Of a stretch of 64,000 nt of DNA, positions 1-64,000 are shown piece by piece. Under the pieces are notes generated by a model. The model was not told the DNA's origin. It saw only the letters and a program-made list of their open reading frames with translations, and did not search any database. Within the stretch, counting starts at the first letter, position 1; every line of letters begins with the position of its first letter. Position numbers and translations under genes: made by a program. The DNA is from Nitrospirota bacterium (GTDB lineage Bacteria; Nitrospirota; Thermodesulfovibrionia; Thermodesulfovibrionales; UBA6898). The DNA is taken from NCBI GenBank assembly GCA_024275975.1, contig JAJRYC010000013.1, positions 1-64,000 on the forward strand. Reading direction: 5' to 3'.

Positions 1-7
1 GCTTTGT

Positions 8-430
8 TTAAAGTAGATTGTTTATTGTCCTGACTTCAATCTGCCTGTCGAGCTGAAAATCTTCCCTTCCGAAATATACTACCGTTCCCTTCCTCAGCCC
101 TAACTGTTCGAGGCTTCTTTTAAAGCCTTTTAAATCCCCCAGGCCTATTGTGGTCGATGTCTTGATTTCATAAGCATGCAACCCCTGCCTGTCATGAACA
201 AGAAAGTCTATTTCATCTCCCTGGGATGTTCTGTAAAAATAAAATCCGGTACGGCCTGATGGCTCTTGCATATATTTACGCTTTAGCTGTTCTATCACAA
301 ATCCTTCAAAGCTGAAGCCCCGGTACGGCGAGGTCCTTAAAGCCTCAACGGATGAAATGTTTAATAAATAATGAAGCAGCCCGGTATCACGGAAATAGAT
401 TTTATGACTCTTTACCAGCCGCTTGCCCAC
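8..430 (-). pseudogene. C-terminal remnant of a DUF4143-type ATPase
   Basis: The 140 codons match the C-terminal half of the AAA ATPase / DUF4143 family: an opening KSHKIYFRDTGLLHYLL motif and a PD-(D/E)XK-like stretch (DEIDFLV followed by YEIKTS). The N-terminal AAA domain with its Walker motifs is absent. An in-frame TAA lies at 434-436, just upstream of the only available start (GTG at 428-430), and the 121-bp inverted-repeat element begins 17 bp upstream of that start. A full-length family member is normally near 400 residues, so this is a 3' fragment left after a rearrangement or insertion. Function is presumably lost. Confidence 0.7.
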
Positions 431-446
431 ATTTTAAAGAGAATTT

Positions 447-567
447 GTGTCAGGTCTTGACATGATACATGTTGTCTGTTGTTAAACAAAACTGCTATGG
501 CTATTTCATCCAGGCTTTTCCCATATCTCAGTTTTCAGGTTATATGTATCATGTCAAGACCTGACAC
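447..567. repeat. 121-bp element with 24-bp perfect inverted repeats (MITE-like)
   Basis: The 24 bases at 447-470 (beginning GTGTCAGGTCTTGACATG) are the exact reverse complement of 544-567. The 73 bp between have no coding potential. The element sits exactly at the broken 5' end of the DUF4143 remnant. It could be a miniature inverted-repeat element, or the two ends of an insertion sequence that lost its transposase. No target-site duplication was recognised. Confidence 0.7.
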
Positions 568-572
568 CGCCT

Positions 573-1799
573 TTAGAGCCAGCGTGACGGGGAGTAGTTG
601 CCCCGGAGTTCTCTGATCAGGGCCTGCATGACCATCTGGCGGCCCCAGTTATACTCACCCCAGGGATAGAGAAACTTTAGTATCTCCACTATGACCTTGC
701 GTTTGTCCCTTCCCCGAAGCCTGGATAGAGCCTCCCGAAAATCTGCCTCATGAGGTCGGCCGAAAAGTATTTTTATCGGGTTCCACTGGTCCGAGCAGCG
801 GCGCACCTCGGATGCTATCATTTGACGATAGACTGACTGCAGGTCAGCGTTACTGCGCATTGCTTCCACGGCAGCCTCTCCGGCTATCGCTCCTGAGTGA
901 AGCGCACAGCTCATGCCCTCGGCTATCATGTTGAGAAATCCCGCGGCCTGGCCTGTAACAATCACATTCCCCTTACCAAAGACATATCGGTTGATAAGAG
1001 ACAGGCCAAAGTTGTTTACCACGGTCTCCTTGTCTTCAGTAGGTTTGAGCTTTACTCCATAGTGCTTTTCCAGATACTCAATCGTCTTTTGGTGCCTCGC
1101 GGTAAGTTTATCCCCGGCTTTGTGGCCGACGCCAATGATCTGCCGACCGTTACGCTCGTGGCTCCATGTATAATAACCAAGCCCGGGATGAAACCAGAAG
1201 TGAAAGTACCTCCTATCAAGGGGGCATTCTATTATCTCATGCAGGTACTGCCTGACTGTAAACCAGTTTATGCTCTGCCTGTAACCGGGGTAGAGGCTGC
1301 ACACCACTTGTGAATTAGTTCCGTCGGCGCCGATTACCATGCGCGCACGGTAGCGCACGTCTTCTTTATCCTGCTTTGCAAGAACCTCTACGTGATTACC
1401 CCTGTTCTCAAGGCTGATGAGGCGCGTTCGGTCGTGTACTTCCACCTTGCTCTGCTTTACTGCCCAGTAATCTGAGTTCATACGGTTCAAATGTGGAGTT
1501 GAGCCGTAGTCAAAATCCATCGGCATCTGTATCATTCCCCTGAAATGAAAGGTAACACCCTGGCAGGAGGTGGGCTCATGAAGTATTTCCCTCGGAAGGG
1601 GGCCGAAGTTTTCTATCAGAAACCTGTGTCCACGGGGAGATATTATGCCGCTGCATGGCTTGTTGCGGGGAAGTGCGTACCGTTCTATAGCGACTGTCTC
1701 GTAGCCGGCGTCTACCAGACGCTTGGAAGCCGCGGCAGCAGAGAGGCCCGCACCAACGATCAGAACATCTACTTCTCTTATGCCTTCGGGTCTGCTCAC
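573..1799 (-). CDS. FAD-dependent oxidoreductase, geranylgeranyl reductase-like
   Basis: A 408-residue flavoprotein. The N-terminus carries a Rossmann dinucleotide-binding motif (VLIVGAGLSAAAA, about residues 12-24). A KPCSG motif follows at 47-51, corresponding to the PxxKxCGG region of geranylgeranyl reductases, and the GADG motif at 157-160 contacts FAD in this superfamily. Members saturate isoprenoid chains of lipids or quinones, or act as related electron-transfer flavoproteins; the substrate here cannot be read from sequence. The start overlaps the stop of the upstream Fe-S protein gene by 4 bp, so the two are translationally coupled. It is the last gene of a three-gene minus-strand cassette. 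Confidence 0.75.
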   Translation of the reverse strand: MSRPEGIREVDVLIVGAGLSAAAASKRLVDAGYETVAIERYALPRNKPCSGIISPRGHRFLIENFGPLPREILHEPTSCQGVTFHFRGMIQMPMDFDYGSTPHLNRMNSDYWAVKQSKVEVHDRTRLISLENRGNHVEVLAKQDKEDVRYRARMVIGADGTNSQVVCSLYPGYRQSINWFTVRQYLHEIIECPLDRRYFHFWFHPGLGYYTWSHERNGRQIIGVGHKAGDKLTARHQKTIEYLEKHYGVKLKPTEDKETVVNNFGLSLINRYVFGKGNVIVTGQAAGFLNMIAEGMSCALHSGAIAGEAAVEAMRSNADLQSVYRQMIASEVRRCSDQWNPIKILFGRPHEADFREALSRLRGRDKRKVIVEILKFLYPWGEYNWGRQMVMQALIRELRGNYSPSRWL

Positions 1800-2746
1800 G
1801 GAGCGTCTTCTCCGGCAAGCTCGGCCACGTGAACAACAGGGATATCTACTTCTGCATTTTTTAAAAGCCCGATATCTTCCACCGACTCCACCACTATCCG
1901 ATTGAAGCTCCGGCCTTCAAGTATCCATCGTATCTGCCCGGTATTTTGGGGGGTGAATTCGTTTCCGGTTTCTGTATTTGTGTACCCCCCGGTTGGAATG
2001 GCGATACGTTGAAGGTCAAGGTTCATGGCGCATCCGGTCTGTCTGCTTATGTCGGTATAAAAGGGCATGCACCGGTTGAAATCCATGTTGTAGGAGCGGG
2101 CCTCGATAATGTATAGGTCGGTAGGTCGAAGGGCGGTTTGCATGCCGGGAAGCCTTAGCAGCGCCTCGCCAAGGCCGATCACCTCAAGCCCGGGCAGTAC
2201 GGCCTGCATGTAGCGCTTTAAAAGACCATCGGCAGTTATAACTTTTCTGATGCCGGTGAGCGTTTTAATGAATGATACGGCCCTCCCGGCTTTGGGCCTG
2301 CGGCCAGTCTCAAACGCCTCTAATACATCCGAGCCGTTGTCTTCAGCTACCGGAATATCAAGGAGTCTGGCCGAGTGTTTTAGCAGGTCTTTATTCTCCA
2401 GTAACGCCGCATTAGGGACCAGTAAGGCCCGGCCAGACGATGACTGGTTAACTTGTCCATGCGGCAATTCTTCTTTGCTATAGCCGTTAAGCGCTGCCCG
2501 GAGCTTAAGCGTGATATCAACTGTGCGGATATCCATAGCGAATGCCGGTTCGCATGAGCCGCATAGAAGGCATGCATCCACCGAGTCCCTTATCTCCCCG
2601 GGCTTTGCTCCGCCCTGAAGCGCCCTGGCCCGGCCTGCAAAGGTTAGAAGTGCATCGTGGCGCTGCTGCCATATGGGGCATGGCAGTGTGCACAGGCCGC
2701 AGCCATTACACTTTTCATATCCACTAATATCATTAGTCGGCATCAA
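1796..2746 (-). CDS. Fe-S electron-transfer protein with GlpC/GlcF-like clusters
   Basis: A 316-residue protein with a ferredoxin-like N-terminus. The first cluster motif is complete (C13, C16, C19, then C23-P). The second has C59, C62 and C65 but phenylalanine at 69, where the CxxCxxCxxxC pattern expects the fourth cysteine. The rest lacks an obvious CCG domain. Its start overlaps the stop of the upstream FAD oxidase gene by 4 bp and its stop overlaps the downstream flavoprotein start. By analogy with GlcD/GlcF pairs it should pass electrons from the FAD oxidase to another acceptor. The specific role is not known. Confidence 0.65.
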   Translation of the reverse strand: MMPTNDISGYEKCNGCGLCTLPCPIWQQRHDALLTFAGRARALQGGAKPGEIRDSVDACLLCGSCEPAFAMDIRTVDITLKLRAALNGYSKEELPHGQVNQSSSGRALLVPNAALLENKDLLKHSARLLDIPVAEDNGSDVLEAFETGRRPKAGRAVSFIKTLTGIRKVITADGLLKRYMQAVLPGLEVIGLGEALLRLPGMQTALRPTDLYIIEARSYNMDFNRCMPFYTDISRQTGCAMNLDLQRIAIPTGGYTNTETGNEFTPQNTGQIRWILEGRSFNRIVVESVEDIGLLKNAEVDIPVVHVAELAGEDAP

Positions 2747-4320
2747 AAGATCACGTCCGGGTTCAGGATCATTGCCGGATCTGCTTTCTGTTTCATGGCC
2801 AGGTGTTTGTCCACGAGTTCGTCACCAAAAGCGCGCCTTATGTAACCCTTCATCATTCCTCCGAAGCGGTAGTAGCTTGTGCCCATGTCAACGCCGATGT
2901 CGTATATCTCGTTCTTAAAGGACTGAAAGTGATCACGGCTGTAATTATGGTTTCCGAGCATTGGCTCGAATTCGCAGCCGTAGCCGAAGTTTTGAGCATC
3001 AGGGGGGATGCAGGAAAGTTCATAACGCGGTCTGTTCTCGAAAGATCCGAAAAGCTTAATGCCCACGCAGTAAAGAGTGTAGTGCGGGAAGTATCGCCTG
3101 CAGACCTCGTTTCCTCTTTCTACAGCTTCTGCGAACTTTTCCGAACTGGTCGCCAGGTCTGGAATTACCATCTCCCTGTCTCCCCAGAATTTCCAGACAG
3201 CGCGTGAGAAGACTACTGTTCTATCAATTATCTTATTGCCATGCATGTGAGCGGCCGGGCTTAATTCCGGCAGCAGGCTTCTCTTTCGTTCAAGAAGATA
3301 AAGCGCTTCCTTGGCTTTCCAGGGGTGAAGTGCATAGTGCGCGGCCATGTGAATAGCAAAGCCGATCTCGCCGAGTCCACTGATGCGCTTTTTGTATCTG
3401 CTGAAGAACTCCCGCTCTTTCTCGTCCGAGTCAAATGCAACCAGCAGATTGATAGCACGGTCAAGCATGGTCAGAATGCCCAGGTAATCGGCTGCTTCCT
3501 CCTCCACCAGAAAACGGAGGTCATCGATAGCCGTTCTCAGGGAGCTGTAGTAAAAGTAATGCATGGTAATTGGAGTGAAAGGCCGGATTTTAAGAGTCGC
3601 TTCAGTGATGACGCCAAACTGCCCATATCCAAGCAGCACGCGCTCAAATAGTTCCGTATTTTCTCGCTCGCTGCACTCAACAATCTCGCCTGTAGGGGTT
3701 ACGACCTTTAGAGCTATGGCCTGGTCCGCGCTGCAACCGAACTTTGGAGAGTTGATATCTATACCACCCACTCCCAGTGTGCCACCTACAGAGGAAGTCA
3801 TATTAAGTGGTGCGGAGATGTAATCGAGCCCACGGCGTCTCAGGGCTTCGGCCAGCGAGTGCCAGTATATTCCGGCCTCGGTGCGAACCGTTAAATTGGC
3901 TTCGTCGATATGAAGGACGTTGCTCATGCCTCGCGTATCGAGCTGCAGTCCCCCGAAGGAGATGCATTCGCCTTCAGTGGTAAGCCCGCCGCCGCGCACA
4001 GAGACAGGGACTGTGTATTTCTGGGCAGCCTTGAGGATTGTTGCTACGTCCTCGGACGATCTGGCTACGAGCACACCTCGTGGCAGGCCCATGGCCACGC
4101 CGCCTCCGTCAGTAATGTATACCGAGCGGCCGGCCAGGCTCTGATTGATCATTATGTCCCTGGATGTGAGTTCTGCAACAAAGGCATTCCACCCGGTACC
4201 ATCCCAGCGAGATGGATTGGTCTGCTGCCGGGGGACGCCCTTTAGAGAGTCAGGCCCAACAGGGTCAGGAGGGATTATGCCTCGCGGTAATTTGGTTGTA
4301 TTGAACTCATCCTGTTTCAT
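2743..4320 (-). CDS. FAD-binding oxidase / dehydrogenase (GlcD-like, FAD_binding_4)
   Basis: A 525-residue member of the PCMH-type FAD-linked oxidases. The conserved RGGG lies at 109-112 and GGTLGVGGID around 165-175, where the FAD pyrophosphate binds; the second half is the substrate-cap domain. Lactate, glycolate, alditol and cytokinin oxidases belong to this superfamily, and the substrate here is not evident. It is the first gene of a compact three-gene minus-strand unit with an Fe-S protein and a geranylgeranyl-reductase-like flavoprotein, all overlapping by 4 bp. The ATG at 4318-4320 is used; the sequence immediately upstream is a decayed toxin-antitoxin remnant rather than a clean promoter. 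Confidence 0.75.
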   Translation of the reverse strand: MKQDEFNTTKLPRGIIPPDPVGPDSLKGVPRQQTNPSRWDGTGWNAFVAELTSRDIMINQSLAGRSVYITDGGGVAMGLPRGVLVARSSEDVATILKAAQKYTVPVSVRGGGLTTEGECISFGGLQLDTRGMSNVLHIDEANLTVRTEAGIYWHSLAEALRRRGLDYISAPLNMTSSVGGTLGVGGIDINSPKFGCSADQAIALKVVTPTGEIVECSERENTELFERVLLGYGQFGVITEATLKIRPFTPITMHYFYYSSLRTAIDDLRFLVEEEAADYLGILTMLDRAINLLVAFDSDEKEREFFSRYKKRISGLGEIGFAIHMAAHYALHPWKAKEALYLLERKRSLLPELSPAAHMHGNKIIDRTVVFSRAVWKFWGDREMVIPDLATSSEKFAEAVERGNEVCRRYFPHYTLYCVGIKLFGSFENRPRYELSCIPPDAQNFGYGCEFEPMLGNHNYSRDHFQSFKNEIYDIGVDMGTSYYRFGGMMKGYIRRAFGDELVDKHLAMKQKADPAMILNPDVIF

Positions 4321-4479
4321 AAATAAATATACGGCAGGGACGGTATAATTTCATCTAATACCTTAATCATCCTGGATTAGCATGGAGAACAGAACCGAAA
4401 GAGATAAATTGCGGATATGATTTCTTTTGCGGAACCCGGTTGTTCGGTCTTCTTGTATTTCAATATGCGCCGTAGACAT
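4321..4479 (-). pseudogene. Fused remnant of a HepT/MNT toxin-antitoxin pair
   Basis: On the minus strand, 4381-4479 resembles the 5' part of the nucleotidyltransferase gene at the right end of the window (63712-64000). The peptide RKRNHIRNLSL corresponds to [11 protein letters not shown] there, and the DNA match is long with roughly ten differences and one lost base. At 4338-4370 the same strand encodes MIKVLDEIIPSL, matching the HepT C-terminus [12 protein letters not shown]. The middle of both genes is missing, so a deletion joined the MNT start to the HepT end. The lost base also puts the MNT part out of frame. Not functional. Confidence 0.75.
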
Positions 4480-4658
4480 CCAACCCTCCAATCTGTAAGT
4501 ATTATACATTATAAAAGCTCTCGGGATTAAATCCTGTTTATCAACTTTTAAATATGTGTGTATGGTTTTATGCCGGGATTTTCCGGAAAAGAGATCAGCA
4601 GAAGTGTAAAAGGAGAAGGATATAATTAAAAGACAGCCCTGAACGCCAACCGTTTATT

Positions 4659-4712
4659 TGACCTCAGGCTTAACCTCTCCTTAACATTCCTGTAACATTA
4701 TGCTGCTATGAT
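4659..4712 (+). promoter_or_regulatory. Pho-box-like promoter (first)
   Basis: Hexamers at exact 11-bp spacing: tgacct (4659), TTAACC (4670), TTAACA (4681) and GTAACA (4692). Nine bases after the last repeat is a -10-like TATGAT (4707-4712), and no -35 is needed. This is the layout of PhoB/PhoP-activated promoters. It would transcribe the small protein at 4838 and the glycoside hydrolase at 5056. The same geometry recurs at 6312-6365. The identity of the regulator is inferred. Confidence 0.5.
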
Positions 4713-4837
4713 ACTTAATATTACATGGAATTTCGAAGATGCGCCTTCCATAAAGACAGACAGGAACGCGGAAACGATGCTATAAGAATTTGCACCATTA
4801 AACAGGATCCTGTTCCATACGGGAAAAGGAGGAGAGC

Positions 4838-5008
4838 ATGTGTCAATATCTGGAAATGAAGGACAGGACGTGTAGAGTGGGAGGCATAGAGGTGGCATCC
4901 ATTGATTGCGCTAGCATGAAGTTATGTACAGGCAGAAGATACGAGGCATGTACAATCTACTTTGTGAGTTTTTTCCTTCAGGACTGGTCAGCCCTCTGGA
5001 CATCATAG
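4838..5008 (+). CDS. Small cysteine-rich protein of unknown function
   Basis: A 56-codon frame starting at ATG 4838, preceded by a strong ribosome-binding site (AAAAGGAGGAG, 3-4 bp away). The product has five cysteines (C2, C12, C24, C30, C38) and begins MCQYLEMKDRTC. It has no signal peptide and no membrane segment that I recognise. It is the first frame after the Pho-box-like promoter and lies 47 bp upstream of the glycoside hydrolase gene. The Cys spacing suggests metal or Fe-S binding or disulfides, but no family was recognised. It may be a real small gene that annotation length cut-offs would miss. Confidence 0.55.
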   Translation: MCQYLEMKDRTCRVGGIEVASIDCASMKLCTGRRYEACTIYFVSFFLQDWSALWTS

Positions 5009-5055
5009 CGCATTCCGACAGCAGCAGCCAAAAACCGTTGAGGAGACTTGCCTGA

Positions 5056-6315
5056 ATGGTCTCACGGCATTGGAACAAGGGCTTTCCTCCCGGTTTCTTC
5101 TGGGGTATTGCAACATCGGCCTTTCAACTCGAAGGTTCCGCTAATGCCGACTGGGCTTCATGGGACCAGACTTTAGCCGAAACACCGGATATAACACAAC
5201 ACTATGACCTCTATAAAGAAGATTTAGGATTACTTAAGGAACTGGGTGTAAATTCCTACCGTTTCTCCCTGGAGTGGAGCAGGATACAGCCCGAAGAGAA
5301 CGTATGGGACTATGAGGCGATAGCACATTATCAGGAGATAATCAATATACTGCTGGAAAATAATATTACGCCTATGGTCACAATCCACCACTTCACTCAT
5401 CCCCTGTGGTTTATCAAAAAGGCATGGCATGACGATGCATCTATTGAAAAGTTTCTCTGTTATACAGAGAAGGTCGTCTCAATATTGAAAAATGTAAAAT
5501 ACTGGATAACATTCAATGAACCATATGTGCTTATCCTTGGCGGGTATCTTGAGGGGTGCATGCCCCCCGGCATCAAGGATGTCTCGCCGGCGCTGAAAGC
5601 ACTACGGAACATCCTTATATGCCATGGGAAGGCATACGATATTATCCATTAGCATGTCCCTGACGCGATGGTGAGTGTCGCCCATAATATGGCGGCCTTT
5701 GCCCCATGGAACAGATGGAATCCGGCGGACAGGTTCCTGTCCAAAATCGCCAAATACTTTTATAATCATTCCCTTCTGGATGCCTTCAGCACCGGCAGAT
5801 TGAGGATACAATTTCCGTTCAGAAGGGCGATAGAGACATCCGTCCCGATAAAAGGCAAGCTCGATTTTTTAGGTGTGAATTATTATACACGGATGCACCT
5901 GAGATTCAATCCTTTTAGAAGAATGGGGATTGAGCTGAGACACAGGGACATCGAGGGTTATGGTCTTACTGATATGGGATGGGAGATTCACCCCCAGGGC
6001 CTTAAAAGAGTACTGATCCAGGCGTCAGGACATGGGGTTCCATTAATAATAACGGAGAATGGCATAGCGACCAGAAATGACAGGAAAAAGATAAAATTCA
6101 TGAAAAGACATGTGGATGTCCTGGAAAAATGTCTGAAACGGGGTATTGATATCCGGGGTTATTTCTACTGGTCCCTGATCGACAACTACGAATGGCTCAG
6201 GGGGCTTGATGCGGGTTTCGGCCTTTACAGTGTCAATTTTGAAACCCTCGAGCGCAAGCCTACCGCTGCCGCGGCGTATTATGCGGATCTCATCAGACGC
6301 AGATCTTCGGTTTAA
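5056..6315 (+). pseudogene. Glycoside hydrolase family 1 (beta-glycosidase), interrupted by in-frame TAG
   Basis: Residues 1-198 and the continuation from 5653 are in the same frame, separated only by TAG at 5650-5652 (codon 199); the total is 419 codons, the usual GH1 length. The N-terminus (GFFWGIATSAFQLEG) and the acid/base motif T-F-NEP (E155) are in the first part. The nucleophile motif IITENG (E334 in read-through numbering) is in the second, and the aglycone-site region (YWSLIDNYEWLRG) is intact. Apart from one codon nothing is decayed, so this is either a very recent nonsense mutation, a sequencing error, or suppression of the stop. If translated it would hydrolyse beta-glucosides or related glycosides. 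A downstream ATG at 5668 could only make a fragment lacking the acid/base. Confidence 0.8.
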
Positions 6316-6365
6316 CTGAAAGTTAACCATTCTTTCATCTTCCTGTAATAAGAAAGACCTACAAT
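6312..6365 (+). promoter_or_regulatory. Pho-box-like promoter (second)
   Basis: Four hexamers spaced by 11 bp: TTAACT (6312), TTAACC (6323), ttcatc (6334) and GTAATA (6345). Nine bases after the last is a -10-like TACAAT (6360-6365). The repeat-to-minus-10 distance equals that of the promoter at 4659-4712. The predicted start of transcription falls at about 6372-6374, at or next to the ATG of the PHP gene. Confidence 0.45.
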
Positions 6366-6373
6366 TAATTACA

Positions 6374-7063
6374 ATGTTACTGTGTGATTTTCATATTCAC
6401 ACAAGGTACTCCGATGGTTCCGTAGACCTTGAAAGAACAGTTGACCTTTTTGGTCAGGCCGGTTTTGATGTGATAGCCATAACCGACCATGTGGTCAACG
6501 GGGACACGACAATTGGAAGGCTTACACACAAACTGAAATTCTCGGTCAGAGAAGATAATTTTGATACGTATATGACTAATATCCGGAAGGAGGCGGGAAG
6601 GGCATGGAACAAGTATGGATTGCTTGTGATCCCAGGTGTTGAGATAAGCAAGAATTACCTCTCCGCCGATAAATCCGCCCATTTCCTTCTTCTTGATATA
6701 AAGGAATTTGTTCCTGCCTGCTGGAGCTACGAAAAGATATTTCTCGAGGCAAAGAAACAGAATGCCCTGGTGATAGCATGTCATCCGCACTACATGTCCG
6801 ACCTGTCAAGGAATGCCCTGTTCCTCTGGAACAACAGGGAGAGATACGCCAAGTACATAGATGCATGGGAAATAGCCAACAGGGACGATGTCTTTAATGT
6901 AATCAGCCTGAAAAAGTATCCCTATATTGCAAATAGCGATTTCCATAAAGTCCGTCACATATATTCGTGGAAGACACTGTTGAACTGCGAAAAAGATGTT
7001 GATTCGGTCAAACAATGTATACGGCACAACAAGGGTGTTGCTATAACTCTATTCAGGAGTTAG
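6374..7063 (+). CDS. PHP-domain metal-dependent phosphoesterase
   Basis: 229 residues beginning MLLCDFHIHTRYSDG, the diagnostic first motif of the PHP family (H7 and H9), followed by ITDH at 36-39. Later metal ligands are plausible in IACHPHY and ANSDFHK. PHP proteins hydrolyse phosphoesters with two or three bound metal ions; the substrate is not evident. The start cannot be moved inward without losing HIHT, and no Shine-Dalgarno sequence precedes it. It lies directly after a Pho-box-like promoter and 63 bp before a lipid-type glycosyltransferase, suggesting phosphate-starvation lipid or polyol-phosphate metabolism (inference). Confidence 0.8.
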   Translation: MLLCDFHIHTRYSDGSVDLERTVDLFGQAGFDVIAITDHVVNGDTTIGRLTHKLKFSVREDNFDTYMTNIRKEAGRAWNKYGLLVIPGVEISKNYLSADKSAHFLLLDIKEFVPACWSYEKIFLEAKKQNALVIACHPHYMSDLSRNALFLWNNRERYAKYIDAWEIANRDDVFNVISLKKYPYIANSDFHKVRHIYSWKTLLNCEKDVDSVKQCIRHNKGVAITLFRS

Positions 7064-7126
7064 AGGCAACAGGAAGAGAGATTTTATTGCTATATAATCG
7101 CCGGGCATAGTAAAAGGAGGAGAGAG

Positions 7127-8335
7127 GTGGAAATGTTCTGGATTTTTGCGGGTATTACTATTATTGGACTTACAGGCTATGTGTTTCAAATAGTAGCGGT
7201 GCATTCGCATACTTCTTCCAAAAGTTCCAGGGAGGGGCCAACCTTTACCGGCCCTTTTCCCCATGTTTCAATCCTTAAACCCCTGAAGGGGATAGACGAC
7301 AATTTATTTGATAATCTCGAAAGCTTCTGTATGCAGGACTATCCCGAGTTTGAAATTATATTCTCACTCCGGGACCGCAACGACCCTGCATACAAAGTAG
7401 CCCGAAAGATAAAAGATAAACATACTGACAGGAATATCACTATTATAATTGAAAGATGTAATGACGGGCTGAATCCAAAGGTCAACAACCTTATTCCAGC
7501 CTATAAAGCATCAAAATATGAGTATATCCTTATTAGTGACAGCAATGTGTCGGTTGGTAAGGACTACTTAAAGGAGATAGTAAAACATATGGACGATCCT
7601 GCGGTCGGTCTCGTGAGCAGTGTGATCAGGGGTGTGGGCGGACGGACAGCCGGGGCAATATTTGAAAACCTTCACTTGAATTCCTTTGTTATTGGGAGCG
7701 TTTGTTTTCTCGATAAATTCCTGAAGATGCCATGTGTCGTTGGAAAGTCCATGCTGATGCGCAAGAGCGACCTTGAGGCCATAGGCGGGTTTAAAGCAGT
7801 AAAGGACCTTCTCGCCGAGGATTATATCATCGGTAAAAGGATGAAAGATATGGGCCGAAGGGTGGTGCTCTCGGACTACACGATAAATACGGTGAACAAG
7901 TATTGGGGAATGAAAAATTTTCTTAACAGGCACATAAGGTGGGGCAAGCTCAGGTGGAGAATAGGGGGTATACAATATTTATCCGAGCTGGTTACCAACA
8001 CCGTATTCATGTCTTCTGTCCCGGTATTTATATACGGGCCTTCCAGAATGACTGTATCTCTCACCCTTTTTACCAGTTCACTCAAAATCATGGGAGATCT
8101 CTACCTTGGCAGGAGGATAAAGGCGGATATAAGCCCCCTGTTTTATATGCTGTCGCCGGTAAAGGACATGGTGGTCGGATTCATGTGGTTTGTTCCGCTA
8201 CTGTCAAATACGGTTGTATGGAGAGGCAACAGATACATTATAGGCAAGGCGTCGCGGCTCTCACCATGTACCGATAACGGTCGGTGGGCGTGGAGGTACA
8301 GGATTGTAGCCGGGATAAGGGCGAGGTTTGCGTAA
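7127..8335 (+). CDS. Ceramide-glucosyltransferase-like (GT21 / HpnI-type) glycosyltransferase
   Basis: 402 residues: one N-terminal membrane segment (about 4-26), then a family-2-fold catalytic domain opening with HVSILKPLKG, as in ceramide glucosyltransferases and hopanoid HpnI proteins. Conserved acidic motifs are visible: DSN at 138-140, AEDY at 230-233, and the closing R-x-x-R-W motif RHIRW at 268-272. Hydrophobic segments follow at the C-terminus. Members transfer a sugar to a lipid acceptor at the membrane. The GTG start at 7127 follows AAAGGAGG; an ATG at 7133 is an alternative. Position after a Pho-box-controlled phosphoesterase suggests synthesis of a glycolipid replacing phospholipid (inference). 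Confidence 0.75.
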   Translation: MEMFWIFAGITIIGLTGYVFQIVAVHSHTSSKSSREGPTFTGPFPHVSILKPLKGIDDNLFDNLESFCMQDYPEFEIIFSLRDRNDPAYKVARKIKDKHTDRNITIIIERCNDGLNPKVNNLIPAYKASKYEYILISDSNVSVGKDYLKEIVKHMDDPAVGLVSSVIRGVGGRTAGAIFENLHLNSFVIGSVCFLDKFLKMPCVVGKSMLMRKSDLEAIGGFKAVKDLLAEDYIIGKRMKDMGRRVVLSDYTINTVNKYWGMKNFLNRHIRWGKLRWRIGGIQYLSELVTNTVFMSSVPVFIYGPSRMTVSLTLFTSSLKIMGDLYLGRRIKADISPLFYMLSPVKDMVVGFMWFVPLLSNTVVWRGNRYIIGKASRLSPCTDNGRWAWRYRIVAGIRARFA

Positions 8336-8407
8336 CATAATATCCGGTGTTTTTGACCGTCTCACGGAAGATGCCGGAGAAATCAGGATGAGTTAAGGAG
8401 GTTACGG

Positions 8408-8587
8408 ATGGACGTTATCGTATCAAGTGAATATTTACGGGATGGGTATAAGGGCATAAAGATACGTGCCCTTATACCCATGGAAGTATTTGTATCGCCT
8501 CTCTTCAGGTCGGCTACAGGAAGAAGATGTATTTCTGTGAGACAGAAGACTATGACCGTTGTCCCCTATTTCTTTCAAAGCTGTTGA
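8408..8587 (+). CDS. Small hypothetical protein
   Basis: A 59-codon frame preceded by AAGGAGGT five bases before the ATG at 8408. It starts MDVIVSSEYLRDGYKGIKIR and is followed at once by the convergent gene at 8629. No domain was recognised. The strong ribosome-binding site is the main support. It may be a true small protein or the 5' remnant of a longer gene whose end was lost. Confidence 0.35.
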   Translation: MDVIVSSEYLRDGYKGIKIRALIPMEVFVSPLFRSATGRRCISVRQKTMTVVPYFFQSC

Positions 8588-8628
8588 GAAGGAGCTGAAA
8601 AAAATGACCACGCAGCTTTGTGCCCCAC

Positions 8629-9402
8629 TTATGCGATGATCTCCCACCACCCTTCCAGATGATAAATGACCCCGGGATCAGCCACATAGGAAAATTCACC
8701 CGGAGCGTAATATACCAGGGGCGTGCCTTTATCTTTATCGGAAAGATCAAACCGATAACGGAGCATCCCTGCTTCTTCCAGAAGGGACAACAGGTCTCTG
8801 GATGCGGCCTTGTTGATTCTGTAATGAGCTTCGAGAAAATCCCGGAATTTTTTTCTTCCTTCACTATATGCGCTCATCAACCGCCGACCGAACTCTTCCA
8901 CTATCGCCTCACCAACGGCGGCCAGGGAGTGCCCCCCTGAAAGCTCCCGGCAGAGGTCTTCGTTCAGGTCATCTATCAGAAGACGGGTCTTGGCGATGAG
9001 CTCCTCAATCTTCCTCAGCCTCGTTTCGATAGCGTTCTTTTCAGTATTCAGCAGGGGAAGTTCTCTTGCTATATACTCGCGATCTATGTCGATATAATCC
9101 CGGGGTTTCTTTGACCAGAGTTTAACCAAACGTTTTTCCCAGTCTGCAAGTCTGCTTTCCAGTTGACTCCACATTTGCGGGCCGCCCATATCGGATTTAT
9201 CGGTAAAAGCGGATTTCGACTTCTCATCTTTTTCAATCAGGGCGTCAACGCGGTCAAGGTAACTTCGCATCCTGTTACTCTCATCTTCAAGTAAACGCAG
9301 TTCCTTCTTCAGTGTATGCTTTTCCTGTTTAAGGCGGGCCTCCATGATAAATTTATCATGTTCTATGAACCAGTCGGCAAATTTTCCCATTGTTTTTTCC
9401 AT
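8629..9402 (-). CDS. Coiled-coil protein of unknown function
   Basis: 257 residues, highly charged, with heptad-like coiled coil over roughly residues 15-60 and 115-145 and a more globular C-terminus ending in an aromatic-rich segment (EGWWEIIA). There is no signal peptide or membrane segment. The ATG at 9400-9402 follows GGGAGGAG. It is encoded just downstream of the BI-1-family gene in a minus-strand group with stress-type genes. No family was recognised. A helical scaffold or stress-associated factor is possible but not shown. Confidence 0.6.
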   Translation of the reverse strand: MEKTMGKFADWFIEHDKFIMEARLKQEKHTLKKELRLLEDESNRMRSYLDRVDALIEKDEKSKSAFTDKSDMGGPQMWSQLESRLADWEKRLVKLWSKKPRDYIDIDREYIARELPLLNTEKNAIETRLRKIEELIAKTRLLIDDLNEDLCRELSGGHSLAAVGEAIVEEFGRRLMSAYSEGRKKFRDFLEAHYRINKAASRDLLSLLEEAGMLRYRFDLSDKDKGTPLVYYAPGEFSYVADPGVIYHLEGWWEIIA

Positions 9403-9490
9403 CTTTCTCCTCCCTTGTAATTTTTATAACATGAGCATTAAAATGCTTCATCTATTCATCTGCGTCTCCAGTTTCAATACACATTGCCTC

Positions 9491-10117
9491 TTAATCTCTC
9501 CCCCTTCCGAAAATACGCAGAAACATCAGGAACAGGTTGATAAAATCCAGGTATAAGGCCAATGCCCCGACCACTGCGGACTTGCCGTACTGTTCGCTGT
9601 CCGCCGCCCCCATTTTTTCCCCTAACAGCCGTATTTTCTGGGTATCGTAAGCCGTGAGTCCCACAAAGATAACGACCCCGATATAACTCACAAGCCAGTC
9701 AACGGCCGGATTGTGCAAAAACATATTAACCACCGAGGCGATAATAATGCCGATAAGGCCCATGAACAGATATTTCCCCCAGGAAGTAAGGTCCGTCTTT
9801 GTAAAATACCCGTAAGCGCTCATTGTTCCAAATGTGAGACCGGTAACAAAAAAAGTGGACGCAATCGAGCTGGCAGTATAAATCAGAAAAATTGAAGAGA
9901 GGGTGAGACCGTTTATAAAAGAAAACAGAAGGAATAACCCGGAAGCAGTGGATGCGGTCATCCGGTTTATCCCACCGGATATTGCAAATACCAGCCCTAA
10001 TTCCATGATGAATAAAATCCATATCGTGTAAGAGTCGCCAAATATTATTTGCCGGACCCCCAAACTGTTAGCGGCAAAATATGCGGTGAAACCCGAGATG
10101 CACAAACCCAGCATCAT
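9491..10117 (-). CDS. Bax inhibitor-1 / YbhL family membrane protein, N-terminus disrupted
   Basis: From the ATG at 10115-10117 the product is 208 residues with six to seven membrane segments, typical of the BI-1 (UPF0005) family of cation or stress-related channels. Upstream codons in the same frame continue a family-like N-terminus (AQENTLLRSVYNW), but they contain no usable start. The frame reaches an ATG at 10193-10195 whose third codon is TAA (10187-10189). The ancestral start was probably that ATG, so a stop has removed normal initiation. Translation could restart at 10117 with loss of about 24 residues before the first membrane helix. Function therefore uncertain. Confidence 0.7.
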   Translation of the reverse strand: MMLGLCISGFTAYFAANSLGVRQIIFGDSYTIWILFIMELGLVFAISGGINRMTASTASGLFLLFSFINGLTLSSIFLIYTASSIASTFFVTGLTFGTMSAYGYFTKTDLTSWGKYLFMGLIGIIIASVVNMFLHNPAVDWLVSYIGVVIFVGLTAYDTQKIRLLGEKMGAADSEQYGKSAVVGALALYLDFINLFLMFLRIFGRGRD

Positions 10118-10209
10118 CCAGTTATAAACAGAGCGCAGCAGAGTATTTTCCTGGGCTTTGCTTAGAGATCGCTGATAATAAGCTTCTTAATGCATGGTTA
10201 ATCAACCAC

Positions 10210-10946
10210 TCACATACCACGTATCAACCGCCTCAGCTCGGCCTTTGTTTTCTCATAACGCGATTCGGCAGCTTCTTCTTTATCGTGAATCCTGGCTTTA
10301 AGTGTGTCAATTTCCTTTTCTATCACTGCAATCTTATTCATAACCGATTCGTCCGCAAGTTCTAATGCGGCATGCAGCTCTTTTCCCACCCTATCAAGAT
10401 TGTTTTTGACATCAGCTGATTTCCCGTAAATAAACTGTGCACTCTAGGCATAGGCTAAGTGGAGTTTTGCGTCAATCAGGTGTGCCTTAACCTTACTCCC
10501 GGTGCTCAGATTTTGCAAGTCCGCGGAGACCCTTTCGGCTTCACGCTCCGCCAGCGCCTTGCTCCGGAACAGGAGACCATGGAGGGCCGCAAGGGTCTCC
10601 TTCCCGCCCCGGTCAAGTTTTACTGTTAATGCATAAATATCCCTTCCCATTTTTTCGCTTCAGACCGGGTTTTTCCGTCAGCCTTCTTTTCGGCCTGTTT
10701 CAGCCAGGCACCCGCCTTGCCAAGATCTTGAGTCGCAGCAGCATACTTACCTGCTGCATAATCTCTCGTTGCCTTCCAGAGACTTTTCTTTGCCTGCATG
10801 ACAGGGGCTTCACTCTCTGGAGTGACGGCTTTGACGGATGAGGCGGTAAGCTCTTCCCTGATAGTATCGGAATAGACAGTGGCTGTGCATACGAAAGCCG
10901 CCGTTAATATACCGGCAGCCAGGATGATATACGGCTTTTTCCCCAT
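10210..10946 (-). pseudogene. Secreted helical protein broken by a frameshift and a TAG
   Basis: The ATG at 10944-10946, behind AAGGAGG, opens a signal peptide (GKKPYIILAAGILTAAFVC) and a helical domain (KSLWKATRDYAAGKYAAA). At about 10653-10658 a run of six A's shifts the frame; one more A would continue directly into MGRDIYALTVKLD and a long helical region. That frame is then cut by TAG at 10444-10446 and resumes as SAQFIYGKSADVKNNLD to the TGA at 10210-10212. The intact ancestor would be about 245 residues, periplasmic and alpha-helical, possibly YfdX-like (weak guess). Two independent lesions favour true decay, although the homopolymer indel could be a read error. Confidence 0.65.
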
Positions 10947-11102
10947 TATTACGCCTCCTTGCTTTATGGTCTCTTGCGATACAGGAGATTTTCTTTTTTT
11001 TGTGAATTCCGGCTGCAATTCCGCAGGGCGTTTACGATGCGGGAGCTCGAAAAAGAATATGCGGCAATACCGGATGATGTAAGAATTAGCAACAGTATTG
11101 CT

Positions 11103-11621
11103 TCAACCATTATGAACCGTTGTCTCGGTCGCGTTTGTCGCCTCCAGTATCTTGCGCGCATGCTCGACTTCCTCTATGGTTCCATGGGCGATCAGCAGGA
11201 ATTTATTCGACTTGAGGGATGTCTCGTATTTCACGATGCTGTCTTTTGGTATCCCGATACTGAAAAGCGCCGCGCCGACAGCGCTCAGCCCACCAACAAC
11301 CGCCGCCCCCTCAAGGGCGCCGACAATCAATGCTACCAGTGGACCTCCAACAACAACAGGCCCTATGCCGGGGATAATAAAGAATGCCGAGCCGAAGAGA
11401 AACCCCCATAAGCCTCCCCAGAATGCCCCTAACTTCCCCCAGTATTTGACACGGTCTCCGGTATTGTAATATCCAGCCACGCTTTCCTCTGTGTTATAAT
11501 CCTTGCCCACAATGGACAGTTTATTCATTTCAAATCCGGATTTCTGCAGCTCTCTGATCGCATCTTCCGCCTCGGTATGTGTGTTGAAAATCGAGACTAC
11601 CGAATTCTGTTTCTCCGACAT
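11103..11621 (-). CDS. General stress protein 17M / YflT-type domain protein
   Basis: 172 residues. The N-terminal 45 or so (VVSIFNTHTEAEDAIRELQ) match the general-stress YflT/17M domain. The middle is very glycine- and alanine-rich and hydrophobic (about 60-125), typical of this group of small membrane-associated proteins. The C-terminus (FLLIAHGTIEEVEHARKIL) is a second ferredoxin-like half. AGGAGGGG precedes the ATG at 11619-11621. A Crp/Fnr-like palindrome at 11704-11719 lies about 85 bp upstream, suggesting regulation by the factor encoded at 19177. The molecular function of the family is not established. Confidence 0.75.
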   Translation of the reverse strand: MSEKQNSVVSIFNTHTEAEDAIRELQKSGFEMNKLSIVGKDYNTEESVAGYYNTGDRVKYWGKLGAFWGGLWGFLFGSAFFIIPGIGPVVVGGPLVALIVGALEGAAVVGGLSAVGAALFSIGIPKDSIVKYETSLKSNKFLLIAHGTIEEVEHARKILEATNATETTVHNG

Positions 11622-11703
11622 GGTTCCCCTCCTTTTTAAAATGAATTTAATTTTAGTGTTTCAAAAAGATATATAAAATATAACTGATAGTACATTCCAG
11701 TTC

Positions 11704-11719
11704 TGCTACTTAAGTTACA
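11704..11719 (-). promoter_or_regulatory. Crp/Fnr-like palindromic operator, copy 1
   Basis: The plus strand reads tgctACTTAAGTtaca, an interrupted palindrome, 83 bp upstream of the general stress gene start. The 16-bp core and flanks recur at 14840-14855 and 19087-19102. Between 11622 and 11949 there is otherwise no gene, only this site, A+T-rich promoter-like DNA and the hairpin after the ATPase gene. Confidence 0.55.
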
Positions 11720-11916
11720 CAGTCAGGGGGATTTACCGAATATACGTCTGTAGGACTCCCGTCCCTTTAATATAAACGAAATCTTTATACCGGGCAGGAG
11801 GGTTTTTGTTCTCCATTTAATTGAAGTGGAGGCCGGATGGTGTTGCTCTTCTTTAAGGGAATTGAGGTGACGGCCTGCCGCCGGCAGATATAATCTCTTC
11901 ATTCATTTCCATCCGA

Positions 11917-11940
11917 GGCCCCGGCGTTTCCGCCGGGACC
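11917..11940 (-). terminator. Hairpin downstream of the P-type ATPase gene
   Basis: On the minus strand GGTCCCGGCG and CGCCGGGGCC pair around a GAAA loop, ten bases after the ATPase stop codon. No U-tract follows, so it may protect the mRNA end or act as a weak terminator. Confidence 0.4.
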
Positions 11941-11949
11941 GTTGTTTAT

Positions 11950-14556
11950 TCAGGCAATTATTTTATCTTTTCGTAATAACTTGTATGCCCAGACTTTGAT
12001 GAAGTCGTTAATCACCGCCCATGCTATGGCGTACACCCAGACCAGCAGGGCGTATTTCCAGCCTATCGGAGCTACAAACCATCCGTATACCACAAAGAGT
12101 GTTGCGAGGATTTTTGTCAAAACAGCCGCCCAGAGCAGCATGGGAGCAGGGTGCGGTTTCCGCCAGAAACGGTCTTCCGTCCGTGTTATGAATATTGTGA
12201 GATGTCCGGCCACCGCCAGTTTTAAAAATATAAAACTCTGAACAACCGGAGCTGACAGGTGCATGTATTCTTCAGCTATGTAGAAGATTCCAAAGCTTGC
12301 GATAACACCAAGGATTCCGAGCATGGTGGATATGCTCATCACTTCCCCCATATTCCACCTTACGGGTTCATTGTCCACCTTCGTCCTGTCATATGCAATA
12401 GCCAGTATGGGCAGGTCATTCAGGAAGGCCAGTATGATAATCATGATTGCCGTGACGGGGTAGAAATTGAAGATGACGATCGATGCTGTCATAAAGAGAA
12501 TCACCCTGATTGTCTCGGCTATCCTGTAAAGACTGTAACTCTTCATCCTTTCGAATGTGACCCTTGCCCCCTCTATGGCATCCACTATCACGGACAACCC
12601 CGGCGCAAGAAGAACAAGGTCCGCCGCCGCCCTTGCCGCATCAGTCGCCCCGGAAACAGCAATGCCGGCATCCGCCTTCTTTAGTGCGGGGGCATCATTA
12701 ACCCCGTCTCCCGTCATTCCAACGATATGCCCGGCCTTCTGGAGCTTGTCCACGATAAGGTATTTATCTTCCGGAAATACCTGGGCAAAGCCATCGGCAT
12801 CCTCAATTACCTCTATAATCTCGGATTCATGCCTCTTCACATAGCCTTTCGGCAGTTCTATGTTTTCAAACCCTTTTTCTATATCTTTTACAACACCCTT
12901 TGCGAATTCCTCCGTATCCCTTTCAGCCAGATTTGGAGACAATTTTTTAAACACCGCCTTTGATATGATCTTACCCAGGATTATAAGCTCCTTGTTACTT
13001 GCGCCCCTGAGGTCCCTGGCATCAAAAATGTTGTCGCCTATTCCTAAGACACTGGCTATCTGCTTAGCAATGGCTATATTGTCTCCCGTGACCATCTTAA
13101 CGCTTAACCCAAGCTTCATCGCCTCTTTTATTGTCGCCTTCGAGTCTTCGCGAGGTGGATCAAAGAGCGGGAGCAGTCCGATAAAGTCAAAGTTTTTATC
13201 TTCCTCCTGCTTTACAGCAATACCCAGTGTCCGGTAACCCTTCTCGGCGAAATTCTCCACCTTCCCAAGAATTTCTTCCTGATTCAGCTGCTCGCCGCAT
13301 AATCCCAGTATTACCTGGGATGCTCCCTTGGTAACCATAAAGGTCTTATCTCCCGCCTTTACAATCGCCTCTGTTCTTTTTCCCACGGGATCAAAGGGTG
13401 TAAACTTCAGCTGTTGATACCGGGTCAATTCTTTTACTTCTCCTGTTTTTTCCAGGTATTCAAATATAGGGGTTTCTATCGGGTCTTTATTCTCTTCCTT
13501 TGATGCAAGCGCTGCATAAAGCATTAATTCCTTGACTGTATGCCCCCCAAAGGGTACGGGATCAGAGACGGTCATCCTGTTCTGTGTCAGGGTTCCGGTC
13601 TTGTCCGAACACAGGACATCAACTCCGGCAAGCTCCTCAATAGAGACAAGGCGGCTTACGATCGCCTGTTTCTTTGCCAGGTTCATGGCCCCTACCGCCA
13701 TTGTCACAGAGAGCACCGCAGGCAGTGCAACCGGGATTGCTGCAACGGTTAGGACGAGGGTGAACCTCAGTATCTCAATCATATTTTCATGTCTGAACAT
13801 GGCGGTGATCAGGATAACCGCGGCCAGGAATACGGTGATGACAATCAGATAATTTCCTATCTGGATAACCGCCTTCTGGAAATGGCTCTTCTCTTCCCTC
13901 TGGGCCTTTGCCACCAGTGCCACGGTCTTACCGAAGAAGGTATTCAGCGCCGTGTTGGTGACTACTGACAGCATCTCCCCCTGCTTTATTATGGAATTGG
14001 AATAGGCGATATCCCCGACTTTTTTGCTGACAGGCAATGATTCGCCTGTCAGTGCTGACTGGTCGGCCTGTATATAATCGCCTGCAATGAGTTTTACATC
14101 CGCCGGGACCAGGTCCCCGATCTTTACCTTTATTATGTCTCCAGGGACCAAATCCCTGGCATCTATTGTTTGAAACTTTCCATCCCGCAAAACAAGCGCT
14201 GTTTTCGCAAGCTTGTTTTTCAATACCTTTAAGGCATTTAATGCCTTTGACTCCTGCCATAAGTCTATGAATGCATTGGTGAAGAGCAGAACCATTATTA
14301 TTGTGAAATCCTCCCATCTTTGTACCACCGCGGAGAGCAGGGCCGCAACCTCTATCATCCCCGGAATTGGTCCCCAGAAGCGCCTGAAGATCCTGTGAAA
14401 TCCGGATTCCTCTTTTTCCGGGATCTCGTTATAACCGTATTGCTCAACCCTTTTTTGTGCTTCCTCTGCTGTTAATCCATTATCCCCGTCTGTTCGCAGC
14501 GTCGTGAGTATTTCTTTAACCGACAGTTTCTCATAGTCTTCAGTTGTCCTGGTCAT
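11950..14556 (-). CDS. P-type proton-pumping ATPase (P3A, plasma-membrane H+-ATPase type)
   Basis: 868 residues, the size of type IIIA pumps without the long fungal or plant C-terminal regulator. TGES is at 170-173 (actuator domain), the phosphorylation motif is SDKTGTLTQN with D318, and GDGVNDAPALKKADAG closes the P domain. Membrane helix 6 has AFLNDLPILAIAYD, close to the proton-site region of H+-ATPases. It would export protons from the cytoplasm using ATP, useful for pH homeostasis. The start overlaps the stop of a 46-codon upstream frame, and a Crp/Fnr-like palindrome is about 285 bp upstream. A Ca2+ or Mg2+ pump is less likely because of the P3A-type helix 6. Confidence 0.85.
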   Translation of the reverse strand: MTRTTEDYEKLSVKEILTTLRTDGDNGLTAEEAQKRVEQYGYNEIPEKEESGFHRIFRRFWGPIPGMIEVAALLSAVVQRWEDFTIIMVLLFTNAFIDLWQESKALNALKVLKNKLAKTALVLRDGKFQTIDARDLVPGDIIKVKIGDLVPADVKLIAGDYIQADQSALTGESLPVSKKVGDIAYSNSIIKQGEMLSVVTNTALNTFFGKTVALVAKAQREEKSHFQKAVIQIGNYLIVITVFLAAVILITAMFRHENMIEILRFTLVLTVAAIPVALPAVLSVTMAVGAMNLAKKQAIVSRLVSIEELAGVDVLCSDKTGTLTQNRMTVSDPVPFGGHTVKELMLYAALASKEENKDPIETPIFEYLEKTGEVKELTRYQQLKFTPFDPVGKRTEAIVKAGDKTFMVTKGASQVILGLCGEQLNQEEILGKVENFAEKGYRTLGIAVKQEEDKNFDFIGLLPLFDPPREDSKATIKEAMKLGLSVKMVTGDNIAIAKQIASVLGIGDNIFDARDLRGASNKELIILGKIISKAVFKKLSPNLAERDTEEFAKGVVKDIEKGFENIELPKGYVKRHESEIIEVIEDADGFAQVFPEDKYLIVDKLQKAGHIVGMTGDGVNDAPALKKADAGIAVSGATDAARAAADLVLLAPGLSVIVDAIEGARVTFERMKSYSLYRIAETIRVILFMTASIVIFNFYPVTAIMIIILAFLNDLPILAIAYDRTKVDNEPVRWNMGEVMSISTMLGILGVIASFGIFYIAEEYMHLSAPVVQSFIFLKLAVAGHLTIFITRTEDRFWRKPHPAPMLLWAAVLTKILATLFVVYGWFVAPIGWKYALLVWVYAIAWAVINDFIKVWAYKLLRKDKIIA

Positions 14557-14696
14557 TATTTGCCTCCGGATATTATTACTGGTCTGCTCGGATAATCCTG
14601 CGGTGGAGTGGCTGTTTTCAGTATGCCTTCACCGATTTTCGCTCCTGTATATTGTTCATAATCTTCAACCCGGATGATGCCTTGGTCTTCTTTCAT
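14556..14696 (-). CDS. 46-residue small protein coupled to the H+-ATPase gene
   Basis: ATG 14694-14696 opens a frame of 46 codons (MKEDQGIIRVEDYEQYTGAK...) whose TAA overlaps the ATPase ATG (TAATG). A purine-rich AAAGGGGAA lies upstream, somewhat far from the start. The overlap suggests translational coupling. No family was recognised and there is no membrane segment. It could be a small pump-associated protein or only a leader frame. Confidence 0.4.
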   Translation of the reverse strand: MKEDQGIIRVEDYEQYTGAKIGEGILKTATPPQDYPSRPVIISGGK

Positions 14697-14839
14697 TTTT
14701 TAAAATATTCCCCTTTTAGTTTTAGTTATTTTTTAAACTGTAAAGTAAAAAATATAACAATGCAACAGATATTTAAATGGCGTTGATTTCAGCTTCGGCA
14801 AAGACACCTTAAACTTTAACTCCGATGAAGCTTTGCTTC

Positions 14840-14855
14840 TGCTACTTTAGTTACA
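14840..14855 (-). promoter_or_regulatory. Crp/Fnr-like palindromic operator, copy 2
   Basis: tgctACTTTAGTtaca on the plus strand, about 145 bp upstream of the small frame that leads into the H+-ATPase gene. The TTC before it and CACA after it match copy 1, and a GGGGAATTT-type block follows, like the GGGGGATTT after copy 1. The rest of the 14697-14885 gap is A+T-rich with no other gene visible. Confidence 0.55.
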
Positions 14856-14885
14856 CAATTCGGGGAATTTGTCGGAAAGGCGAAT

Positions 14886-15821
14886 TCATTCGGCCTGAAT
14901 CGGGCGGATGTTTATTTGTGAAACCAGTTCCTGAAAATCCCTTTTCTGACATAACGCAGTTCCGGGTCGCAATGTCGTGGCGGTGCCGGCGGCCACCGCA
15001 TAGGCAAGGGCCTCCTTCAGTGGCTTGTCCCTGTAGAGACCGCAGACAAACCCGGCTACCGCGGAATCCCCGGCGCCGATTGTATTTTCTACTTTCACCT
15101 TGGGGGGAGAAGCCAGGTATTGCTCTTTTTCCGCGATTAAAAGAATACCCTCGGCCCCCATGGAGACGAGGACAATTCCTATTCCCTGTTTAAGGACACT
15201 GTTTGCGGCGCTGATGATATCATCTTTTTTCCGCAATTCCCGGCCCACCAACCGGCCCAGTTCGTGAATATTGGGCTTGATAACAGAGGGAAGGCCGTGG
15301 ATACCCGCACTCAGGGCGTCTCCATCTGTATCCAGAATGACCCTTGCCCCTCTTGCTTTGGATATCCCGATGATTTTGGAGTAGATTTCAGGATGAACTC
15401 CAGGGGGAAGACTTCCGCTGATAACAACCATTTCAGGATCTTCGACTTTTTCAACCTTATGGATCATCTGCATCAGCTCATAAGGCCTGATCTCCGGCCC
15501 TCTGGCATTGAACACGGTCTGGTTCCCCGTGCTTGTCTCATTGACGACTATGTTGGTGCGTGTTTCGCCCGGGATACTGACAAAATCACATACAATCCCC
15601 TCGTTCAGCAGCCGGCCTTCCAGTTCTTCCCCTGCAAATCCACCGACAAATCCGAGGGCCCTGTTGACAACACCCATAGTTGTCAACACCCTGGATACAT
15701 CAATCCCCTTGCCGCCCGCATACCTCTGTTCTTCTGCTATCCGATTGGAGTCATCCGGTCGTATCTTCTTCACACTGAGAGTCCGGTCCATGGCCGGATT
15801 AAGAGTAATTGTATAAATCAT
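14886..15821 (-). CDS. PfkB-family phosphofructokinase (1-phosphofructokinase / Pfk-2 type)
   Basis: 311 residues opening MIYTITLNPAMDRT, the hallmark of 1-phosphofructokinase, tagatose-6-phosphate kinase and E. coli PfkB. The sugar-binding GGKGIDVSRVL motif is near residues 37-47. The C-terminal catalytic motif NTIGAGDSAVAGF carries the anion hole and the base Asp. It phosphorylates a fructose phosphate to fructose 1,6-bisphosphate. It is the last gene of a run aldolase, phosphoglycerate mutase, enolase, kinase on the minus strand, so fructose 6-phosphate is the likely substrate in glycolysis (inference). No PTS genes are nearby. Confidence 0.8.
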   Translation of the reverse strand: MIYTITLNPAMDRTLSVKKIRPDDSNRIAEEQRYAGGKGIDVSRVLTTMGVVNRALGFVGGFAGEELEGRLLNEGIVCDFVSIPGETRTNIVVNETSTGNQTVFNARGPEIRPYELMQMIHKVEKVEDPEMVVISGSLPPGVHPEIYSKIIGISKARGARVILDTDGDALSAGIHGLPSVIKPNIHELGRLVGRELRKKDDIISAANSVLKQGIGIVLVSMGAEGILLIAEKEQYLASPPKVKVENTIGAGDSAVAGFVCGLYRDKPLKEALAYAVAAGTATTLRPGTALCQKRDFQELVSQINIRPIQAE

Positions 15822-15911
15822 CTTAACTCCATTTTTGTATTGATTATTAGAAAAAACTCCTGTCTGAACTGATGGGAAACTTTGGACAAATGGTCCTTGA
15901 AAGCTCTATTT

Positions 15912-17228
<1,317 letters not shown>

Positions 17229-17264
17229 TCCTGTATGACTTTCAGACTGTTGAAACTCCTGAAC

Positions 17265-18026
17265 CTATTTTTTGTCCCCTTTATCAGCTGAAATTTGTCC
17301 GGCTACTGATTCCGTGGCCCTCTTAATCTCTTCCCCGTCTCCGAGGTAATAATGATTTATTGCCTTCAGGTCATCGTCTAATTCATATACTAGCGGAAAT
17401 CCCGTAGGGATATTGAGCCTTACAATCTCATCATCGGAAACATTATCAAGGTATTTGATTAAAGCCCTCAGGCTGTTCCCATGGGCCGAGACCAAAACCC
17501 TTTTTCCTTCCCGCAAAGATGGTTCGATTGTTTTACGCCAGTAAGGAAGTGCGCGGGTGAGAGTGTCCTTGAGGCACTCGGCAGCCGGCAATTCATTCTC
17601 TTTCAGGTGCGCATATCTGGGATCGAATCGTGGGTGGCGACTGTCTGTTTCGTCCAGACCGGGTGGTCGTATATTATAACTCCTCCGCCATTTCCTGACC
17701 TGTTCATATCCATATTTTTCAGTCGTAGCCTGTTTGTTAAGACCCTGAAGTCCTCCATAGTGTCTTTCATTAAGCCGCCAGGAACGATAAACGGGGACCC
17801 ACATGAGGTCCATCTCGTCCAGGACGATCCACAATGTTCTGATGGCCCGCTTTAGTACGGATGTGTATGTTACATCAAAAGAATAACCTTCGATATTCAG
17901 CAGTTGTCCCGCCTTTAGGGACTGCTCTTTGCCATGCTCCGAGAGGTCAACATCCGTCCAGCCGGTAAACCTGTTCTCCCGGTTCCATATGCTCTCTCCA
18001 TGTCGTAGTAAAACCAGTTTTATCAT
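17265..18026 (-). CDS. gpmA: 2,3-bisphosphoglycerate-dependent phosphoglycerate mutase
   Basis: 253 residues of the dPGM family. [20 protein letters not shown] near residues 7-26 contains the phosphorylated histidine of the RHGE motif. [13 protein letters not shown] and the second histidine region [11 protein letters not shown] are also present. It interconverts 3- and 2-phosphoglycerate. It lies 12 bp after the aldolase gene and 69 bp before enolase, forming a glycolytic unit. The charged C-terminal tail ([12 protein letters not shown]) is normal for the family. Confidence 0.93.
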
Positions 18027-18038
18027 CCGGGCGCCATC

Positions 18039-18944
18039 CTATTTTGAGTGATAGATATTCAGAGCCTCATCCGGGCCCAACCCCTCAACTGTGACGGCAT
18101 AAATAGCGCGACACATACGGATTGCCTCGTCAAGGGATTTTTGGTGAATGTTCCTGCCGGTGGCATTTCCAGCGGCGCCGCTGATATGAATCTGGTCGTG
18201 AAGCCTTTTGAGGAAGGACCCGGCATCATCACTGGACCCGCCTGCACAAACAACCTTTGTACGGCCTGCCGACAGGACGGCCTCCTTGAAAATCTCTTTT
18301 GATTCAAGCCCTTCCTTTTTGGGATAGTTCACCTTTACAAAATCGCTCCCGAGACATGCGGCCACACCCGTGGCCCCGGCAATCAGGTGGGGGTCTTTCT
18401 CGTCCGTCACGGCCTTACCACGCGGATACATCCACAATACAGTTATCAGGCCGTGCTGATGGGCATTGTAGACAATCCGTGCCGCCTGACGTAACATCTC
18501 CGCCTCGCGCTCACTTCCCAGATAGAGAGTATAACCCACCGCCGATATCTTCAGACCGCTGCTGTTCCGAAAATCCACCACCTGCTGAACATCCAGCCAT
18601 TGTTGACTGAAGGGGTCCGCCTGTGCAGTCTTGACAAGGTTTGTCCTGGAATTCAGTTTCACCAGATATGGGATATCCTTGTAGTCCATGCCGTATCTGG
18701 CAATCAGCCCAAGCTGGGTAGCAAAAACGCCGATCTTCGCCTGGCCGGCGATCCGGAACAGATGCTCAGGGTCGCTGTCATCCTGATGAATTCCCTCACC
18801 GTAAAAATCACCATTCAGGTGCTCAACCTTCTGGTCACCGGCAAAGAGCATTAGTCTGCCGCTGTTGGCTGTTACTGTGGCATAGTTCTCAAGGTACGTT
18901 TCCCGCATACCCGCCGGAACATCTAGTGGGATCGTTGTATCCAT
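18039..18944 (-). CDS. Class I fructose-bisphosphate aldolase (DhnA/FbaB type)
   Basis: 301 residues of the archaeal-type class I aldolase / DeoC-LacD superfamily. LMLFAGDQKVEHLN lies near the N-terminus, VLWMYPRGK in the middle, and FVKVNYPKKEG contains the lysine expected to form the Schiff base, followed by VVCAGGSS. It cleaves fructose 1,6-bisphosphate to triose phosphates. It is the first gene of the glycolytic run (aldolase, gpmA, eno, PfkB kinase). The third Crp/Fnr-like palindrome lies about 143 bp upstream of its start. Confidence 0.8.
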   Translation of the reverse strand: MDTTIPLDVPAGMRETYLENYATVTANSGRLMLFAGDQKVEHLNGDFYGEGIHQDDSDPEHLFRIAGQAKIGVFATQLGLIARYGMDYKDIPYLVKLNSRTNLVKTAQADPFSQQWLDVQQVVDFRNSSGLKISAVGYTLYLGSEREAEMLRQAARIVYNAHQHGLITVLWMYPRGKAVTDEKDPHLIAGATGVAACLGSDFVKVNYPKKEGLESKEIFKEAVLSAGRTKVVCAGGSSDDAGSFLKRLHDQIHISGAAGNATGRNIHQKSLDEAIRMCRAIYAVTVEGLGPDEALNIYHSK

Positions 18945-19086
18945 AATAATCCTCCCCCGAAAATTTATTCAGGCCGCACAGCATTTCATGATATTCAATT
19001 CTATGACCGGCCTGCTTTTTGATCTTTTCGCCCCTGGTTTCCAGCAGCTTATATATTTATTATAAGCCCGGATTGCTTCCCTCTTC

Positions 19087-19102
19087 TGCTACTTAGGTTG
19101 CA
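19087..19102 (-). promoter_or_regulatory. Crp/Fnr-like palindromic operator, copy 3
   Basis: tgctACTTAGGTtgca on the plus strand, in the gap between the Crp/Fnr gene end and the aldolase gene start. The flanking tctTCTGCT and a following AAATTT/CCGAAATACGAATT block resemble the surroundings of copies 1 and 2, so conservation is wider than the palindrome alone. Confidence 0.55.
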
Positions 19103-19176
19103 TAAAATAAAAAATTTTACCCGAAATACGAATTTGCGAAGTCGCTCCCGCTACCTGAGCATGTGAAAACACCGGG

Positions 19177-19905
19177 TTAGCTCCTGTCTTTCAGCGCCAG
19201 ATGTTCTTCCACTTTTTCCACCAGGGCATGAAGGTCCTTGATTTCCAGATTGCCCCTTCGGGCGATAATAATGCCTTCCTTTTTCAGCTTCTGCAGGTAC
19301 CTGCTTACAACCACCCGGACAGATCCGATCATGCTGGCCAGCTCTTCATTGGAAAGGTCATTTATGAGATTTAACCGTGGGCTGGGATTGCTCTGGACTG
19401 TATGCTGGAGAAACAGTTTTATTAAACGGGTGCCTGTATCATGGAGTGCAAGATCAAATGCAAGATTGGAGATCTGACGTATCTGTTTTCCGAGGTAAGG
19501 CAGGAACGCCCTGTTGAATTCAGGGTGCCCTTCTATCCAGTCATGTATGGTTTTAAAAGGAGTTGTTAAGGCCTCAAGGTCATCCATGGCCACAAATGAT
19601 ACATTGTGTGCTTTGCCGTTAAGAAGCGGGATCACATCAAAGCCATCACCCGGCCCCATCAGAAAAAGAATAAATTCCTTGCCTGTATCGGGGTTGGTCC
19701 GAGTGACTTTCACCCGGCCAGATATTATCACAAAAAATTCTCTGATAGTTTCTTCCGGCTCCATCACTATGGATTTCCTGAGCCAGGTCTGTCTTCGGAA
19801 CATAAGCAGCATGTCCTGAACAACCGCTTCATCAAGCCCGCCGAACAATTCCGATTGCTTTAGTGTTTTTAGTGTGTTTGCATAGAATGGTGAATCTGGT
19901 TTCAC
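19177..19905 (-). CDS. Crp/Fnr-family transcriptional regulator
   Basis: 242 residues: an N-terminal cyclic-nucleotide-binding-like beta barrel (about 15-130), a long dimer helix, and a C-terminal winged helix-turn-helix (NDLSNEELASMIGSVRVVVSRYLQKLKKEG, here split as helix 2 ELASMIGS and recognition helix VRVVVSRYLQ). There is no FNR-type N-terminal cysteine cluster, so it is not an obvious oxygen sensor. The effector is unknown. It is the natural candidate to bind the three palindromes at 11704, 14840 and 19087, two of which precede energy or stress genes. The link is inferred. Confidence 0.85.
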   Translation of the reverse strand: MKPDSPFYANTLKTLKQSELFGGLDEAVVQDMLLMFRRQTWLRKSIVMEPEETIREFFVIISGRVKVTRTNPDTGKEFILFLMGPGDGFDVIPLLNGKAHNVSFVAMDDLEALTTPFKTIHDWIEGHPEFNRAFLPYLGKQIRQISNLAFDLALHDTGTRLIKLFLQHTVQSNPSPRLNLINDLSNEELASMIGSVRVVVSRYLQKLKKEGIIIARRGNLEIKDLHALVEKVEEHLALKDRS

Positions 19906-20053
19906 GTATGTAGCTCCTTTATGTATCTCTTTGGACTCATTCCCTGTTTTTCAGCCGGACAATAAAATATTTTTTTGAATCAGCACATAATATAGCAAAG
20001 TCCGCCGATAAAAGAAATTCCACAAAAAGGAGTGCGCAAGAACTTACTATTAG

Positions 20054-20085
20054 TCAGGGAAGGGAATAAAAATTCCCTTCCCTGA
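20054..20085. terminator. Perfect 14-bp hairpin in the 19.9-20.4 kb gap
   Basis: TCAGGGAAGGGAAT and its exact complement flank an AAAA loop. No T-tract follows on either strand. The 509-bp gap between the divergent regulator and DedA genes also holds a looser GC-rich inverted repeat (20096-20103 with 20132-20139) and a 14-bp palindrome TACAAAATTTTGTA (20270-20283). No gene was seen there; a small RNA or mRNA-stabilising structure is possible. Confidence 0.4.
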
Positions 20086-20414
20086 ACAGTTGGACAGGCC
20101 GCGATACTTTACCTGCTATATGGGTAGTAGCCGCGGCCTTTCCCTTCTCGGTAGCCGACATCTCCGGACTGATCTTTGGAAAGGACATCAGTCGCTGATT
20201 TGTATTCTGTTTATTTCCTGCGCCAGGATGTTATCGGACCTGTTGGAGACTTCCGGATTTCATTGAAGATACAAAATTTTGTAATTGAACTTATACTATA
20301 GCAAGTTATTATAATAACAGAGAAGTCCTGAAAAGGAATGTTGTTAAACCAATTCAGGAATGACTATTAACGATTACTTGTTTCGGGGTTTATGTTTGAA
20401 GCTTTGGTTAATAA

Positions 20415-22538
20415 ATGACTGATTATATAATCAACATCATTACACCGGCGGTCGAACACCTGGGTGTTCTGGGATACTGGGTCGCTTTTTTTGCGGCCAT
20501 GCTTGAAACCACAATTATAATAGGTCTGTTTCTCCCTGGCTCAACCGTCATCCTCCTTCTCGGGGCCATGTCCGCATATGGATATCTTGACCTGGGGGAC
20601 TTGCTATGGTTTGCCATAGTTGGCGCCATTCTGGGAGATAATATCAATTTTTATCTCGGGGGAAAATATGGATCCGGATGGGCGCAAAAGGGTGTCTGGT
20701 TTTTAAAACAGGAATATTTTGAAAAGGCCGGATCCTTTTTTGATAAATACGGAGCAAAAAGTGTCTTCCTCGGCCGCTTTATTCCTTCAATAAAAGAGAT
20801 TATGCCTTTCATCGCCGGAACAGTGAGAATGCGGCGGAAGACTTTTTTGTTATGGAATGTTCTCGGTGCTATCGGGTGGGGCATCCAATGGATTCTCACG
20901 GGTTATGTTTTTGCCCGGTCCCTGAGCCTTGCGCGGATATGGCTGTCCCGAATCGGGTTTTTTCTTGCGGCTCTTTTTCTCGTTTTTCTGGCATTGTATC
21001 TCATGAAACTGGTTGTTTTGAAATATGGACGCCAGGTATTCTCTCTTGCGGTATCGGTCGGGCGTTCGATCAGGCATGCGGTAATTACAAACCCCGATGT
21101 TGAGAAGCTGGTCCGGAGGCACCCTTCTTTTTTTCAGTTTCTGAGTAAACGCATCGCGCAGGACATGTTCACCGGACTGCCGCTAACGCTTTTCGGCATT
21201 GCCTTTATCTATGTCTTTGTCCTTTTTGGAGGGATAGTGGAAGATTATCTGACGGGAGACCCTATTGTTGCTGTCGATGTCCGCATTGCTGGTCTTATGC
21301 CGTTATTCCGCACGCCCGGCCTCATAAAGGTATTTTCCTGGATCACCCTGCTGGGCAAGTGGCAAGTCGTCCTCTGTTTTGCGGCCGCAATTGCGGGAGC
21401 ATTATGGATAACAAAAAAACGCTGGTATATTTTCCCTCTATTTCTGTCTCTTGCCGGGAGTGGAATTTTCACCGGTCTCGGCAAGCTTGCATTCCACCGG
21501 GCCCGCCCGGAATGGCCTGTATATGCTGAACATTCCTTTTCATTTCCGAGCGGGCATGCGACGATCGCCGTTTCATTTTATGGCTTTATAACATACATAC
21601 TGATCAGTAGCATGAAAGAATGGAAGTCAAGGATAAATCTGTTTTTTGCCGGGACCATGGTAATGTTTTTTATCGGCTTCAGCCGGTTATACCTTGGCGT
21701 ACATTACTTAAGTGATGTGTGGTGCGGATATCTGGTCGGGACACTCTGGCTGCTTATTGGAATCAGTCTCTCCAAATATCTGCAGCCGGACGAGTTTCGC
21801 GTGCAGGCTTCGTCGTCCAGTGGGAAATTAAAATATGTACCTGTGGTGTTAATCCTTTCTTCACTTGTATTTTACGCCGGTTTTGCCAAACAATACGCCC
21901 CGGAGCTTCTGATACCTCATATTGACAATGTGCGCTTAAGTGTAAAAAATGCACAGGATATTTTTATGGATCAGCATTCAAAATACACCGAGACCCTTAT
22001 CGGCAGAGAACAAAATCCAATAAATATCATAGTCGTTGCGGAAAACGACATGCAACTTATCGCATCTTTCCGTGTTGCGGGTTGGCTCCCCGCCGACAGA
22101 CCCGGTTTCCGGTCATTAGTGAAAACATACAGAGCGGTTATACTTAATGAGCCCTATCCAACGGCGCCGGTCACTCCCCTGTTCCGGAACGCGCGGCCGA
22201 ATGACTTCGCCTTCGAAAAACCAACGGCCGCCAATACTGTTCGTACACGGCATCACGTCAGGTTCTGGAAGACAAAATATGTGACGAAAGGCGGCGACGC
22301 CATATATGCCGGATCGGCAGGGTTCGATAGCGGCATTAAATGGTGTGTCACCCATGGAATCAATCCGGACATCGATACCGAGAGGGAGTATTTATATGAC
22401 GATTTGGTCCGAACGGGGCAAGTTGAAAGCTTCAGGAAAATACAACTCGTATCGCCGGAAACAGGGCGCAATTATACCGGCGATACGTTTTTTACGGATG
22501 GAGAAGCGTATCTGATAAAATTAAAGGCAGTTAATTGA
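20415..22538 (+). CDS. DedA - PAP2 phosphatase - LssY_C fusion membrane protein
   Basis: 707 residues in three parts. Residues 1-200 are a DedA/SNARE-associated domain (FLPGSTVILLLGA; GRFIPSIKEIMPFIAG). Residues about 250-445 are a PAP2 lipid phosphatase with all three motifs: KLAFHRARP (357-365), PSGH (378-381) and SRLYLGVH (423-430). Residues about 500-700 are an LssY C-terminal domain. DedA proteins transport undecaprenyl phosphate or phospholipid, and PAP2 enzymes dephosphorylate polyprenyl or lipid pyrophosphates, so the fusion would couple lipid-carrier flipping and dephosphorylation at the inner membrane. The mprF-like gene starts 10 bp downstream. Confidence 0.85.
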   Translation: MTDYIINIITPAVEHLGVLGYWVAFFAAMLETTIIIGLFLPGSTVILLLGAMSAYGYLDLGDLLWFAIVGAILGDNINFYLGGKYGSGWAQKGVWFLKQEYFEKAGSFFDKYGAKSVFLGRFIPSIKEIMPFIAGTVRMRRKTFLLWNVLGAIGWGIQWILTGYVFARSLSLARIWLSRIGFFLAALFLVFLALYLMKLVVLKYGRQVFSLAVSVGRSIRHAVITNPDVEKLVRRHPSFFQFLSKRIAQDMFTGLPLTLFGIAFIYVFVLFGGIVEDYLTGDPIVAVDVRIAGLMPLFRTPGLIKVFSWITLLGKWQVVLCFAAAIAGALWITKKRWYIFPLFLSLAGSGIFTGLGKLAFHRARPEWPVYAEHSFSFPSGHATIAVSFYGFITYILISSMKEWKSRINLFFAGTMVMFFIGFSRLYLGVHYLSDVWCGYLVGTLWLLIGISLSKYLQPDEFRVQASSSSGKLKYVPVVLILSSLVFYAGFAKQYAPELLIPHIDNVRLSVKNAQDIFMDQHSKYTETLIGREQNPINIIVVAENDMQLIASFRVAGWLPADRPGFRSLVKTYRAVILNEPYPTAPVTPLFRNARPNDFAFEKPTAANTVRTRHHVRFWKTKYVTKGGDAIYAGSAGFDSGIKWCVTHGINPDIDTEREYLYDDLVRTGQVESFRKIQLVSPETGRNYTGDTFFTDGEAYLIKLKAVN

Positions 22539-22547
22539 GCGGGCTGT

Positions 22548-25139
22548 ATGATGACTATCGGAAAAAACGGTGATATGGCAGGTATGAAGAAAAAGCTTCT
22601 TCATGGCGCAGGATTGATCTTCAGCCTCTCCCTTTTTGCCGCGGCGCTTTTCATCATCAATCTTAAACTTAAAGAATACCACTTGCAGGATATCCTTTCC
22701 AGTCTGCATGAAATTCCGGCTTTCAGCCTTTTTCTCGCCATTCTGCTGACTATATTAAATTATATAGTGTTGACGGGATACGACTTGCTTGCTTCCAGGT
22801 ATATCCGTCATCCGCTCAAATACAGCAGGATAGCTATCACTTCTTTTATAAGCTATTCCATTAGTAACAATATGGGAGTGATGATGCTCGGCGGCGCGCC
22901 GATAAGGTATCGTTTATATTCGGCATGGGGGCTTTCGGCGGTTGAGATCGCCAGAATAATAGTCTTCTGCAGTCTGAGTCTCTGGATGGGGTTTTTCACC
23001 CTGGGAGGGTTTATCTTTCTCCTCGAACCATTCAACATCCCTCTTTCTCTCTCTTCCCACTTTACTTCTGTCCGTGAAATCGGGTTGATCTTTCTCATGA
23101 TTCCCGGCGGATATCTTTTGGCGGGGATTTTCAGGAAAAGACCGCTGAAAATCGGGAGGTGGGAATTTCCTCTCATCCCGCCCGGACTTTCATTTTTTCA
23201 GTTAATGGTATATTCTCTTGACTGGGCGCTGTTAGGAAGCGTGCTTTATGTCCTGCTGCCTTCGAATAGCGGACTTTCATATCCGGAGTTTATGGGTATT
23301 TTTATGTTAGCGCAATTTCTGGGCATGATAAGTAATGTCCCCGGCGGACTTGGAGTCTTTGAATCGGTGATCATTGTTTTACTCTCTTCTTCCATACAGC
23401 TGTCGGCATTGCTCGGCGCCCTCCTGGCATACAGGGGAATATATTATGTTCTCCCGCTGATAGTTTCATCTATCATGCTCGGAGTATTCGAGATAGTTCA
23501 AAGAAGAAGGGCCGTTGCGAAGACCATTCGTGTCTTCGGACGCCTGATTACGGTCCTTACTCCGAATGTGCTTACATTCGCTGTTTTTGCAGGAGGTGTA
23601 CTCCTTTTAATTTCAGGAGCGACACCTGCTTTGGAACGCCGCCTTGTATTGCTCAGGGACTTTATTCCTTTGCCTGTACTTGAGGTCTCCCATTTTCTCG
23701 GCAGCCTGGCCGGGGCCGGGCTGATAATACTTGCACAGGGCCTGCAGCGAAGGATCGAAGCGTCATATGTTCTTACTCTCATTCTTCTCGGCGCCGGAGT
23801 GGTATTTTCACTGCTCAAGGGATTTGACTACGAAGAGGCGATAATCCTGTCGATTATGTTCTGCGCCCTTCTAACTGCTCGCCGTCATTTCTACCGCAAG
23901 GCATCTTTTATCCGACAGAGATATACGCCCGGCTGGACTGCTGCGATAGCCGCCGTGTTGATCTGTACAGCCTGGCTAGGGTTTTTTTCATACAAACATA
24001 TTGAATACTCCGGTAACCTCTGGTGGCAATTTGCGTTTGCGGGAGATGCTCCCCGATTTCTAAGGGCTACCGTCGGGACAGCCTGTGTCGTCCTGTTTTT
24101 CGTGATAGGCAGACTGTTTCGTCCTGTTGCGCCGGAACCTTCTCTTCCGGGTCGTTCGGACCTGGAAAAAGTAAGCGCTATAGCAACCATCTCCCAAAAT
24201 AACTTGGCGAATCTCGCCTTTCTCGGCGACAAGGCGCTCTTATTCAGCGAAGGTGACAGTGCATTCATAATGTATGGAGTTGAGGGACGAAGCTGGATAG
24301 CCATGGGAGACCCCATTGGGCAGGAGAAGGAAACAGCGGAACTGGCCTGGCGGTTTCGTGAGATGTCTGACCGCCATAACGGATGGACTGTTTTCTATGA
24401 AGTCGGGACAGAAAACCTTCAGGTCTATTTAGACCTCGGACTTACATTTATCAAACTGGGGGAGGAGGGCCGTCTTTTACTCGAAACTTTTTCTCTTGAG
24501 GGGCATGAACGCAGGGCCATGCGTTACATCCTTCACAAACTCAACAGAGAGGGATGTTCTTTTGAGGTGATCACGCCGGAGAGGATTTCCGCTATTCTTC
24601 CGGAGCTAAAGAGGATATCCGATGCCTGGCTTGCAGAGAAAAATACGCGTGAGAAGGGATTCTCCCTCGGATTTTTCAACGAAGATTATCTCATGAGATT
24701 TCCTGCCGCCATAGTTAAAAAAGAAGATAAAATTATTGCTTTTGCCAATATCTGGCCCGGCACTGGAAAGGAAGAACTCTCTATCGACCTTATGCGTTAT
24801 CTCCCCGATGCTCCACGCGGAATTATGGACTATCTGTTCATCCATCTGATATTGCGGGGCAAGCAGGAAGGCTATAAGTGGTTCAACCTGGGGATGGCGC
24901 CTCTTTCAGGGCTGGAAGATCGTGTCCTTGCCCCGCTCTGGAGCAGGCTTGGCGCGTTTGTATTCCGTCACGGTGAACATTTTTATAATTGTCAGGGGCT
25001 GCGTCAATATAAGGAGAAGTTTGGTCCTGAATGGAAGCCTAAATATCTTGCCTGTCCCGGCGGTTTTGCATTGCCGCTTATCCTTGCCAATATTGCTTCC
25101 CTTGTTTCGAGGGGACTGAAAGGGGTCATCACAAAATAG
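22548..25139 (+). CDS. mprF: MprF-like phosphatidylglycerol lysyltransferase/flippase
   Basis: 863 residues. The N-terminal ~520 form a multi-helix flippase domain (LPPTM-type), with SNNMGVMMLGGAPIRYRLY and MISNVPGGLGVFE motifs typical of MprF. The C-terminal ~300 are the GNAT-like DUF2156 aminoacyl-transferase domain (FSEGDSAFIMYGVEGRSWIAMGDP ending in a conserved FNLGMAPLSGL; strings shown overlap only partly). MprF adds lysine or alanine from aminoacyl-tRNA to phosphatidylglycerol and flips the product, lowering envelope negative charge. It lies 10 bp after the DedA-PAP2 fusion, so the two form a lipid-envelope operon. Confidence 0.85.
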   Translation: MMTIGKNGDMAGMKKKLLHGAGLIFSLSLFAAALFIINLKLKEYHLQDILSSLHEIPAFSLFLAILLTILNYIVLTGYDLLASRYIRHPLKYSRIAITSFISYSISNNMGVMMLGGAPIRYRLYSAWGLSAVEIARIIVFCSLSLWMGFFTLGGFIFLLEPFNIPLSLSSHFTSVREIGLIFLMIPGGYLLAGIFRKRPLKIGRWEFPLIPPGLSFFQLMVYSLDWALLGSVLYVLLPSNSGLSYPEFMGIFMLAQFLGMISNVPGGLGVFESVIIVLLSSSIQLSALLGALLAYRGIYYVLPLIVSSIMLGVFEIVQRRRAVAKTIRVFGRLITVLTPNVLTFAVFAGGVLLLISGATPALERRLVLLRDFIPLPVLEVSHFLGSLAGAGLIILAQGLQRRIEASYVLTLILLGAGVVFSLLKGFDYEEAIILSIMFCALLTARRHFYRKASFIRQRYTPGWTAAIAAVLICTAWLGFFSYKHIEYSGNLWWQFAFAGDAPRFLRATVGTACVVLFFVIGRLFRPVAPEPSLPGRSDLEKVSAIATISQNNLANLAFLGDKALLFSEGDSAFIMYGVEGRSWIAMGDPIGQEKETAELAWRFREMSDRHNGWTVFYEVGTENLQVYLDLGLTFIKLGEEGRLLLETFSLEGHERRAMRYILHKLNREGCSFEVITPERISAILPELKRISDAWLAEKNTREKGFSLGFFNEDYLMRFPAAIVKKEDKIIAFANIWPGTGKEELSIDLMRYLPDAPRGIMDYLFIHLILRGKQEGYKWFNLGMAPLSGLEDRVLAPLWSRLGAFVFRHGEHFYNCQGLRQYKEKFGPEWKPKYLACPGGFALPLILANIASLVSRGLKGVITK

Positions 25140-25201
25140 AAGGGATTATGCCGTGTTCATGCCGGGATTCCACAAGCCTGTAAATACCTGTCATCCGGAC
25201 A

Positions 25202-25228
25202 GCCCAAAGTGGACCGGGCGGTTTTTTT
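25202..25228 (+). terminator. Possible intrinsic terminator after the mprF-like gene
   Basis: A short GCCC...GGGC stem is followed by GG and a run of seven T's, about 65 bp after the stop codon. The stem is short, so support is moderate. Confidence 0.35.
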
Positions 25229-25398
25229 CTTGTTTCATTATGCAATATGCCGCTGTATTTCAAACAGCCGACTTTTGATTTCATCTATCCTGCACGCTGT
25301 TGAGGAAAGGACTTTCTTCTTTTTCTCAAGAGATATCCCGTCGTTTGATTTTTCGGGTTTCCTTTTTCCATTACATAAAATGATTGTCCGTAAAAGGC

Positions 25399-25456
25399 TT
25401 GACAGCGATACGAAGACAATGATATCATGGTGTTACTTTAGCAATAAAGATAACAC
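25399..25456 (+). promoter_or_regulatory. nikR promoter with overlapping NikR operator
   Basis: TTGACA (25399-25404) and TATCAT (25423-25428) are separated by 18 bp. Immediately after is GTGTTAC (25430-25436), 13 bp, then ATAACAC (25450-25456). This is a NikR-type inverted repeat covering the expected transcription start and ending just before the nikR ATG, which suggests autoregulation. The upstream 25140-25398 stretch contains no gene. Confidence 0.6.
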
Positions 25457-25457
25457 T

Positions 25458-25874
25458 ATGAGCGTTAAACGATTCGGCATATCATTGGATGCTTCCCTTC
25501 TGAAGAGCTTTGACCGGCATATAGCAAAGAAAGGCTATGCCAGCAGAAGCGAGGCGATCAGGGACCTTATAAGAGATAGTCTTGTAAAGGAGGAGGGGGA
25601 GTATGGTGAAAAAGAGACTGTCGGCTCTATCACTATTATTTATTCCCACGATACAAGGGAACTTACCGACAATCTTACCGACATGCAACACGACTTTCAT
25701 ACCTCGATCATCTCCTCCATGCATGTTCACCTTGATCACCATAATTGCCTTGAGGTCATAATTGTTAAAGGAAAGGGCAGGGATATAAAGAACATAGCCG
25801 ACAGGCTGATTGGGATAAAGGGCGTGAAACATGGAAAACTTTCATTAACAACAACGGGCAGACATCTTAAGTAA
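25458..25874 (+). CDS. nikR: Nickel-responsive regulator NikR
   Basis: 138 residues: an N-terminal ribbon-helix-helix ([19 protein letters not shown]) and a C-terminal ACT-like nickel domain. The high-affinity Ni ligands align with E. coli NikR: H78, H89, H91 and C97 (QHDF and HVHLDHHNC). The longer frame open from 25209 is not used; the ATG at 25458 gives the family's exact N-terminus. It represses nickel uptake genes when Ni2+ is bound. A NikR-like site overlaps its own promoter, and a second lies before the downstream porin gene. Confidence 0.93.
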
Positions 25875-25880
25875 ATTTTT

Positions 25881-25918
25881 TTGGCCGCATGGTAGCACTA
25901 ATATTATATTAGTAACAC
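25881..25918 (+). promoter_or_regulatory. NikR-like operator and promoter before the nickel porin
   Basis: GTAGCAC (25892-25898) and GTAACAC (25912-25918) are separated by exactly 13 bp, the same spacing as in the nikR operator; the right half is a consensus half-site and the left is degenerate. A TTGGCC/TATATT promoter-like pair (25881-25886 and 25905-25910) is overlapped by the site. Repression by Ni-NikR would shut off the whole porin-nikKMLQO unit. Confidence 0.55.
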
Positions 25919-25943
25919 TAATTACAGGTCAGGAGGTGGAAAA

Positions 25944-27050
25944 TTGTTTAAAAGATTTTTAATGTCGATTAGTGTGTTCGTGTTTCTTGTGTTTTTTTCT
26001 ATTGCTGCTAATGCTTCCGAGAAAGAATCGAAAGAGGGGGAACTCCCAGTCTGGATGGAAAGAGTAAGTCTGACAGGTACCATTGAAGGTGATTACAGCT
26101 GGTCTGAACATAATGATGTTGCCGACAAGGCCTCTGATTCAACATCAGACCTTTACATAAGTACTGTTGAATTAGGCATTGAGGCCGAAATAACGAACTG
26201 GATAACGGGAGGCGTGGTCCTTAAGACAGAGAATATTGGTCTTGATGGCGGTGGAGAGGCTGTACTAATAGATGAGGCAACGATCTCACTCCAGAAAGAC
26301 AGTTTTCCAGTATATGTGGTTGTAGGTAAGAGGGGGCAACCATTTGGCGTCTTTGAGAGCCACCTGATAACCGACCCGATAACACAGGATGCATATGAGA
26401 CGGTCAGACCTGGAATAACCGTTGGCATAGCAGGGCCAATTGACCTTGACCTTTCTGCCACGATTTACAAGGGCGAGGAGATGATGGATCATCTTGTAGA
26501 GGCGGAATTATCGAGTGCGATATCCAGGACCAGCCATACTGCAACCGATGAAGTCAACTCCTATATACTTTCTGTATCAGTTACACCGTTTCCTGAACAA
26601 CTGACACTCTTTGGCTCATACATATCTGAACCAGGATATATAGACAGAAACAGTACCCTGTCTTTCGGTGTAAACAGCCAGCCTGTGGATGGACTTATCA
26701 TTGATGCAGAGTATTTTATGGCGCTGCAAAGAGAGAAGTATGACGGCCAGACCAAGGAGTTCAGGGAAAGGGTGCTGTCAGCAAGTGTGGCATATCAGTT
26801 AATAGATCCGCTGGTGGAGATCGCGGTCAGATATGAACATTTTGATGATGACGGGATGGCTGAAGGAGCAGGGATATGGGCGGTTGATAACCGTTACAGC
26901 GCCGGAGCCGGATACTCATTCTATTATGACGAAGAAAGCGGACTGGCCGCTTATATAGCGGCTGAATACAGGCTGACGAACTACAGGGAAACCACTGACT
27001 CTATCGATAAAAACAACGAGTTTTTCGCCAGGCTTGGATTAAGCTTCTAA
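25944..27050 (+). CDS. Outer-membrane beta-barrel porin (LbtU-like), nickel-linked
   Basis: 368 residues with a signal peptide (about 1-25, ending AANA) and a beta-barrel rich in alternating hydrophobic strands, ending in the aromatic LGLSF typical of outer-membrane insertion. It starts at TTG 25944 behind GGAGGTGG. It is a clear paralogue of the porin at 55328: both share TSDLY...TVEL, FPVY/LPVY-VGKR-QPFGVFE and DPxTQDAYET blocks. Here it is preceded by a NikR-like site and followed by nikKMLQO, so it probably lets nickel or a nickel chelate across the outer membrane (inference). Substrate not proven. Confidence 0.75.
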
Positions 27051-27090
27051 CAGGAAGAACACGCAACAACTCGAAAAAGGAGGTATTACA

Positions 27091-27864
27091 ATGAAAAAAA
27101 ACATGTTTCAAGCGGCACTGGTGGTATTGATAATGGCAGCCTCTGTATCATTTTCCTGGGCACATTTCGGGATGGTTATTCCCTCTGATGACATCGTCTC
27201 AAAGGAAGACAATAAGAAAATTGTCTTGCAGGTACAGTTTATCCATCCCTTTGAAGGACAGTATATGAATATGGAAAAGCCGAAGGCATTCGGAGTGCTG
27301 GACGGCGGGGAAAAAACAGACCTTCTACCGACACTTAAAAAGAGAGAGGTGAAGGGATTTACCACATGGGAGACTACGTACAGAATCAGGCGTCCGGGGG
27401 ACAAGGTTTTTTTTGTTGAGCCCGCACCGTACTGGGAGCCCGCCGAGGAGACCTATATAATACATTACACAAAGGTCATAGTGAATGCCCTTGGACTTGA
27501 GGACGGATGGGATTCCGAGCTGGGGCTGAAGACAGAGATAGTTCCGCTTACCCGGCCTTATGGATTATGGGCGGGCAATGTCTTTCAGGGAGTGGTAAAG
27601 GTGGATGGCAAGCCGGCGCCGCACGCGGAGGTGGAGGTGGAATACTATAATGAAGACGGAAAGATAAAGTCCCCAGCGGAGCCTTATATAACGCAGGTAA
27701 TAAAGGCCGATGGAAATGGTGTATTCACCTACGCGATGCCTAAGGCCGGATGGTGGGGTTTTGCGGCCCTCAGCACTGCCGGATATAAGCTGGAACATGA
27801 TGGCGGGGAGTATCCAGTTGAGATCGGCGCCCTGCTATGGGTCAGGACAAGGGAGATGAAATAA
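27091..27864 (+). CDS. nikK: NikK-like periplasmic protein (DUF4198)
   Basis: 257 residues with a signal peptide (1-24, cleavage after SFSWA). The mature protein would begin [10 protein letters not shown], a histidine at the N-terminus being typical of DUF4198/NikK proteins. A carboxypeptidase-regulatory or Ig-like beta fold is likely near the C-terminus ([19 protein letters not shown]). NikK accompanies NikM in ECF-type nickel transporters and is thought to deliver Ni2+ in the periplasm. GGAGG precedes the ATG, and nikM starts 2 bp after the stop. Confidence 0.8.
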
Positions 27865-27865
27865 G

Positions 27866-28471
27866 ATGCATATATCGGAAGGGGTCCTTTCAGCGCCTGT
27901 CCTTTTGACGGGCGCTGCCCTTGCGGCAGGCGGTGTCGCATTAGGGCTGAAGAAGATGGATTACGAAAAGATACCCGAGGTGGCGGTGCTTTCATCCGCC
28001 TTTTTTGTTGCATCGTTGATACATATTCCGCTGGGGCCTTCGAGTGTGCACCTTGTGCTTAACGGACTTGTGGGTGTGCTGCTGGGATGGATGGCATTTC
28101 CAGCTATTCTGGTAGCACTTACGCTTCAGGCGCTGCTGTTTCAGTTTGGCGGCTTTACCGTGCTTGGGGTCAATACGTTTAATATGGCTGCGCCTGCCGT
28201 GCTTTCTTATTATCTCTTCAGCCATCTCATCAGAAGGGAAAATCACACTGCCGCCATAGTGGCGGGGTTTCTGGCGGGTGGACTGGGTGTGGGCGGAGGG
28301 GCACTGCTAATTGCCGTCAGCCTCGTAAGTACGGGAGAGGCATTTTTGAATGTTGCAAAACTCATACTGCTCGCGCATCTGCCCGTGATGGTCATAGAGG
28401 GCATCATTACCGCCTTCTGTGTTATATTTTTGAAGAAAGTGAAACCGGAAGTGCTGGAGGTAGGAAAATGA
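27866..28471 (+). CDS. nikM: ECF nickel/cobalt transporter substrate-specific component NikM/CbiM
   Basis: 201 residues, about six membrane helices. The N-terminus MHISEGVLS is the family's metal-binding start, with the amino group and H2 forming the square-planar site, so the start is certain. GVNTFNMAAPAV is a further family signature. Context with NikR and NikK favours nickel over cobalt. It couples to NikL, NikQ and NikO downstream; its stop overlaps the start of nikL by 4 bp. Confidence 0.9.
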   Translation: MHISEGVLSAPVLLTGAALAAGGVALGLKKMDYEKIPEVAVLSSAFFVASLIHIPLGPSSVHLVLNGLVGVLLGWMAFPAILVALTLQALLFQFGGFTVLGVNTFNMAAPAVLSYYLFSHLIRRENHTAAIVAGFLAGGLGVGGGALLIAVSLVSTGEAFLNVAKLILLAHLPVMVIEGIITAFCVIFLKKVKPEVLEVGK

Positions 28472-29112
28472 ATAAATTCGGAATAACATCCGTCCTTATT
28501 TTTATATTTATGATTTTACATTTCACCCAGTCGCCCGCCTCGGCCCACAAGGTCAGTATATTCGCATATGCGGAAGATGAGAAGGTATTTGCGGAAGGAT
28601 ACTTTGTGGATGGCTCAAAAGCTAAAAACTCACGTATAGAGGTTTTTGATGCCAGGTCCGGGAAAAAGCTTCTTGAGGTGAAGACTAATAAAAAGGGTGA
28701 AGCGTCTTTTAAAATTCCGGAAGTCGCACCGCTTAAGCTTGTGATGACCGCAAGCATGGGACACAAAAATGACTATACTATCAGCGAGAATGAGGTGAGG
28801 GAGGCGATGGGCATATCGAAGGTGGAGGTCAGAAGCCAGGGGTCGAAAGATAGAGAACAGATTACGGAAAGCGGTGCTCAAACCTCAAAGCCTGCCGTCG
28901 CCTTACCTGCTACTTCTCGGGGATTGTTATCTTCGGAAATAGAGGCGATCGTTGACAGGACTCTGGAAAGAAAGCTCAGGCCGATAAAAAACATCCTTCT
29001 TCAGTTGCAGGAGTCTTCATCCAAACCGGGTATAAGTGAAATACTCGGTGGAATAGGATATATTTTAGGACTAATGGGGATAGCAATGTATTTTAAAAGC
29101 AGGAGGAAATAG
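28468..29112 (+). CDS. nikL: NikL-type accessory component of the nickel ECF transporter
   Basis: 214 residues: an N-terminal signal-like helix (about 8-27, ending ASAHKVSIFAYA), a periplasmic beta domain with carboxypeptidase-regulatory-like strands (GYFVDGSKAKNSRIEVFD), a low-complexity linker, and a C-terminal membrane helix (GGIGYILGLMGIAMYF) before RRK. This layout fits NikL/NikN-type subunits that accompany NikM. The histidine right after the predicted cleavage may contact metal. It overlaps nikM by 4 bp and lies 2 bp before nikQ. Confidence 0.75.
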   Translation: MNKFGITSVLIFIFMILHFTQSPASAHKVSIFAYAEDEKVFAEGYFVDGSKAKNSRIEVFDARSGKKLLEVKTNKKGEASFKIPEVAPLKLVMTASMGHKNDYTISENEVREAMGISKVEVRSQGSKDREQITESGAQTSKPAVALPATSRGLLSSEIEAIVDRTLERKLRPIKNILLQLQESSSKPGISEILGGIGYILGLMGIAMYFKSRRK

Positions 29113-29114
29113 GG

Positions 29115-29858
29115 GTGCATCTTGAAGAATTTGCAGAAGGAAAATCCCTTTTCCACAGGCTTGACCCCAGGGTCAAGTTTCTGACCTTTATTCCCTATGT
29201 CATTGTTATTGCCGTTTCACAAGGTCTTGCAATTCCGATAACCGGCCTTGCGGTGTCTTCCATTATGGCGGTCATTGCGGAATTAAATATGAAAAAACTT
29301 CTGAACAGGCTTATTGCAGTCAATGTTTTTGTCCTCACGCTCTGGTTATTTATACCTTTCAGTTATCCGGGTTTAGAGTTGTATAGTATAGGCCCGTTGA
29401 CCGCATCCAAAGAAGGTGTTCTCTATGTCCTCTCCATCACAATGAAAACCAATGCCATTGTATTGGCGACTATAGCGGTCCTCGGGACATCGGAGGTTTT
29501 TTCGCTTGCCCATGCCTTTGTCCATCTGAAGGCGCCGAATAAGTTGGTACACCTCTTCTTTTTTTTCTACAGATACATAAGTGTCCTGCATGAAGAATTC
29601 ACCAGGTTAAAAAGAGCGATGAAAATCCGCTCCTTCAAACCGGGAACAGATCTCCATACCTATAAATCCTATGCCTATCTTGTGGGGATGTTGATTGTAA
29701 GCAGTTATGAGCGGGCACAGAGGATTTACAGCGCGATGATTTGCAGGGGATTTACTGGGAGATTCCCTGTGATAGATCATTTCAGTTTAAGGAAAAGTGA
29801 TATAATATTCGGGCTGTTGATGAGTGTGGTCACACTCGTAATGATATATATTATGTGA
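29115..29858 (+). CDS. nikQ: ECF transporter transmembrane component NikQ/CbiQ
   Basis: 247 residues, GTG start. It opens with the family motif FHRLDPRVKFL and has five to six helices; the coupling region includes LKRAMKIRSF and SAMICRGF, where EcfT proteins carry the arginine motifs that contact the ATPase. It links the ATPase NikO to NikM. A second, more divergent EcfT gene is at 51089 in the corrinoid unit. Confidence 0.88.
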   Translation: MHLEEFAEGKSLFHRLDPRVKFLTFIPYVIVIAVSQGLAIPITGLAVSSIMAVIAELNMKKLLNRLIAVNVFVLTLWLFIPFSYPGLELYSIGPLTASKEGVLYVLSITMKTNAIVLATIAVLGTSEVFSLAHAFVHLKAPNKLVHLFFFFYRYISVLHEEFTRLKRAMKIRSFKPGTDLHTYKSYAYLVGMLIVSSYERAQRIYSAMICRGFTGRFPVIDHFSLRKSDIIFGLLMSVVTLVMIYIM

Positions 29859-29865
29859 GGGTTGT

Positions 29866-30510
29866 TTGATAGAAATCAAGGATTTAAGTTTTGGTTATTC
29901 AGGCGGAGGCAGGATATTTAATGATCTGAATTTCTCATTGAAGAAGGGCGAAAGAATCGGTCTTGTCGGCCCTAACGGCGCCGGCAAGAGCACACTCTTT
30001 TACCTGATTATGGGACTGCTGAAACCCGGGACGGGGGAGGTAAGGGTTTTTGGCAGATCAAGAAAAAATGAAAAAGATTTCCTTGAGGTCAGACAGAAGA
30101 TCGGCCTGCTGTTCCAGGACTCTGAAGATCAACTGTTCTGTCCGACCGTTGAGGAAGATATAGCATTCGGGCCCCTTAATCTCGGCAAGTCCCACAACGA
30201 AGCAAAGGCCATTGTCAGGGAGACCTGCGAGAGGCTGGGGCTGAAGGGTTTTGAGAAAAAGGTCATACACCGGCTTTCGGGAGGTGAGAAGAGACTCGTC
30301 GCCCTTGCCACGGTAATGGCGATGAATCCTGAGTGCTATCTCTTTGATGAGCCTACCTCCGGACTTGATGAGGCGACTACGGAGAGATTTCTCATGTGCC
30401 TCGAAAAATACGCTGATACGTATATTATTATCACTCATGATCACGGTTTTTTAAAGAATGCGGTTGACAAGCTATATAAAATCGAAGCAGGCAGGATCGG
30501 GCCACTGTAA
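29866..30510 (+). CDS. nikO: ECF transporter ATPase NikO/CbiO
   Basis: 214 residues, TTG start shortly after the nikQ stop. Walker A GPNGAGKST (about 36-44), Q-loop FQDSEDQLFCPTVEED typical of CbiO/EcfA, signature LSGGEKR, Walker B CYLFDEPTSGLD and the switch histidine ITHDHG are all present. It energises the NikM-NikL-NikQ importer. It is a short single-domain version; the unrelated 558-residue double ATPase is at 37932. Confidence 0.9.
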   Translation: MIEIKDLSFGYSGGGRIFNDLNFSLKKGERIGLVGPNGAGKSTLFYLIMGLLKPGTGEVRVFGRSRKNEKDFLEVRQKIGLLFQDSEDQLFCPTVEEDIAFGPLNLGKSHNEAKAIVRETCERLGLKGFEKKVIHRLSGGEKRLVALATVMAMNPECYLFDEPTSGLDEATTERFLMCLEKYADTYIIITHDHGFLKNAVDKLYKIEAGRIGPL

Positions 30511-30586
30511 TTGAGGACGCCGCAAATCCCGACACCGGGCGCGTGAACGCGCTTCCTGTAATAATGACGGACATAACCCGCAAAGC

Positions 30587-30617
30587 TTGACATCCCAAAA
30601 AGAAATATGCTTATAAT
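30587..30617 (+). promoter_or_regulatory. Promoter for the first cobalamin riboswitch unit
   Basis: TTGACA (30587-30592) and TATAAT (30612-30617), spacer 19 bp, slightly long, about 28 bp upstream of the riboswitch. It marks a transcription unit separate from the nickel genes. Confidence 0.5.
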
Positions 30618-30644
30618 AAATTCGTGCCTGCTGAATTTTTTCAC

Positions 30645-30810
30645 AGGTGCAGATGGTTGTCATGGAAAGGGGTGAAAACCCCCTGCTGCCCCGCAGCCGT
30701 GATGGGAACGAAAGCCCGGAATACCACTGGTCATAACGACTGGGAAGGTGGGTGAGTAGGAAAACTCGCAGACGAGAATTAATGCCCAGAGCCGGAAGAC
30801 CCATCCATCG
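30645..30810 (+). ncRNA. Cobalamin riboswitch 1 (upstream of nrdD)
   Basis: The canonical core is readable: GGGGTGAAAACCCCC, then CTGCCCCGCAGCCGTGATGGGAACGAAA (given here as adjoining parts CTGCCCCGCAGCC and GTGATGGGAACGAAA), CCACTGG, GGGAAGGTGGGTGAGTAGGA, and the B12 box GAGCCGGAAGACC. P1 closes with GATGG (30652-30656) pairing CCATC (30801-30805). It would lower expression of nrdDG and cbiK when adenosylcobalamin is abundant. A GGGAGGTG ribosome-binding site and a 27-codon frame follow it directly. Confidence 0.95.
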
Positions 30811-30838
30811 ATAAATTCCTCGAGGGAGGTGTAATCCC

Positions 30839-30922
30839 GTGAATGATTTCATTTCTAAAAGAAGGACGCTCGTCTGTTCCTTCCATATCCCTGTTTCTAT
30901 TCTGCATCTGAAAATCCCTTGA
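30839..30922 (+). CDS. Short leader frame after riboswitch 1
   Basis: GTG 30839 opens 27 codons (VNDFISKRRTLVC...), with GGGAGGTG seven bases upstream. The stretch between the riboswitch and this start closely matches the sequence after riboswitch 3 (CTCGAGGGAGGTG), where a 14-codon frame also follows. It may be a leader peptide or regulated decoy rather than a functional protein. The remaining 30923-31055 has no gene. Confidence 0.3.
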   Translation: MNDFISKRRTLVCSFHIPVSILHLKIP

Positions 30923-31055
30923 AACTCCCCGGAAATTGAAGCGAGGTTTTGTGCGATGCTACCTGTCTGCACTTGGCGGCCCTTTTTTTATATCGGACCG
31001 AACATGACAGGAAGAGCAAAAAACTCATAGTTTTCCGACATGGAGGTAAGGAATT

Positions 31056-33149
31056 ATGTTTAAGAGTATCCGGAAGAGAGATGGAAAAACAGTTGGTTTC
31101 AATGCAGAAAAAGTTACAAACGCGATTGCAAAGGCCGGGGCGGCCACCGGTGAGTTTGGTTGCGATATCGCAATAAAGTTGACCCTGAAGGTCCTGAACC
31201 TTGCACAGCAGGTTATTGGCAACAGGGTCCCTGCTGTCGAGGAGATTCAGGACATCGTGGAGGAGGTCCTGCTGTCCTCTGTCTATCGCAGGACCGCCAA
31301 GGCGTATATACTCTACAGGGAGCAGCATGCCAGGACCAGAGAGATTACCACGAAGGCGGATATTGACCTTGTAGACCATTATCTGGAGCAGCTCGACTGG
31401 AAGGTCAATGAAAACAGCAACATGGCCTTTTCTCTTCAGGGTCTGAACAACTATATCTCCTCTGATATCAGCAAAATCTACTGGCTTAACAGGATATACC
31501 CCCCCGAGATCAGGCATGCGCATCGTGATGGTGATTTCCATATTCATGACCTGAATATCCTTTCCGTCTATTGTGTCGGATGGGACCTTCTTGACCTCCT
31601 GATGCAGGGGTTTAAGGGTGCGTCAGGCAAGATAGAGAGCAGTCCCGCCAAACATTTCCGCAGTGCCCTCGGCCAGGTTGTGAACTTCTTTTATACCCTC
31701 CAGGGAGAGGCCGCCGGCGCGCAGGCATTCTCAAATTTTGATACCCTTCTGAGCCCCTTTATAAGATACGACAGGTTGAACTACAGGGAGGTCAAGCAGG
31801 CACTACAGGAGTTTATATTTAATATTAATGTCCCCACAAGGGTAGGGTTCCAAACCCCGTTCACCAACATCACCCTTGACTTAACGGTCCCCGGAAATTT
31901 TGCCGACCAGGCTGTTGTCATAGGTGGCAGGCTGCAGGATGTGAACTACGGGGAGTTTCAGGAAGAGATGGATATGTTCAACAGGGCCTTTCTTGAGGTC
32001 ATGCTGGAGGGTGATGCAAAGGGAAGGGTCTTTACCTTTCCGATTCCCACTTACAATATAACCAGGGATTTTGACTGGGAGAATCCGAACCTGAATATTT
32101 TGTGGGAGGTGACCGCCAAATACGGGATCCCGTACTTCTCAAACTTTATAAACTCGGACATGAAGCCGGAGGATGCCCGTTCCATGTGCTGCAGGCTGCG
32201 ACTCGATAACAGGGAGTTGCAGAAGAGAGGGGGCGGTCTCTTCGGGGCGAATCCACTTACAGGCTCTATCGGCGTGGTCACGATCAATATGCCGAGGCTT
32301 GGATATTTAGCTGAAGACGAGGATGAGTTTATGACTCTCCTGCAGCGGCTGATGACCCTGGCCAGGGAGAGCCTGGAGAAAAAGAGAAAGGTCCTGGAGA
32401 AGTTTACAGACGGCAATCTTTACCCTTATGCGAAATACTACCTGAGAAGTGTCAAGGAAAGGTTTAATGAGTACTGGAAGAACCACTTCTCCACAATCGG
32501 TCTTATAGGCATGAACGAGGCATGCCTGAACCTCTTCGGCACGGGAATCGCTTCACGGCGGGGACACGCCTTTACACTCGGAGTGATGGACTTCATGAGA
32601 AAAAAACTGATGGAGTTTCAGGAGGAGACAGGCAATAATTATAATCTCGAGGCTACACCGGCAGAGGGGACGTCGTACAGGTTGGCAATGCTGGATAAGG
32701 AGAGGTTTCCGGCAATGGTCTGTGCCAATGAGATGCAATGTCGCGACAGCCGGATGGAGCCGTTTTATACAAACTCCACACAGCTGCCCGTGGACTTTAC
32801 CGATGATATTTTCGAGGTGCTGGATTATCAGGATGAATTTCAGCAGAGGTACACGGGCGGGACGGTCCTGCATCTTTTTGCGGGAGAGAGAATAGACGAT
32901 ACAACCGCCCTGAAAGGACTTATCCGCAGGGTCTGTGAAAATTACCACATGCCATATTTCACCATAACCCCTACTTTTAGCGTCTGTCCGGGGCATGGAT
33001 ACATTGCGGGCGAGCAGAGCAAGTGCCCCCGCTGTCATGAAGATACGGAAGTATACTCCCGAATAGTCGGCTATCTGCGTCCCGTAAAACAATGGAACAG
33101 GGGCAAGCAAGCAGAGTTCAGGAAACGGAAGGAGTTTATCCTGGTATGA
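31056..33149 (+). CDS. nrdD: Anaerobic (class III) ribonucleoside-triphosphate reductase
   Basis: 697 residues. An ATP-cone occupies about 3-95 (IRKRDGKTVGFNAEKV), followed by the ten-stranded barrel. Near the C-terminus a Zn-binding pair of cysteines (SKCPRCHED) precedes YSRIVGYLRPVKQWNRGK, with G672 as the expected glycyl-radical site. It reduces ribonucleotides to deoxyribonucleotides without oxygen and without B12. Being downstream of a cobalamin riboswitch, it would be made when B12 is scarce, implying that a B12-dependent class II enzyme exists elsewhere in the genome. Its stop overlaps the nrdG start. Confidence 0.93.
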   Translation: MFKSIRKRDGKTVGFNAEKVTNAIAKAGAATGEFGCDIAIKLTLKVLNLAQQVIGNRVPAVEEIQDIVEEVLLSSVYRRTAKAYILYREQHARTREITTKADIDLVDHYLEQLDWKVNENSNMAFSLQGLNNYISSDISKIYWLNRIYPPEIRHAHRDGDFHIHDLNILSVYCVGWDLLDLLMQGFKGASGKIESSPAKHFRSALGQVVNFFYTLQGEAAGAQAFSNFDTLLSPFIRYDRLNYREVKQALQEFIFNINVPTRVGFQTPFTNITLDLTVPGNFADQAVVIGGRLQDVNYGEFQEEMDMFNRAFLEVMLEGDAKGRVFTFPIPTYNITRDFDWENPNLNILWEVTAKYGIPYFSNFINSDMKPEDARSMCCRLRLDNRELQKRGGGLFGANPLTGSIGVVTINMPRLGYLAEDEDEFMTLLQRLMTLARESLEKKRKVLEKFTDGNLYPYAKYYLRSVKERFNEYWKNHFSTIGLIGMNEACLNLFGTGIASRRGHAFTLGVMDFMRKKLMEFQEETGNNYNLEATPAEGTSYRLAMLDKERFPAMVCANEMQCRDSRMEPFYTNSTQLPVDFTDDIFEVLDYQDEFQQRYTGGTVLHLFAGERIDDTTALKGLIRRVCENYHMPYFTITPTFSVCPGHGYIAGEQSKCPRCHEDTEVYSRIVGYLRPVKQWNRGKQAEFRKRKEFILV

Positions 33150-33868
33150 GGACAGGAGGCCTTCATAAGTTCTCTTTAATAGATTATCCGGGAAAGATCA
33201 GCGCCGTTGTCTTTACACAGGGCTGTAATTTCAGGTGTCTCTATTGCCATAACCCGGGGCTTGTTTATCCTGCTTTATTCAATCAGCCTCCTGTGCGGGA
33301 AGAGGCACTGCTGTCATTCCTGGCGCGTAGGAAGGGGCTGATAGATGGTGTGGTCATAACGGGTGGTGAGCCACTTCTGCAGGAAGGGCTGGAGGTTTTT
33401 ATCCGGGCTGTCAGGGAGATGGGTTTTTTTGTAAAACTCGATACCAATGGCTCAAAACCCGAGAGGCTTGAAGGACTGCTGAAAGCAGAGTTGATCGACT
33501 ATATTGCCATGGATTACAAGGCGCCGCTCAGGATGTATCACCGTATTGCCGGAGCCGTGGTGGAGACAGTGGAGATTACCAGGTCCGTTAATGTCATAAC
33601 AGGAAGCGGTATACCTTACGAGATAAGGACGACCATCTTCAGCGGGCTAGGGAGTGAGGATGTTGCCGAGATGATAATGGAGCTGCAACTGATGAAGGTG
33701 GAGAGCTACTTTCTTCAGGTTTTTAAGCCATATACGGATTGCAGGGAAGACCTTTCTCCGCAGGAAATGAATATTGAACGCCTTTACAGAAATCTCTCTG
33801 GATTCAGAAGATATGGCATCAGGAATATCTCAAAGGAGGAACAAAATCATTATGCTGGTCATAGGTGA
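33146..33868 (+). CDS. nrdG: Anaerobic ribonucleotide reductase activase (radical SAM)
   Basis: 240 residues from ATG 33146, which overlaps the nrdD stop (ATGA). The radical SAM cysteines are C27, C31 and C34 (GCNFRCLYCHNPG), followed by ITGGEPLLQ, the SAM-binding GGE motif. It generates the glycyl radical on NrdD. The frame is open further upstream to 33092, but that would overlap nrdD by over 50 bp and add residues foreign to the family. The C-terminus overlaps the next gene's start region. Confidence 0.9.
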   Translation: MRTGGLHKFSLIDYPGKISAVVFTQGCNFRCLYCHNPGLVYPALFNQPPVREEALLSFLARRKGLIDGVVITGGEPLLQEGLEVFIRAVREMGFFVKLDTNGSKPERLEGLLKAELIDYIAMDYKAPLRMYHRIAGAVVETVEITRSVNVITGSGIPYEIRTTIFSGLGSEDVAEMIMELQLMKVESYFLQVFKPYTDCREDLSPQEMNIERLYRNLSGFRRYGIRNISKEEQNHYAGHR

Positions 33869-34628
33869 AAAGATAAATGTGCTGAGCACGGCGATTTATG
33901 AGGGTATAGTATCGGGGAACCTGTCTCCCATAGTCAGTTTTGCCATTTTGCAGGTGGAATCAGGTGCGGATGCACTGGATATAAATCTCGGTCCCGATCT
34001 CAGGAATGGAGAGGCGATTATGAAGGAGCTGGTTATGCTCGTTCAGCAGTATGTTGATGTGCCGGTCTGCCTTAATGGAACACAGGAGATTATCGGGGCA
34101 GGACTTGCGGTACATAAAGGCAGGGCGATAATAAACGGTGTTACGGGCGACAGGGAAAGGATGGCGAGACTGATTGATCTCGCAGGTGAGTTCGACACGC
34201 GTATTATCGGCATGGCCGTGCCCGGAAAGGGATATGCGGAAGGCATGGACAGCAAGTGTGTGATAGCCGTTGAGATTGCTGAACAGGCTGTACGCCGGGG
34301 CATTAATGTTTCAGACATATACATGGATCCTGTCCTCACCTCATTTGCATTAAGTCCGGATGCAATTTTTAATGCGGTCAGAAGTATTCGTACCTTTAAG
34401 GAGATGATTCCCGGGGTGAAAACCCTGGTTGGACTGAGTAATATCTCTCAGGGGATCAGTAAAAAGAACACGCATGTTATCAATAGTACAGCCCTTGGGG
34501 TGATGGCCGGAGCGGGGCTTGACGCCGCGATATTAAATCCCATGGACAGGCTTGTCAAAGAGACTTCAAAGACGGTAAAACTGCTCTGCCGTAGTGGTGT
34601 CTATTGTGATGCCTATCTCTGTGGATAG
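33852..34628 (+). CDS. Pterin-binding methyltransferase (AcsE/MeTr-like)
   Basis: 258 residues from ATG 33852, which has AAAGGAGG upstream; the frame is open earlier but inside nrdG. It starts MLVIGEKINV and has the pterin-binding TIM-barrel features of methyltetrahydrofolate:corrinoid/Fe-S protein methyltransferases: ADALDINLG, ATG-like NGVTGD, and YMDPVLTSFALS with GLSNISQGI. It would move a methyl group between methyl-tetrahydrofolate and a corrinoid protein, as in the Wood-Ljungdahl pathway. Its place behind a B12 riboswitch next to cbiK is unusual. Dihydropteroate synthase is unlikely. Confidence 0.75.
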   Translation: MLVIGEKINVLSTAIYEGIVSGNLSPIVSFAILQVESGADALDINLGPDLRNGEAIMKELVMLVQQYVDVPVCLNGTQEIIGAGLAVHKGRAIINGVTGDRERMARLIDLAGEFDTRIIGMAVPGKGYAEGMDSKCVIAVEIAEQAVRRGINVSDIYMDPVLTSFALSPDAIFNAVRSIRTFKEMIPGVKTLVGLSNISQGISKKNTHVINSTALGVMAGAGLDAAILNPMDRLVKETSKTVKLLCRSGVYCDAYLCG

Positions 34629-34641
34629 AGATAAAGGACTT

Positions 34642-35472
34642 ATGAAAGAGAAAAAACTCAGAAAGAGGAGACTTAAGGATGACCCGGCAATTCTAGTTGC
34701 CGTCTTTGGAACGAGCAGCCGGGGGGGAACTGTTTACAGTATTTTTGACAACCTGGTAGAAAAAGAATTCAGCGGGGTTGAGACCCGCTGGGCGTATACA
34801 TCCGAGATAATCAGGGAAAAGACTGGCCATCCCGGCGTGACAGAGGCGCTCGCCTCCCTGGAGGCGGAGGGATACAGAAAGGTGGTGGTGCAACCGCTGC
34901 ATATATTTCCGGGTACTGAATATCAGATACTGACAGAGGTTTGTCACGGTTTTCCGGGACTCAGGATAATAGTGGGAGAAACCCTCCTGCACAGGTGGCA
35001 CTTTGTTGAAGAGGTGCTCCATATTATTTCAAAGGACTTCCTCTCCCCGGAAAAGGGAATCAACGTAGTGGTGGCGCACGGCACACCCCTTGCCTCTGAC
35101 CCTGCAAATATAGTCTGCATGGGCTTCGACAATCTATTGTCTCACAGGTATGACAATGTTTTATTCTCCACCATAGAGGGCATACCGGGTAGGGAAGGCG
35201 TCTTAAAAAAGGTGCATGTGGCAAGGCAGGGACGGCAGAGGGCAAGGATAATCCCATTCATGTACGTAGCCGGGCTTCATGTCGAAGAAGACCTCATTGG
35301 TGAAAACAACAGCTACAGGGCAGACCTCAAAGAGATGGGCCTTGATGTGGACTGGGTAACAGCCGGCCACGAGGGATTATCCTTCCCGAAGAGCCTCGGT
35401 TTTTATGAAGAGATACCGCATTGTTTTCTTGAGCGTCTCAGGAGATCAATAGAGTTAATGAGGTTCTATTAA
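34642..35472 (+). CDS. cbiK: Sirohydrochlorin cobaltochelatase, cytosolic (CbiK)
   Basis: 276 residues from ATG 34642 (ATAAAGGAC precedes it; an in-frame ATG at 34594 overlaps the previous gene). Family marks are VAVFGTSSRGG at the start, WAYTSEIIR, VVQPLHIFPGTEY with the catalytic histidine, VVVAHGTP, and IIPFMYVAGLH with the second metal histidine. It inserts Co2+ into sirohydrochlorin in the anaerobic B12 route. It lacks a signal peptide, in contrast to its paralogue at 56477, so it is the cytosolic form used for biosynthesis. Confidence 0.88.
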   Translation: MKEKKLRKRRLKDDPAILVAVFGTSSRGGTVYSIFDNLVEKEFSGVETRWAYTSEIIREKTGHPGVTEALASLEAEGYRKVVVQPLHIFPGTEYQILTEVCHGFPGLRIIVGETLLHRWHFVEEVLHIISKDFLSPEKGINVVVAHGTPLASDPANIVCMGFDNLLSHRYDNVLFSTIEGIPGREGVLKKVHVARQGRQRARIIPFMYVAGLHVEEDLIGENNSYRADLKEMGLDVDWVTAGHEGLSFPKSLGFYEEIPHCFLERLRRSIELMRFY

Positions 35473-35687
35473 AGTTGATGATAAAGGTGGACCGTGACGT
35501 TATTATCAGGTGCCCTTGATGAGGATGGTTTTTCCGGAGATGGTCTCCCCGTTCCTTCCGGGACCCTGCTTTTAGGTGCCGGTTATGAGTTTTAAGAGGA
35601 TCTGATGACTACTGGCTGAATCTGATGGTAAAGGAGGTGAGAGAAACAGGAATTGTAAACAGTTCATAAAAGATGTTTTGACCACAA

Positions 35688-35881
35688 GGCTGGATGTCAG
35701 GGAAGAGGGGTGAGAGTCCCCCGCTGCCCCGCAGCCGTGAAGGGAACGAAAACCCGAAAAAAGCCACTGTCATGGGTAACACCATGGCGGGAAGGTGGGT
35801 GAGTAGGAAAGAGAAACGGTTTGATTCATAACTTTGTAACCCGTAACTCATTTTTGCCCCGAGCCGGAAGACCTGTCCAGA
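35688..35881 (+). ncRNA. Cobalamin riboswitch 2 (upstream of the TonB receptor)
   Basis: Core elements are AGGGGTGAGAGTCCCCC, CTGCCCCGCAGCC, GTGAAGGGAACGAAAACCC, GGGAAGGTGGGTGAGTAGGA and B12 box GAGCCGGAAGACC. P1 pairs CTGGA (35690-35694) with TCCAG (35876-35880). The ribosome-binding site GGGAGGAAAAAG and the receptor ATG follow within 40 bp, suggesting translational control. The 35473-35687 stretch before it shows no gene. Confidence 0.95.
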
Positions 35882-35917
35882 CCAAAAAAATAAAAAATTC
35901 TCGCGGGAGGAAAAAGA

Positions 35918-37930
35918 ATGAAGATATCACGTTTTATGTATTACGCCTTACTTACTGCCGGTGTTTTATCCTTTGGCCTTTCAGCGTCCGCTGGTGAAGA
36001 TGTGACTTTACTGGAAGAGATCGTTGTTACTGGCACCAAGATTGAGAAGAAGATTGAGAATTCAACTGATTCTGTGACGGTGATTACCGCGGATGAGATA
36101 GAGAAGAACAATTTTACGGATTTTACGGAAATCATGAGATCGGTGCCGGGTGTTGAATTCAAACAGGCTGGTGGCCCAGGCCAGTTTAACTATCCGAAGA
36201 TGAGAGGCTTTGGCCAGGGACATTTCCTTGTTGTTATTGACGGGGTCAAGGTGAATGGCGCAAGGAGGGGCGGCGTCGGCAATCTTCTTGGTCAACTTGA
36301 TCCTCAAATCATCGAGAAAATCGAAATCCTGAGGGGACCACAGGCTGTTATTTATGGTTCAAACACCTCTGCCGGTGTTATTGTCATTACGACAAAAAAG
36401 GGCACAAAAGAACCGGTAGTTAAGGTCGGTGGTGAAGCAGGATCTTTGGACTGGAGAAAAGGTTATGCTTCTGTAAGGGGTTCAGCCAATAAGCTGAGTT
36501 ATTCATTATATTCGGGGTACACTGACAGCGGTGGTGTACATGAGTATGAATACTTTAAGGCTTTCTCTTCTAATTTGAACCTGGGTTATAAGTTTAGCGA
36601 TTCGTTTAATATTGACGGGGGTTTTATGTATACCGGGTCGGAATTCAACTATGCCGAACTTCGTGAGTCATATGCCGCTGACTCTCCCTCAACGCCGTGG
36701 TGGTCGTTCCAGTTGCCTGATCCAAACTCTCTATCCACATCGGATTACTATAATGGAAGCATTAAGGTGCACCATGAAATTACCGACAAAGTTAAGCAAA
36801 CCCTTACACTCGGCTACTATAAACATAAGAAAAAAGGTCTGGATGAGGATGACGGTTACCTTGGAAGTATTGTAGCTCCGGTTGATAATTTCACACTCGA
36901 CTGGGTTACTTATTATAACAAGGGCGATATAGTTCCGGTCTATGACAAAGGCGATGGGAAGCCCTATTATTACCAGGATGAGAACTATCTTGCGGATTAC
37001 AACCTCATATGGGACCAGGAATTAGGGCCGGAGAACTTAAACACCCTCCTTCTTGGTGTTGAATTCCAACAACAGGAAGGAAGAAAATGGGGTAAATACG
37101 GAGAAATTGAAAAAACGGTGCGTAATTATTCATTTTACGTGAATGATCAGATTCTCATATTCAATGAAAACCTTATCTTATCGTTTGGTGTAAGAAATGA
37201 TCATCATGGGGAATTTGGAAATTATGCAACGGGAAAGGCAGGCATAAGTTATAGCTTCCGATCCATTGGAACTACTCTCTATACAAATTATGGCACAAGT
37301 TTCAAGGCGCCCACGTTTTTCAATTTGTATGATCCCAGATATGGGAACAAAAAACTTGATCCTGAAGAAGGGACAACTTATGAGTTTGGTGTCAGGCAGT
37401 CCTTCCTGCAAAGAAGACTCAGTATCGAAGGTTCTTACTGGCGGACGGAATTAGACAATGTCATCGCTTTTGTATACGGGATCAACCCTGATCCCTCCAT
37501 TGTTGGTATGTATGATAATCGGGATAAGGCGACATCCAGAGGCATTGAAACATCCCTATCTTTCAAATTAACCGATCTGCTCACATTCAGGGGTAACTAC
37601 ACTTATACCGACTCAAAATCCGAGAAAGATGGTGAAACATTCAGGACCGTGCAGATCGCAAGAAACAAGTTCAATCTTGATCTTGCATATGATGTCGATA
37701 ATTTACATCTCAACATCCATGGTTATTATTCCGGCCCTCGTCTCAGGTGGAAAGGTGATATAGAGATGGAATCTTACTTTAGAACAGATGTGGCCGCCAG
37801 AGGTGACATTACCGAAAACTGGACAGTTTACGGACGGGTCGAGAATCTCTTCAATGAAAATATCAAGGAAGGGCTTGGGTATGAACAGCCGGGTGTCTAT
37901 GCGGTCACCGGCCTGGAATGGAAGTTTTAA
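35918..37930 (+). CDS. TonB-dependent outer-membrane receptor (BtuB-like)
   Basis: 670 residues: signal peptide (about 1-25), TonB-box-like LLEEIVVTGTK at 30-41, plug domain (NSTDSVTVITADEIEK through PQAVIYGSNTSAGVIVITTKKG), then a 22-strand barrel ending in a C-terminal aromatic strand (GLEWKF). Directly behind a cobalamin riboswitch and first in a unit with ECF, CbiZ, TonB and ExbBD genes, it most likely imports cobalamin, cobinamide or another corrinoid. The ligand is inferred from regulation. Confidence 0.88.
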   Translation: MKISRFMYYALLTAGVLSFGLSASAGEDVTLLEEIVVTGTKIEKKIENSTDSVTVITADEIEKNNFTDFTEIMRSVPGVEFKQAGGPGQFNYPKMRGFGQGHFLVVIDGVKVNGARRGGVGNLLGQLDPQIIEKIEILRGPQAVIYGSNTSAGVIVITTKKGTKEPVVKVGGEAGSLDWRKGYASVRGSANKLSYSLYSGYTDSGGVHEYEYFKAFSSNLNLGYKFSDSFNIDGGFMYTGSEFNYAELRESYAADSPSTPWWSFQLPDPNSLSTSDYYNGSIKVHHEITDKVKQTLTLGYYKHKKKGLDEDDGYLGSIVAPVDNFTLDWVTYYNKGDIVPVYDKGDGKPYYYQDENYLADYNLIWDQELGPENLNTLLLGVEFQQQEGRKWGKYGEIEKTVRNYSFYVNDQILIFNENLILSFGVRNDHHGEFGNYATGKAGISYSFRSIGTTLYTNYGTSFKAPTFFNLYDPRYGNKKLDPEEGTTYEFGVRQSFLQRRLSIEGSYWRTELDNVIAFVYGINPDPSIVGMYDNRDKATSRGIETSLSFKLTDLLTFRGNYTYTDSKSEKDGETFRTVQIARNKFNLDLAYDVDNLHLNIHGYYSGPRLRWKGDIEMESYFRTDVAARGDITENWTVYGRVENLFNENIKEGLGYEQPGVYAVTGLEWKF

Positions 37931-37931
37931 A

Positions 37932-39608
37932 ATGATACGCTTCAAGGACGTTTCATTTAAATATGCCGGGCGCGAGGAGAGGTCTGTGGAGGAGGTCTCC
38001 TTTTCCGTGCCGCAGGGCCAGTGCGTGCTCGTCACAGGCAGGACAGGCTGCGGCAAGAGCACGCTCCTGAAGATGCTCGGCGGCATAATCCCCCATGAGA
38101 GCGCAGGCAGGATGGAGGGGACGGTCAGTCTTAGCGGCATTGATACCCGGAGCTCCTCCCTGCCCTCCATTGCAGGGGATGTCGGGATGGTCTTTCAGAG
38201 TCCGGATGACCAGCTCTTCTGCAGCACCGTGAGGGATGAGCTCTCGTTCGGTCCTGAGAACCTTGGACTTCCCCATGAAGAGATCGGTAAGAGGGTTGAT
38301 GAAGCGCTCACACTGGTCGGCCTCGGGGGATTCGGGGAGATGCGGGTCCAGCGGCTTTCAGGCGGGCAGAAACAGCGCATCGCCATAGCCTCGCAGCTTG
38401 CAATGAAACCGGTGGTCCTGGCGCTTGACGAACCTGTCAGCCAGCTTGACCCTGTCGGCAGGCAGGAGATAATAAAGTGCCTCCATGACCTGAAGCAGGA
38501 GGGTATCACCATCGTCCTGGTGGAGCACAGGGTCGACGATGTGATAGAGATTGTCGACCGTATCATGGTTATGGACAAGGGAAGAATTGTCCTTGATATA
38601 GAGAGGCGGCAACTTCCCGGTCATCTGAAAGTTTTCAGGGACCTCGGGCTCAGGGTGCCTGATGCCCTCCGGATCGCAAGTACCGTCTCTCCCTGCCTGT
38701 CGGATGACTGGATCAGTGACTTGACGGCTGAGATCATCAGGAGGCGGCCTTTTGTGCGCGACCCCGCTCTCTGCCCTGCCCATGAAGGCGCCCCTGACAA
38801 GCAACAAAAGAGGATAGTCAGTCTCAGGGATATCTCTTTCAGCTATCATGGCGCAGCAGGGCCTGCGCTCAGGGATGTCTCGCTCGATATTTATCAAAAT
38901 GACATAATCGCGATCCTGGGACAGAACGGATCGGGCAAGTCCACACTCCTGAGCATCCTGTCAGGCCTGAACCGTCCTGACAGTGGCAATATATGTATGT
39001 CCGGACTCAACGGTACCGGGCGGCGTAATGGCAGGGGCAGTGTAGGGATGCTTTTTCAGAATCCGGATCTCCAGTTGTTTGAGGATAGCGTAGGTGCCGA
39101 GATGGAGTTCAGCCAGAAGAACCTCGGCATTCCCCCTGGCCTGCGCATGGAACAAAAGAGGCGGCTCTTCCGTCTCCTGCGGCTTGAAGGGATGGAGTAT
39201 CTGCCCCCTCACGCACTCTCGAAGGGGCAGCGCCTCAGGGTGGCGATGGGGGCGGTACTCGCCATGAACCCCGGCCTCCTCCTGCTTGATGAGCCGACAA
39301 CAGGACAGAACGAGGAGAATATCTCCAACCTGATCCGGACGATCAGGGGAGAGCCCGGGATAGAGGCGGTTGTATTCTGTACACATGATTTTGATACTGC
39401 AGCCGGTTTTGCAAACAGGATACTGCTTATGAAAGAGGGGGTGGTCATTGCGGACGGCCCTGTAAGGGAGATGCTCGGCAGGGCGGACCTCCTTGAAGAG
39501 GCGGGGCTCCTGGCCCCACTGCCCCTGATACTTTCGAAGATGGCGGGGATCTATCCGCCGGCGCTTACAGTCGATGAATTTCTTGGGGTGGTGAGTGGAG
39601 TCAAATAG
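37932..39608 (+). CDS. Energy-coupling-factor transporter ATPase, two fused ABC domains
   Basis: 558 residues from ATG 37932, one base after the receptor stop; the frame is open upstream but inside the receptor gene. Domain 1 has Walker A GRTGCGKST (36-44), signature LSGGQKQ and Walker B VVLALDEPVSQLD. Domain 2 has GQNGSGKST (about 330-338), a degenerate signature LSKGQRL and LLLLDEPTTGQ. Fused EcfA1-A2 proteins energise ECF importers. The matching S-like and T components are at 49168 and 51089, far downstream in the same unit. Confidence 0.88.
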   Translation: MIRFKDVSFKYAGREERSVEEVSFSVPQGQCVLVTGRTGCGKSTLLKMLGGIIPHESAGRMEGTVSLSGIDTRSSSLPSIAGDVGMVFQSPDDQLFCSTVRDELSFGPENLGLPHEEIGKRVDEALTLVGLGGFGEMRVQRLSGGQKQRIAIASQLAMKPVVLALDEPVSQLDPVGRQEIIKCLHDLKQEGITIVLVEHRVDDVIEIVDRIMVMDKGRIVLDIERRQLPGHLKVFRDLGLRVPDALRIASTVSPCLSDDWISDLTAEIIRRRPFVRDPALCPAHEGAPDKQQKRIVSLRDISFSYHGAAGPALRDVSLDIYQNDIIAILGQNGSGKSTLLSILSGLNRPDSGNICMSGLNGTGRRNGRGSVGMLFQNPDLQLFEDSVGAEMEFSQKNLGIPPGLRMEQKRRLFRLLRLEGMEYLPPHALSKGQRLRVAMGAVLAMNPGLLLLDEPTTGQNEENISNLIRTIRGEPGIEAVVFCTHDFDTAAGFANRILLMKEGVVIADGPVREMLGRADLLEEAGLLAPLPLILSKMAGIYPPALTVDEFLGVVSGVK

Positions 39609-41652
39609 GCGCAGGTTATCATTGGAGACTTTTTCCTACCCATTCTCCGCAGTAGTGGGGCAGGAGGAGATGAAGCTCGCCCTTGTCCTGAATGCAGTGG
39701 AGCCGCGTATTGGAGGTGTGCTTATCCGGGGCGAAAAGGGGACCGCGAAGTCAACGGCGGTCAGGGCACTGAGGGGGCTTTTGCCTGATATAAAGGTGGT
39801 GGCTGGTTGTGTCTGTTCGTGTGATCCCGACGATAATTCCCGGCTCTGCCCGGAGTGTGCGGAGATGATTGTCTCCGGCAGGCGTCCAGGGTCTGAATAC
39901 AGGAGGGTTCCAATTGTCAACCTTCCATTGAATGTGACAGAGGAGATGGTCGCCGGCGGCCTCGATCTGGAGGTTGCCCTCAGGAAGGGCAGAAGGTGTT
40001 TTCAGGCAGGACTCCTTGCAGCAGCTAACAGGGGTATTCTCTACATAGACGAGGTCAACCTGCTTGATGACCATATAGTGGATATTATCCTGGATGCGGC
40101 ATCAAGCGGCGTCAATGCAGTAGAGATAGAAGGCCTTTCGATCCGCCACCCCTCCCGATTTATCCTCGCAGGCACCATGAACCCTGAAGAGGGAGACCTT
40201 CGTCCGCAACTGCTTGACCGTTTCGGGCTCTGTGTAGAGGTCGTGGGTGAGATGGATGTTGAGAGGCGTGTCGAGCTAATGGAGATGAGAGAGCGTTATG
40301 ACACTGATCCCTGGGAGTTTGTTTCCCTTTTCCTCAGGGAAGAGAGGGATGTCTCAGCCCATATAATCAGGGCGCGCCATGCAATCAGGGAGGTGGCCTT
40401 CCCCGCATACCTGGGCGGCCTCGTCTCTGAGCTCTGCCTTCAGAATAATGTGGCGGGGCACAGGGCGGACATTGTTATTAAATATGCAGCCACGGCGCTT
40501 GCAGCATTTGAATGCCGCGCAGAGGTAACAGCCGGTGACATAAGGAGGGTGGCGGGTATGGCGCTCCTGCACCGCAGGAGGGATGCCCTGCCCCCGCCTC
40601 CGGAGAGTGACAATCCGGAGCGGAAAGAAAATGATACTGATGATAAAAAGGACAATGGGGGCAGGGAAGAAGATAATCCCGGCAATCAGCCTGAAAACAG
40701 TAACATGGATGAAAAAGATGAGCCGGACAATATGGCTGAGGAGTTCTGTGCTGGCCTGCCTGAGACTGAAGGGCCTGCAGATACGCCGGAGGCCGGGGAG
40801 CCTTCTGAAGAGGTGTTTGAACCGGGCAGTACATTTAAGGTGCAGAGATTTAAACAGGAGAAAGACCGTCTGCTCCGCTGCGGTTCGGGCAGGCGCTCCA
40901 GGACAAGGACCGCACAGAAGACAGGCAGGTATGTAAAGAGTATTCTCAGCAACAGGTATCCTGATATAGCGGTTGATGCCACTATCAGGGCGGCGGCCCC
41001 GTACCAGGGACAGAGAAAGAAGCAGGATGGTATGGCTGTCAGTATACGCAAAGATGATATTCGCAGGAAGGTGAGAGAGAAGAGGATCGGAAATTTCCTG
41101 CTTTTTTTAGTTGATGCCAGCGGCTCGATGGGGGTGAGGGCGCGCATGACAGCTACAAAAGGCGCGATTCTCTCGCTGCTCATGGATGCCTACCAGAAGA
41201 GGGACAGGGTCGCGATGGTGACCTTCCGGCGTAAAGAGGCTGTCGTCAATCTTCCGCCCACATCCTCTGTTGAGCTTGCCGTGAGGCATCTCAGGGAGAT
41301 GCCTGTGGGAGGGCGCACCCCCCTGACAGACGGGCTTGTCAAAGGGTTTAAACTGCTGAAGGTACATTTTCTGAAGGAGCCGTCCGCCCGTCCGATAGCA
41401 ATAATCATTACGGACGGCAGGGCGAATGTGTCAACCGGCAGCGGCATTGCTCCACAGGATGAGGCGATTGTTACCGCTGAAAAGATGGCGTACGAGGAGA
41501 GGATAAAGTTTGTGGTGGTAGATACGGAAGAACCGGGAATAATGAAGCTCGGATTTGCTGCAAGGCTTGCCGCTGCATTAGGCGCGGAATATTTCCGCAC
41601 TGAAGACCTGAAGGCAGGTGACCTTGTAGATATTGTAAGGAGGAGGTTGTAA
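39595..41652 (+). CDS. Magnesium/cobalt chelatase AAA+ and VWA subunit (ChlI-ChlD fusion)
   Basis: 685 residues, GTG start overlapping the ATPase gene by 14 bp. An N-terminal BchI-like AAA+ domain (Walker [10 protein letters not shown] at 46-54; Walker [11 protein letters not shown]) with cysteines CVCSCDPD...CPEC is followed by a long acidic linker (about 340-420) and a C-terminal VWA domain with MIDAS motif DASGSMG near 507-513. Such proteins drive metal insertion by CobN/ChlH-type catalytic subunits, replacing CobST. A second AAA+ subunit and CobN follow, so a cobalt-type chelatase is likely. Confidence 0.88.
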
Positions 41653-42686
41653 TGGAGAGAAATACTGTTTATCCCTTTTCAGCGATAGTTGGACAGGATA
41701 GGATGAAGCTTGCACTTATCCTTAATATCATCAATCCCCGCATATCAGGGGTGCTTATCCGGGGGGAAAAGGGGACTGCAAAGTCAACGGCGGTCAGGGC
41801 ATTGGCGGATGTGCTGCCCATGATCGAGGTGGTAAGCGGATGCCCCTTTCAACTGTCGCCTGGTGATGAGCAGGTGGCCTGCAGCGATTGCAGTAACAGG
41901 GAATGTAGTGAACGAATCATTGCCGGAAGACCGGTTGAGGTCATAAGGCGGAAGGTCAGGGTGGTGGAGCTGCCTGTGGGCGCCACTGAGGACCGCGTAG
42001 TCGGGACAATGGATCTGGAGCACGCCCTAAAAAAGGGTGAGAAACGGTTTGAGCCCGGCATACTTGCCGCAGCACACAGGGGGATCCTCTATCTGGACGA
42101 GATCGATCTCCTGGATGACCATGTGGTGGACGTGCTGCTAGACTCTGCTGCCATGGGGATAAATACAGTAGAGAGGGAGGGCGTCTCATTCATCCATCCC
42201 GCCAGTTTTACGCTGGTGGGCACGATGAACCCTGAAGAGGGAGAGCTCAGACCCCAGCTTCTAGACAGGTTCGGCCTCTGCGTCGGCATTGAAGGCATAC
42301 GGAGCAGCCCTGAGAGAGTGGATGTGATGGAGCGGCGGATCGCCTTTGAAGAGAATCCCGGGGGGTTCTGCCTGAGATGGGAAGATGAATCCGGAAAGAC
42401 AGCAGGTCGTATCGGGGCTGCGATCGGTCTGTACCCGAAGGTGAAGGTCAACAGGAACAAATTCTTCAGCATTGCAAGACGTTGTGTAGAGGCGGGTGTT
42501 GACGGTCACAGGGCTGATATTATCACGCTCAAGACCGCCAGGGCGCTGGCTGCATGGAACGGACGGTGCGAGGTGCTCGATGAAGATGTAGAGATTGCGG
42601 TTGAACTTGCCCTGCCGCACCGTATGAGGCGTCAGCCCTTTGAGGAGATAGGAGCGCCCGGGAAGGCCGCAAGGGCGGGTGTCTGA
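41652..42686 (+). CDS. Chelatase AAA+ subunit (ChlI/BchI-like)
   Basis: 344 residues, start overlapping the previous stop (TAATG). Walker [10 protein letters not shown] lies at 38-46 and Walker [12 protein letters not shown], with the family's arginine-finger region [13 protein letters not shown]. Four cysteines sit at CPFQ and CSDCSNREC. It closely resembles the N-terminal half of the preceding gene, as expected for a hexamer of ChlI and ChlID subunits that power CobN. Confidence 0.88.
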
Positions 42687-43707
42687 TGGGTACGCCATGA
42701 GTGTGGGGTTTCTCGTACTTATGCTTACAAGCAGGTGTAACCTGCACTGCAGGTACTGTTATGTTGATGCAGGAGCTGATGGCACGGACATGTCCGGGGA
42801 GATAGCTTTCAGGGCGATAGACCTCTTCATGCCTGATACCGGCGCAGTTACGATCGAGCTGTCAGGCGGTGAACCTCTGCTCATGTTCGGTCTGATAAGG
42901 AGTATCGTCGAGTATGCGGGAGGTCTGAATCCCATGGTCCGTTTTGCTATCCAGACAAACGGCGCCCTCCTTGACAGGCGGAAACTCGATTATCTCCGGA
43001 CGCACGGCATAGGGATAGGGCTCAGCATGGACGGAACGCCGGATATAAACGAGCGTCTCCGGGGAGGCTCCGCTGCTCTGCTCAGGGCGCTCAGGCTCAT
43101 GGAAGAGTCCGGGACCGGCGCCAATATCACGGTGGTATTGACCAGGGAGAACATCCTGGGCATTGATCGATTTCTCCTCTTCTGCGCCGGATTTTCGTGT
43201 GTGAGGGTGGTGAATCTCGATATCCTCCGCCCGCTGGGCCGTGCTTCAAACAGGGAGCTTATACCGGAGAAGGGGCAGATTACAGATATGGTTGAGGGTA
43301 TGTTTGAAATCCTTGCATTTATTAATGAAAGGCGTTTCCCGCCGCTGAAGGTGAGGGAGATTGCACAGAGTTACAGGCGAAGGAATGAGAGGGAGATAAA
43401 GCCTTATTGCTACGCAGCCGCAGGAGAAGCCGCTGCAATAGCCCCTGACGGAAGGTTATTCCCATGTGCCTCACTCATGGGCATGGATCAATATCAGGCA
43501 GGGACTGTATGGTCCCCTGATTTTTCACGGCTTCAGGGTCTGGTACAGACCCCTCTATACCCTGAAAAATGCATGAGCTGTGAGCTGAGGCAGGTCTGCC
43601 GCAGCGGCTGCCCTTCGCGCAGGGTATCCCTCGCAGGGGATATAAAAAATATCTCTGATATTGAATGCGCAATGAGGAAGGAAATATGGAGGAGGATGAG
43701 AGTATGA
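42679..43707 (+). CDS. Radical SAM / SPASM-type protein
   Basis: 342 residues if the GTG at 42679 is used (8-bp overlap with the preceding gene); ATG 42697 is an alternative. The radical SAM cluster motif is C20, C24, C27 ([10 protein letters not shown]), followed by ELSGGEPLL. The C-terminus has SPASM-like cysteines ([17 protein letters not shown]). SPASM enzymes mostly modify peptides or proteins. No precursor peptide is visible here. Its substrate is unknown; position between the chelatase ATPase and CobN suggests a role in that complex or in tetrapyrrole modification. Its stop overlaps the CobN start. Confidence 0.8.
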
Positions 43708-46700
43708 AGAAGATAAAGATAGTTGTATTCAGCGCCACGGGCAGCGGGATGGCAAGCATGGCTCAGGCATTCCGTCAGGTTGGATATGAATACCCGGGCC
43801 GCATGGAGGTGCAGGCACGGACCAATGATGACCTTTTTGACTCAAAGATGGTAGAGCGTTTTACTCACCATCTTCAGACAGCGGACTCTGTAATTGTGGT
43901 GCTCCACGGCGGAAAAAACTCATGCGGGTTCCTTGACAGGCTGATCGAGTCATCTGAAAAGGCCTTCCTTTACATTCATCCCGGTGATGAAGACGATATG
44001 GCGCTGTCAGCGGAATATTCCACGGAATACGGCAGTGATTACTTTAATGAGATTGTACGCTTTATCAAGTTCGGCGGCAGGGATAACTGGGTGAACCTGC
44101 TTAAGAGTCTCATGAAAAAGTTGTCGGGTGAGGATATCCCGTATGCCCTGCCGCAGAAGATGCCCTGCGAAGGAATCTACCACCCTGATACCGGCGTATC
44201 CGGCAGCCTTGAGGAATACCTGAAGGCAAGAGGGACAAGCCTGAAAGAGCTTGAAACCGGAAAGACCCCGGTAATCGGTATGTGGTTTTACCAGGGTTAC
44301 TACTTGGAGGGCAACCTCGGATATGCAGATGCCGTTGTACGTGAGATAGAGAGGCAGGGTGCGTTTCCTGTGGCATGTTTTTATAACAGGTTTCCCGACA
44401 GTGTCCTGGATAACAGAAGCCCGGACTGGGTGGTGGAGAATTACTTTCAGGCAGAGGGAAAGACCGTTATACACGTGCTTCTGAATTCCATGGTCTTTTC
44501 AATGAGGCTAACCCTGCCGCGGTTTGCCGGTGTTTATGAAAAACTGAATGTGCCTGTCCTGCAGGCGATCACACTCTTTACGACCCATGCAAACTGGAAG
44601 GGGACCGTTCAGGGGGCAACGCCCATGGATGTCTGCATAAGCGCAGCCCAGCCTGAGTTTGACGGCATTCTCATCACTGTCCCTGTTTCAACAAGAGAGG
44701 TGGATGATCGTGACCTGCTTACAGGCGCAGCGCTGATAAAGAATGTGCCTGTAGAAGAACGCATAAAAAAGATTGTGGGCCTTGCAAAGAAATGGGCAAT
44801 ACTCGGAATAAAGCCGAATGCTGAAAAAAAAGTGGCGATCATCTTTCATAACTATCCACCCCGCAATGACCGTATCGGATGCGCCGCAGGGCTTGATTCC
44901 TTTGAGAGCGTGAAAAACATTCTCAACAGGCTGAAAGAGGATGGGTATTACGTCGAACGGGAGTATGCATCAGGCGATGACCTTGCCCGGGAGATACTTG
45001 ACGGGGTTACCGCCGACAGGAGGTGGCTCACCCCTGAAAAAATGGCGGAGAAGGCCGCAGACCGTATCGGGCCTGTGCAATACAGTGCATGGCATAAAAG
45101 CCTCCCTGAGAAGAACCGGGGACATATGGTAAAGGACTGGGGCGATATACCCGGTGAGCTTTTTGTCCATAACAATGAGGTGATGGTCAACGGGATTATC
45201 AACGGCAATGTATACATAGGCATCCAGCCGCCGAGGGGCTTTGTTGAACAGCCTGAAAAGATACATGACCCGCACCTTGCGCCGGGCCACCATTATATAT
45301 TCCATTACAGGTGGATAAGGGATGTATTCAGGGCGGACGCCGTACTCCACATCGGCAAGCACGGCTCCCTTAAGTGGCTGCCCGGCAAATCACTGGCGCT
45401 TTCAGAGGAGTGCTATCCCGACATATCCATCATGGACCTGCCGAATATCTACCCCTATATCATCAATGACCCCGGAGAGGGAACACAGGCAAAGCGGCGC
45501 TCCTATGCCTGTGTGGTTGACCACCTGATACCTGTTATGACCAATGCCGACAGGTATGAGGAACTGGCAGAGGTGGATACAAAGATCCTTGAGTACATCC
45601 AGACAAAGTCCATGAACCCCGGCAGACTGCCTGTGCTCCGGAAGGAGATATGGCAACTGGCCGCAAAACACAATCTTCACTCGGATATAGAGGTCTCTGA
45701 AGATGAGGCATTCTCAGACTTTGACGGCTTTGTGGAAAGACTGCATTCCTATCTCTCAGAGGTGGCCGACACTGCCATCAATGACGGCCTGCACATAATG
45801 GGTATTGTGCCTGAGGGAGAAGGACTCGCAGAGCTTATTACACAACTGGTTCGTCTCAAAAACGGGAATGTCCCGTCCCTCAGGGAGGCAATCGCAAGGC
45901 AGTGGGGCTATGATTATGACAAGCTTCTTCAATACAGTGGACAGGCAGACCCGACAGGCCGTTTCCCCACCAATGCCGTTGCAATAACAGAGATACACAG
46001 GGCAGCGCTTGAAACAGTGAGGGCTGTGATAGATGGGCAGGAACCCCGGATGGCGGATGAAAGCCCGGAGGCGGGCAGGATCAAGGGATTCATAAGTGAT
46101 GTTGTACTGCCGAAACTGGGGAAGACCACAGAGGAGATAGATGCAACAGCTGCTGCCCTTTCAGGGAGGCATGTCCTTCCCGGCGGCAGCGGCGCACCCA
46201 CCCGGGGCATGGTGGACATCCTGCCTACAGGAAGGAATTTCTTTTCAGTCGATCCCTTTAAGATACCCTCCCCCACTGCCTGGACCACAGGGAAGGCGCT
46301 CGGAGACGCCCTCGTTGAAAGACATATAAAAGAGACAGACAGGCCGCCTGAGAGTATAGGTATGGTTATCTGGGGCAGCCCGACCATGCGCACAATGGGT
46401 GAGGACATTGCAGAGGCATTCTACCTTATGGGAGTGAAGCCTGTATGGAATGAAAAGAACGGCCGTGTTGACGGGCTTGAGGTTATTCCTGCCGGGGAAT
46501 TGAAGTTCCCGCGGGTGGATGTGACCTTCAGGACATCAGGTTTTTTCAGGGACTCGTTCCCGAACCTTATGGAACTTCTGGATGAGGCCGTGGCAATGGC
46601 AGCGGCCCTGAACGAGCCTGTGGAGAAAAACTTTCTGAGGAGGAATGTGCTGAGAGAGGCTGCTGAACTTGCCGCAGCAGGCGGCATTGACCCGGAACAG

Positions 46701-47441
46701 GCGCTGCGTGAAGCATCATTCCGTGTCTTCAGCGCCCCGCCGGGCGCCTACGGCGCAGGCATACCCGCGGCAATTGATGCAAAGGCATGGGAGAAGAGCG
46801 AGGACCTCGGAGAGGTCTATATTACATGGGGCGGATATGCCTACGGCAAAGGGGTCTATGGAGAAGACAGGAGAGAGACATTCCGCAGGAGGCTCTCGGA
46901 CATCAGCCTTGTCATCAAAAACGAGGACTCAAGGGAGTATGACCTCTTCTCCTCTGATGACTTTAATGCCTACTTCGGCGGCTTTGTTGCAGCAGTAAAG
47001 GCAGTGTCGGGGAGTTATCCGAGGGCATATTCAGGAGACGCATCCGACCCTGAGAGGGTTAAATACCGGAGCCTTCAGCAGGAGACAAAACATATCTTCC
47101 GATCAAAGATTCTCAATCCCAAATGGATGGAAGGCCTTATGCGCCACGGTTACAAGGGCGCCGGGGACCTCTCAAGGGCAGTGGATATCTCATTCCACTG
47201 GGATGCTACTTCGGATGTGATAGAGGACTGGATGTATGATGCCCTGTCTGAAAAGTACGCGCTGGATGAAAAGATGCAGAAGTGGTTCAAAGAGGTTAAT
47301 CCCTATGCCCTGCAAAACATCACCGAACGGCTCCTTGAGGCAGCTAACCGCGGGATGTGGAATGTCTCTGAGGAGATGAAAAAGAGGCTTGAAGATACAT
47401 ATCTCGATATTGAGGGAGATATTGAGGAGAGGACGGAATGA
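43704..47441 (+). CDS. cobN: Large chelatase subunit CobN
   Basis: 1245 residues from ATG 43704, overlapping the radical SAM stop (ATGA); the frame is open to 43665 but the extension lies in the upstream gene. It has the CobN/ChlH layout, with HIGKHGSLKWLPGK and GDPTGRFPTNAVAI-like segments (observed QADPTGRFPTNAV) in the catalytic region and length normal for CobN (about 1250). CobN inserts cobalt into hydrogenobyrinate a,c-diamide in the aerobic route. Homologous HmuS proteins in TonB/ExbB haem loci remove metal instead. Here it sits between TonB import genes under a B12 riboswitch, while two CbiK chelatases are also present. Direction and substrate are open. Confidence 0.85.
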   Translation: MKKIKIVVFSATGSGMASMAQAFRQVGYEYPGRMEVQARTNDDLFDSKMVERFTHHLQTADSVIVVLHGGKNSCGFLDRLIESSEKAFLYIHPGDEDDMALSAEYSTEYGSDYFNEIVRFIKFGGRDNWVNLLKSLMKKLSGEDIPYALPQKMPCEGIYHPDTGVSGSLEEYLKARGTSLKELETGKTPVIGMWFYQGYYLEGNLGYADAVVREIERQGAFPVACFYNRFPDSVLDNRSPDWVVENYFQAEGKTVIHVLLNSMVFSMRLTLPRFAGVYEKLNVPVLQAITLFTTHANWKGTVQGATPMDVCISAAQPEFDGILITVPVSTREVDDRDLLTGAALIKNVPVEERIKKIVGLAKKWAILGIKPNAEKKVAIIFHNYPPRNDRIGCAAGLDSFESVKNILNRLKEDGYYVEREYASGDDLAREILDGVTADRRWLTPEKMAEKAADRIGPVQYSAWHKSLPEKNRGHMVKDWGDIPGELFVHNNEVMVNGIINGNVYIGIQPPRGFVEQPEKIHDPHLAPGHHYIFHYRWIRDVFRADAVLHIGKHGSLKWLPGKSLALSEECYPDISIMDLPNIYPYIINDPGEGTQAKRRSYACVVDHLIPVMTNADRYEELAEVDTKILEYIQTKSMNPGRLPVLRKEIWQLAAKHNLHSDIEVSEDEAFSDFDGFVERLHSYLSEVADTAINDGLHIMGIVPEGEGLAELITQLVRLKNGNVPSLREAIARQWGYDYDKLLQYSGQADPTGRFPTNAVAITEIHRAALETVRAVIDGQEPRMADESPEAGRIKGFISDVVLPKLGKTTEEIDATAAALSGRHVLPGGSGAPTRGMVDILPTGRNFFSVDPFKIPSPTAWTTGKALGDALVERHIKETDRPPESIGMVIWGSPTMRTMGEDIAEAFYLMGVKPVWNEKNGRVDGLEVIPAGELKFPRVDVTFRTSGFFRDSFPNLMELLDEAVAMAAALNEPVEKNFLRRNVLREAAELAAAGGIDPEQALREASFRVFSAPPGAYGAGIPAAIDAKAWEKSEDLGEVYITWGGYAYGKGVYGEDRRETFRRRLSDISLVIKNEDSREYDLFSSDDFNAYFGGFVAAVKAVSGSYPRAYSGDASDPERVKYRSLQQETKHIFRSKILNPKWMEGLMRHGYKGAGDLSRAVDISFHWDATSDVIEDWMYDALSEKYALDEKMQKWFKEVNPYALQNITERLLEAANRGMWNVSEEMKKRLEDTYLDIEGDIEERTE

Positions 47442-49168
47442 GGGGAGGACTCTTCCTGCTGATATTCCTGTTTGCGGCTTTCATGAGCGGCTGCTCCGGC
47501 AACGAGCCCGGCCCCCGGGTATATTTTGTCCGCGACGGCCTGGCAGTTGAGCTGCCCGGCATTGAAACAGTGACAATTCGTTCAGGAGAGAAAACGGTCT
47601 TCAAATGGCAAAAGGGCGGCGGGGACGAGGCTGCGCCCCTTTTCAGCGATAAGAATCTGCTCATCCCCATTCATTGGAGACCTGGTGAGAGTTACGACGT
47701 GGAGGTGCGTAACAAGGATGCACGGTTTACAAACAGGGTTATGGCGCCGCTTAAGCCCTCGCCGATGCTGATTCAGAGGGTGAAACTGGAAAATGTCATA
47801 CCCTTCAGCATTGACCAGGGGACTGCCCCTGATACCTTTGTGAGATTCTCGGGAGACAATAAATACCTTGCAATCGGTAGTTTCCACGGCTATCTCCGGG
47901 TGGTGGAGGTGAGGACAGGAAAGGTCGTTTATTCACGGAAGATAGCCGAGGGCATGGTGAAGCGTATTGGATGGGGAGAGATGGATGAACGGAGAGTGCT
48001 CTATGTGGGGGAGCAGTCGCCTGACGGGTATATCTACTGTCTTGATGCAATGACAGGCAGGGAGATATGGAAATACCGTCTGGCCGACGACATAGAGACA
48101 TCAAGGCCTGAGAGGGAGAATGACCGGTATGCCATTTATAAATTTCCGGGTGTCTACCAGTTGAAGGTGCTTCCCGGAGGTGATGTAGTCATTGTCGGCA
48201 CGCACGGATGGGACAGCGAAGGTAAAAGGCTTTACAGGTGCCTGATCTACCGGTTTGACGGCAGGACCGGCAGGATAAAGTGGCGGTGGCCCGCGGACAG
48301 GACGCTCCCTTACGGCCTCACCTGGTTTGACATATCGGATGACGGCAGGAAGCTCCTGCTCCTGACATCAACATGGCGTCCACCTGAGCAGACTGATTCC
48401 GTATATGAAAACGGCGCCCTGTATTGCCTGAACGGGGATACCGGAGCAGTCCTGTGGGAGTACAAGGTGCCGCCCCTGAGGCCCTATTACAAGAGGGCGA
48501 CTGCGTGGCAGGGAGTAGCCCTCTCAGGAGACGGCAGGTATGCGGCCATCGGGCTTAATGACGGCAGGGGGATGTTCTTTGATACAGGGAGGGCCGTAAA
48601 GGTGAAGGGCAAGCGCTTCCTGCAAAACAGCCCCCTGTGGGTGAAGGAGCTCGGCACACCTGTACTGATAGGAGATATACCCGTCTCATCCCCTGTGAGT
48701 TATGCTGAGGCCGGTAAAGAAGAGGTGTATTTTGTCCTGCCCGGCACATCCATCCCCTCAGGCGCGGTAAAAGGCAAGGTGCGGAAACCCGCGCCCCATC
48801 CCGCGGCTAATCAGCTTTATGCAGTCGGCTTTGACGGCAGGCTGAGATGGAAGTGGAAGTCCTATGGCTCCATGCAGGGCATTTATCTCTCCGGGGACAA
48901 CAGGTGGCTCTTTACTGTAAATGCCCTTGCCGGAATGGCTGGGGCTCGCAGGGGCGGTCGGACATCACCTTTTGGAATTACCCTTTTTGATACATGAAAG
49001 AGGGGAGCGGAAATGGGCAAACCGGTCTATCTTTATCCTACCGAAGGCACTGTCTTTTTTATGGCGGATATCTCGGAAGACGGCAGGTACATAGCCCTTG
49101 TGGAGGTGCCGTTTACAGACGGAAATGGGGCGGAGAATGGAAAGTACCGGGTGCATATAATTCACTGA
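47438..49168 (+). pseudogene. Beta-propeller lipoprotein with an in-frame TGA before its last part
   Basis: The ATG at 47438 overlaps the cobN stop. A lipobox (AAFMSGC, C19) marks it as a lipoprotein, followed by a PQQ/WD40-like propeller (repeated GDTGAVLWEYKV, GRTGRIKWRW, YLRVVEVRTGKVVY). TGA at 48995-48997 ends the 519-codon frame, but the same frame continues for 56 codons (GKPVYLYPTEGTVFFMADIS...GKYRVHIIH) that look like the final blade. The continuation's own TGA (49166-49168) overlaps the next ATG, as expected of an original gene end. It may still fold as a shorter protein. Role unknown; probably envelope-side scaffold or tetrapyrrole/metal binder. Confidence 0.7.
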
Positions 49169-51096
49169 TGAAAAATGGCGGGAGGGTCTTTGTATTGAGC
49201 ATTATTTTATTTATTGCAGGCATCGGCGCTGCTGCATGGCACCTGCTTTCATCACAAGGGGACGTACAGGATGCGGAGGTGGAGTTTGTGCCTGACGGCG
49301 CATGGCTGACATTCCACTCTCCTGTAAGGATCATGAATCTGGAGGTTGAGGGGAGGGAGGGAGTGATCGTCTCACGTCGGATCAATGGGATAAGAAAGCA
49401 AAGGCTGTGGCTCGTTTTCGGATGGAAGGCAAACAGGGATTATACCTGTACGGTCTCCACAGATGAAGGGATTATCGTGGTTGAAAAGAGTGCCCCGGAA
49501 GGTGACTGCACTGCAGGTGTCCAGCTCTCGATCCCGTTCACCTCAATGGCCGGTTTGACCTCACCCGCGATATTCGGGAGGGAGGGGGAGAGTTCGAGTA
49601 TGGCGATTGAGGATAACGGGCTGACCTCCGCCCTCATTGTCACTACCTATGAAAAGGGCGATCTCCTTATTACAGGCAGAGTCACCATCCCCGCGGACAT
49701 AAAGGTTACGGCCTATCCCCGAAACCCGGGGACAAAGATAGTCTACGGAGAGAGAGAGACCTCCATACACTTCAGGACGACCCTTTCCGTTGCCTACGAG
49801 AGGTTCTATATGCCGTTCAGTATAGAGGCGCCGCGTAAAGGGGAGTATCGCTTGCATGCCGGGGTCACCCTGAGACGTCCTGACGGACGGGAGTCTTTCT
49901 TCAGCAGGACGGTTAAGCTTAAGGTTGTGGGGCGGGACAAGCTGGGGGAGACGATAAGGCTCGTAAAGGCATCGATGCCTGTCGGCGTTTACGGCATAGC
50001 CCTCAGGCAGTATGCAGCGGACACTCTCTACATACAACCCCGTGTATTCAAGAAACTCGGGAGTTTCTTCGGTATCGAGCCAAAGTACATCGATTACCAC
50101 CATCCCTTTACATACCAGAGTCTTGTCCTGGAGAATACAGGGACCGGCAGCATCTCTCTGCTCATAAATTCAGCCGTATATTACAAGGAGAGAGATGTCA
50201 TGCCGGAGGCGTTCATGCCGCCGGACTCGATGACAGGAGGGACAAGGGATATGGCGGTTACTGTGACCGCCACGCTTCCGCCAGGGGAAAAGACCCGTCT
50301 GGTGATGCCCGTCTATCTGGCCTCCGACCCTGTCCCCGGGGAGTACCGGAGGGTGGTGAGGATTATCATGATGGGGTCGGTCTCTCCTTTTGCAGAGTAT
50401 GAGTTTCCCCTCTATGTCAGGTCCATGAACCTGTTGGCATGGACATTCACCCTTGTTGCGGTATTTCTGAGCCTGACCGCCACACTCGTCTTTGTCATCA
50501 TGTTTAAAAGGATAGTTGCGGGCATGAAGGTCAGGTGGCTGGTGATCATCTCCCTCTACGGGGCAATGACCTTTGTGGTCTCAAATATCCCTCTCCGCAT
50601 ATTCGGGTCACTCGTCTCTGCGGTGGCAGGGCCGTTCAGCATCTTCTTTACAGGATTTTTCTCTGCGCTCCTTTACTGGACCTTGCTGGTATCCCTTGTG
50701 AGGCTGCTTCCAAGGCCCGGTACAGTTACCTTTGCAACCCTTGTACGTTACATGTTGAACGGCATCATGTTCGGCGGCTTCCAGTTGGCGGATATACTCT
50801 TTACAGGCACGGGCATTGTTGCAAAAGAGGCGGCCTTTTATGTGTCCGGAGTAACGCGGAAGGGTGAGGGCTTCCAATGGAGCGGGAGGTCACTCGTCTA
50901 TCTCGCGGTATCTCTCTCTCTTGCAGACGCCTTCATAACAGTGACAGGGCTCTACCTGCATATGGTCCTCTTCAGGCTCTATTTCGCTGACTGGTATATC
51001 TATATGAATATCATAATCAACAGCCTGCTCTATACATCCGTGGCAACATTTGCAGGCCGCAGGTTCAGCGACAGGCTGAAATGGGAGGATGGATAG
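49168..51096 (+). CDS. ECF S-like membrane protein with a large extracytoplasmic domain
   Basis: 642 residues from ATG 49168 (open frame upstream to 48994 belongs to the previous gene's tail in another frame). After an N-terminal membrane segment (about 8-25) comes roughly 400 residues of beta-rich extracytoplasmic sequence, then about six helices in residues 430-640 (LLAWTFTLVAVFLSL; GAMTFVVSNIPLRIFGS; LADAFITVTGLYLHM). The C-terminal part has the size and position of an ECF substrate-specificity component and is followed by EcfT. The periplasmic domain could receive substrate from the TonB receptor. No named S-family was recognised. Confidence 0.65.
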   Translation: MKNGGRVFVLSIILFIAGIGAAAWHLLSSQGDVQDAEVEFVPDGAWLTFHSPVRIMNLEVEGREGVIVSRRINGIRKQRLWLVFGWKANRDYTCTVSTDEGIIVVEKSAPEGDCTAGVQLSIPFTSMAGLTSPAIFGREGESSSMAIEDNGLTSALIVTTYEKGDLLITGRVTIPADIKVTAYPRNPGTKIVYGERETSIHFRTTLSVAYERFYMPFSIEAPRKGEYRLHAGVTLRRPDGRESFFSRTVKLKVVGRDKLGETIRLVKASMPVGVYGIALRQYAADTLYIQPRVFKKLGSFFGIEPKYIDYHHPFTYQSLVLENTGTGSISLLINSAVYYKERDVMPEAFMPPDSMTGGTRDMAVTVTATLPPGEKTRLVMPVYLASDPVPGEYRRVVRIIMMGSVSPFAEYEFPLYVRSMNLLAWTFTLVAVFLSLTATLVFVIMFKRIVAGMKVRWLVIISLYGAMTFVVSNIPLRIFGSLVSAVAGPFSIFFTGFFSALLYWTLLVSLVRLLPRPGTVTFATLVRYMLNGIMFGGFQLADILFTGTGIVAKEAAFYVSGVTRKGEGFQWSGRSLVYLAVSLSLADAFITVTGLYLHMVLFRLYFADWYIYMNIIINSLLYTSVATFAGRRFSDRLKWEDG

Positions 51097-51994
51097 GATG
51101 ATCTACGGGGCAGGAGGTTTCAGCCAGGCAACAGGAAGTGACGGGATACTTGCCCGCCTTGACCCGCGCCTCAAGATACTCTGCCTGCTATGCATATCGG
51201 TCTATTCCGTGATGCTCGAAAATACAGCCCCCCTTCTCCTGCTTTTTTCCTTTTCATGGGTCCTCGTTGCCGTTGAGCGGATAGAATGGCGCAAGGTGCG
51301 TCTGCTCCTCCTCCTCGTCATCCTGATGGTATGGGGTACAATGTTCTCCCAGTCCGTCTTCTACTTCGAAGAACCGAGGACCGTGCTCATAAACCTTGTA
51401 AATGCGGATACCCCCCTGATAGGGAGGTGGACAGGTGATATAAGTATCTACCGCGAAGGTTTCCGGTACGGGGCTGTCCAGTCATTGCGGTTTGCATCAA
51501 TGATGGTCTATGGCCTCGTCTTTTGCTGGAGCACGGATACAGGGAAAATGCTGTCAGGCATGTTGCAGCTAAGGGTCCCTTATGTGATTGCCTTTATGAC
51601 TGTAACGGCCGTCAGGTTCATTCCGGTCATAATGGATGAGTTTGCCACTGTTTCCCTTGCCATGCGGATGAGGGGCGGCAGGGTTCTCTCTCCCAACCCG
51701 GTAAGATTGCTCAGGAACTGGCTTAAACTGATACGACCGGTCTTTATCAACTGCTACAGGAGGTCGAATATCCTCTCTCTTTCCATCCAGTCAAGGGCAT
51801 TCAGCCCGTCCGCCGGGCGTACGGATGTAAAGGGCAGGGTAGTGACACCTGTTGAGGCCGTCCTGCTTGCGACCGTGATGTCGGTCACGGCGTTCACAGT
51901 CCTGCTGAAGACCTTTTACGGACTCTATCTCTGGGACATTCTCTATATATCGGAATTGCGGTGGGTGTATGAAATCTGCAGATTGTATTTATAA
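51089..51994 (+). CDS. ECF transporter transmembrane component EcfT (CbiQ family)
   Basis: 301 residues, start ATG 51089 (or 51098) overlapping the preceding stop. It contains LARLDPRLKILCLL at about 23-36, the EcfT/CbiQ opening motif, and five to six helices. Coupling-helix arginine motifs appear as AMRMRGGR and SIQSRAF. It should join the fused ATPase at 37932 with the S-like protein at 49168. Longer and more divergent than NikQ at 29115. Confidence 0.8.
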   Translation: MDRMIYGAGGFSQATGSDGILARLDPRLKILCLLCISVYSVMLENTAPLLLLFSFSWVLVAVERIEWRKVRLLLLLVILMVWGTMFSQSVFYFEEPRTVLINLVNADTPLIGRWTGDISIYREGFRYGAVQSLRFASMMVYGLVFCWSTDTGKMLSGMLQLRVPYVIAFMTVTAVRFIPVIMDEFATVSLAMRMRGGRVLSPNPVRLLRNWLKLIRPVFINCYRRSNILSLSIQSRAFSPSAGRTDVKGRVVTPVEAVLLATVMSVTAFTVLLKTFYGLYLWDILYISELRWVYEICRLYL

Positions 51995-52009
51995 GAAAAG
52001 GAGGCAACA

Positions 52010-53167
52010 TTGATTATCGGACGATACTATGAAGGAATCGAGATCAACAGGGATGAAAAGATCATCCATGTAAAATTTCTCCAGCCTCACAGGGTGATCT
52101 CCACCTGCCGTCTGGAGGGCGGACTCCGGGATGATCTGGAGCATCTCTATAACCACCAGGCATGTGAACCCACGGGTCACCACCATAAATCGCATAAGGC
52201 CATGACTTCTGACCCGGCCGGGTACAGGAGGATTATATGCGAACGGCATGGCCTGTTACCTGAAAAGAGCGCAACCCTGGGGACTGCTGCAAACATGAAT
52301 AATGCGGCTGTTGTGTCTGAGAGTTTCCGTGATATCGAGGTGGTTGCAGTATGTACGGGCGGGGTGGAGACAAACGCAGGCAGGATCGGTGACCCTGCAT
52401 CAGTCTATGAGGCGGAGGGAAGGTTTGAGAAGCTGGGAGGTTTTGTGATGGAAGACCATGGGACTATTAATACGATGGTCTTTATCAACCGTGAATTGAG
52501 ACCCGGGGCGATGGTGCGTGTTGTTATGACGGCCACTGAGGCAAAGACAGCCGCATTGCAGGAGCTTGTCGTGCCATCGCGTTACTCTGACGGTCTTGCC
52601 ACCGGAACAGGGACGGACCAGATAGGGGTTGCGTCAATGCTCGGCACAGGGGAGCCACTCAGCGGAGCAGGAAAACATACAAAGCTGGGCGAACTGATCG
52701 GCAGGACCGTGCTTCAGGCAATAAAGAGGACCCTCTCTCTGCAGAACAAGCTGACCCCCGGGTCCCGATGCTTTGCCCTGGTCGTCCTGGACCGGTTCGG
52801 GATTACCATGGACTCCATGCGTGCAGGCATCTCCCGCTATCTCTCTGAGAAGGAGTCTGAACTCTTCCGCCGGAACTTTAATGCAATAAACAATGACCCG
52901 CCCACGGTGGCGTCGGTTGCTGCCATCGTTCACCTCAGGGACAAGATGAGCTGGAGGATACTTCCTGAAAGCTGCATGCCTGAGATACTCGGCTCATACG
53001 GGGCGCAGATTGCCGCGGCGGTCTCCGGAAAATACGGTCGTATACCGGGTTACAGGAGATTGCTGGCAGAAGAACATATGGAGACAGGAAATGAAGCCTT
53101 TGTCGAGTTTATATTCAGATCATTTGCCCTCGGCTTTAAGGAAAAATGGAGCGGGGAGAGGGATTAG
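52010..53167 (+). CDS. cbiZ: Adenosylcobinamide amidohydrolase
   Basis: 385 residues, TTG start behind AAAGGAGGCAAC. The CbiZ core is clear: NMNNAAVVSESFRDIEVVAVC, TGGVETNAGRIGDPA and GTGTDQIGVAS. CbiZ cuts the aminopropanol arm from (pseudo)cobinamide or cobamides to give cobyric acid for remodelling. The protein is longer than the core family (usually near 220-250), with a His-rich segment GHHHKSHK near residues 61-68 and about 130 extra C-terminal residues. It lies downstream of the ECF genes and upstream of tonB, supporting corrinoid as the cargo. Confidence 0.85.
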   Translation: MIIGRYYEGIEINRDEKIIHVKFLQPHRVISTCRLEGGLRDDLEHLYNHQACEPTGHHHKSHKAMTSDPAGYRRIICERHGLLPEKSATLGTAANMNNAAVVSESFRDIEVVAVCTGGVETNAGRIGDPASVYEAEGRFEKLGGFVMEDHGTINTMVFINRELRPGAMVRVVMTATEAKTAALQELVVPSRYSDGLATGTGTDQIGVASMLGTGEPLSGAGKHTKLGELIGRTVLQAIKRTLSLQNKLTPGSRCFALVVLDRFGITMDSMRAGISRYLSEKESELFRRNFNAINNDPPTVASVAAIVHLRDKMSWRILPESCMPEILGSYGAQIAAAVSGKYGRIPGYRRLLAEEHMETGNEAFVEFIFRSFALGFKEKWSGERD

Positions 53168-53176
53168 CAGGAGGCC

Positions 53177-53998
53177 ATGGAGTTGAGGGCAATCAACGGA
53201 ATGATAAAAGATTACGCTATGGTGATCTCTATCCTGGTCCACTTATCCATCCTCGCCATCCCACTCTCGACAACTGTTATCTCTGTTTCAGGGCAGGGGT
53301 TCAGGGATATAGAGATGTCCATGATTGACGGCAGCGTCAGCTCCGCAGGTGCCCGTAAGGTCGCTCTTTCCGGGACGACAAAAAAGCGTGTTGAGAAGAA
53401 AAAAGAACCAAAACCTCCCCAAATAGAGGAGAAGGCTGAAAAGAGAGTTCAGCAGAAAAAGAAAATAAAAAAGGCCGTGGCAGTAAGCCGGGAACCTGAC
53501 AGGGCGTCAAAGGCTGCGGCAGATGCTATCGAACCTGCTGAGAAAAAAGAGGAGATAGAAGACCAGACTGCAGTTGAACCTGAAAAGGATCGAAATCTGC
53601 CGGTTCAGGACATATTATCCGCCCAGGCAGAGGACGGGGAGCAGGATCCTGCCTCTGCTGTGAGTGCTCAGGATTCACTGCAGGGTGAAGTTTCCGGCAA
53701 ACCCGATATAGCAGAGCTTGGCTCGGCGGATGGTCCGGCCTTTATCAAAAGGGTGCTTCCCCGGTATCCGTGGGTGGCGAGGAAGACGGGAAGAGAGGGG
53801 AGTGTGCTGCTGAGGCTCACAATTGACGAGACAGGCCGGCTGCTCGACGTGGTGGTTGTGGAGAAGGCAGGTTTTGGTTTCGACCGTGAGGCGATCAGGG
53901 CGGTCAGGCTTTCTACGTTCAGGCCGGCCATAAGAAAGGGCATGCCGGTCAAGTCAGAGGCATTGCTGTATGTGAGGTTTAAGCTTGAAAAGCGTTAA
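53177..53998 (+). CDS. tonB: TonB energy transducer
   Basis: 273 residues: N-terminal membrane anchor (about 12-38), a long Lys/Glu/Pro linker (EKKKEPKPPQIEEKAEK), and a C-terminal TonB domain with YPWVARKTGREGSVLLRL and VVEKAGFGFDREAIRAVR. It transmits proton-motive force from ExbBD to the receptor at 35918 and possibly others. An ATG at 53204 (MIKDYAMV) is an alternative start. It is followed 22 bp later by exbB. Confidence 0.9.
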   Translation: MELRAINGMIKDYAMVISILVHLSILAIPLSTTVISVSGQGFRDIEMSMIDGSVSSAGARKVALSGTTKKRVEKKKEPKPPQIEEKAEKRVQQKKKIKKAVAVSREPDRASKAAADAIEPAEKKEEIEDQTAVEPEKDRNLPVQDILSAQAEDGEQDPASAVSAQDSLQGEVSGKPDIAELGSADGPAFIKRVLPRYPWVARKTGREGSVLLRLTIDETGRLLDVVVVEKAGFGFDREAIRAVRLSTFRPAIRKGMPVKSEALLYVRFKLEKR

Positions 53999-54020
53999 CG
54001 GGTTTTAATGGAGGTGATAA

Positions 54021-54563
54021 ATGATTGAATTTATCTTAAAAGGTGGTTTTCTGATGTATCCGATACTGCTGTGTTCAGTTGTAGGCCTTGCAATAATCAT
54101 CAACAAGGCACTCCAGTACAGGGGGGTTTTCAGGTCAATCGAGCGTCCGCTGAAAGAGGTGCTGAAGACAAGGCCCCTGATCCTGAGGCCTCTCATCAAG
54201 GCCGTGGACGAGGGCTGTGACGAGCAGGAGTTGTCAGTGGTCGGCACAAGGCAGGTGAGAGAGGCAGAACGGGGCCTGAGCTGGCTTGGACTGATCGCGA
54301 CGATCACGCCCCTTCTGGGACTCACCGGCACGGTTATCGGGATGATAAAGGCCTTCATGGTGATAGCATCGAGTGCAAGCGTGAATCCATCCATGCTTGC
54401 CGGAGGCATCTGGGAGGCCCTCATCACCACTGCGGCCGGGCTCCTGGTGGCCATCCCGATCAGTGTGTGGCATCACTATCTGGAAAAACAGGCTGACGAT
54501 ATAGCCTTTCTCCTGAAAGAGATAACAGTGAGCCTTTATATGAGGTGCAGGGATGGAGTTTGA
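54021..54563 (+). CDS. exbB: ExbB/TolQ/MotA-family proton channel protein
   Basis: 180 residues, three membrane helices at about 8-28, 92-115 and 130-155. LGLIATITPLLGLTGTVIGM and AGGIWEALITTAAGLLVAIP are the conserved ExbB helices carrying the channel threonines. GGAGGT precedes the ATG. The stop overlaps the exbD start by 11 bp. Confidence 0.9.
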   Translation: MIEFILKGGFLMYPILLCSVVGLAIIINKALQYRGVFRSIERPLKEVLKTRPLILRPLIKAVDEGCDEQELSVVGTRQVREAERGLSWLGLIATITPLLGLTGTVIGMIKAFMVIASSASVNPSMLAGGIWEALITTAAGLLVAIPISVWHHYLEKQADDIAFLLKEITVSLYMRCRDGV

Positions 54564-54957
54564 GAGGAAAAGGTACGGTCATTCACTCATGAACATTGCG
54601 CCATTGGTGGATGTGGTCTTCCTGCTGCTGCTCTTCTTCATGCTCACCTCCAGCCTCGTCCGGGAAGAGGCGGTCAAGATCAGGCTGCCTGAATCAAAGA
54701 CCGCAGCCACAGAGCAAGAAACAATAAAGACAATAATAATCACAAGGGATGGCAGGATATTCTTTATGGACAGGGGAGTGGATCTGAAAGGGCTTCAGAA
54801 GGCTGTAAGGGAGGGCTTAACTGAGAGGGAAGAGGATTCCCTGAGGATAAAGGCCGACAGGAATGCAAGTGTCGGCCTGCTGATGAAGGTGGTCGATGAG
54901 GTGCGGCTTGCAGGGGTCAGGAATTTCAGCGTGGCGACAGAGTGGTTGGGAAATTGA
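54553..54957 (+). CDS. exbD: ExbD/TolR-family biopolymer transport protein
   Basis: 134 residues with a single N-terminal helix containing the proton-path aspartate in NIAPLVDVVFLLLLFFM (D20), followed by a periplasmic ExbD domain ending VRNFSVATEW. It forms the TonB motor with ExbB. It is the last gene before the third riboswitch. Confidence 0.9.
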   Translation: MEFERKRYGHSLMNIAPLVDVVFLLLLFFMLTSSLVREEAVKIRLPESKTAATEQETIKTIIITRDGRIFFMDRGVDLKGLQKAVREGLTEREEDSLRIKADRNASVGLLMKVVDEVRLAGVRNFSVATEWLGN

Positions 54958-55023
54958 CTTTTAAGCGGTGAATATGTTTGAATTAAATGCCTGATTAAAA
55001 AGAGATTTTCCTTTTGCAGGCAC

Positions 55024-55183
55024 GAATGGATGTGAGGAAGAGGGGTGAAAATCCCCCGCTGCCCCGCAGCCGTAATGGGAACGAAAACCCGTAATACCAC
55101 TGGTCATAACGACTGGGAAGGTGGGTGAGTAGGAAGACTCAAAAAATGAGAAGCACTGCCCAGAGCCGGAAGACCCATCCATC
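55024..55183 (+). ncRNA. Cobalamin riboswitch 3 (upstream of the second porin)
   Basis: AGGGGTGAAAATCCCCC, CTGCCCCGCAGCC, GTAATGGGAACGAAAACCC, CCACTGG, GGGAAGGTGGGTGAGTAGGA and GAGCCGGAAGACC are all present, with P1 formed by ATGGATG (55026-55032) and CATCCAT (55176-55182). The region from 55184 to the porin start has GGGAGGTG and a 14-codon frame starting at ATG 55212, similar to the leader after riboswitch 1, and no other gene. Confidence 0.95.
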
Positions 55184-55327
55184 TATAAATTACTCGAGGG
55201 AGGTGACAAAGATGTTTCTGTCCTGTTTCAGTATTTCTTCGCTTTATCCCCCATAGTCCCGGATACTGTTGTTCGTTAAACCCTCAGAAGATTCAGAACG
55301 GTTTCAAGAGAATTATGGAGGATAAAT

Positions 55328-56455
55328 ATGCAAAAAAGCTTTATTATGTTCTGTGCGCTGTTATGCTTTATGTTTGTCCTGGCGGCGAAAGGATTTGCCG
55401 CTGAAACCAGTCCGGCATGGCCCCGGGAAATCACGCTCGGAGGTACCGTGGCGGGTGAGTACCGCTGGATGAAACACAGCGATATAACCGATAAGAACAG
55501 TGATGCCACGTCAGACCTTTATTTGAGGACTGTCGAGCTGTCGCTGGAGGCCGCAATAGCCGACTGGATCAATGCCGGCGTTACCGTTAACTCCGAATGG
55601 ATAGGTGATGACGTTAATCAGGGGGATGAAAAACTCACACTTGATGAGGCTGTGATCTCCTTGAGGAAAGAAGGATTGCCGGTTTATCTGATCGTGGGCA
55701 AAAGGACACAGCCGTTCGGTGTGTTCGAAAATTACCTTGTTACGGACCCTATGACCCAGGACGCCTATGAAACCAAGCGGGTTGGGGTGACTCTCGGGTA
55801 TAACAGGCCGTTTATGGACCTCGATGCCTCGGTGACAATTTACAAGGGCGAAGAAATGATGGCCCATCTCTTTGATTCAGGCCTGTTTGATTCGGATAAT
55901 ATCTCAAGGGTTTCCGACCCTGCAGGAGATGATACAGGCTCTTACATCCTGAACATCACGGTTACCCCCTTGCCTGAACATCTGAATCTCTCGGCATCGT
56001 ACCTGTCTGAGCCCGGCAACGGGAACAGGAATGACAGTCTCTCAATCGCTGCTGATTACAGCTGCCTCTTCATGGAGGGCCTTACCTTTAATGCAGAGTA
56101 TATTGCGGCCCTTAAGAGAGAGAAGTATCAGGATGCGGCGTCAACAGTGCTTTCGAAGAGTTTCAGGGAGAAGGTCTTCTCTTTCAGCGCGGCATATAAT
56201 GTGATGGATACAGTAGATGTGGCCCTGAGATACGAACACCTTGACGATGATTCCCTTACCGGATCCACAGGCGCATGGAGTGTGAAAGACCGCTACAGCG
56301 CGGGCGTCGGGTATAGCTTTTACACTGATGAGACGTCGGGAGTCAATGCCTTTCTGGCTGCTGAGTACAGGAGGACGGAGATAAGGGTTGACAGTGCTTC
56401 CGGCATGGATGACAGTAACGATGAGTTTTATACGAGACTCGGTGTAAACTTCTAA
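55328..56455 (+). CDS. Outer-membrane beta-barrel porin (LbtU-like), cobalt/B12-linked
   Basis: 375 residues; signal peptide about 1-24 (ending KGFAA), barrel ending LGVNF. It is a full-length paralogue of the NikR-linked porin at 25944: shared blocks include ATSDLYLRTVELSLEA, LPVYLIVGKRTQPFGVFEN and DPMTQDAYET. Downstream of a cobalamin riboswitch and 21 bp before a periplasmic cobaltochelatase, it probably admits cobalt or a corrin precursor rather than nickel (inference from regulation). Confidence 0.78.
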   Translation: MQKSFIMFCALLCFMFVLAAKGFAAETSPAWPREITLGGTVAGEYRWMKHSDITDKNSDATSDLYLRTVELSLEAAIADWINAGVTVNSEWIGDDVNQGDEKLTLDEAVISLRKEGLPVYLIVGKRTQPFGVFENYLVTDPMTQDAYETKRVGVTLGYNRPFMDLDASVTIYKGEEMMAHLFDSGLFDSDNISRVSDPAGDDTGSYILNITVTPLPEHLNLSASYLSEPGNGNRNDSLSIAADYSCLFMEGLTFNAEYIAALKREKYQDAASTVLSKSFREKVFSFSAAYNVMDTVDVALRYEHLDDDSLTGSTGAWSVKDRYSAGVGYSFYTDETSGVNAFLAAEYRRTEIRVDSASGMDDSNDEFYTRLGVNF

Positions 56456-56476
56456 TAACCGAAAGGAGATATTCAA

Positions 56477-57436
56477 ATGAAGAATAAATATATAATTGTT
56501 TTAACGGCGCTATTCCTTAGTGTGTTTACAGGGACCTCATTTTCGATGTTAAAGACCATGACGCTCAAGAAGGACCCGGCCATCGTGATCGCCGCCTTCG
56601 GAACAACCACAAAGGCGCAGGTCACTTATGATTTCTTTGATGCACAGCTTAAAAAGGAGCTTCCTGCACAATATAAAAACTATGAGGTGCGCTGGGCGTT
56701 TACTTCGGAGATAGTACGTGAAAGGGCCAACAAAAAATTCGCAAAGTCCGGCATAAAGAAGAGATACCTCAGCCTTGCACAGGTAATATCAAACCTGGAG
56801 GATGAGGGTTACAGGAAGATAGTGGTTCAGCCTTTGCATATATTTCCGGGCATAGAATACGAACATGTTTTAGAGATGTCCGAGGGATTGAGGGATGTCT
56901 TTAAGGACTTCAACCTCAGGATCTTTGTGGGTGAACCGCTCCTTCAGTACTGGTGGGACATGAGAACTGTAGTGGAGGTATTAAAAAAGGATCTGCTCAC
57001 GCCGAGGGAAGGCTGTAATGTCCTTGCCGCTCACGGCACTGGCGAGACTGCGGTTGGGAGCAATTCAACCTATCTGGGCCTTGACAGGATGTTGTCCGCG
57101 GAATATGAGAATACCTTTCTTGGGAGCGTTGAAGGAATAACCTCCGGGGAGGAGGCAATGGCGAGGGCAAAGGCATGCAAGACAAAAAAGGTTAAATTTA
57201 TTCCGTTAATGTATGTTGCCGGGGACCATATAATGAATGACATAATGGGTGCTGAGCCGGATGAAGACGGCGAACTTTCATGGTCACTACAGATGAAAAA
57301 AGCGGGATTCGCGACAGAGGCAACTACGATCAGGTATAAAGGCCGTGAATACTTTAAGGGACTTGGGTTTAACCCCGAGATAAACAGCATATATATTGAA
57401 GGCATTGTCAGACTCCTGAAAAAGTTTGAGATGTAA
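56477..57436 (+). CDS. cbiK: Periplasmic CbiK-type chelatase (CbiKP-like)
   Basis: 319 residues: a signal peptide (about 1-22, VLTALFLSVFTGTSFS), then the CbiK fold with VIAAFGTTTKAQ, WAFTSEIVRE, VVQPLHIFPGIEYEH (catalytic histidine), LAAHGTGE and FIPLMYVAGDH (second histidine). It is the exported counterpart of the cytosolic CbiK at 34642. Desulfovibrio has the same pair, its periplasmic form being linked to metal or haem handling. It would chelate cobalt or carry a tetrapyrrole between the porin and the inner-membrane importer. Confidence 0.85.
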   Translation: MKNKYIIVLTALFLSVFTGTSFSMLKTMTLKKDPAIVIAAFGTTTKAQVTYDFFDAQLKKELPAQYKNYEVRWAFTSEIVRERANKKFAKSGIKKRYLSLAQVISNLEDEGYRKIVVQPLHIFPGIEYEHVLEMSEGLRDVFKDFNLRIFVGEPLLQYWWDMRTVVEVLKKDLLTPREGCNVLAAHGTGETAVGSNSTYLGLDRMLSAEYENTFLGSVEGITSGEEAMARAKACKTKKVKFIPLMYVAGDHIMNDIMGAEPDEDGELSWSLQMKKAGFATEATTIRYKGREYFKGLGFNPEINSIYIEGIVRLLKKFEM

Positions 57437-57438
57437 TC

Positions 57439-58002
57439 GTGCCTGCGCTTGATTCAAAGACAACGCGTGTTATGCGCAAGATACACAGATGGGGCGGCCT
57501 GTTACTGGCCGCCTTCATCATCTTTTACTGTATCACTGGCATACTTCTTAACCACAGAAAGTTTTTTAACTACTTTATCTCCAGGAGTGAAACTGTATAT
57601 GAAGTGCCTGTGTCCGATATTGAGCAGATGAAATCTTTTATCGACTACTATAAGAAACAGATAGGCAGGACGGATGACCCCACGGTAATCAGGATACGTG
57701 AAGGCGATGCAATCGAGTTCCTCTACGGCTCCCACGGCAGGACGACCTATATAATCCATCCTGAAGAAGGTGTTATGGAGAAGATCGAAAAGTCTCCGCA
57801 TCAGCCGCTATACTGGCTGAACAACCTGCACAAGGCGTTTAAAACCGGTACATTCTGGGTGATACTGACAGATATAGTCTCTCTGTTTATAATAGTTGCA
57901 ACCATAACGGGAATGGTGGTCCTGAGATATCGTATGCTTGACTATATAATGTTGTTTGGAGGAGTATTGATTTTTATGTTGGGGGCCTTATTGTGGCAGT
58001 AA
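57439..58002 (+). CDS. PepSY-associated membrane protein
   Basis: 187 residues, GTG start two bases after the cbiK stop. RKIHRWGGLLLAAFIIFYC near residues 13-31 is the PepSY-TM opening, with a histidine able to ligate haem, and ILLNHRKFF carries a second. A periplasmic PepSY-like domain follows, then NLHKAFKTGTFWV and two C-terminal helices. Family members are ferric or metal-reductase-like. Here it may reduce cobalt or a corrinoid at the inner membrane (inference). Confidence 0.65.
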   Translation: MPALDSKTTRVMRKIHRWGGLLLAAFIIFYCITGILLNHRKFFNYFISRSETVYEVPVSDIEQMKSFIDYYKKQIGRTDDPTVIRIREGDAIEFLYGSHGRTTYIIHPEEGVMEKIEKSPHQPLYWLNNLHKAFKTGTFWVILTDIVSLFIIVATITGMVVLRYRMLDYIMLFGGVLIFMLGALLWQ

Positions 58003-58862
58003 GAGAAGTGGCGGTGAATGTACTCGAAGCAGAGGGCCTCATCAAAAAATTTGGCGACAAAACCGCTATCGACGGGATAGACCTCCGGATCAGGGAGGGT
58101 GACTTCACCGGCCTTCTCGGACCTAACGGGGCAGGGAAGACCACCACCATAAAGACCCTCACCGGTCTTGTAAAACCGACCGGTGGCAGGATTTGCTATT
58201 ACGGGAAGGACTTTTTCAGTAATCCCAAAGAGGCAAAGAGATTCATCGGCGTGGTGCCGCAGCAGAGCAATGTTGACAGGGACCTGACCGCCTATGAAAA
58301 TCTCTATCTCCATTCAATGCTGCATGCGATACCCAAGTCGCTAAGAAAGGGTAAAATAGAAGAATCACTTGAGTTCGCCGGTCTTCAGGAATACAGGGAC
58401 AGGCAGGTCAAGACATTTTCCGGGGGTATGAAAAGGAGGCTTGTGCTTGTCAGGGCGCTTTTGCATGAGCCGAAGATACTCTTTCTTGATGAACCGACAG
58501 TCGGGCTTGATCCCCAGATAAGAAAGAATATCTGGGGATTGATCCTGAGGATAAACCAGCAGAAGGGCATGGCGATCCTCCTTACCACCCATTACATTGA
58601 AGAGGCGGAGAAACTCTGCCGGAGCGTGTATATAATCGACAAAGGGAAGATCATTGTCAAAGGCTCCCCTGATGATCTGAAGAAGGACATGGGTGGATAT
58701 GTGCTGGAGGTCTTTCTGGAGGACAGGATAGAAGAGGAGTTTTTCAATTCAAAAGACGATGCACTCGTACGGCTGAAGGAATGCGGGCATGCCTGCAAGA
58801 TCAGGCAGGTGACGCTTGAGGATGTGTTTATAAAACTGACGGGGAAGAGGATCAATGTTTAA
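57993..58862 (+). CDS. ABC transporter ATP-binding protein (ABC-2/exporter type)
   Basis: 289 residues, GTG start overlapping the PepSY stop by 10 bp; GTG 58014 is an alternative. Walker A GPNGAGKTT (about 39-47), Q-loop VVPQQSNVDRDLTAYEN, signature FSGGMKRR, Walker B ILFLDEPTVGLDPQ and switch LTTHYIEEAE are all present. The CcmA/DrrA-like sequence indicates an exporter ATPase, paired with the permease immediately downstream. Confidence 0.88.
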   Translation: MAVREVAVNVLEAEGLIKKFGDKTAIDGIDLRIREGDFTGLLGPNGAGKTTTIKTLTGLVKPTGGRICYYGKDFFSNPKEAKRFIGVVPQQSNVDRDLTAYENLYLHSMLHAIPKSLRKGKIEESLEFAGLQEYRDRQVKTFSGGMKRRLVLVRALLHEPKILFLDEPTVGLDPQIRKNIWGLILRINQQKGMAILLTTHYIEEAEKLCRSVYIIDKGKIIVKGSPDDLKKDMGGYVLEVFLEDRIEEEFFNSKDDALVRLKECGHACKIRQVTLEDVFIKLTGKRINV

Positions 58863-59592
58863 CGGCTTTCAGGGTGTGCTTTACAGGGAATTAAATGTCT
58901 TCAGGAAACGGGCGAAGAAGCAGATAGTGGCGTCTTCGCTCTCGCCGCTCCTGTTTCTGATCGCATTCGGCTGGGGATTCGGCGACAGGGTTGCAGTGAA
59001 CGGACTTCCGTACATTACATTCCTTATCCCCGGACTCATATGCATGAGCAGTCTGAACCAGAGTTTCGCCATCGCCCAGGAACTGAATATAACAAGGTTT
59101 TATTTTCATGTGTTTGATGAATTTCTCATTGCGCCCATATCCCATGTAGAGATTGTTCTCGGTGAAGCCGCCTACGGAATATTCAAGGGGCTCCTGAGCA
59201 CCTGCCTGATATTTGCTTATTCCGTAATATTCGGCGTGAAGCTGATCATAGGCCCCATGTTTTTTCTTGCAATATTGACTCACACCTTTCTGTTTGCGAC
59301 ACTCGGCATCACTGTAGCAATGCTTGTCAGGGACCACGGAGACCAGGCGACGGTCAACACATTCGTGATAACGCCCATGATCTTCCTGAGCGGGACTTTT
59401 TTCCCCGTTGATAAACTGCCCGAAATTTTCAAGTGGCTGGTTTATGTGCTGCCGCTCACCTATTCGACAAAGGTGATAAGGGCGACGCTCACCGGCGGGG
59501 ACGTCAACACACTCTACCTGATGCTTATGCTTGGCTTTGCGGCGACATTTTTTTTCACCGCGCTGTGGGCGGTCAGGAGGGTGGAAGGATGA
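58855..59592 (+). CDS. ABC-2 type exporter permease
   Basis: 245 residues, six helices, overlapping the ATPase gene by 8 bp. The ABC-2 signature is visible in the C-terminal half (TFVITPMIFLSGTFFPVDKLP and WLVYVLPLTYSTKVIRA, quoted in part). It would export a small molecule, lipid or polysaccharide. Its location in the middle of a B12-riboswitch import unit suggests efflux of a metal or tetrapyrrole-related compound, but the substrate is unknown. Confidence 0.85.
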   Translation: MFNGFQGVLYRELNVFRKRAKKQIVASSLSPLLFLIAFGWGFGDRVAVNGLPYITFLIPGLICMSSLNQSFAIAQELNITRFYFHVFDEFLIAPISHVEIVLGEAAYGIFKGLLSTCLIFAYSVIFGVKLIIGPMFFLAILTHTFLFATLGITVAMLVRDHGDQATVNTFVITPMIFLSGTFFPVDKLPEIFKWLVYVLPLTYSTKVIRATLTGGDVNTLYLMLMLGFAATFFFTALWAVRRVEG

Positions 59593-60539
59593 GACTGATA
59601 CTGCTCGCCGCACTCGCCGCCGCATTTGTTGCCGCCATATCCGCCGGCGCGGTGAAGATAGACCTGTTCAATATGTCGGAGATAGAAAGGAACATATTAT
59701 TTGATGTGCGGCTCCCGAGGGTCGTGCTTGCCGGGCTTGTGGGTGCGGCCCTTGCCATGAGCGGGGTGCTCTTTCAGTATGTGATGAAAAACCCGCTTGC
59801 GGATTCATTCACTACCGGGGTATCGGCCTCCTCGGCAATGGGCGCGGTGATAGCGATCATGCTGGGGCTTATGCCGTATATCCCGCTTTTTGCGCTGGCT
59901 GGTGGGTTGGCGGGCCTGTACCTGGTTTACCGGATAGCCTCGGACAGGGGGAGGATACAACCGATCACAATGCTTCTGGCCGGTATAGTGCTGAGCACCT
60001 TTGCGTCAGCCACCATCAGCTTTATGAAGTTCCTGAGCGATGATGCTGTCAGTTCCATCATCTTCTGGTTAATGGGAGGTTTCCAGGCCGCCACCGTCTC
60101 AAAGGACTTGATACTCTTTGGAGTCATCTGCCTCTCGTTCCTCGTGATCAGGGGCGATTATCTCAAGCTTGACATACTCTGCTTTGATGACACAACCGCA
60201 TCATCAACGGGCGTGGACGTCCACGGGCTGAGGAAGAAGCTCTTCTTTGCGGCGGCGCTGCTCACTTCCTTCAGCGTGGGCTATGCGGGTATAATCGGGT
60301 TTGTCGGATTGATCATTCCACACATACTGAGGCTCGGCAATTTTGTGAAGGCGTCATACCTGCTGCCGGCGTCCCTTACAGGCGGCGCCGCATTCATGAT
60401 CGCCACCGACCTCATAGCCAGGACCATCCTTCAGCAGGGGCAGGAACTTCCGGTGGGCGTCATAACCTCCTCAATCGGCGGGGTATTTTTTCTATATCTG
60501 CTGATCAAGCGGAGAAAGGAGCTGTTCTATTTTAATTGA
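59589..60539 (+). CDS. FecCD-family permease (BtuC-like)
   Basis: 316 residues from ATG 59589 (overlapping TGA of the ABC-2 permease as ATGA); the frame is open to 59433 inside that gene. About nine to ten helices, with FDVRLPRVVLAGLVGAALA and GIIGFVGLIIPHILRL as the FecCD signatures. With the ATPase and binding protein downstream it forms a vitamin B12, haem or siderophore importer. Riboswitch control points to a corrinoid. Confidence 0.88.
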   Translation: MRLILLAALAAAFVAAISAGAVKIDLFNMSEIERNILFDVRLPRVVLAGLVGAALAMSGVLFQYVMKNPLADSFTTGVSASSAMGAVIAIMLGLMPYIPLFALAGGLAGLYLVYRIASDRGRIQPITMLLAGIVLSTFASATISFMKFLSDDAVSSIIFWLMGGFQAATVSKDLILFGVICLSFLVIRGDYLKLDILCFDDTTASSTGVDVHGLRKKLFFAAALLTSFSVGYAGIIGFVGLIIPHILRLGNFVKASYLLPASLTGGAAFMIATDLIARTILQQGQELPVGVITSSIGGVFFLYLLIKRRKELFYFN

Positions 60540-61281
60540 GCTTAAGGATATAAGGGCCGGACTCGGGGACTTTAACCTTAAGATAGAGGGCCTGGAGATA
60601 AAAAAGGGAGATATGGTGGGTGTGCTCGGAAACAACGGAAGCGGCAAATCCACATTCCTTAACGTACTCTCAGGGCAGATGGATTTTGCCGGAGGCTACA
60701 GGATTGGAGGCAGGAACTTCAAGGAGATATCACATCCGGAAAGCGCCCGCCGGATCGGATTTCTGCCACAGGAGGCGGCGCTGAACATGCCCTTTGACTC
60801 TTTCTATGTCGTACTCACCGGCAGGTTTATCCACTCGGACGGTCAGATGTATTCAGAGCAGGACATCAGTTGCACTGAAGAGGCCATGAAGAGATTCGAT
60901 GTGTATCACCTTAAAGACAGGCTCTTCAACGCACTCTCGGGCGGGGAAAAACAGAGGGTGCTCCTTGCAAGGGTGATGAACATGGACACGGAAATATTCC
61001 TGCTCGATGAGCCGTTCAGCGGCATAGATATACTGCACCAGATAAGGATCGTGGAGATGTTGAGGCAGCTCAGGATGGAAAAGATTATAATGGTGGTCAT
61101 ACATGACCTTTCATTTGCAGTCCAGCACTTCAGCCGGTTTCTCTTTTTCAGGGATGGTCTCCTGCTCTATGATATGGCCAGGGATGAACTTGATCCCGAA
61201 AAGCTTACTGATATTTTCGGCGTAAGGGTTGGATTTGTTGAACAGGATAAAAGGATGTTTGTTTATACGGAGGAGATATAA
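60529..61281 (+). CDS. ABC transporter ATP-binding protein (BtuD/FecE-like), probable ATT start
   Basis: The first ATG in frame (60613) lies only a few residues before Walker A (GNNGSGKST) and would remove the first beta-strands. Reading upstream gives ILIELKDIRAGLGDFNLKIE, a normal ABC N-terminus, with no ATG, GTG or TTG. ATT at 60529 follows AAAGGAG by seven bases; a second ATT is at 60535. About 250 residues. Signature LSGGEKQR, Walker B IFLLDEPFSGID and switch VVIHDLS are intact. It powers the FecCD permease encoded directly upstream. Confidence 0.75.
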   Translation: MLIELKDIRAGLGDFNLKIEGLEIKKGDMVGVLGNNGSGKSTFLNVLSGQMDFAGGYRIGGRNFKEISHPESARRIGFLPQEAALNMPFDSFYVVLTGRFIHSDGQMYSEQDISCTEEAMKRFDVYHLKDRLFNALSGGEKQRVLLARVMNMDTEIFLLDEPFSGIDILHQIRIVEMLRQLRMEKIIMVVIHDLSFAVQHFSRFLFFRDGLLLYDMARDELDPEKLTDIFGVRVGFVEQDKRMFVYTEEI

Positions 61282-61282
61282 A

Positions 61283-62131
61283 ATGATTCAGAAAACTGAA
61301 AACAGGATTAAAAAGACAGGAAGAGTGAAATTCGGTCACTCGCTGATTAAAATACTTTTCCAGGGATTATTGCTATGCCTGATGGCCTTGCCTGCGTCGG
61401 CTTACGAGAAGATAATCGTGCTGTACCCTGCTGTAAGCCCGATGCTTATTGAACTTGGCGTATCGGACAGGGTCGTCGGAACCACCCGTTCCGACCATGC
61501 CATCAAAGATATAGTACAGGTCGGCTCTCATTTAAGGCCGAACATTGAGCTTATGAACGCGCTTGACCCTGATCTTATAATCGCCGGCTCACGGAGGGCG
61601 TTTCCCGTGAATATGAAGGAAAGGGTGAAGGCGGACATCTTTTATTATGACCCGGCAACCCTTGATGAAATACTGGTGAAGATCAAAAAGATCGGCGCTA
61701 TGCTCGGAAGAGAAGACAAAGCCGAAGCCCTGGTGGCCAGACTGAAAAGCAGGCTTTCAGAAATCACTCCCCTTCCACACCAGCCGTCCGTAATCTATGA
61801 AGTCATGGCGGAGCCCCTGAGGGTGGCAGGGAACAGGAGCATTGTAACCTCCATTGTGAGTGCGGCAGGTGGAAAAAATCTCGTGAGTATCGACAAAAAA
61901 CATGCTGTTATCTCGACTGAAAAGGTGCTGAAACTTGAACCGGATTTCTACATATACCAGGTGGGGCCGATGAATAAAAACCCGGAGCCCCCCGGGGAGC
62001 GGCCTTTTTACAGGTCACTTAAATCAAAATATATAAGGATCAATGAGCTGGAGTTCGCAAGGCCGGGCATCAATGCATTTGATGCCGCTGTAAAACTGAA
62101 CAGGATATTCCTGGGGGCCGGCGATGAGTAG
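61283..62131 (+). CDS. Periplasmic binding protein (BtuF/FepB-like)
   Basis: 282 residues from ATG 61283 (GGAGG upstream; the open frame from 61229 overlaps the ATPase gene). Signal peptide about 1-42 with a long charged n-region, cleavage after PASA. TroA-type class III binding fold: GVSDRVVGTT, DPDLIIAGSRR, the long central helix region and a C-terminal lobe. It delivers substrate to the FecCD/ATPase importer. Its stop overlaps the cbiL start by 8 bp. Confidence 0.85.
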   Translation: MIQKTENRIKKTGRVKFGHSLIKILFQGLLLCLMALPASAYEKIIVLYPAVSPMLIELGVSDRVVGTTRSDHAIKDIVQVGSHLRPNIELMNALDPDLIIAGSRRAFPVNMKERVKADIFYYDPATLDEILVKIKKIGAMLGREDKAEALVARLKSRLSEITPLPHQPSVIYEVMAEPLRVAGNRSIVTSIVSAAGGKNLVSIDKKHAVISTEKVLKLEPDFYIYQVGPMNKNPEPPGERPFYRSLKSKYIRINELEFARPGINAFDAAVKLNRIFLGAGDE

Positions 62132-62825
62132 AACGGTTTATTCCCTCGGCCTTGGCCCAGGGGACCATGAACTCATAACAGTCAAGGCGAAAAGGATACT
62201 TGAGGAGTCGGACGTTGTTGTGGTGCCCCAGTCCGATGAACAGGGCAGGAGTGTGGCAAGGGAGGTCATACTCCATTACATTGATGCATCGAAGATAAGT
62301 ATGTGCTACATCCCCATGACCAACAACGAGGAGGAGCTGGTCAGGCGATATACTGAAGCTGCTGAAAAGATAAGGGAGCTGGTTGAGCAGGGCAAAAGCG
62401 TGTCCTATGTCACACAGGGTGATCCGACTATTTACAGCACGTCAAACTATCTCACGGAAAAACTGGTTGCCGTCGGCGTCCGGGTGAAACATGTGCCGGG
62501 CATAAGCTCCATAAACGCCGCTGCCTCCATGCTCGGTCTTCCACTGAGTGTCAAAAAGGGAAACTTCGGTGTCTATGAAATGCCCGCCGATCCGGAGAAA
62601 GTGGCTGATCTCATACAGAGACACCCCACAACCGTATTTATGAAGGTCAATAACAAACTGACCACACTTGTTGATACGGTAAAGAGGATAAGACCGGAAA
62701 GTGCGTTTCTCGTAAGGCGCATCGGCCTTGAGGGCGAGGCGATCTATGATATGCTGAATGGCGCGCCCCAGCCGGAATCAGCCTATCTGTCGGTGGCGGT
62801 AATCAAGAGGGGGCGAAAGTCATGA
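62124..62825 (+). CDS. cbiL: Precorrin-2 / cobalt-factor-II C20-methyltransferase
   Basis: 233 residues. It opens YSLGLGPGDHELITVKA, the tetrapyrrole methylase signature (GLGPGD at 9-14), has VTQGDPTIYSTSNYL and VPGISSINAAASMLGLPL, which match CbiL/CobI rather than CbiF or CbiH. It methylates C20 of (cobalt-)precorrin-2, the step after CbiK. No further corrin-ring methyltransferases follow here: the next frame is cut short by repeat sequence. Confidence 0.85.
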   Translation: MSRTVYSLGLGPGDHELITVKAKRILEESDVVVVPQSDEQGRSVAREVILHYIDASKISMCYIPMTNNEEELVRRYTEAAEKIRELVEQGKSVSYVTQGDPTIYSTSNYLTEKLVAVGVRVKHVPGISSINAAASMLGLPLSVKKGNFGVYEMPADPEKVADLIQRHPTTVFMKVNNKLTTLVDTVKRIRPESAFLVRRIGLEGEAIYDMLNGAPQPESAYLSVAVIKRGRKS

Positions 62826-62929
62826 ATGGTCCAGGTGTTCGCCCGCCTTATATAGCGTTTGTGTTTGATCAGGGACAGGCAACATGGGTGACACCTTTAT
62901 TTATTTTTGTCATTCCCGTTATTCTTTGA
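62822..62929 (+). pseudogene. Truncated 5' end of the gene after cbiL
   Basis: ATG 62822 overlaps the cbiL stop (ATGA), the usual coupling in this operon. It opens MNGPGVRPPYIAFVFDQGQ, then runs into a GTCATTCCCG repeat at 62910 and stops at 62927. Only about 25-30 original codons remain, too few to identify. It was probably the next gene in the corrin operon. Confidence 0.4.
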
Positions 62930-63049
62930 GCGGGAATCCAGTTTTTCAAGAAACAAGACCAGACTCCGTGGACTCATCGCTACTGGATGCTGCAACCCGG
63001 TTCGAGTCATCAGGATCGATTCTAAACGAGATTCTCACTTCAGCATGAC
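62910..63049. repeat. Dispersed GTCATTCCCG...CATGAC repeat
   Basis: Begins GTCATTCCCG with a small inverted repeat (ATTCCCG...CGGGAAT) and ends CATGAC; the flanking AGTTTTTCAACAGCCTG is typical intergenic debris in related genomes. Noncoding. It forms the junction where the corrin operon is cut. Confidence 0.5.
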
Positions 63050-63110
63050 ACACAGCCTGTTTTGTTAGTTTTTCAACAGCCTGTCAATTATATTGTTCTA
63101 TCTTTTAATG

Positions 63111-63340
63111 TCAAAAGTTATGCAACGCAGGAATCAACGTCCCGGAGGTTCTTTTCTTGCCGTAAATTCGGTGGGCGGTCCTGATAAATTCATACTGATC
63201 CATTGCGAGCAACTCCTCTCCTCCTTAGATTATGGCGTTTATTCGTAACCATAATACCAAGAGGGTTATTGCTCAGGGTGGTCAATTTTGGGCCATCACA
63301 AGCTATGTTTGATGGTCAATTTTAGGCTAGCACAACCACT
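63111..63340 (-). mobile_element. IS21-family left-end remnant with truncated istA
   Basis: On the minus strand ATG 63201-63203, behind AAGGAGGAGAGGAG, encodes MDQYEFIRTAHRIYGK, the N-terminus of IS21 IstA transposases, then diverges and stops at 63111. Upstream are two imperfect tandem copies of a terminal repeat (TGGTCAATTTTGGGCCATCACAA at about 63280 in part, and TGGTCAATTTTAGGCTAGCA at about 63313), as at IS21 ends. The rest of istA and istB are missing. Confidence 0.65.
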
Positions 63341-63386
63341 ACCCGCAATAAGCGTCCTTGGTTTCTGGTATATTTAAGGAAGATTA

Positions 63387-63725
63387 CTACAGAGAGGGCA
63401 CAATCTCATCTAATGCTTTAATCAGGGGAGGAAGGTCGCTGACAACAGTGTCCCAGAGAATGTCTAAATCTACTTCAAAATAGACGTGTATAAGATGGTT
63501 TCGCATATCAATCATGTCAAGCCATGGTATTGTTTTATACGTATTTTTTGTTTCCTCTGTAACTTGCCCTGCTGCTTCGCCAATAATCTCTATTTCCTTT
63601 ATAAGAGACAATACCAGCATACGATTAGTGTTCAGGTCAAGTCTTGTTTTTCCTGAAGCAAATGATAATGCTTCTCTGGCAGCATCCAGAATATGGCGTA
63701 TGCAAACAAGGTCATGCTTCGGCAT
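63387..63725 (-). CDS. hepT: HepT-type RNase toxin
   Basis: 112 residues of the HepT (DUF86) family. The catalytic R-x4-H-x-Y motif is intact as RNHLIHVY (R75, H80, Y82). The start overlaps the stop of the MNT antitoxin gene by 14 bp, the usual antitoxin-first order. HepT toxins inhibit growth by RNA cleavage and are neutralised by the nucleotidyltransferase partner. A remnant of a related pair is at 4321-4479. Confidence 0.9.
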
Positions 63726-64000
63726 ACTGAACCTCTGCCTCGGAGAGGACCTCGTCTCTGAAATATTTACTTAATTCCTGCGGTGTTCTTAAATCTACTT
63801 TTTTCCCCATAATCTCCGAAAGTTCTCGTTCCATATGAGCAAGCTTAAAAAACCCCGGTATATGGTTAGGATCAAATTCAACAAGTAGATCAATATCGCT
63901 GTCCGGTATGAAATTGCCATGGAGAATAGAACCAAAAAGAGATAACTTACGGATATGATTTCTTTTGCAGAACTCGGTTATTCGGTCTTTTGGTATTTCA
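63712..64000 (-). CDS. mntA: MNT-type nucleotidyltransferase antitoxin (5' end outside the window)
   Basis: At least 96 codons on the minus strand, reading into the window edge: [20 protein letters not shown], then GSILHGNF, and [11 protein letters not shown], which is the GSx10DxD nucleotidyltransferase motif. It ends with TGA at 63712-63714. In this family the enzyme adds AMP units to HepT's tyrosine to inactivate it. The initiation codon lies just beyond 64000. Confidence 0.88.

Follow-up and report, generated by a model that had tools for sequence, protein, structure and literature searches.

A Pho-type promoter ahead of paired PHP phosphoesterase and GT21 glycosyltransferase genes points to a possible new route from phospholipid to sugar lipid in Nitrospirota

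Environments that are poor in phosphate, anoxic or below the surface are known to contain phosphorus-poor membranes, often of obscure origin. The locus described here raises the question of whether a bacterium of the Nitrospirota carries a phosphate-controlled gene set for making such membranes. The window, by which we mean the whole 64,000-nucleotide stretch of DNA that was analysed, represents contig C77 of a 2.51-Mb genome (111 contigs, 96.9% complete). The original prediction held that two Pho-box-like promoters in it drive genes possibly for lipid remodelling, in which glycolipid takes the place of phospholipid under phosphate limitation. Related systems have been described elsewhere. In SAR11 bacteria, roseobacters and Agrobacterium, the PlcP-Agt (GTcp) operons, as portrayed in the available portions of PMC4796936 and PMC8231724, place a phosphoesterase gene before a lipid glycosyltransferase gene, with Pho boxes upstream, and are tied to phosphate limitation. 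The accessible part of PMC6445935 reports that ceramide-type glycosylation by Sgt1 and Sgt2 of Caulobacter is induced by phosphate starvation, and that of PMC5193443 describes how the anaerobic sulfate reducer Desulfovibrio alaskensis uses Agt and OlsF to exchange phospholipid for glycolipid and ornithine lipid.

Two promoters of one geometry

Two promoters with hexamers every 11 bp and a -10 box nine bases past the last repeat, as had been predicted, are present on the forward strand of the window, P1 at 4659-4712 and P2 at 6312-6365. Read from the sequence, the units of P1 are TGACCT (4659-4664), which is degenerate, TTAACC (4670-4675), TTAACA (4681-4686) and GTAACA (4692-4697), followed by a 9-bp spacer and the -10 box TATGAT (4707-4712). 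Those of P2 are TTAACT (6312-6317), TTAACC (6323-6328), TTCATC (6334-6339) and GTAATA (6345-6350), again with a 9-bp spacer and the -10 box TACAAT (6360-6365). The geometry is identical, as claimed, but the quality of the repeats differs, P1 having three good units and one degenerate and P2 having four. The first repeat of P2 overlaps the stop codon of the GH1 frame, and the ATG of the PHP gene stands 8 nt past the end of the P2 -10 box. Scored with our final weight matrix, which was built from the PHP promoters of relatives only, P2 reaches 49.0 and P1 35.2, and the next-best site on either strand of the whole window reaches 5.5. A scan for sigma-70 promoters and terminators gave no clear excess over shuffled sequences, and a search of positions 4300-8700 against Rfam returned only a miRNA family at 20.6 bits, which against a gathering score of 74 is a chance match.

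The Pho box recognised by PhoB of Escherichia coli has the consensus CTGTCATAAATCTGTCAT. The sites in the window resemble it in their direct repeats of 11-bp period, which replace the -35 box and lie about 10 bp before the -10 box, and differ from it in their units, which across the module are of the TTAAC type and usually number three or four.

The promoter in the genome and in relatives

The original prediction had staked itself on the known phosphate genes of the genome sharing the pattern, and they do. The pstS-pstC-pstA-pstB-phoU operon (locus L017) is preceded by GTAACG-GTAACC-TTCATT-GTAATA at 11-bp steps with TAAATT 9 bp later, and an operon for alkaline phosphatase and a Porin_O_P protein has the promoter too. 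A pattern drawn from the P1, P2 and pstS sites has two perfect matches genome-wide, pstS and P2, and, when up to three mismatches are allowed, four sites in total, the further ones being P1 and a site of contig C17; the reversed control then gives two. With the refined matrix, the five top sites in the part of the genome scanned, which leaves the regulon incomplete, are P2 (49.0), P1 (35.2), the pstS promoter (29.4) and a pair of contig C17 sites (23.9 and 23.0). Of this pair, one precedes a small cysteine-containing ORF, an alkaline phosphatase gene (PF00245) and a gene for a porin of the phosphate-selective family (PF07396, Porin_O_P), the other the genes for a methylglyoxal synthase and a 2-hydroxyacid dehydrogenase. 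A candidate PhoB, encoded at C52:27603-28283, scores 269 bits, under the TIGR02154 cut-off of 296, with MtrA and RegX3 as its closest solved relatives, and the stretches scanned for the promoter of this PhoB-like gene hold no box scoring 5 or more.

Conservation was examined in relatives of the PHP gene, for which a search of genome contigs gave 106 loci, 80 of them kept; counts given below out of 70 leave aside ten verrucomicrobial loci. Ahead of PHP, 63 of the 70 loci show three or all four of the KTMAY units spaced by 11 bp, and 0 of 70 do so at a spacing of 8, 9, 10, 12, 13 or 14 bp. With a matrix made from the three own-genome sites only, 65 of 80 PHP upstream regions scored higher than every one of the 50 dinucleotide shuffles made from them, and a score of at least 12 bits was reached by 63 of the 80 regions and by 0.275% of shuffles. 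Of the 15 regions that missed in the comparison with shuffles, ten are verrucomicrobial and the others are those of L123 (a second copy), Desulfurella L120, L116, L113 and L076, where the 130-nt stretch examined truncates the array. The matrix rebuilt from 64 relatives' sites, dereplicated to 55 by removing near-identical ones, has the consensus TTAACAnAAATTTAAnnTTnCnTTAATAnTCCTGTAACn9TTATnAT and shows an 11-bp periodicity of information content (correlation 0.69). Across both strands of the 80 loci (1,713,220 positions) it finds 192 sites scoring at least 16, compared with none in the reversed control; three of these were set aside for too little sequence, leaving 189 in use. At locus L056 a box near-identical to P1 lies upstream of the GH1 gene, at 1182.

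The same PHP-derived matrix also places 20 sites in the 80 loci before ORFs of the PstS family. When PstS-like loci were fetched independently, a site was present in 14 of the 15 scanned, L141 being the miss. The 15 scanned, out of 30 fetched, had the lowest E-values apart from L153 (E 8.5e-6), which shows a box; the remaining 15 were left out for their weak matches (E of at least 1.6e-6) and may encode other binding proteins. Because a matrix derived from PHP promoters finds its element before independently fetched PstS genes, the element is, by its position, a Pho box. The identification made at the outset is in this way borne out by the pstS, alkaline phosphatase/porin and methylglyoxal-synthase operons of the genome itself and by the PstS-like genes of relatives. 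That the repeats are a product of chance or an ordinary sigma-70 promoter motif is a reading with practically nothing left to recommend it. Loose matches are admittedly common: a four-repeat pattern that has two exact matches genome-wide, the pstS promoter and P2, gives 50 with up to two mismatches against 16 in the reversed control, so that the loose matches are mostly noise. This reading is refuted by the specificity for the 11-bp step and by the independent occurrence of the box before pstS, both in the own genome and in relatives. It is near certain from sequence comparison that P1 and P2 belong to a Pho regulon, and we infer that PhoB binds and induces them. The distance from box to start codon is 9 nt or less in 35 of the 64 relatives' boxes, and, since the -10 box of P2 ends 8 nt before the ATG, the PHP message from P2 is probably leaderless.

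The genes behind the promoters

The genes downstream are those that had been named. P1 precedes a small protein of 55 amino acids with four cysteines (4838..5005, forward strand), which starts at ATG 4838 with GGAGGAG just upstream, has a homologue in L056 (70% identical) and, searched from residue 2 (54 amino acids), has no match in NCBIfam. It is followed on the same strand by a GH1 glycosidase-like frame (5056..6315), which a TAG at 5650-5652 splits into ORFs at 5056-5652 and 5668-6315, both halves matching PF00232. This break had gone unmentioned in the original prediction. The frame retains the TFNEP and TENG motifs, which hold the two catalytic glutamates. The corresponding codon is TCG in L056, and none of the 46 relatives' ORFs longer than 380 amino acids has a stop in this column; all 46 have an uninterrupted frame and carry the TFNEP and TENG motifs, with isoleucine for the F of TFNEP in two. 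The TAG may be a genuine nonsense mutation or may stem from a fault in the assembly. SFR2 of plants is a galactolipid transferase of the GH1 family. As a GH1 protein acting on glycolipids it offers no more than a lead for the module's GH1.

P2 precedes the PHP-family phosphoesterase (6374..7063, forward strand, 229 amino acids, PF02811) and a membrane glycosyltransferase of family GT21 resembling ceramide glucosyltransferase (7127..8335, forward strand, 402 amino acids, PF13506), which starts with GTG or possibly with ATG at 7133. This pairing is conserved: in 63 of the 70 loci a GT21 gene follows PHP on its strand at a distance of no more than 300 nt; GH1 is found somewhere in 48 of 70 loci and directly upstream of PHP on the same strand in 28 of 70. 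Strong matches to PHP and to GT21 (E <1e-100) have an identical distribution among 61 related genomes, both being present in the same 25, which given the kinship of these genomes are not 25 independent events. Within about 6 kb of the PHP gene we found PstS in 20 of 70 loci, PhoA in 14, PstC/A in 8, PhoH in 4, OlsB-like genes in 4 and OlsF-like genes in 3, with one representative of each class verified by Pfam; at least one of these is present in 36 of 70 loci, and acyltransferases of the ornithine-lipid type (OlsB- or OlsF-like) in 7 of 70. A calcineurin-like phosphoesterase (PF12850) occurs in 16 of 70 loci. Cultured bacteria that carry the module include Thermodesulfovibrio sp. N1 (L083) and Desulfurella acetivorans A63 (L120), the latter with consecutive genes for GH1, PHP, GT21 and PstS.

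The PHP protein has no visible signal sequence. Its residues of metal-ligand type (H7, H9, D14, D38, H39, E90, H103, H137, D189 and H191) are invariant in 33 of 33 relatives, those from Verrucomicrobia included. By sequence and by fold its nearest structure is TM0559 of Thermotoga maritima (2anu; TM-score 0.87-0.89), a predicted phosphoesterase, and the characterised enzymes among its fold neighbours are RNase AM, an AMP-binding amidohydrolase (2yb1, AMP bound), which ranks lower, and polymerases. That the protein is PlcP itself was rejected, as it belongs to the PHP family and has no Metallophos match. We know of no PHP enzyme that acts on lipids. One open literature library yielded no paper that we recognised as treating PHP or GT21 proteins as lipid enzymes of phosphate limitation, and none joining an MGDG synthase with a PHP domain.

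Such a joining is what the Verrucomicrobia present. Their PHP sequences are 45-47% identical to that of the window, and in all six ORFs tested by Pfam the PHP makes up the C-terminal end of a protein with MGDG_synth (PF06925), the PF06925 part being mostly accompanied by a GT28-type C-terminus. The frame is open across the junction in all ten verrucomicrobial loci, of which two reach the contig edge and one, L132, is open for only 81 codons. At L125 the gene after the fusion encodes a polyphosphate kinase. These loci have no GT21 or GH1 nearby. Over the 130 nt that lead up to the methionine of PHP, a position that lies inside the fused gene, no box is present, and the both-strand scan of the 80 loci gave no site assignable to the true promoters of the fusions. 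PF06925 exceeds its cut-off in 6 of the 61 genomes, the window's genome among them, on contigs other than those of the module. Since this PHP is combined, in a second phylum, with another lipid glycosyltransferase, one of diacylglycerol type, it may well serve glycolipid synthesis, and we regard the fusion as the strongest hint at such a role. Together with the identical distribution and the adjacency, it argues for PHP and GT21 acting in one joint pathway with lipid glycosylation.

By sequence, the nearest PDB entries to GT21 are the ceramide glucosyltransferases 26qs and 26qf (E 1.6e-41), to which SDSN, AEDY and RHIRW align. D138, E231-D232, R268 and R271-W272, which we take to belong to the D2, D3 and (Q/R)xxRW motifs, are invariant in 26 of 26 relatives. 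A Foldseek search with the GT21 model ranks hyaluronan synthases on top and also returns cellulose synthases, both processive GT2 enzymes; this ranking shows only the common GT-A membrane fold and is uninformative on the acceptor. The portion of PMC8231724 at hand lists GT21 among the glycoglycerolipid synthases. The best NCBIfam match is the hopanoid glycosyltransferase HpnI (TIGR03472, 256.7 bits), and the enzyme could on this basis be taken for HpnI, which we consider very improbable. The score does not reach the cut-off of 310. No gene of the window's genome exceeds the cut-off for hopene cyclase, and a cyclase is present in just 4 of the 25 GT21 genomes. A different class of about 30% identity is present in five genomes that all have the cyclase, four on the same contig. 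A hopanoid role of the Pho-controlled GT21 is disfavoured by the low score and the scarcity of the cyclase.

A proposed lipid switch and its alternatives

Taken together, a Pho switch before a PHP and GT21 pair suggests, for a group of bacteria that are mostly uncultured, a so far undescribed replacement of phospholipid by sugar lipid. We favour, at a probability of about 0.6, a module under Pho control in which PHP takes the part of PlcP and glycolipid is made in exchange for phospholipid; lipid remodelling by the module is thus probable. The Pho-box half of the original prediction stands, upheld by pstS and the other phosphate genes, and its lipid half is supported indirectly, through the likeness of GT21 to ceramide glucosyltransferase, the co-occurrence of PHP and GT21, the OlsB- and OlsF-like neighbours and the fusion to an MGDG synthase. 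As we infer the substrates and the direction of the chemistry, a fall in phosphate would raise a signal of the PhoR/PhoB type, and a PhoB-like regulator would bind the 11-bp direct repeats that stand in for the -35 box. Transcription from P1 and P2 would begin just past the -10 boxes, at P2 almost on the PHP start codon, and would lead to the small four-cysteine protein, the GH1 glycosidase-like enzyme, the PHP phosphoesterase and GT21. PHP would then act on a phospholipid or a precursor of one, taking off either the head group with its phosphate or phosphate itself to leave diacylglycerol, to which GT21 would add a sugar and so complete the swap, and GH1 may trim or transfer sugars on the resulting glycolipid.

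The most serious alternative, in our view a less likely one, keeps the same Pho regulation and has GT21 glycosylate ceramide to give glycosphingolipids, with PHP removing phosphate from a sphingolipid or elsewhere. The closest solved relative of GT21 by sequence is indeed a ceramide glucosyltransferase, and a gene resembling serine palmitoyltransferase (SPT) at more than 520 bits occurs in 24 of the 25 GT21 genomes, adjoined in 28 of 30 loci by a GNAT gene, presumably for a ceramide-synthase-type protein. The available text of PMC10667739 reports glycolipids and glycosphingolipids in phosphate-poor serpentinite fluids, the latter correlated with Thermodesulfovibrionia among other taxa, and that of PMC6445935 a glycosphingolipid of Caulobacter under phosphate starvation. 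The SPT-like gene is, however, about as frequent without GT21 (54 of 61 genomes in all) and nowhere exceeds the NF047600 cut-off, so that, near-universal in relatives with or without GT21, it failed as a discriminator between ceramide and diacylglycerol. The own-genome copy is moreover broken in this assembly by an internal TGA, its contig has no box (best score 2.7), and PHP is fused to a diacylglycerol-type enzyme. We accordingly rank diacylglycerol above ceramide as the probable acceptor, favoured by the fusion, though not by much.

Less likely still appears a Pho-regulated set without any lipid role, with PHP recovering phosphate from nucleotides or the ends of RNA, GT21 making a polysaccharide of the envelope and GH1 serving sugar use. 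Unrelated salvage genes are common in Pho regulons, and the characterised fold neighbours of PHP (RNase AM and, lower, 2yb1 with AMP), like the top fold matches of GT21 (hyaluronan synthases, with cellulose synthases also matched), are non-lipid enzymes, an observation that speaks against the lipid reading. Such a set sits poorly with the finding that PHP and GT21 are distributed identically over the 61 genomes and lie next to each other, and with the joining of this PHP to MGDG_synth in a second phylum. Against the phospholipid-to-glycolipid swap that we prefer stand also the broken GH1 of the window, the four of 25 GT21 genomes with a hopene cyclase, the verrucomicrobial fusions that lack GT21 and the box, and the PhoB candidate that falls below its cut-off and has no box of at least 5 on its own promoter.

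Compared with known systems, the module shares with the PlcP-Agt operons the gene order of phosphoesterase before lipid glycosyltransferase and the upstream Pho boxes. In those operons, however, PlcP is a metallophosphoesterase that depends on manganese and Agt belongs to GT4, whereas the present module combines PHP with GT21, often with GH1; its hosts are Nitrospirota, Desulfurella and some Deltaproteobacteria instead of SAR11, roseobacters and Agrobacterium. PHP may work like PlcP without being its homologue. The Caulobacter enzymes Sgt1 and Sgt2 are likewise of GT4 and not GT21, and the portion of PMC6445935 at hand mentions no PHP or GH1 partner. Desulfovibrio alaskensis has an Agt homologue where the module has GT21, and PHP is absent from the available text of PMC5193443; its OlsF has a counterpart in the OlsB- and OlsF-like genes near the module in 7 of 70 loci. 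A broader idea, toward which we lean less than evenly, is that PHP is a cytosolic maker of lipid acceptors that hands them to a glycosyltransferase, in the Nitrospirota and allied anaerobes through a Pho-controlled PHP-GT21 operon, often with GH1, and in the Verrucomicrobia through a fused enzyme of PHP and MGDG-synthase type, which would make it a new class of converter.

The lipids reported in PMC10667739 fit the module, a compatibility that is no proof regarding these genes. The module names candidate genes of glycolipid synthesis for the Thermodesulfovibrionia, and a Pho-box matrix is now available for the phosphate regulon of this group. The family of TM0559 (2anu), whose structure has been solved, gains a candidate function through a gene fusion in another phylum. 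If our reading is true, PHP would stand in for PlcP without being homologous to it and would, to our knowledge, be the first PHP enzyme to act on lipids.

Start sites and reading frame in the window

The start codon of the PHP phosphoesterase lies 8 nt past the end of the -10 box of P2, the second Pho-box promoter (window 6360-6374), with no ribosome-binding site visible over this interval. On this spacing the PHP mRNA transcribed from P2 is probably leaderless, and the same type of arrangement precedes PHP in about half of the relatives. The leader that runs from the first promoter, P1, to the small Cys ORF contains a perfect 14-bp palindrome, AACAGGATCCTGTT (4801-4814). The GH1 gene carries an in-frame TAG stop at 5650-5652, a position at which the relatives have no stop (TCG in L056), and the reading frame as assembled would reflect either a true nonsense mutation or an assembly error.

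Small proteins and enzymes behind Pho-type boxes

Small proteins with four spaced cysteines form a loose family downstream of Pho boxes. They follow 17 of the 189 matrix-scored boxes of the PHP loci, compared with 34 of the 3840 stretches drawn at random; on the opposite strand of the boxes the count is 1 of 189. Members were found in the window (4838-5005; no match in NCBIfam), in L196, a locus of the same genome (9109-9399; no match in Pfam), and in the PHP loci L058, L059, L061, L062, L068-L070, L072, L075, L076, L078, L079, L081, L084, L088 and L090. A Pho-type box in L196 also precedes genes for methylglyoxal synthase, which releases phosphate from sugar phosphate, and a 2-hydroxyacid dehydrogenase that we take to resemble the phosphite dehydrogenase PtxD (7211-9014).

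Related lipid and phosphoesterase genes

In Verrucomicrobia (L125-L133 and L135), PHP is joined to an MGDG-synthase-type glycosyltransferase in one protein, directly followed in L125 by a polyphosphate kinase gene. One genome (record series DBNT01) holds two PHP copies, L069 and L123, the second without GT21 or a box. A second GT21-like class, approximately 30% identical, occurs in only five of the 61 related genomes (G008, G029, G030, G042 and G052); all five encode a hopene cyclase, which in four of them shares its contig with the GT21-like gene, and this class is probably the true HpnI. Contig C34 of the window's genome carries a serine-palmitoyltransferase-like gene with an internal TGA (L202/L204, 213-2445) adjoining a GNAT gene, a pair kept in 28 of 30 loci, that of the window's genome included.

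Signalling genes beside the module

Among the 80 PHP loci, histidine kinase genes lie near the module in 35 and GGDEF protein genes in 24 (L056-L124; neighbour families 3 and 4, for example L062 9059-10225 and L098 4069-5091), and the representatives of both families have a CBS-like match. Boxes precede 12 of these kinase and 14 of these GGDEF genes, an arrangement that may possibly place c-di-GMP, together with a second signalling path, under phosphate control.
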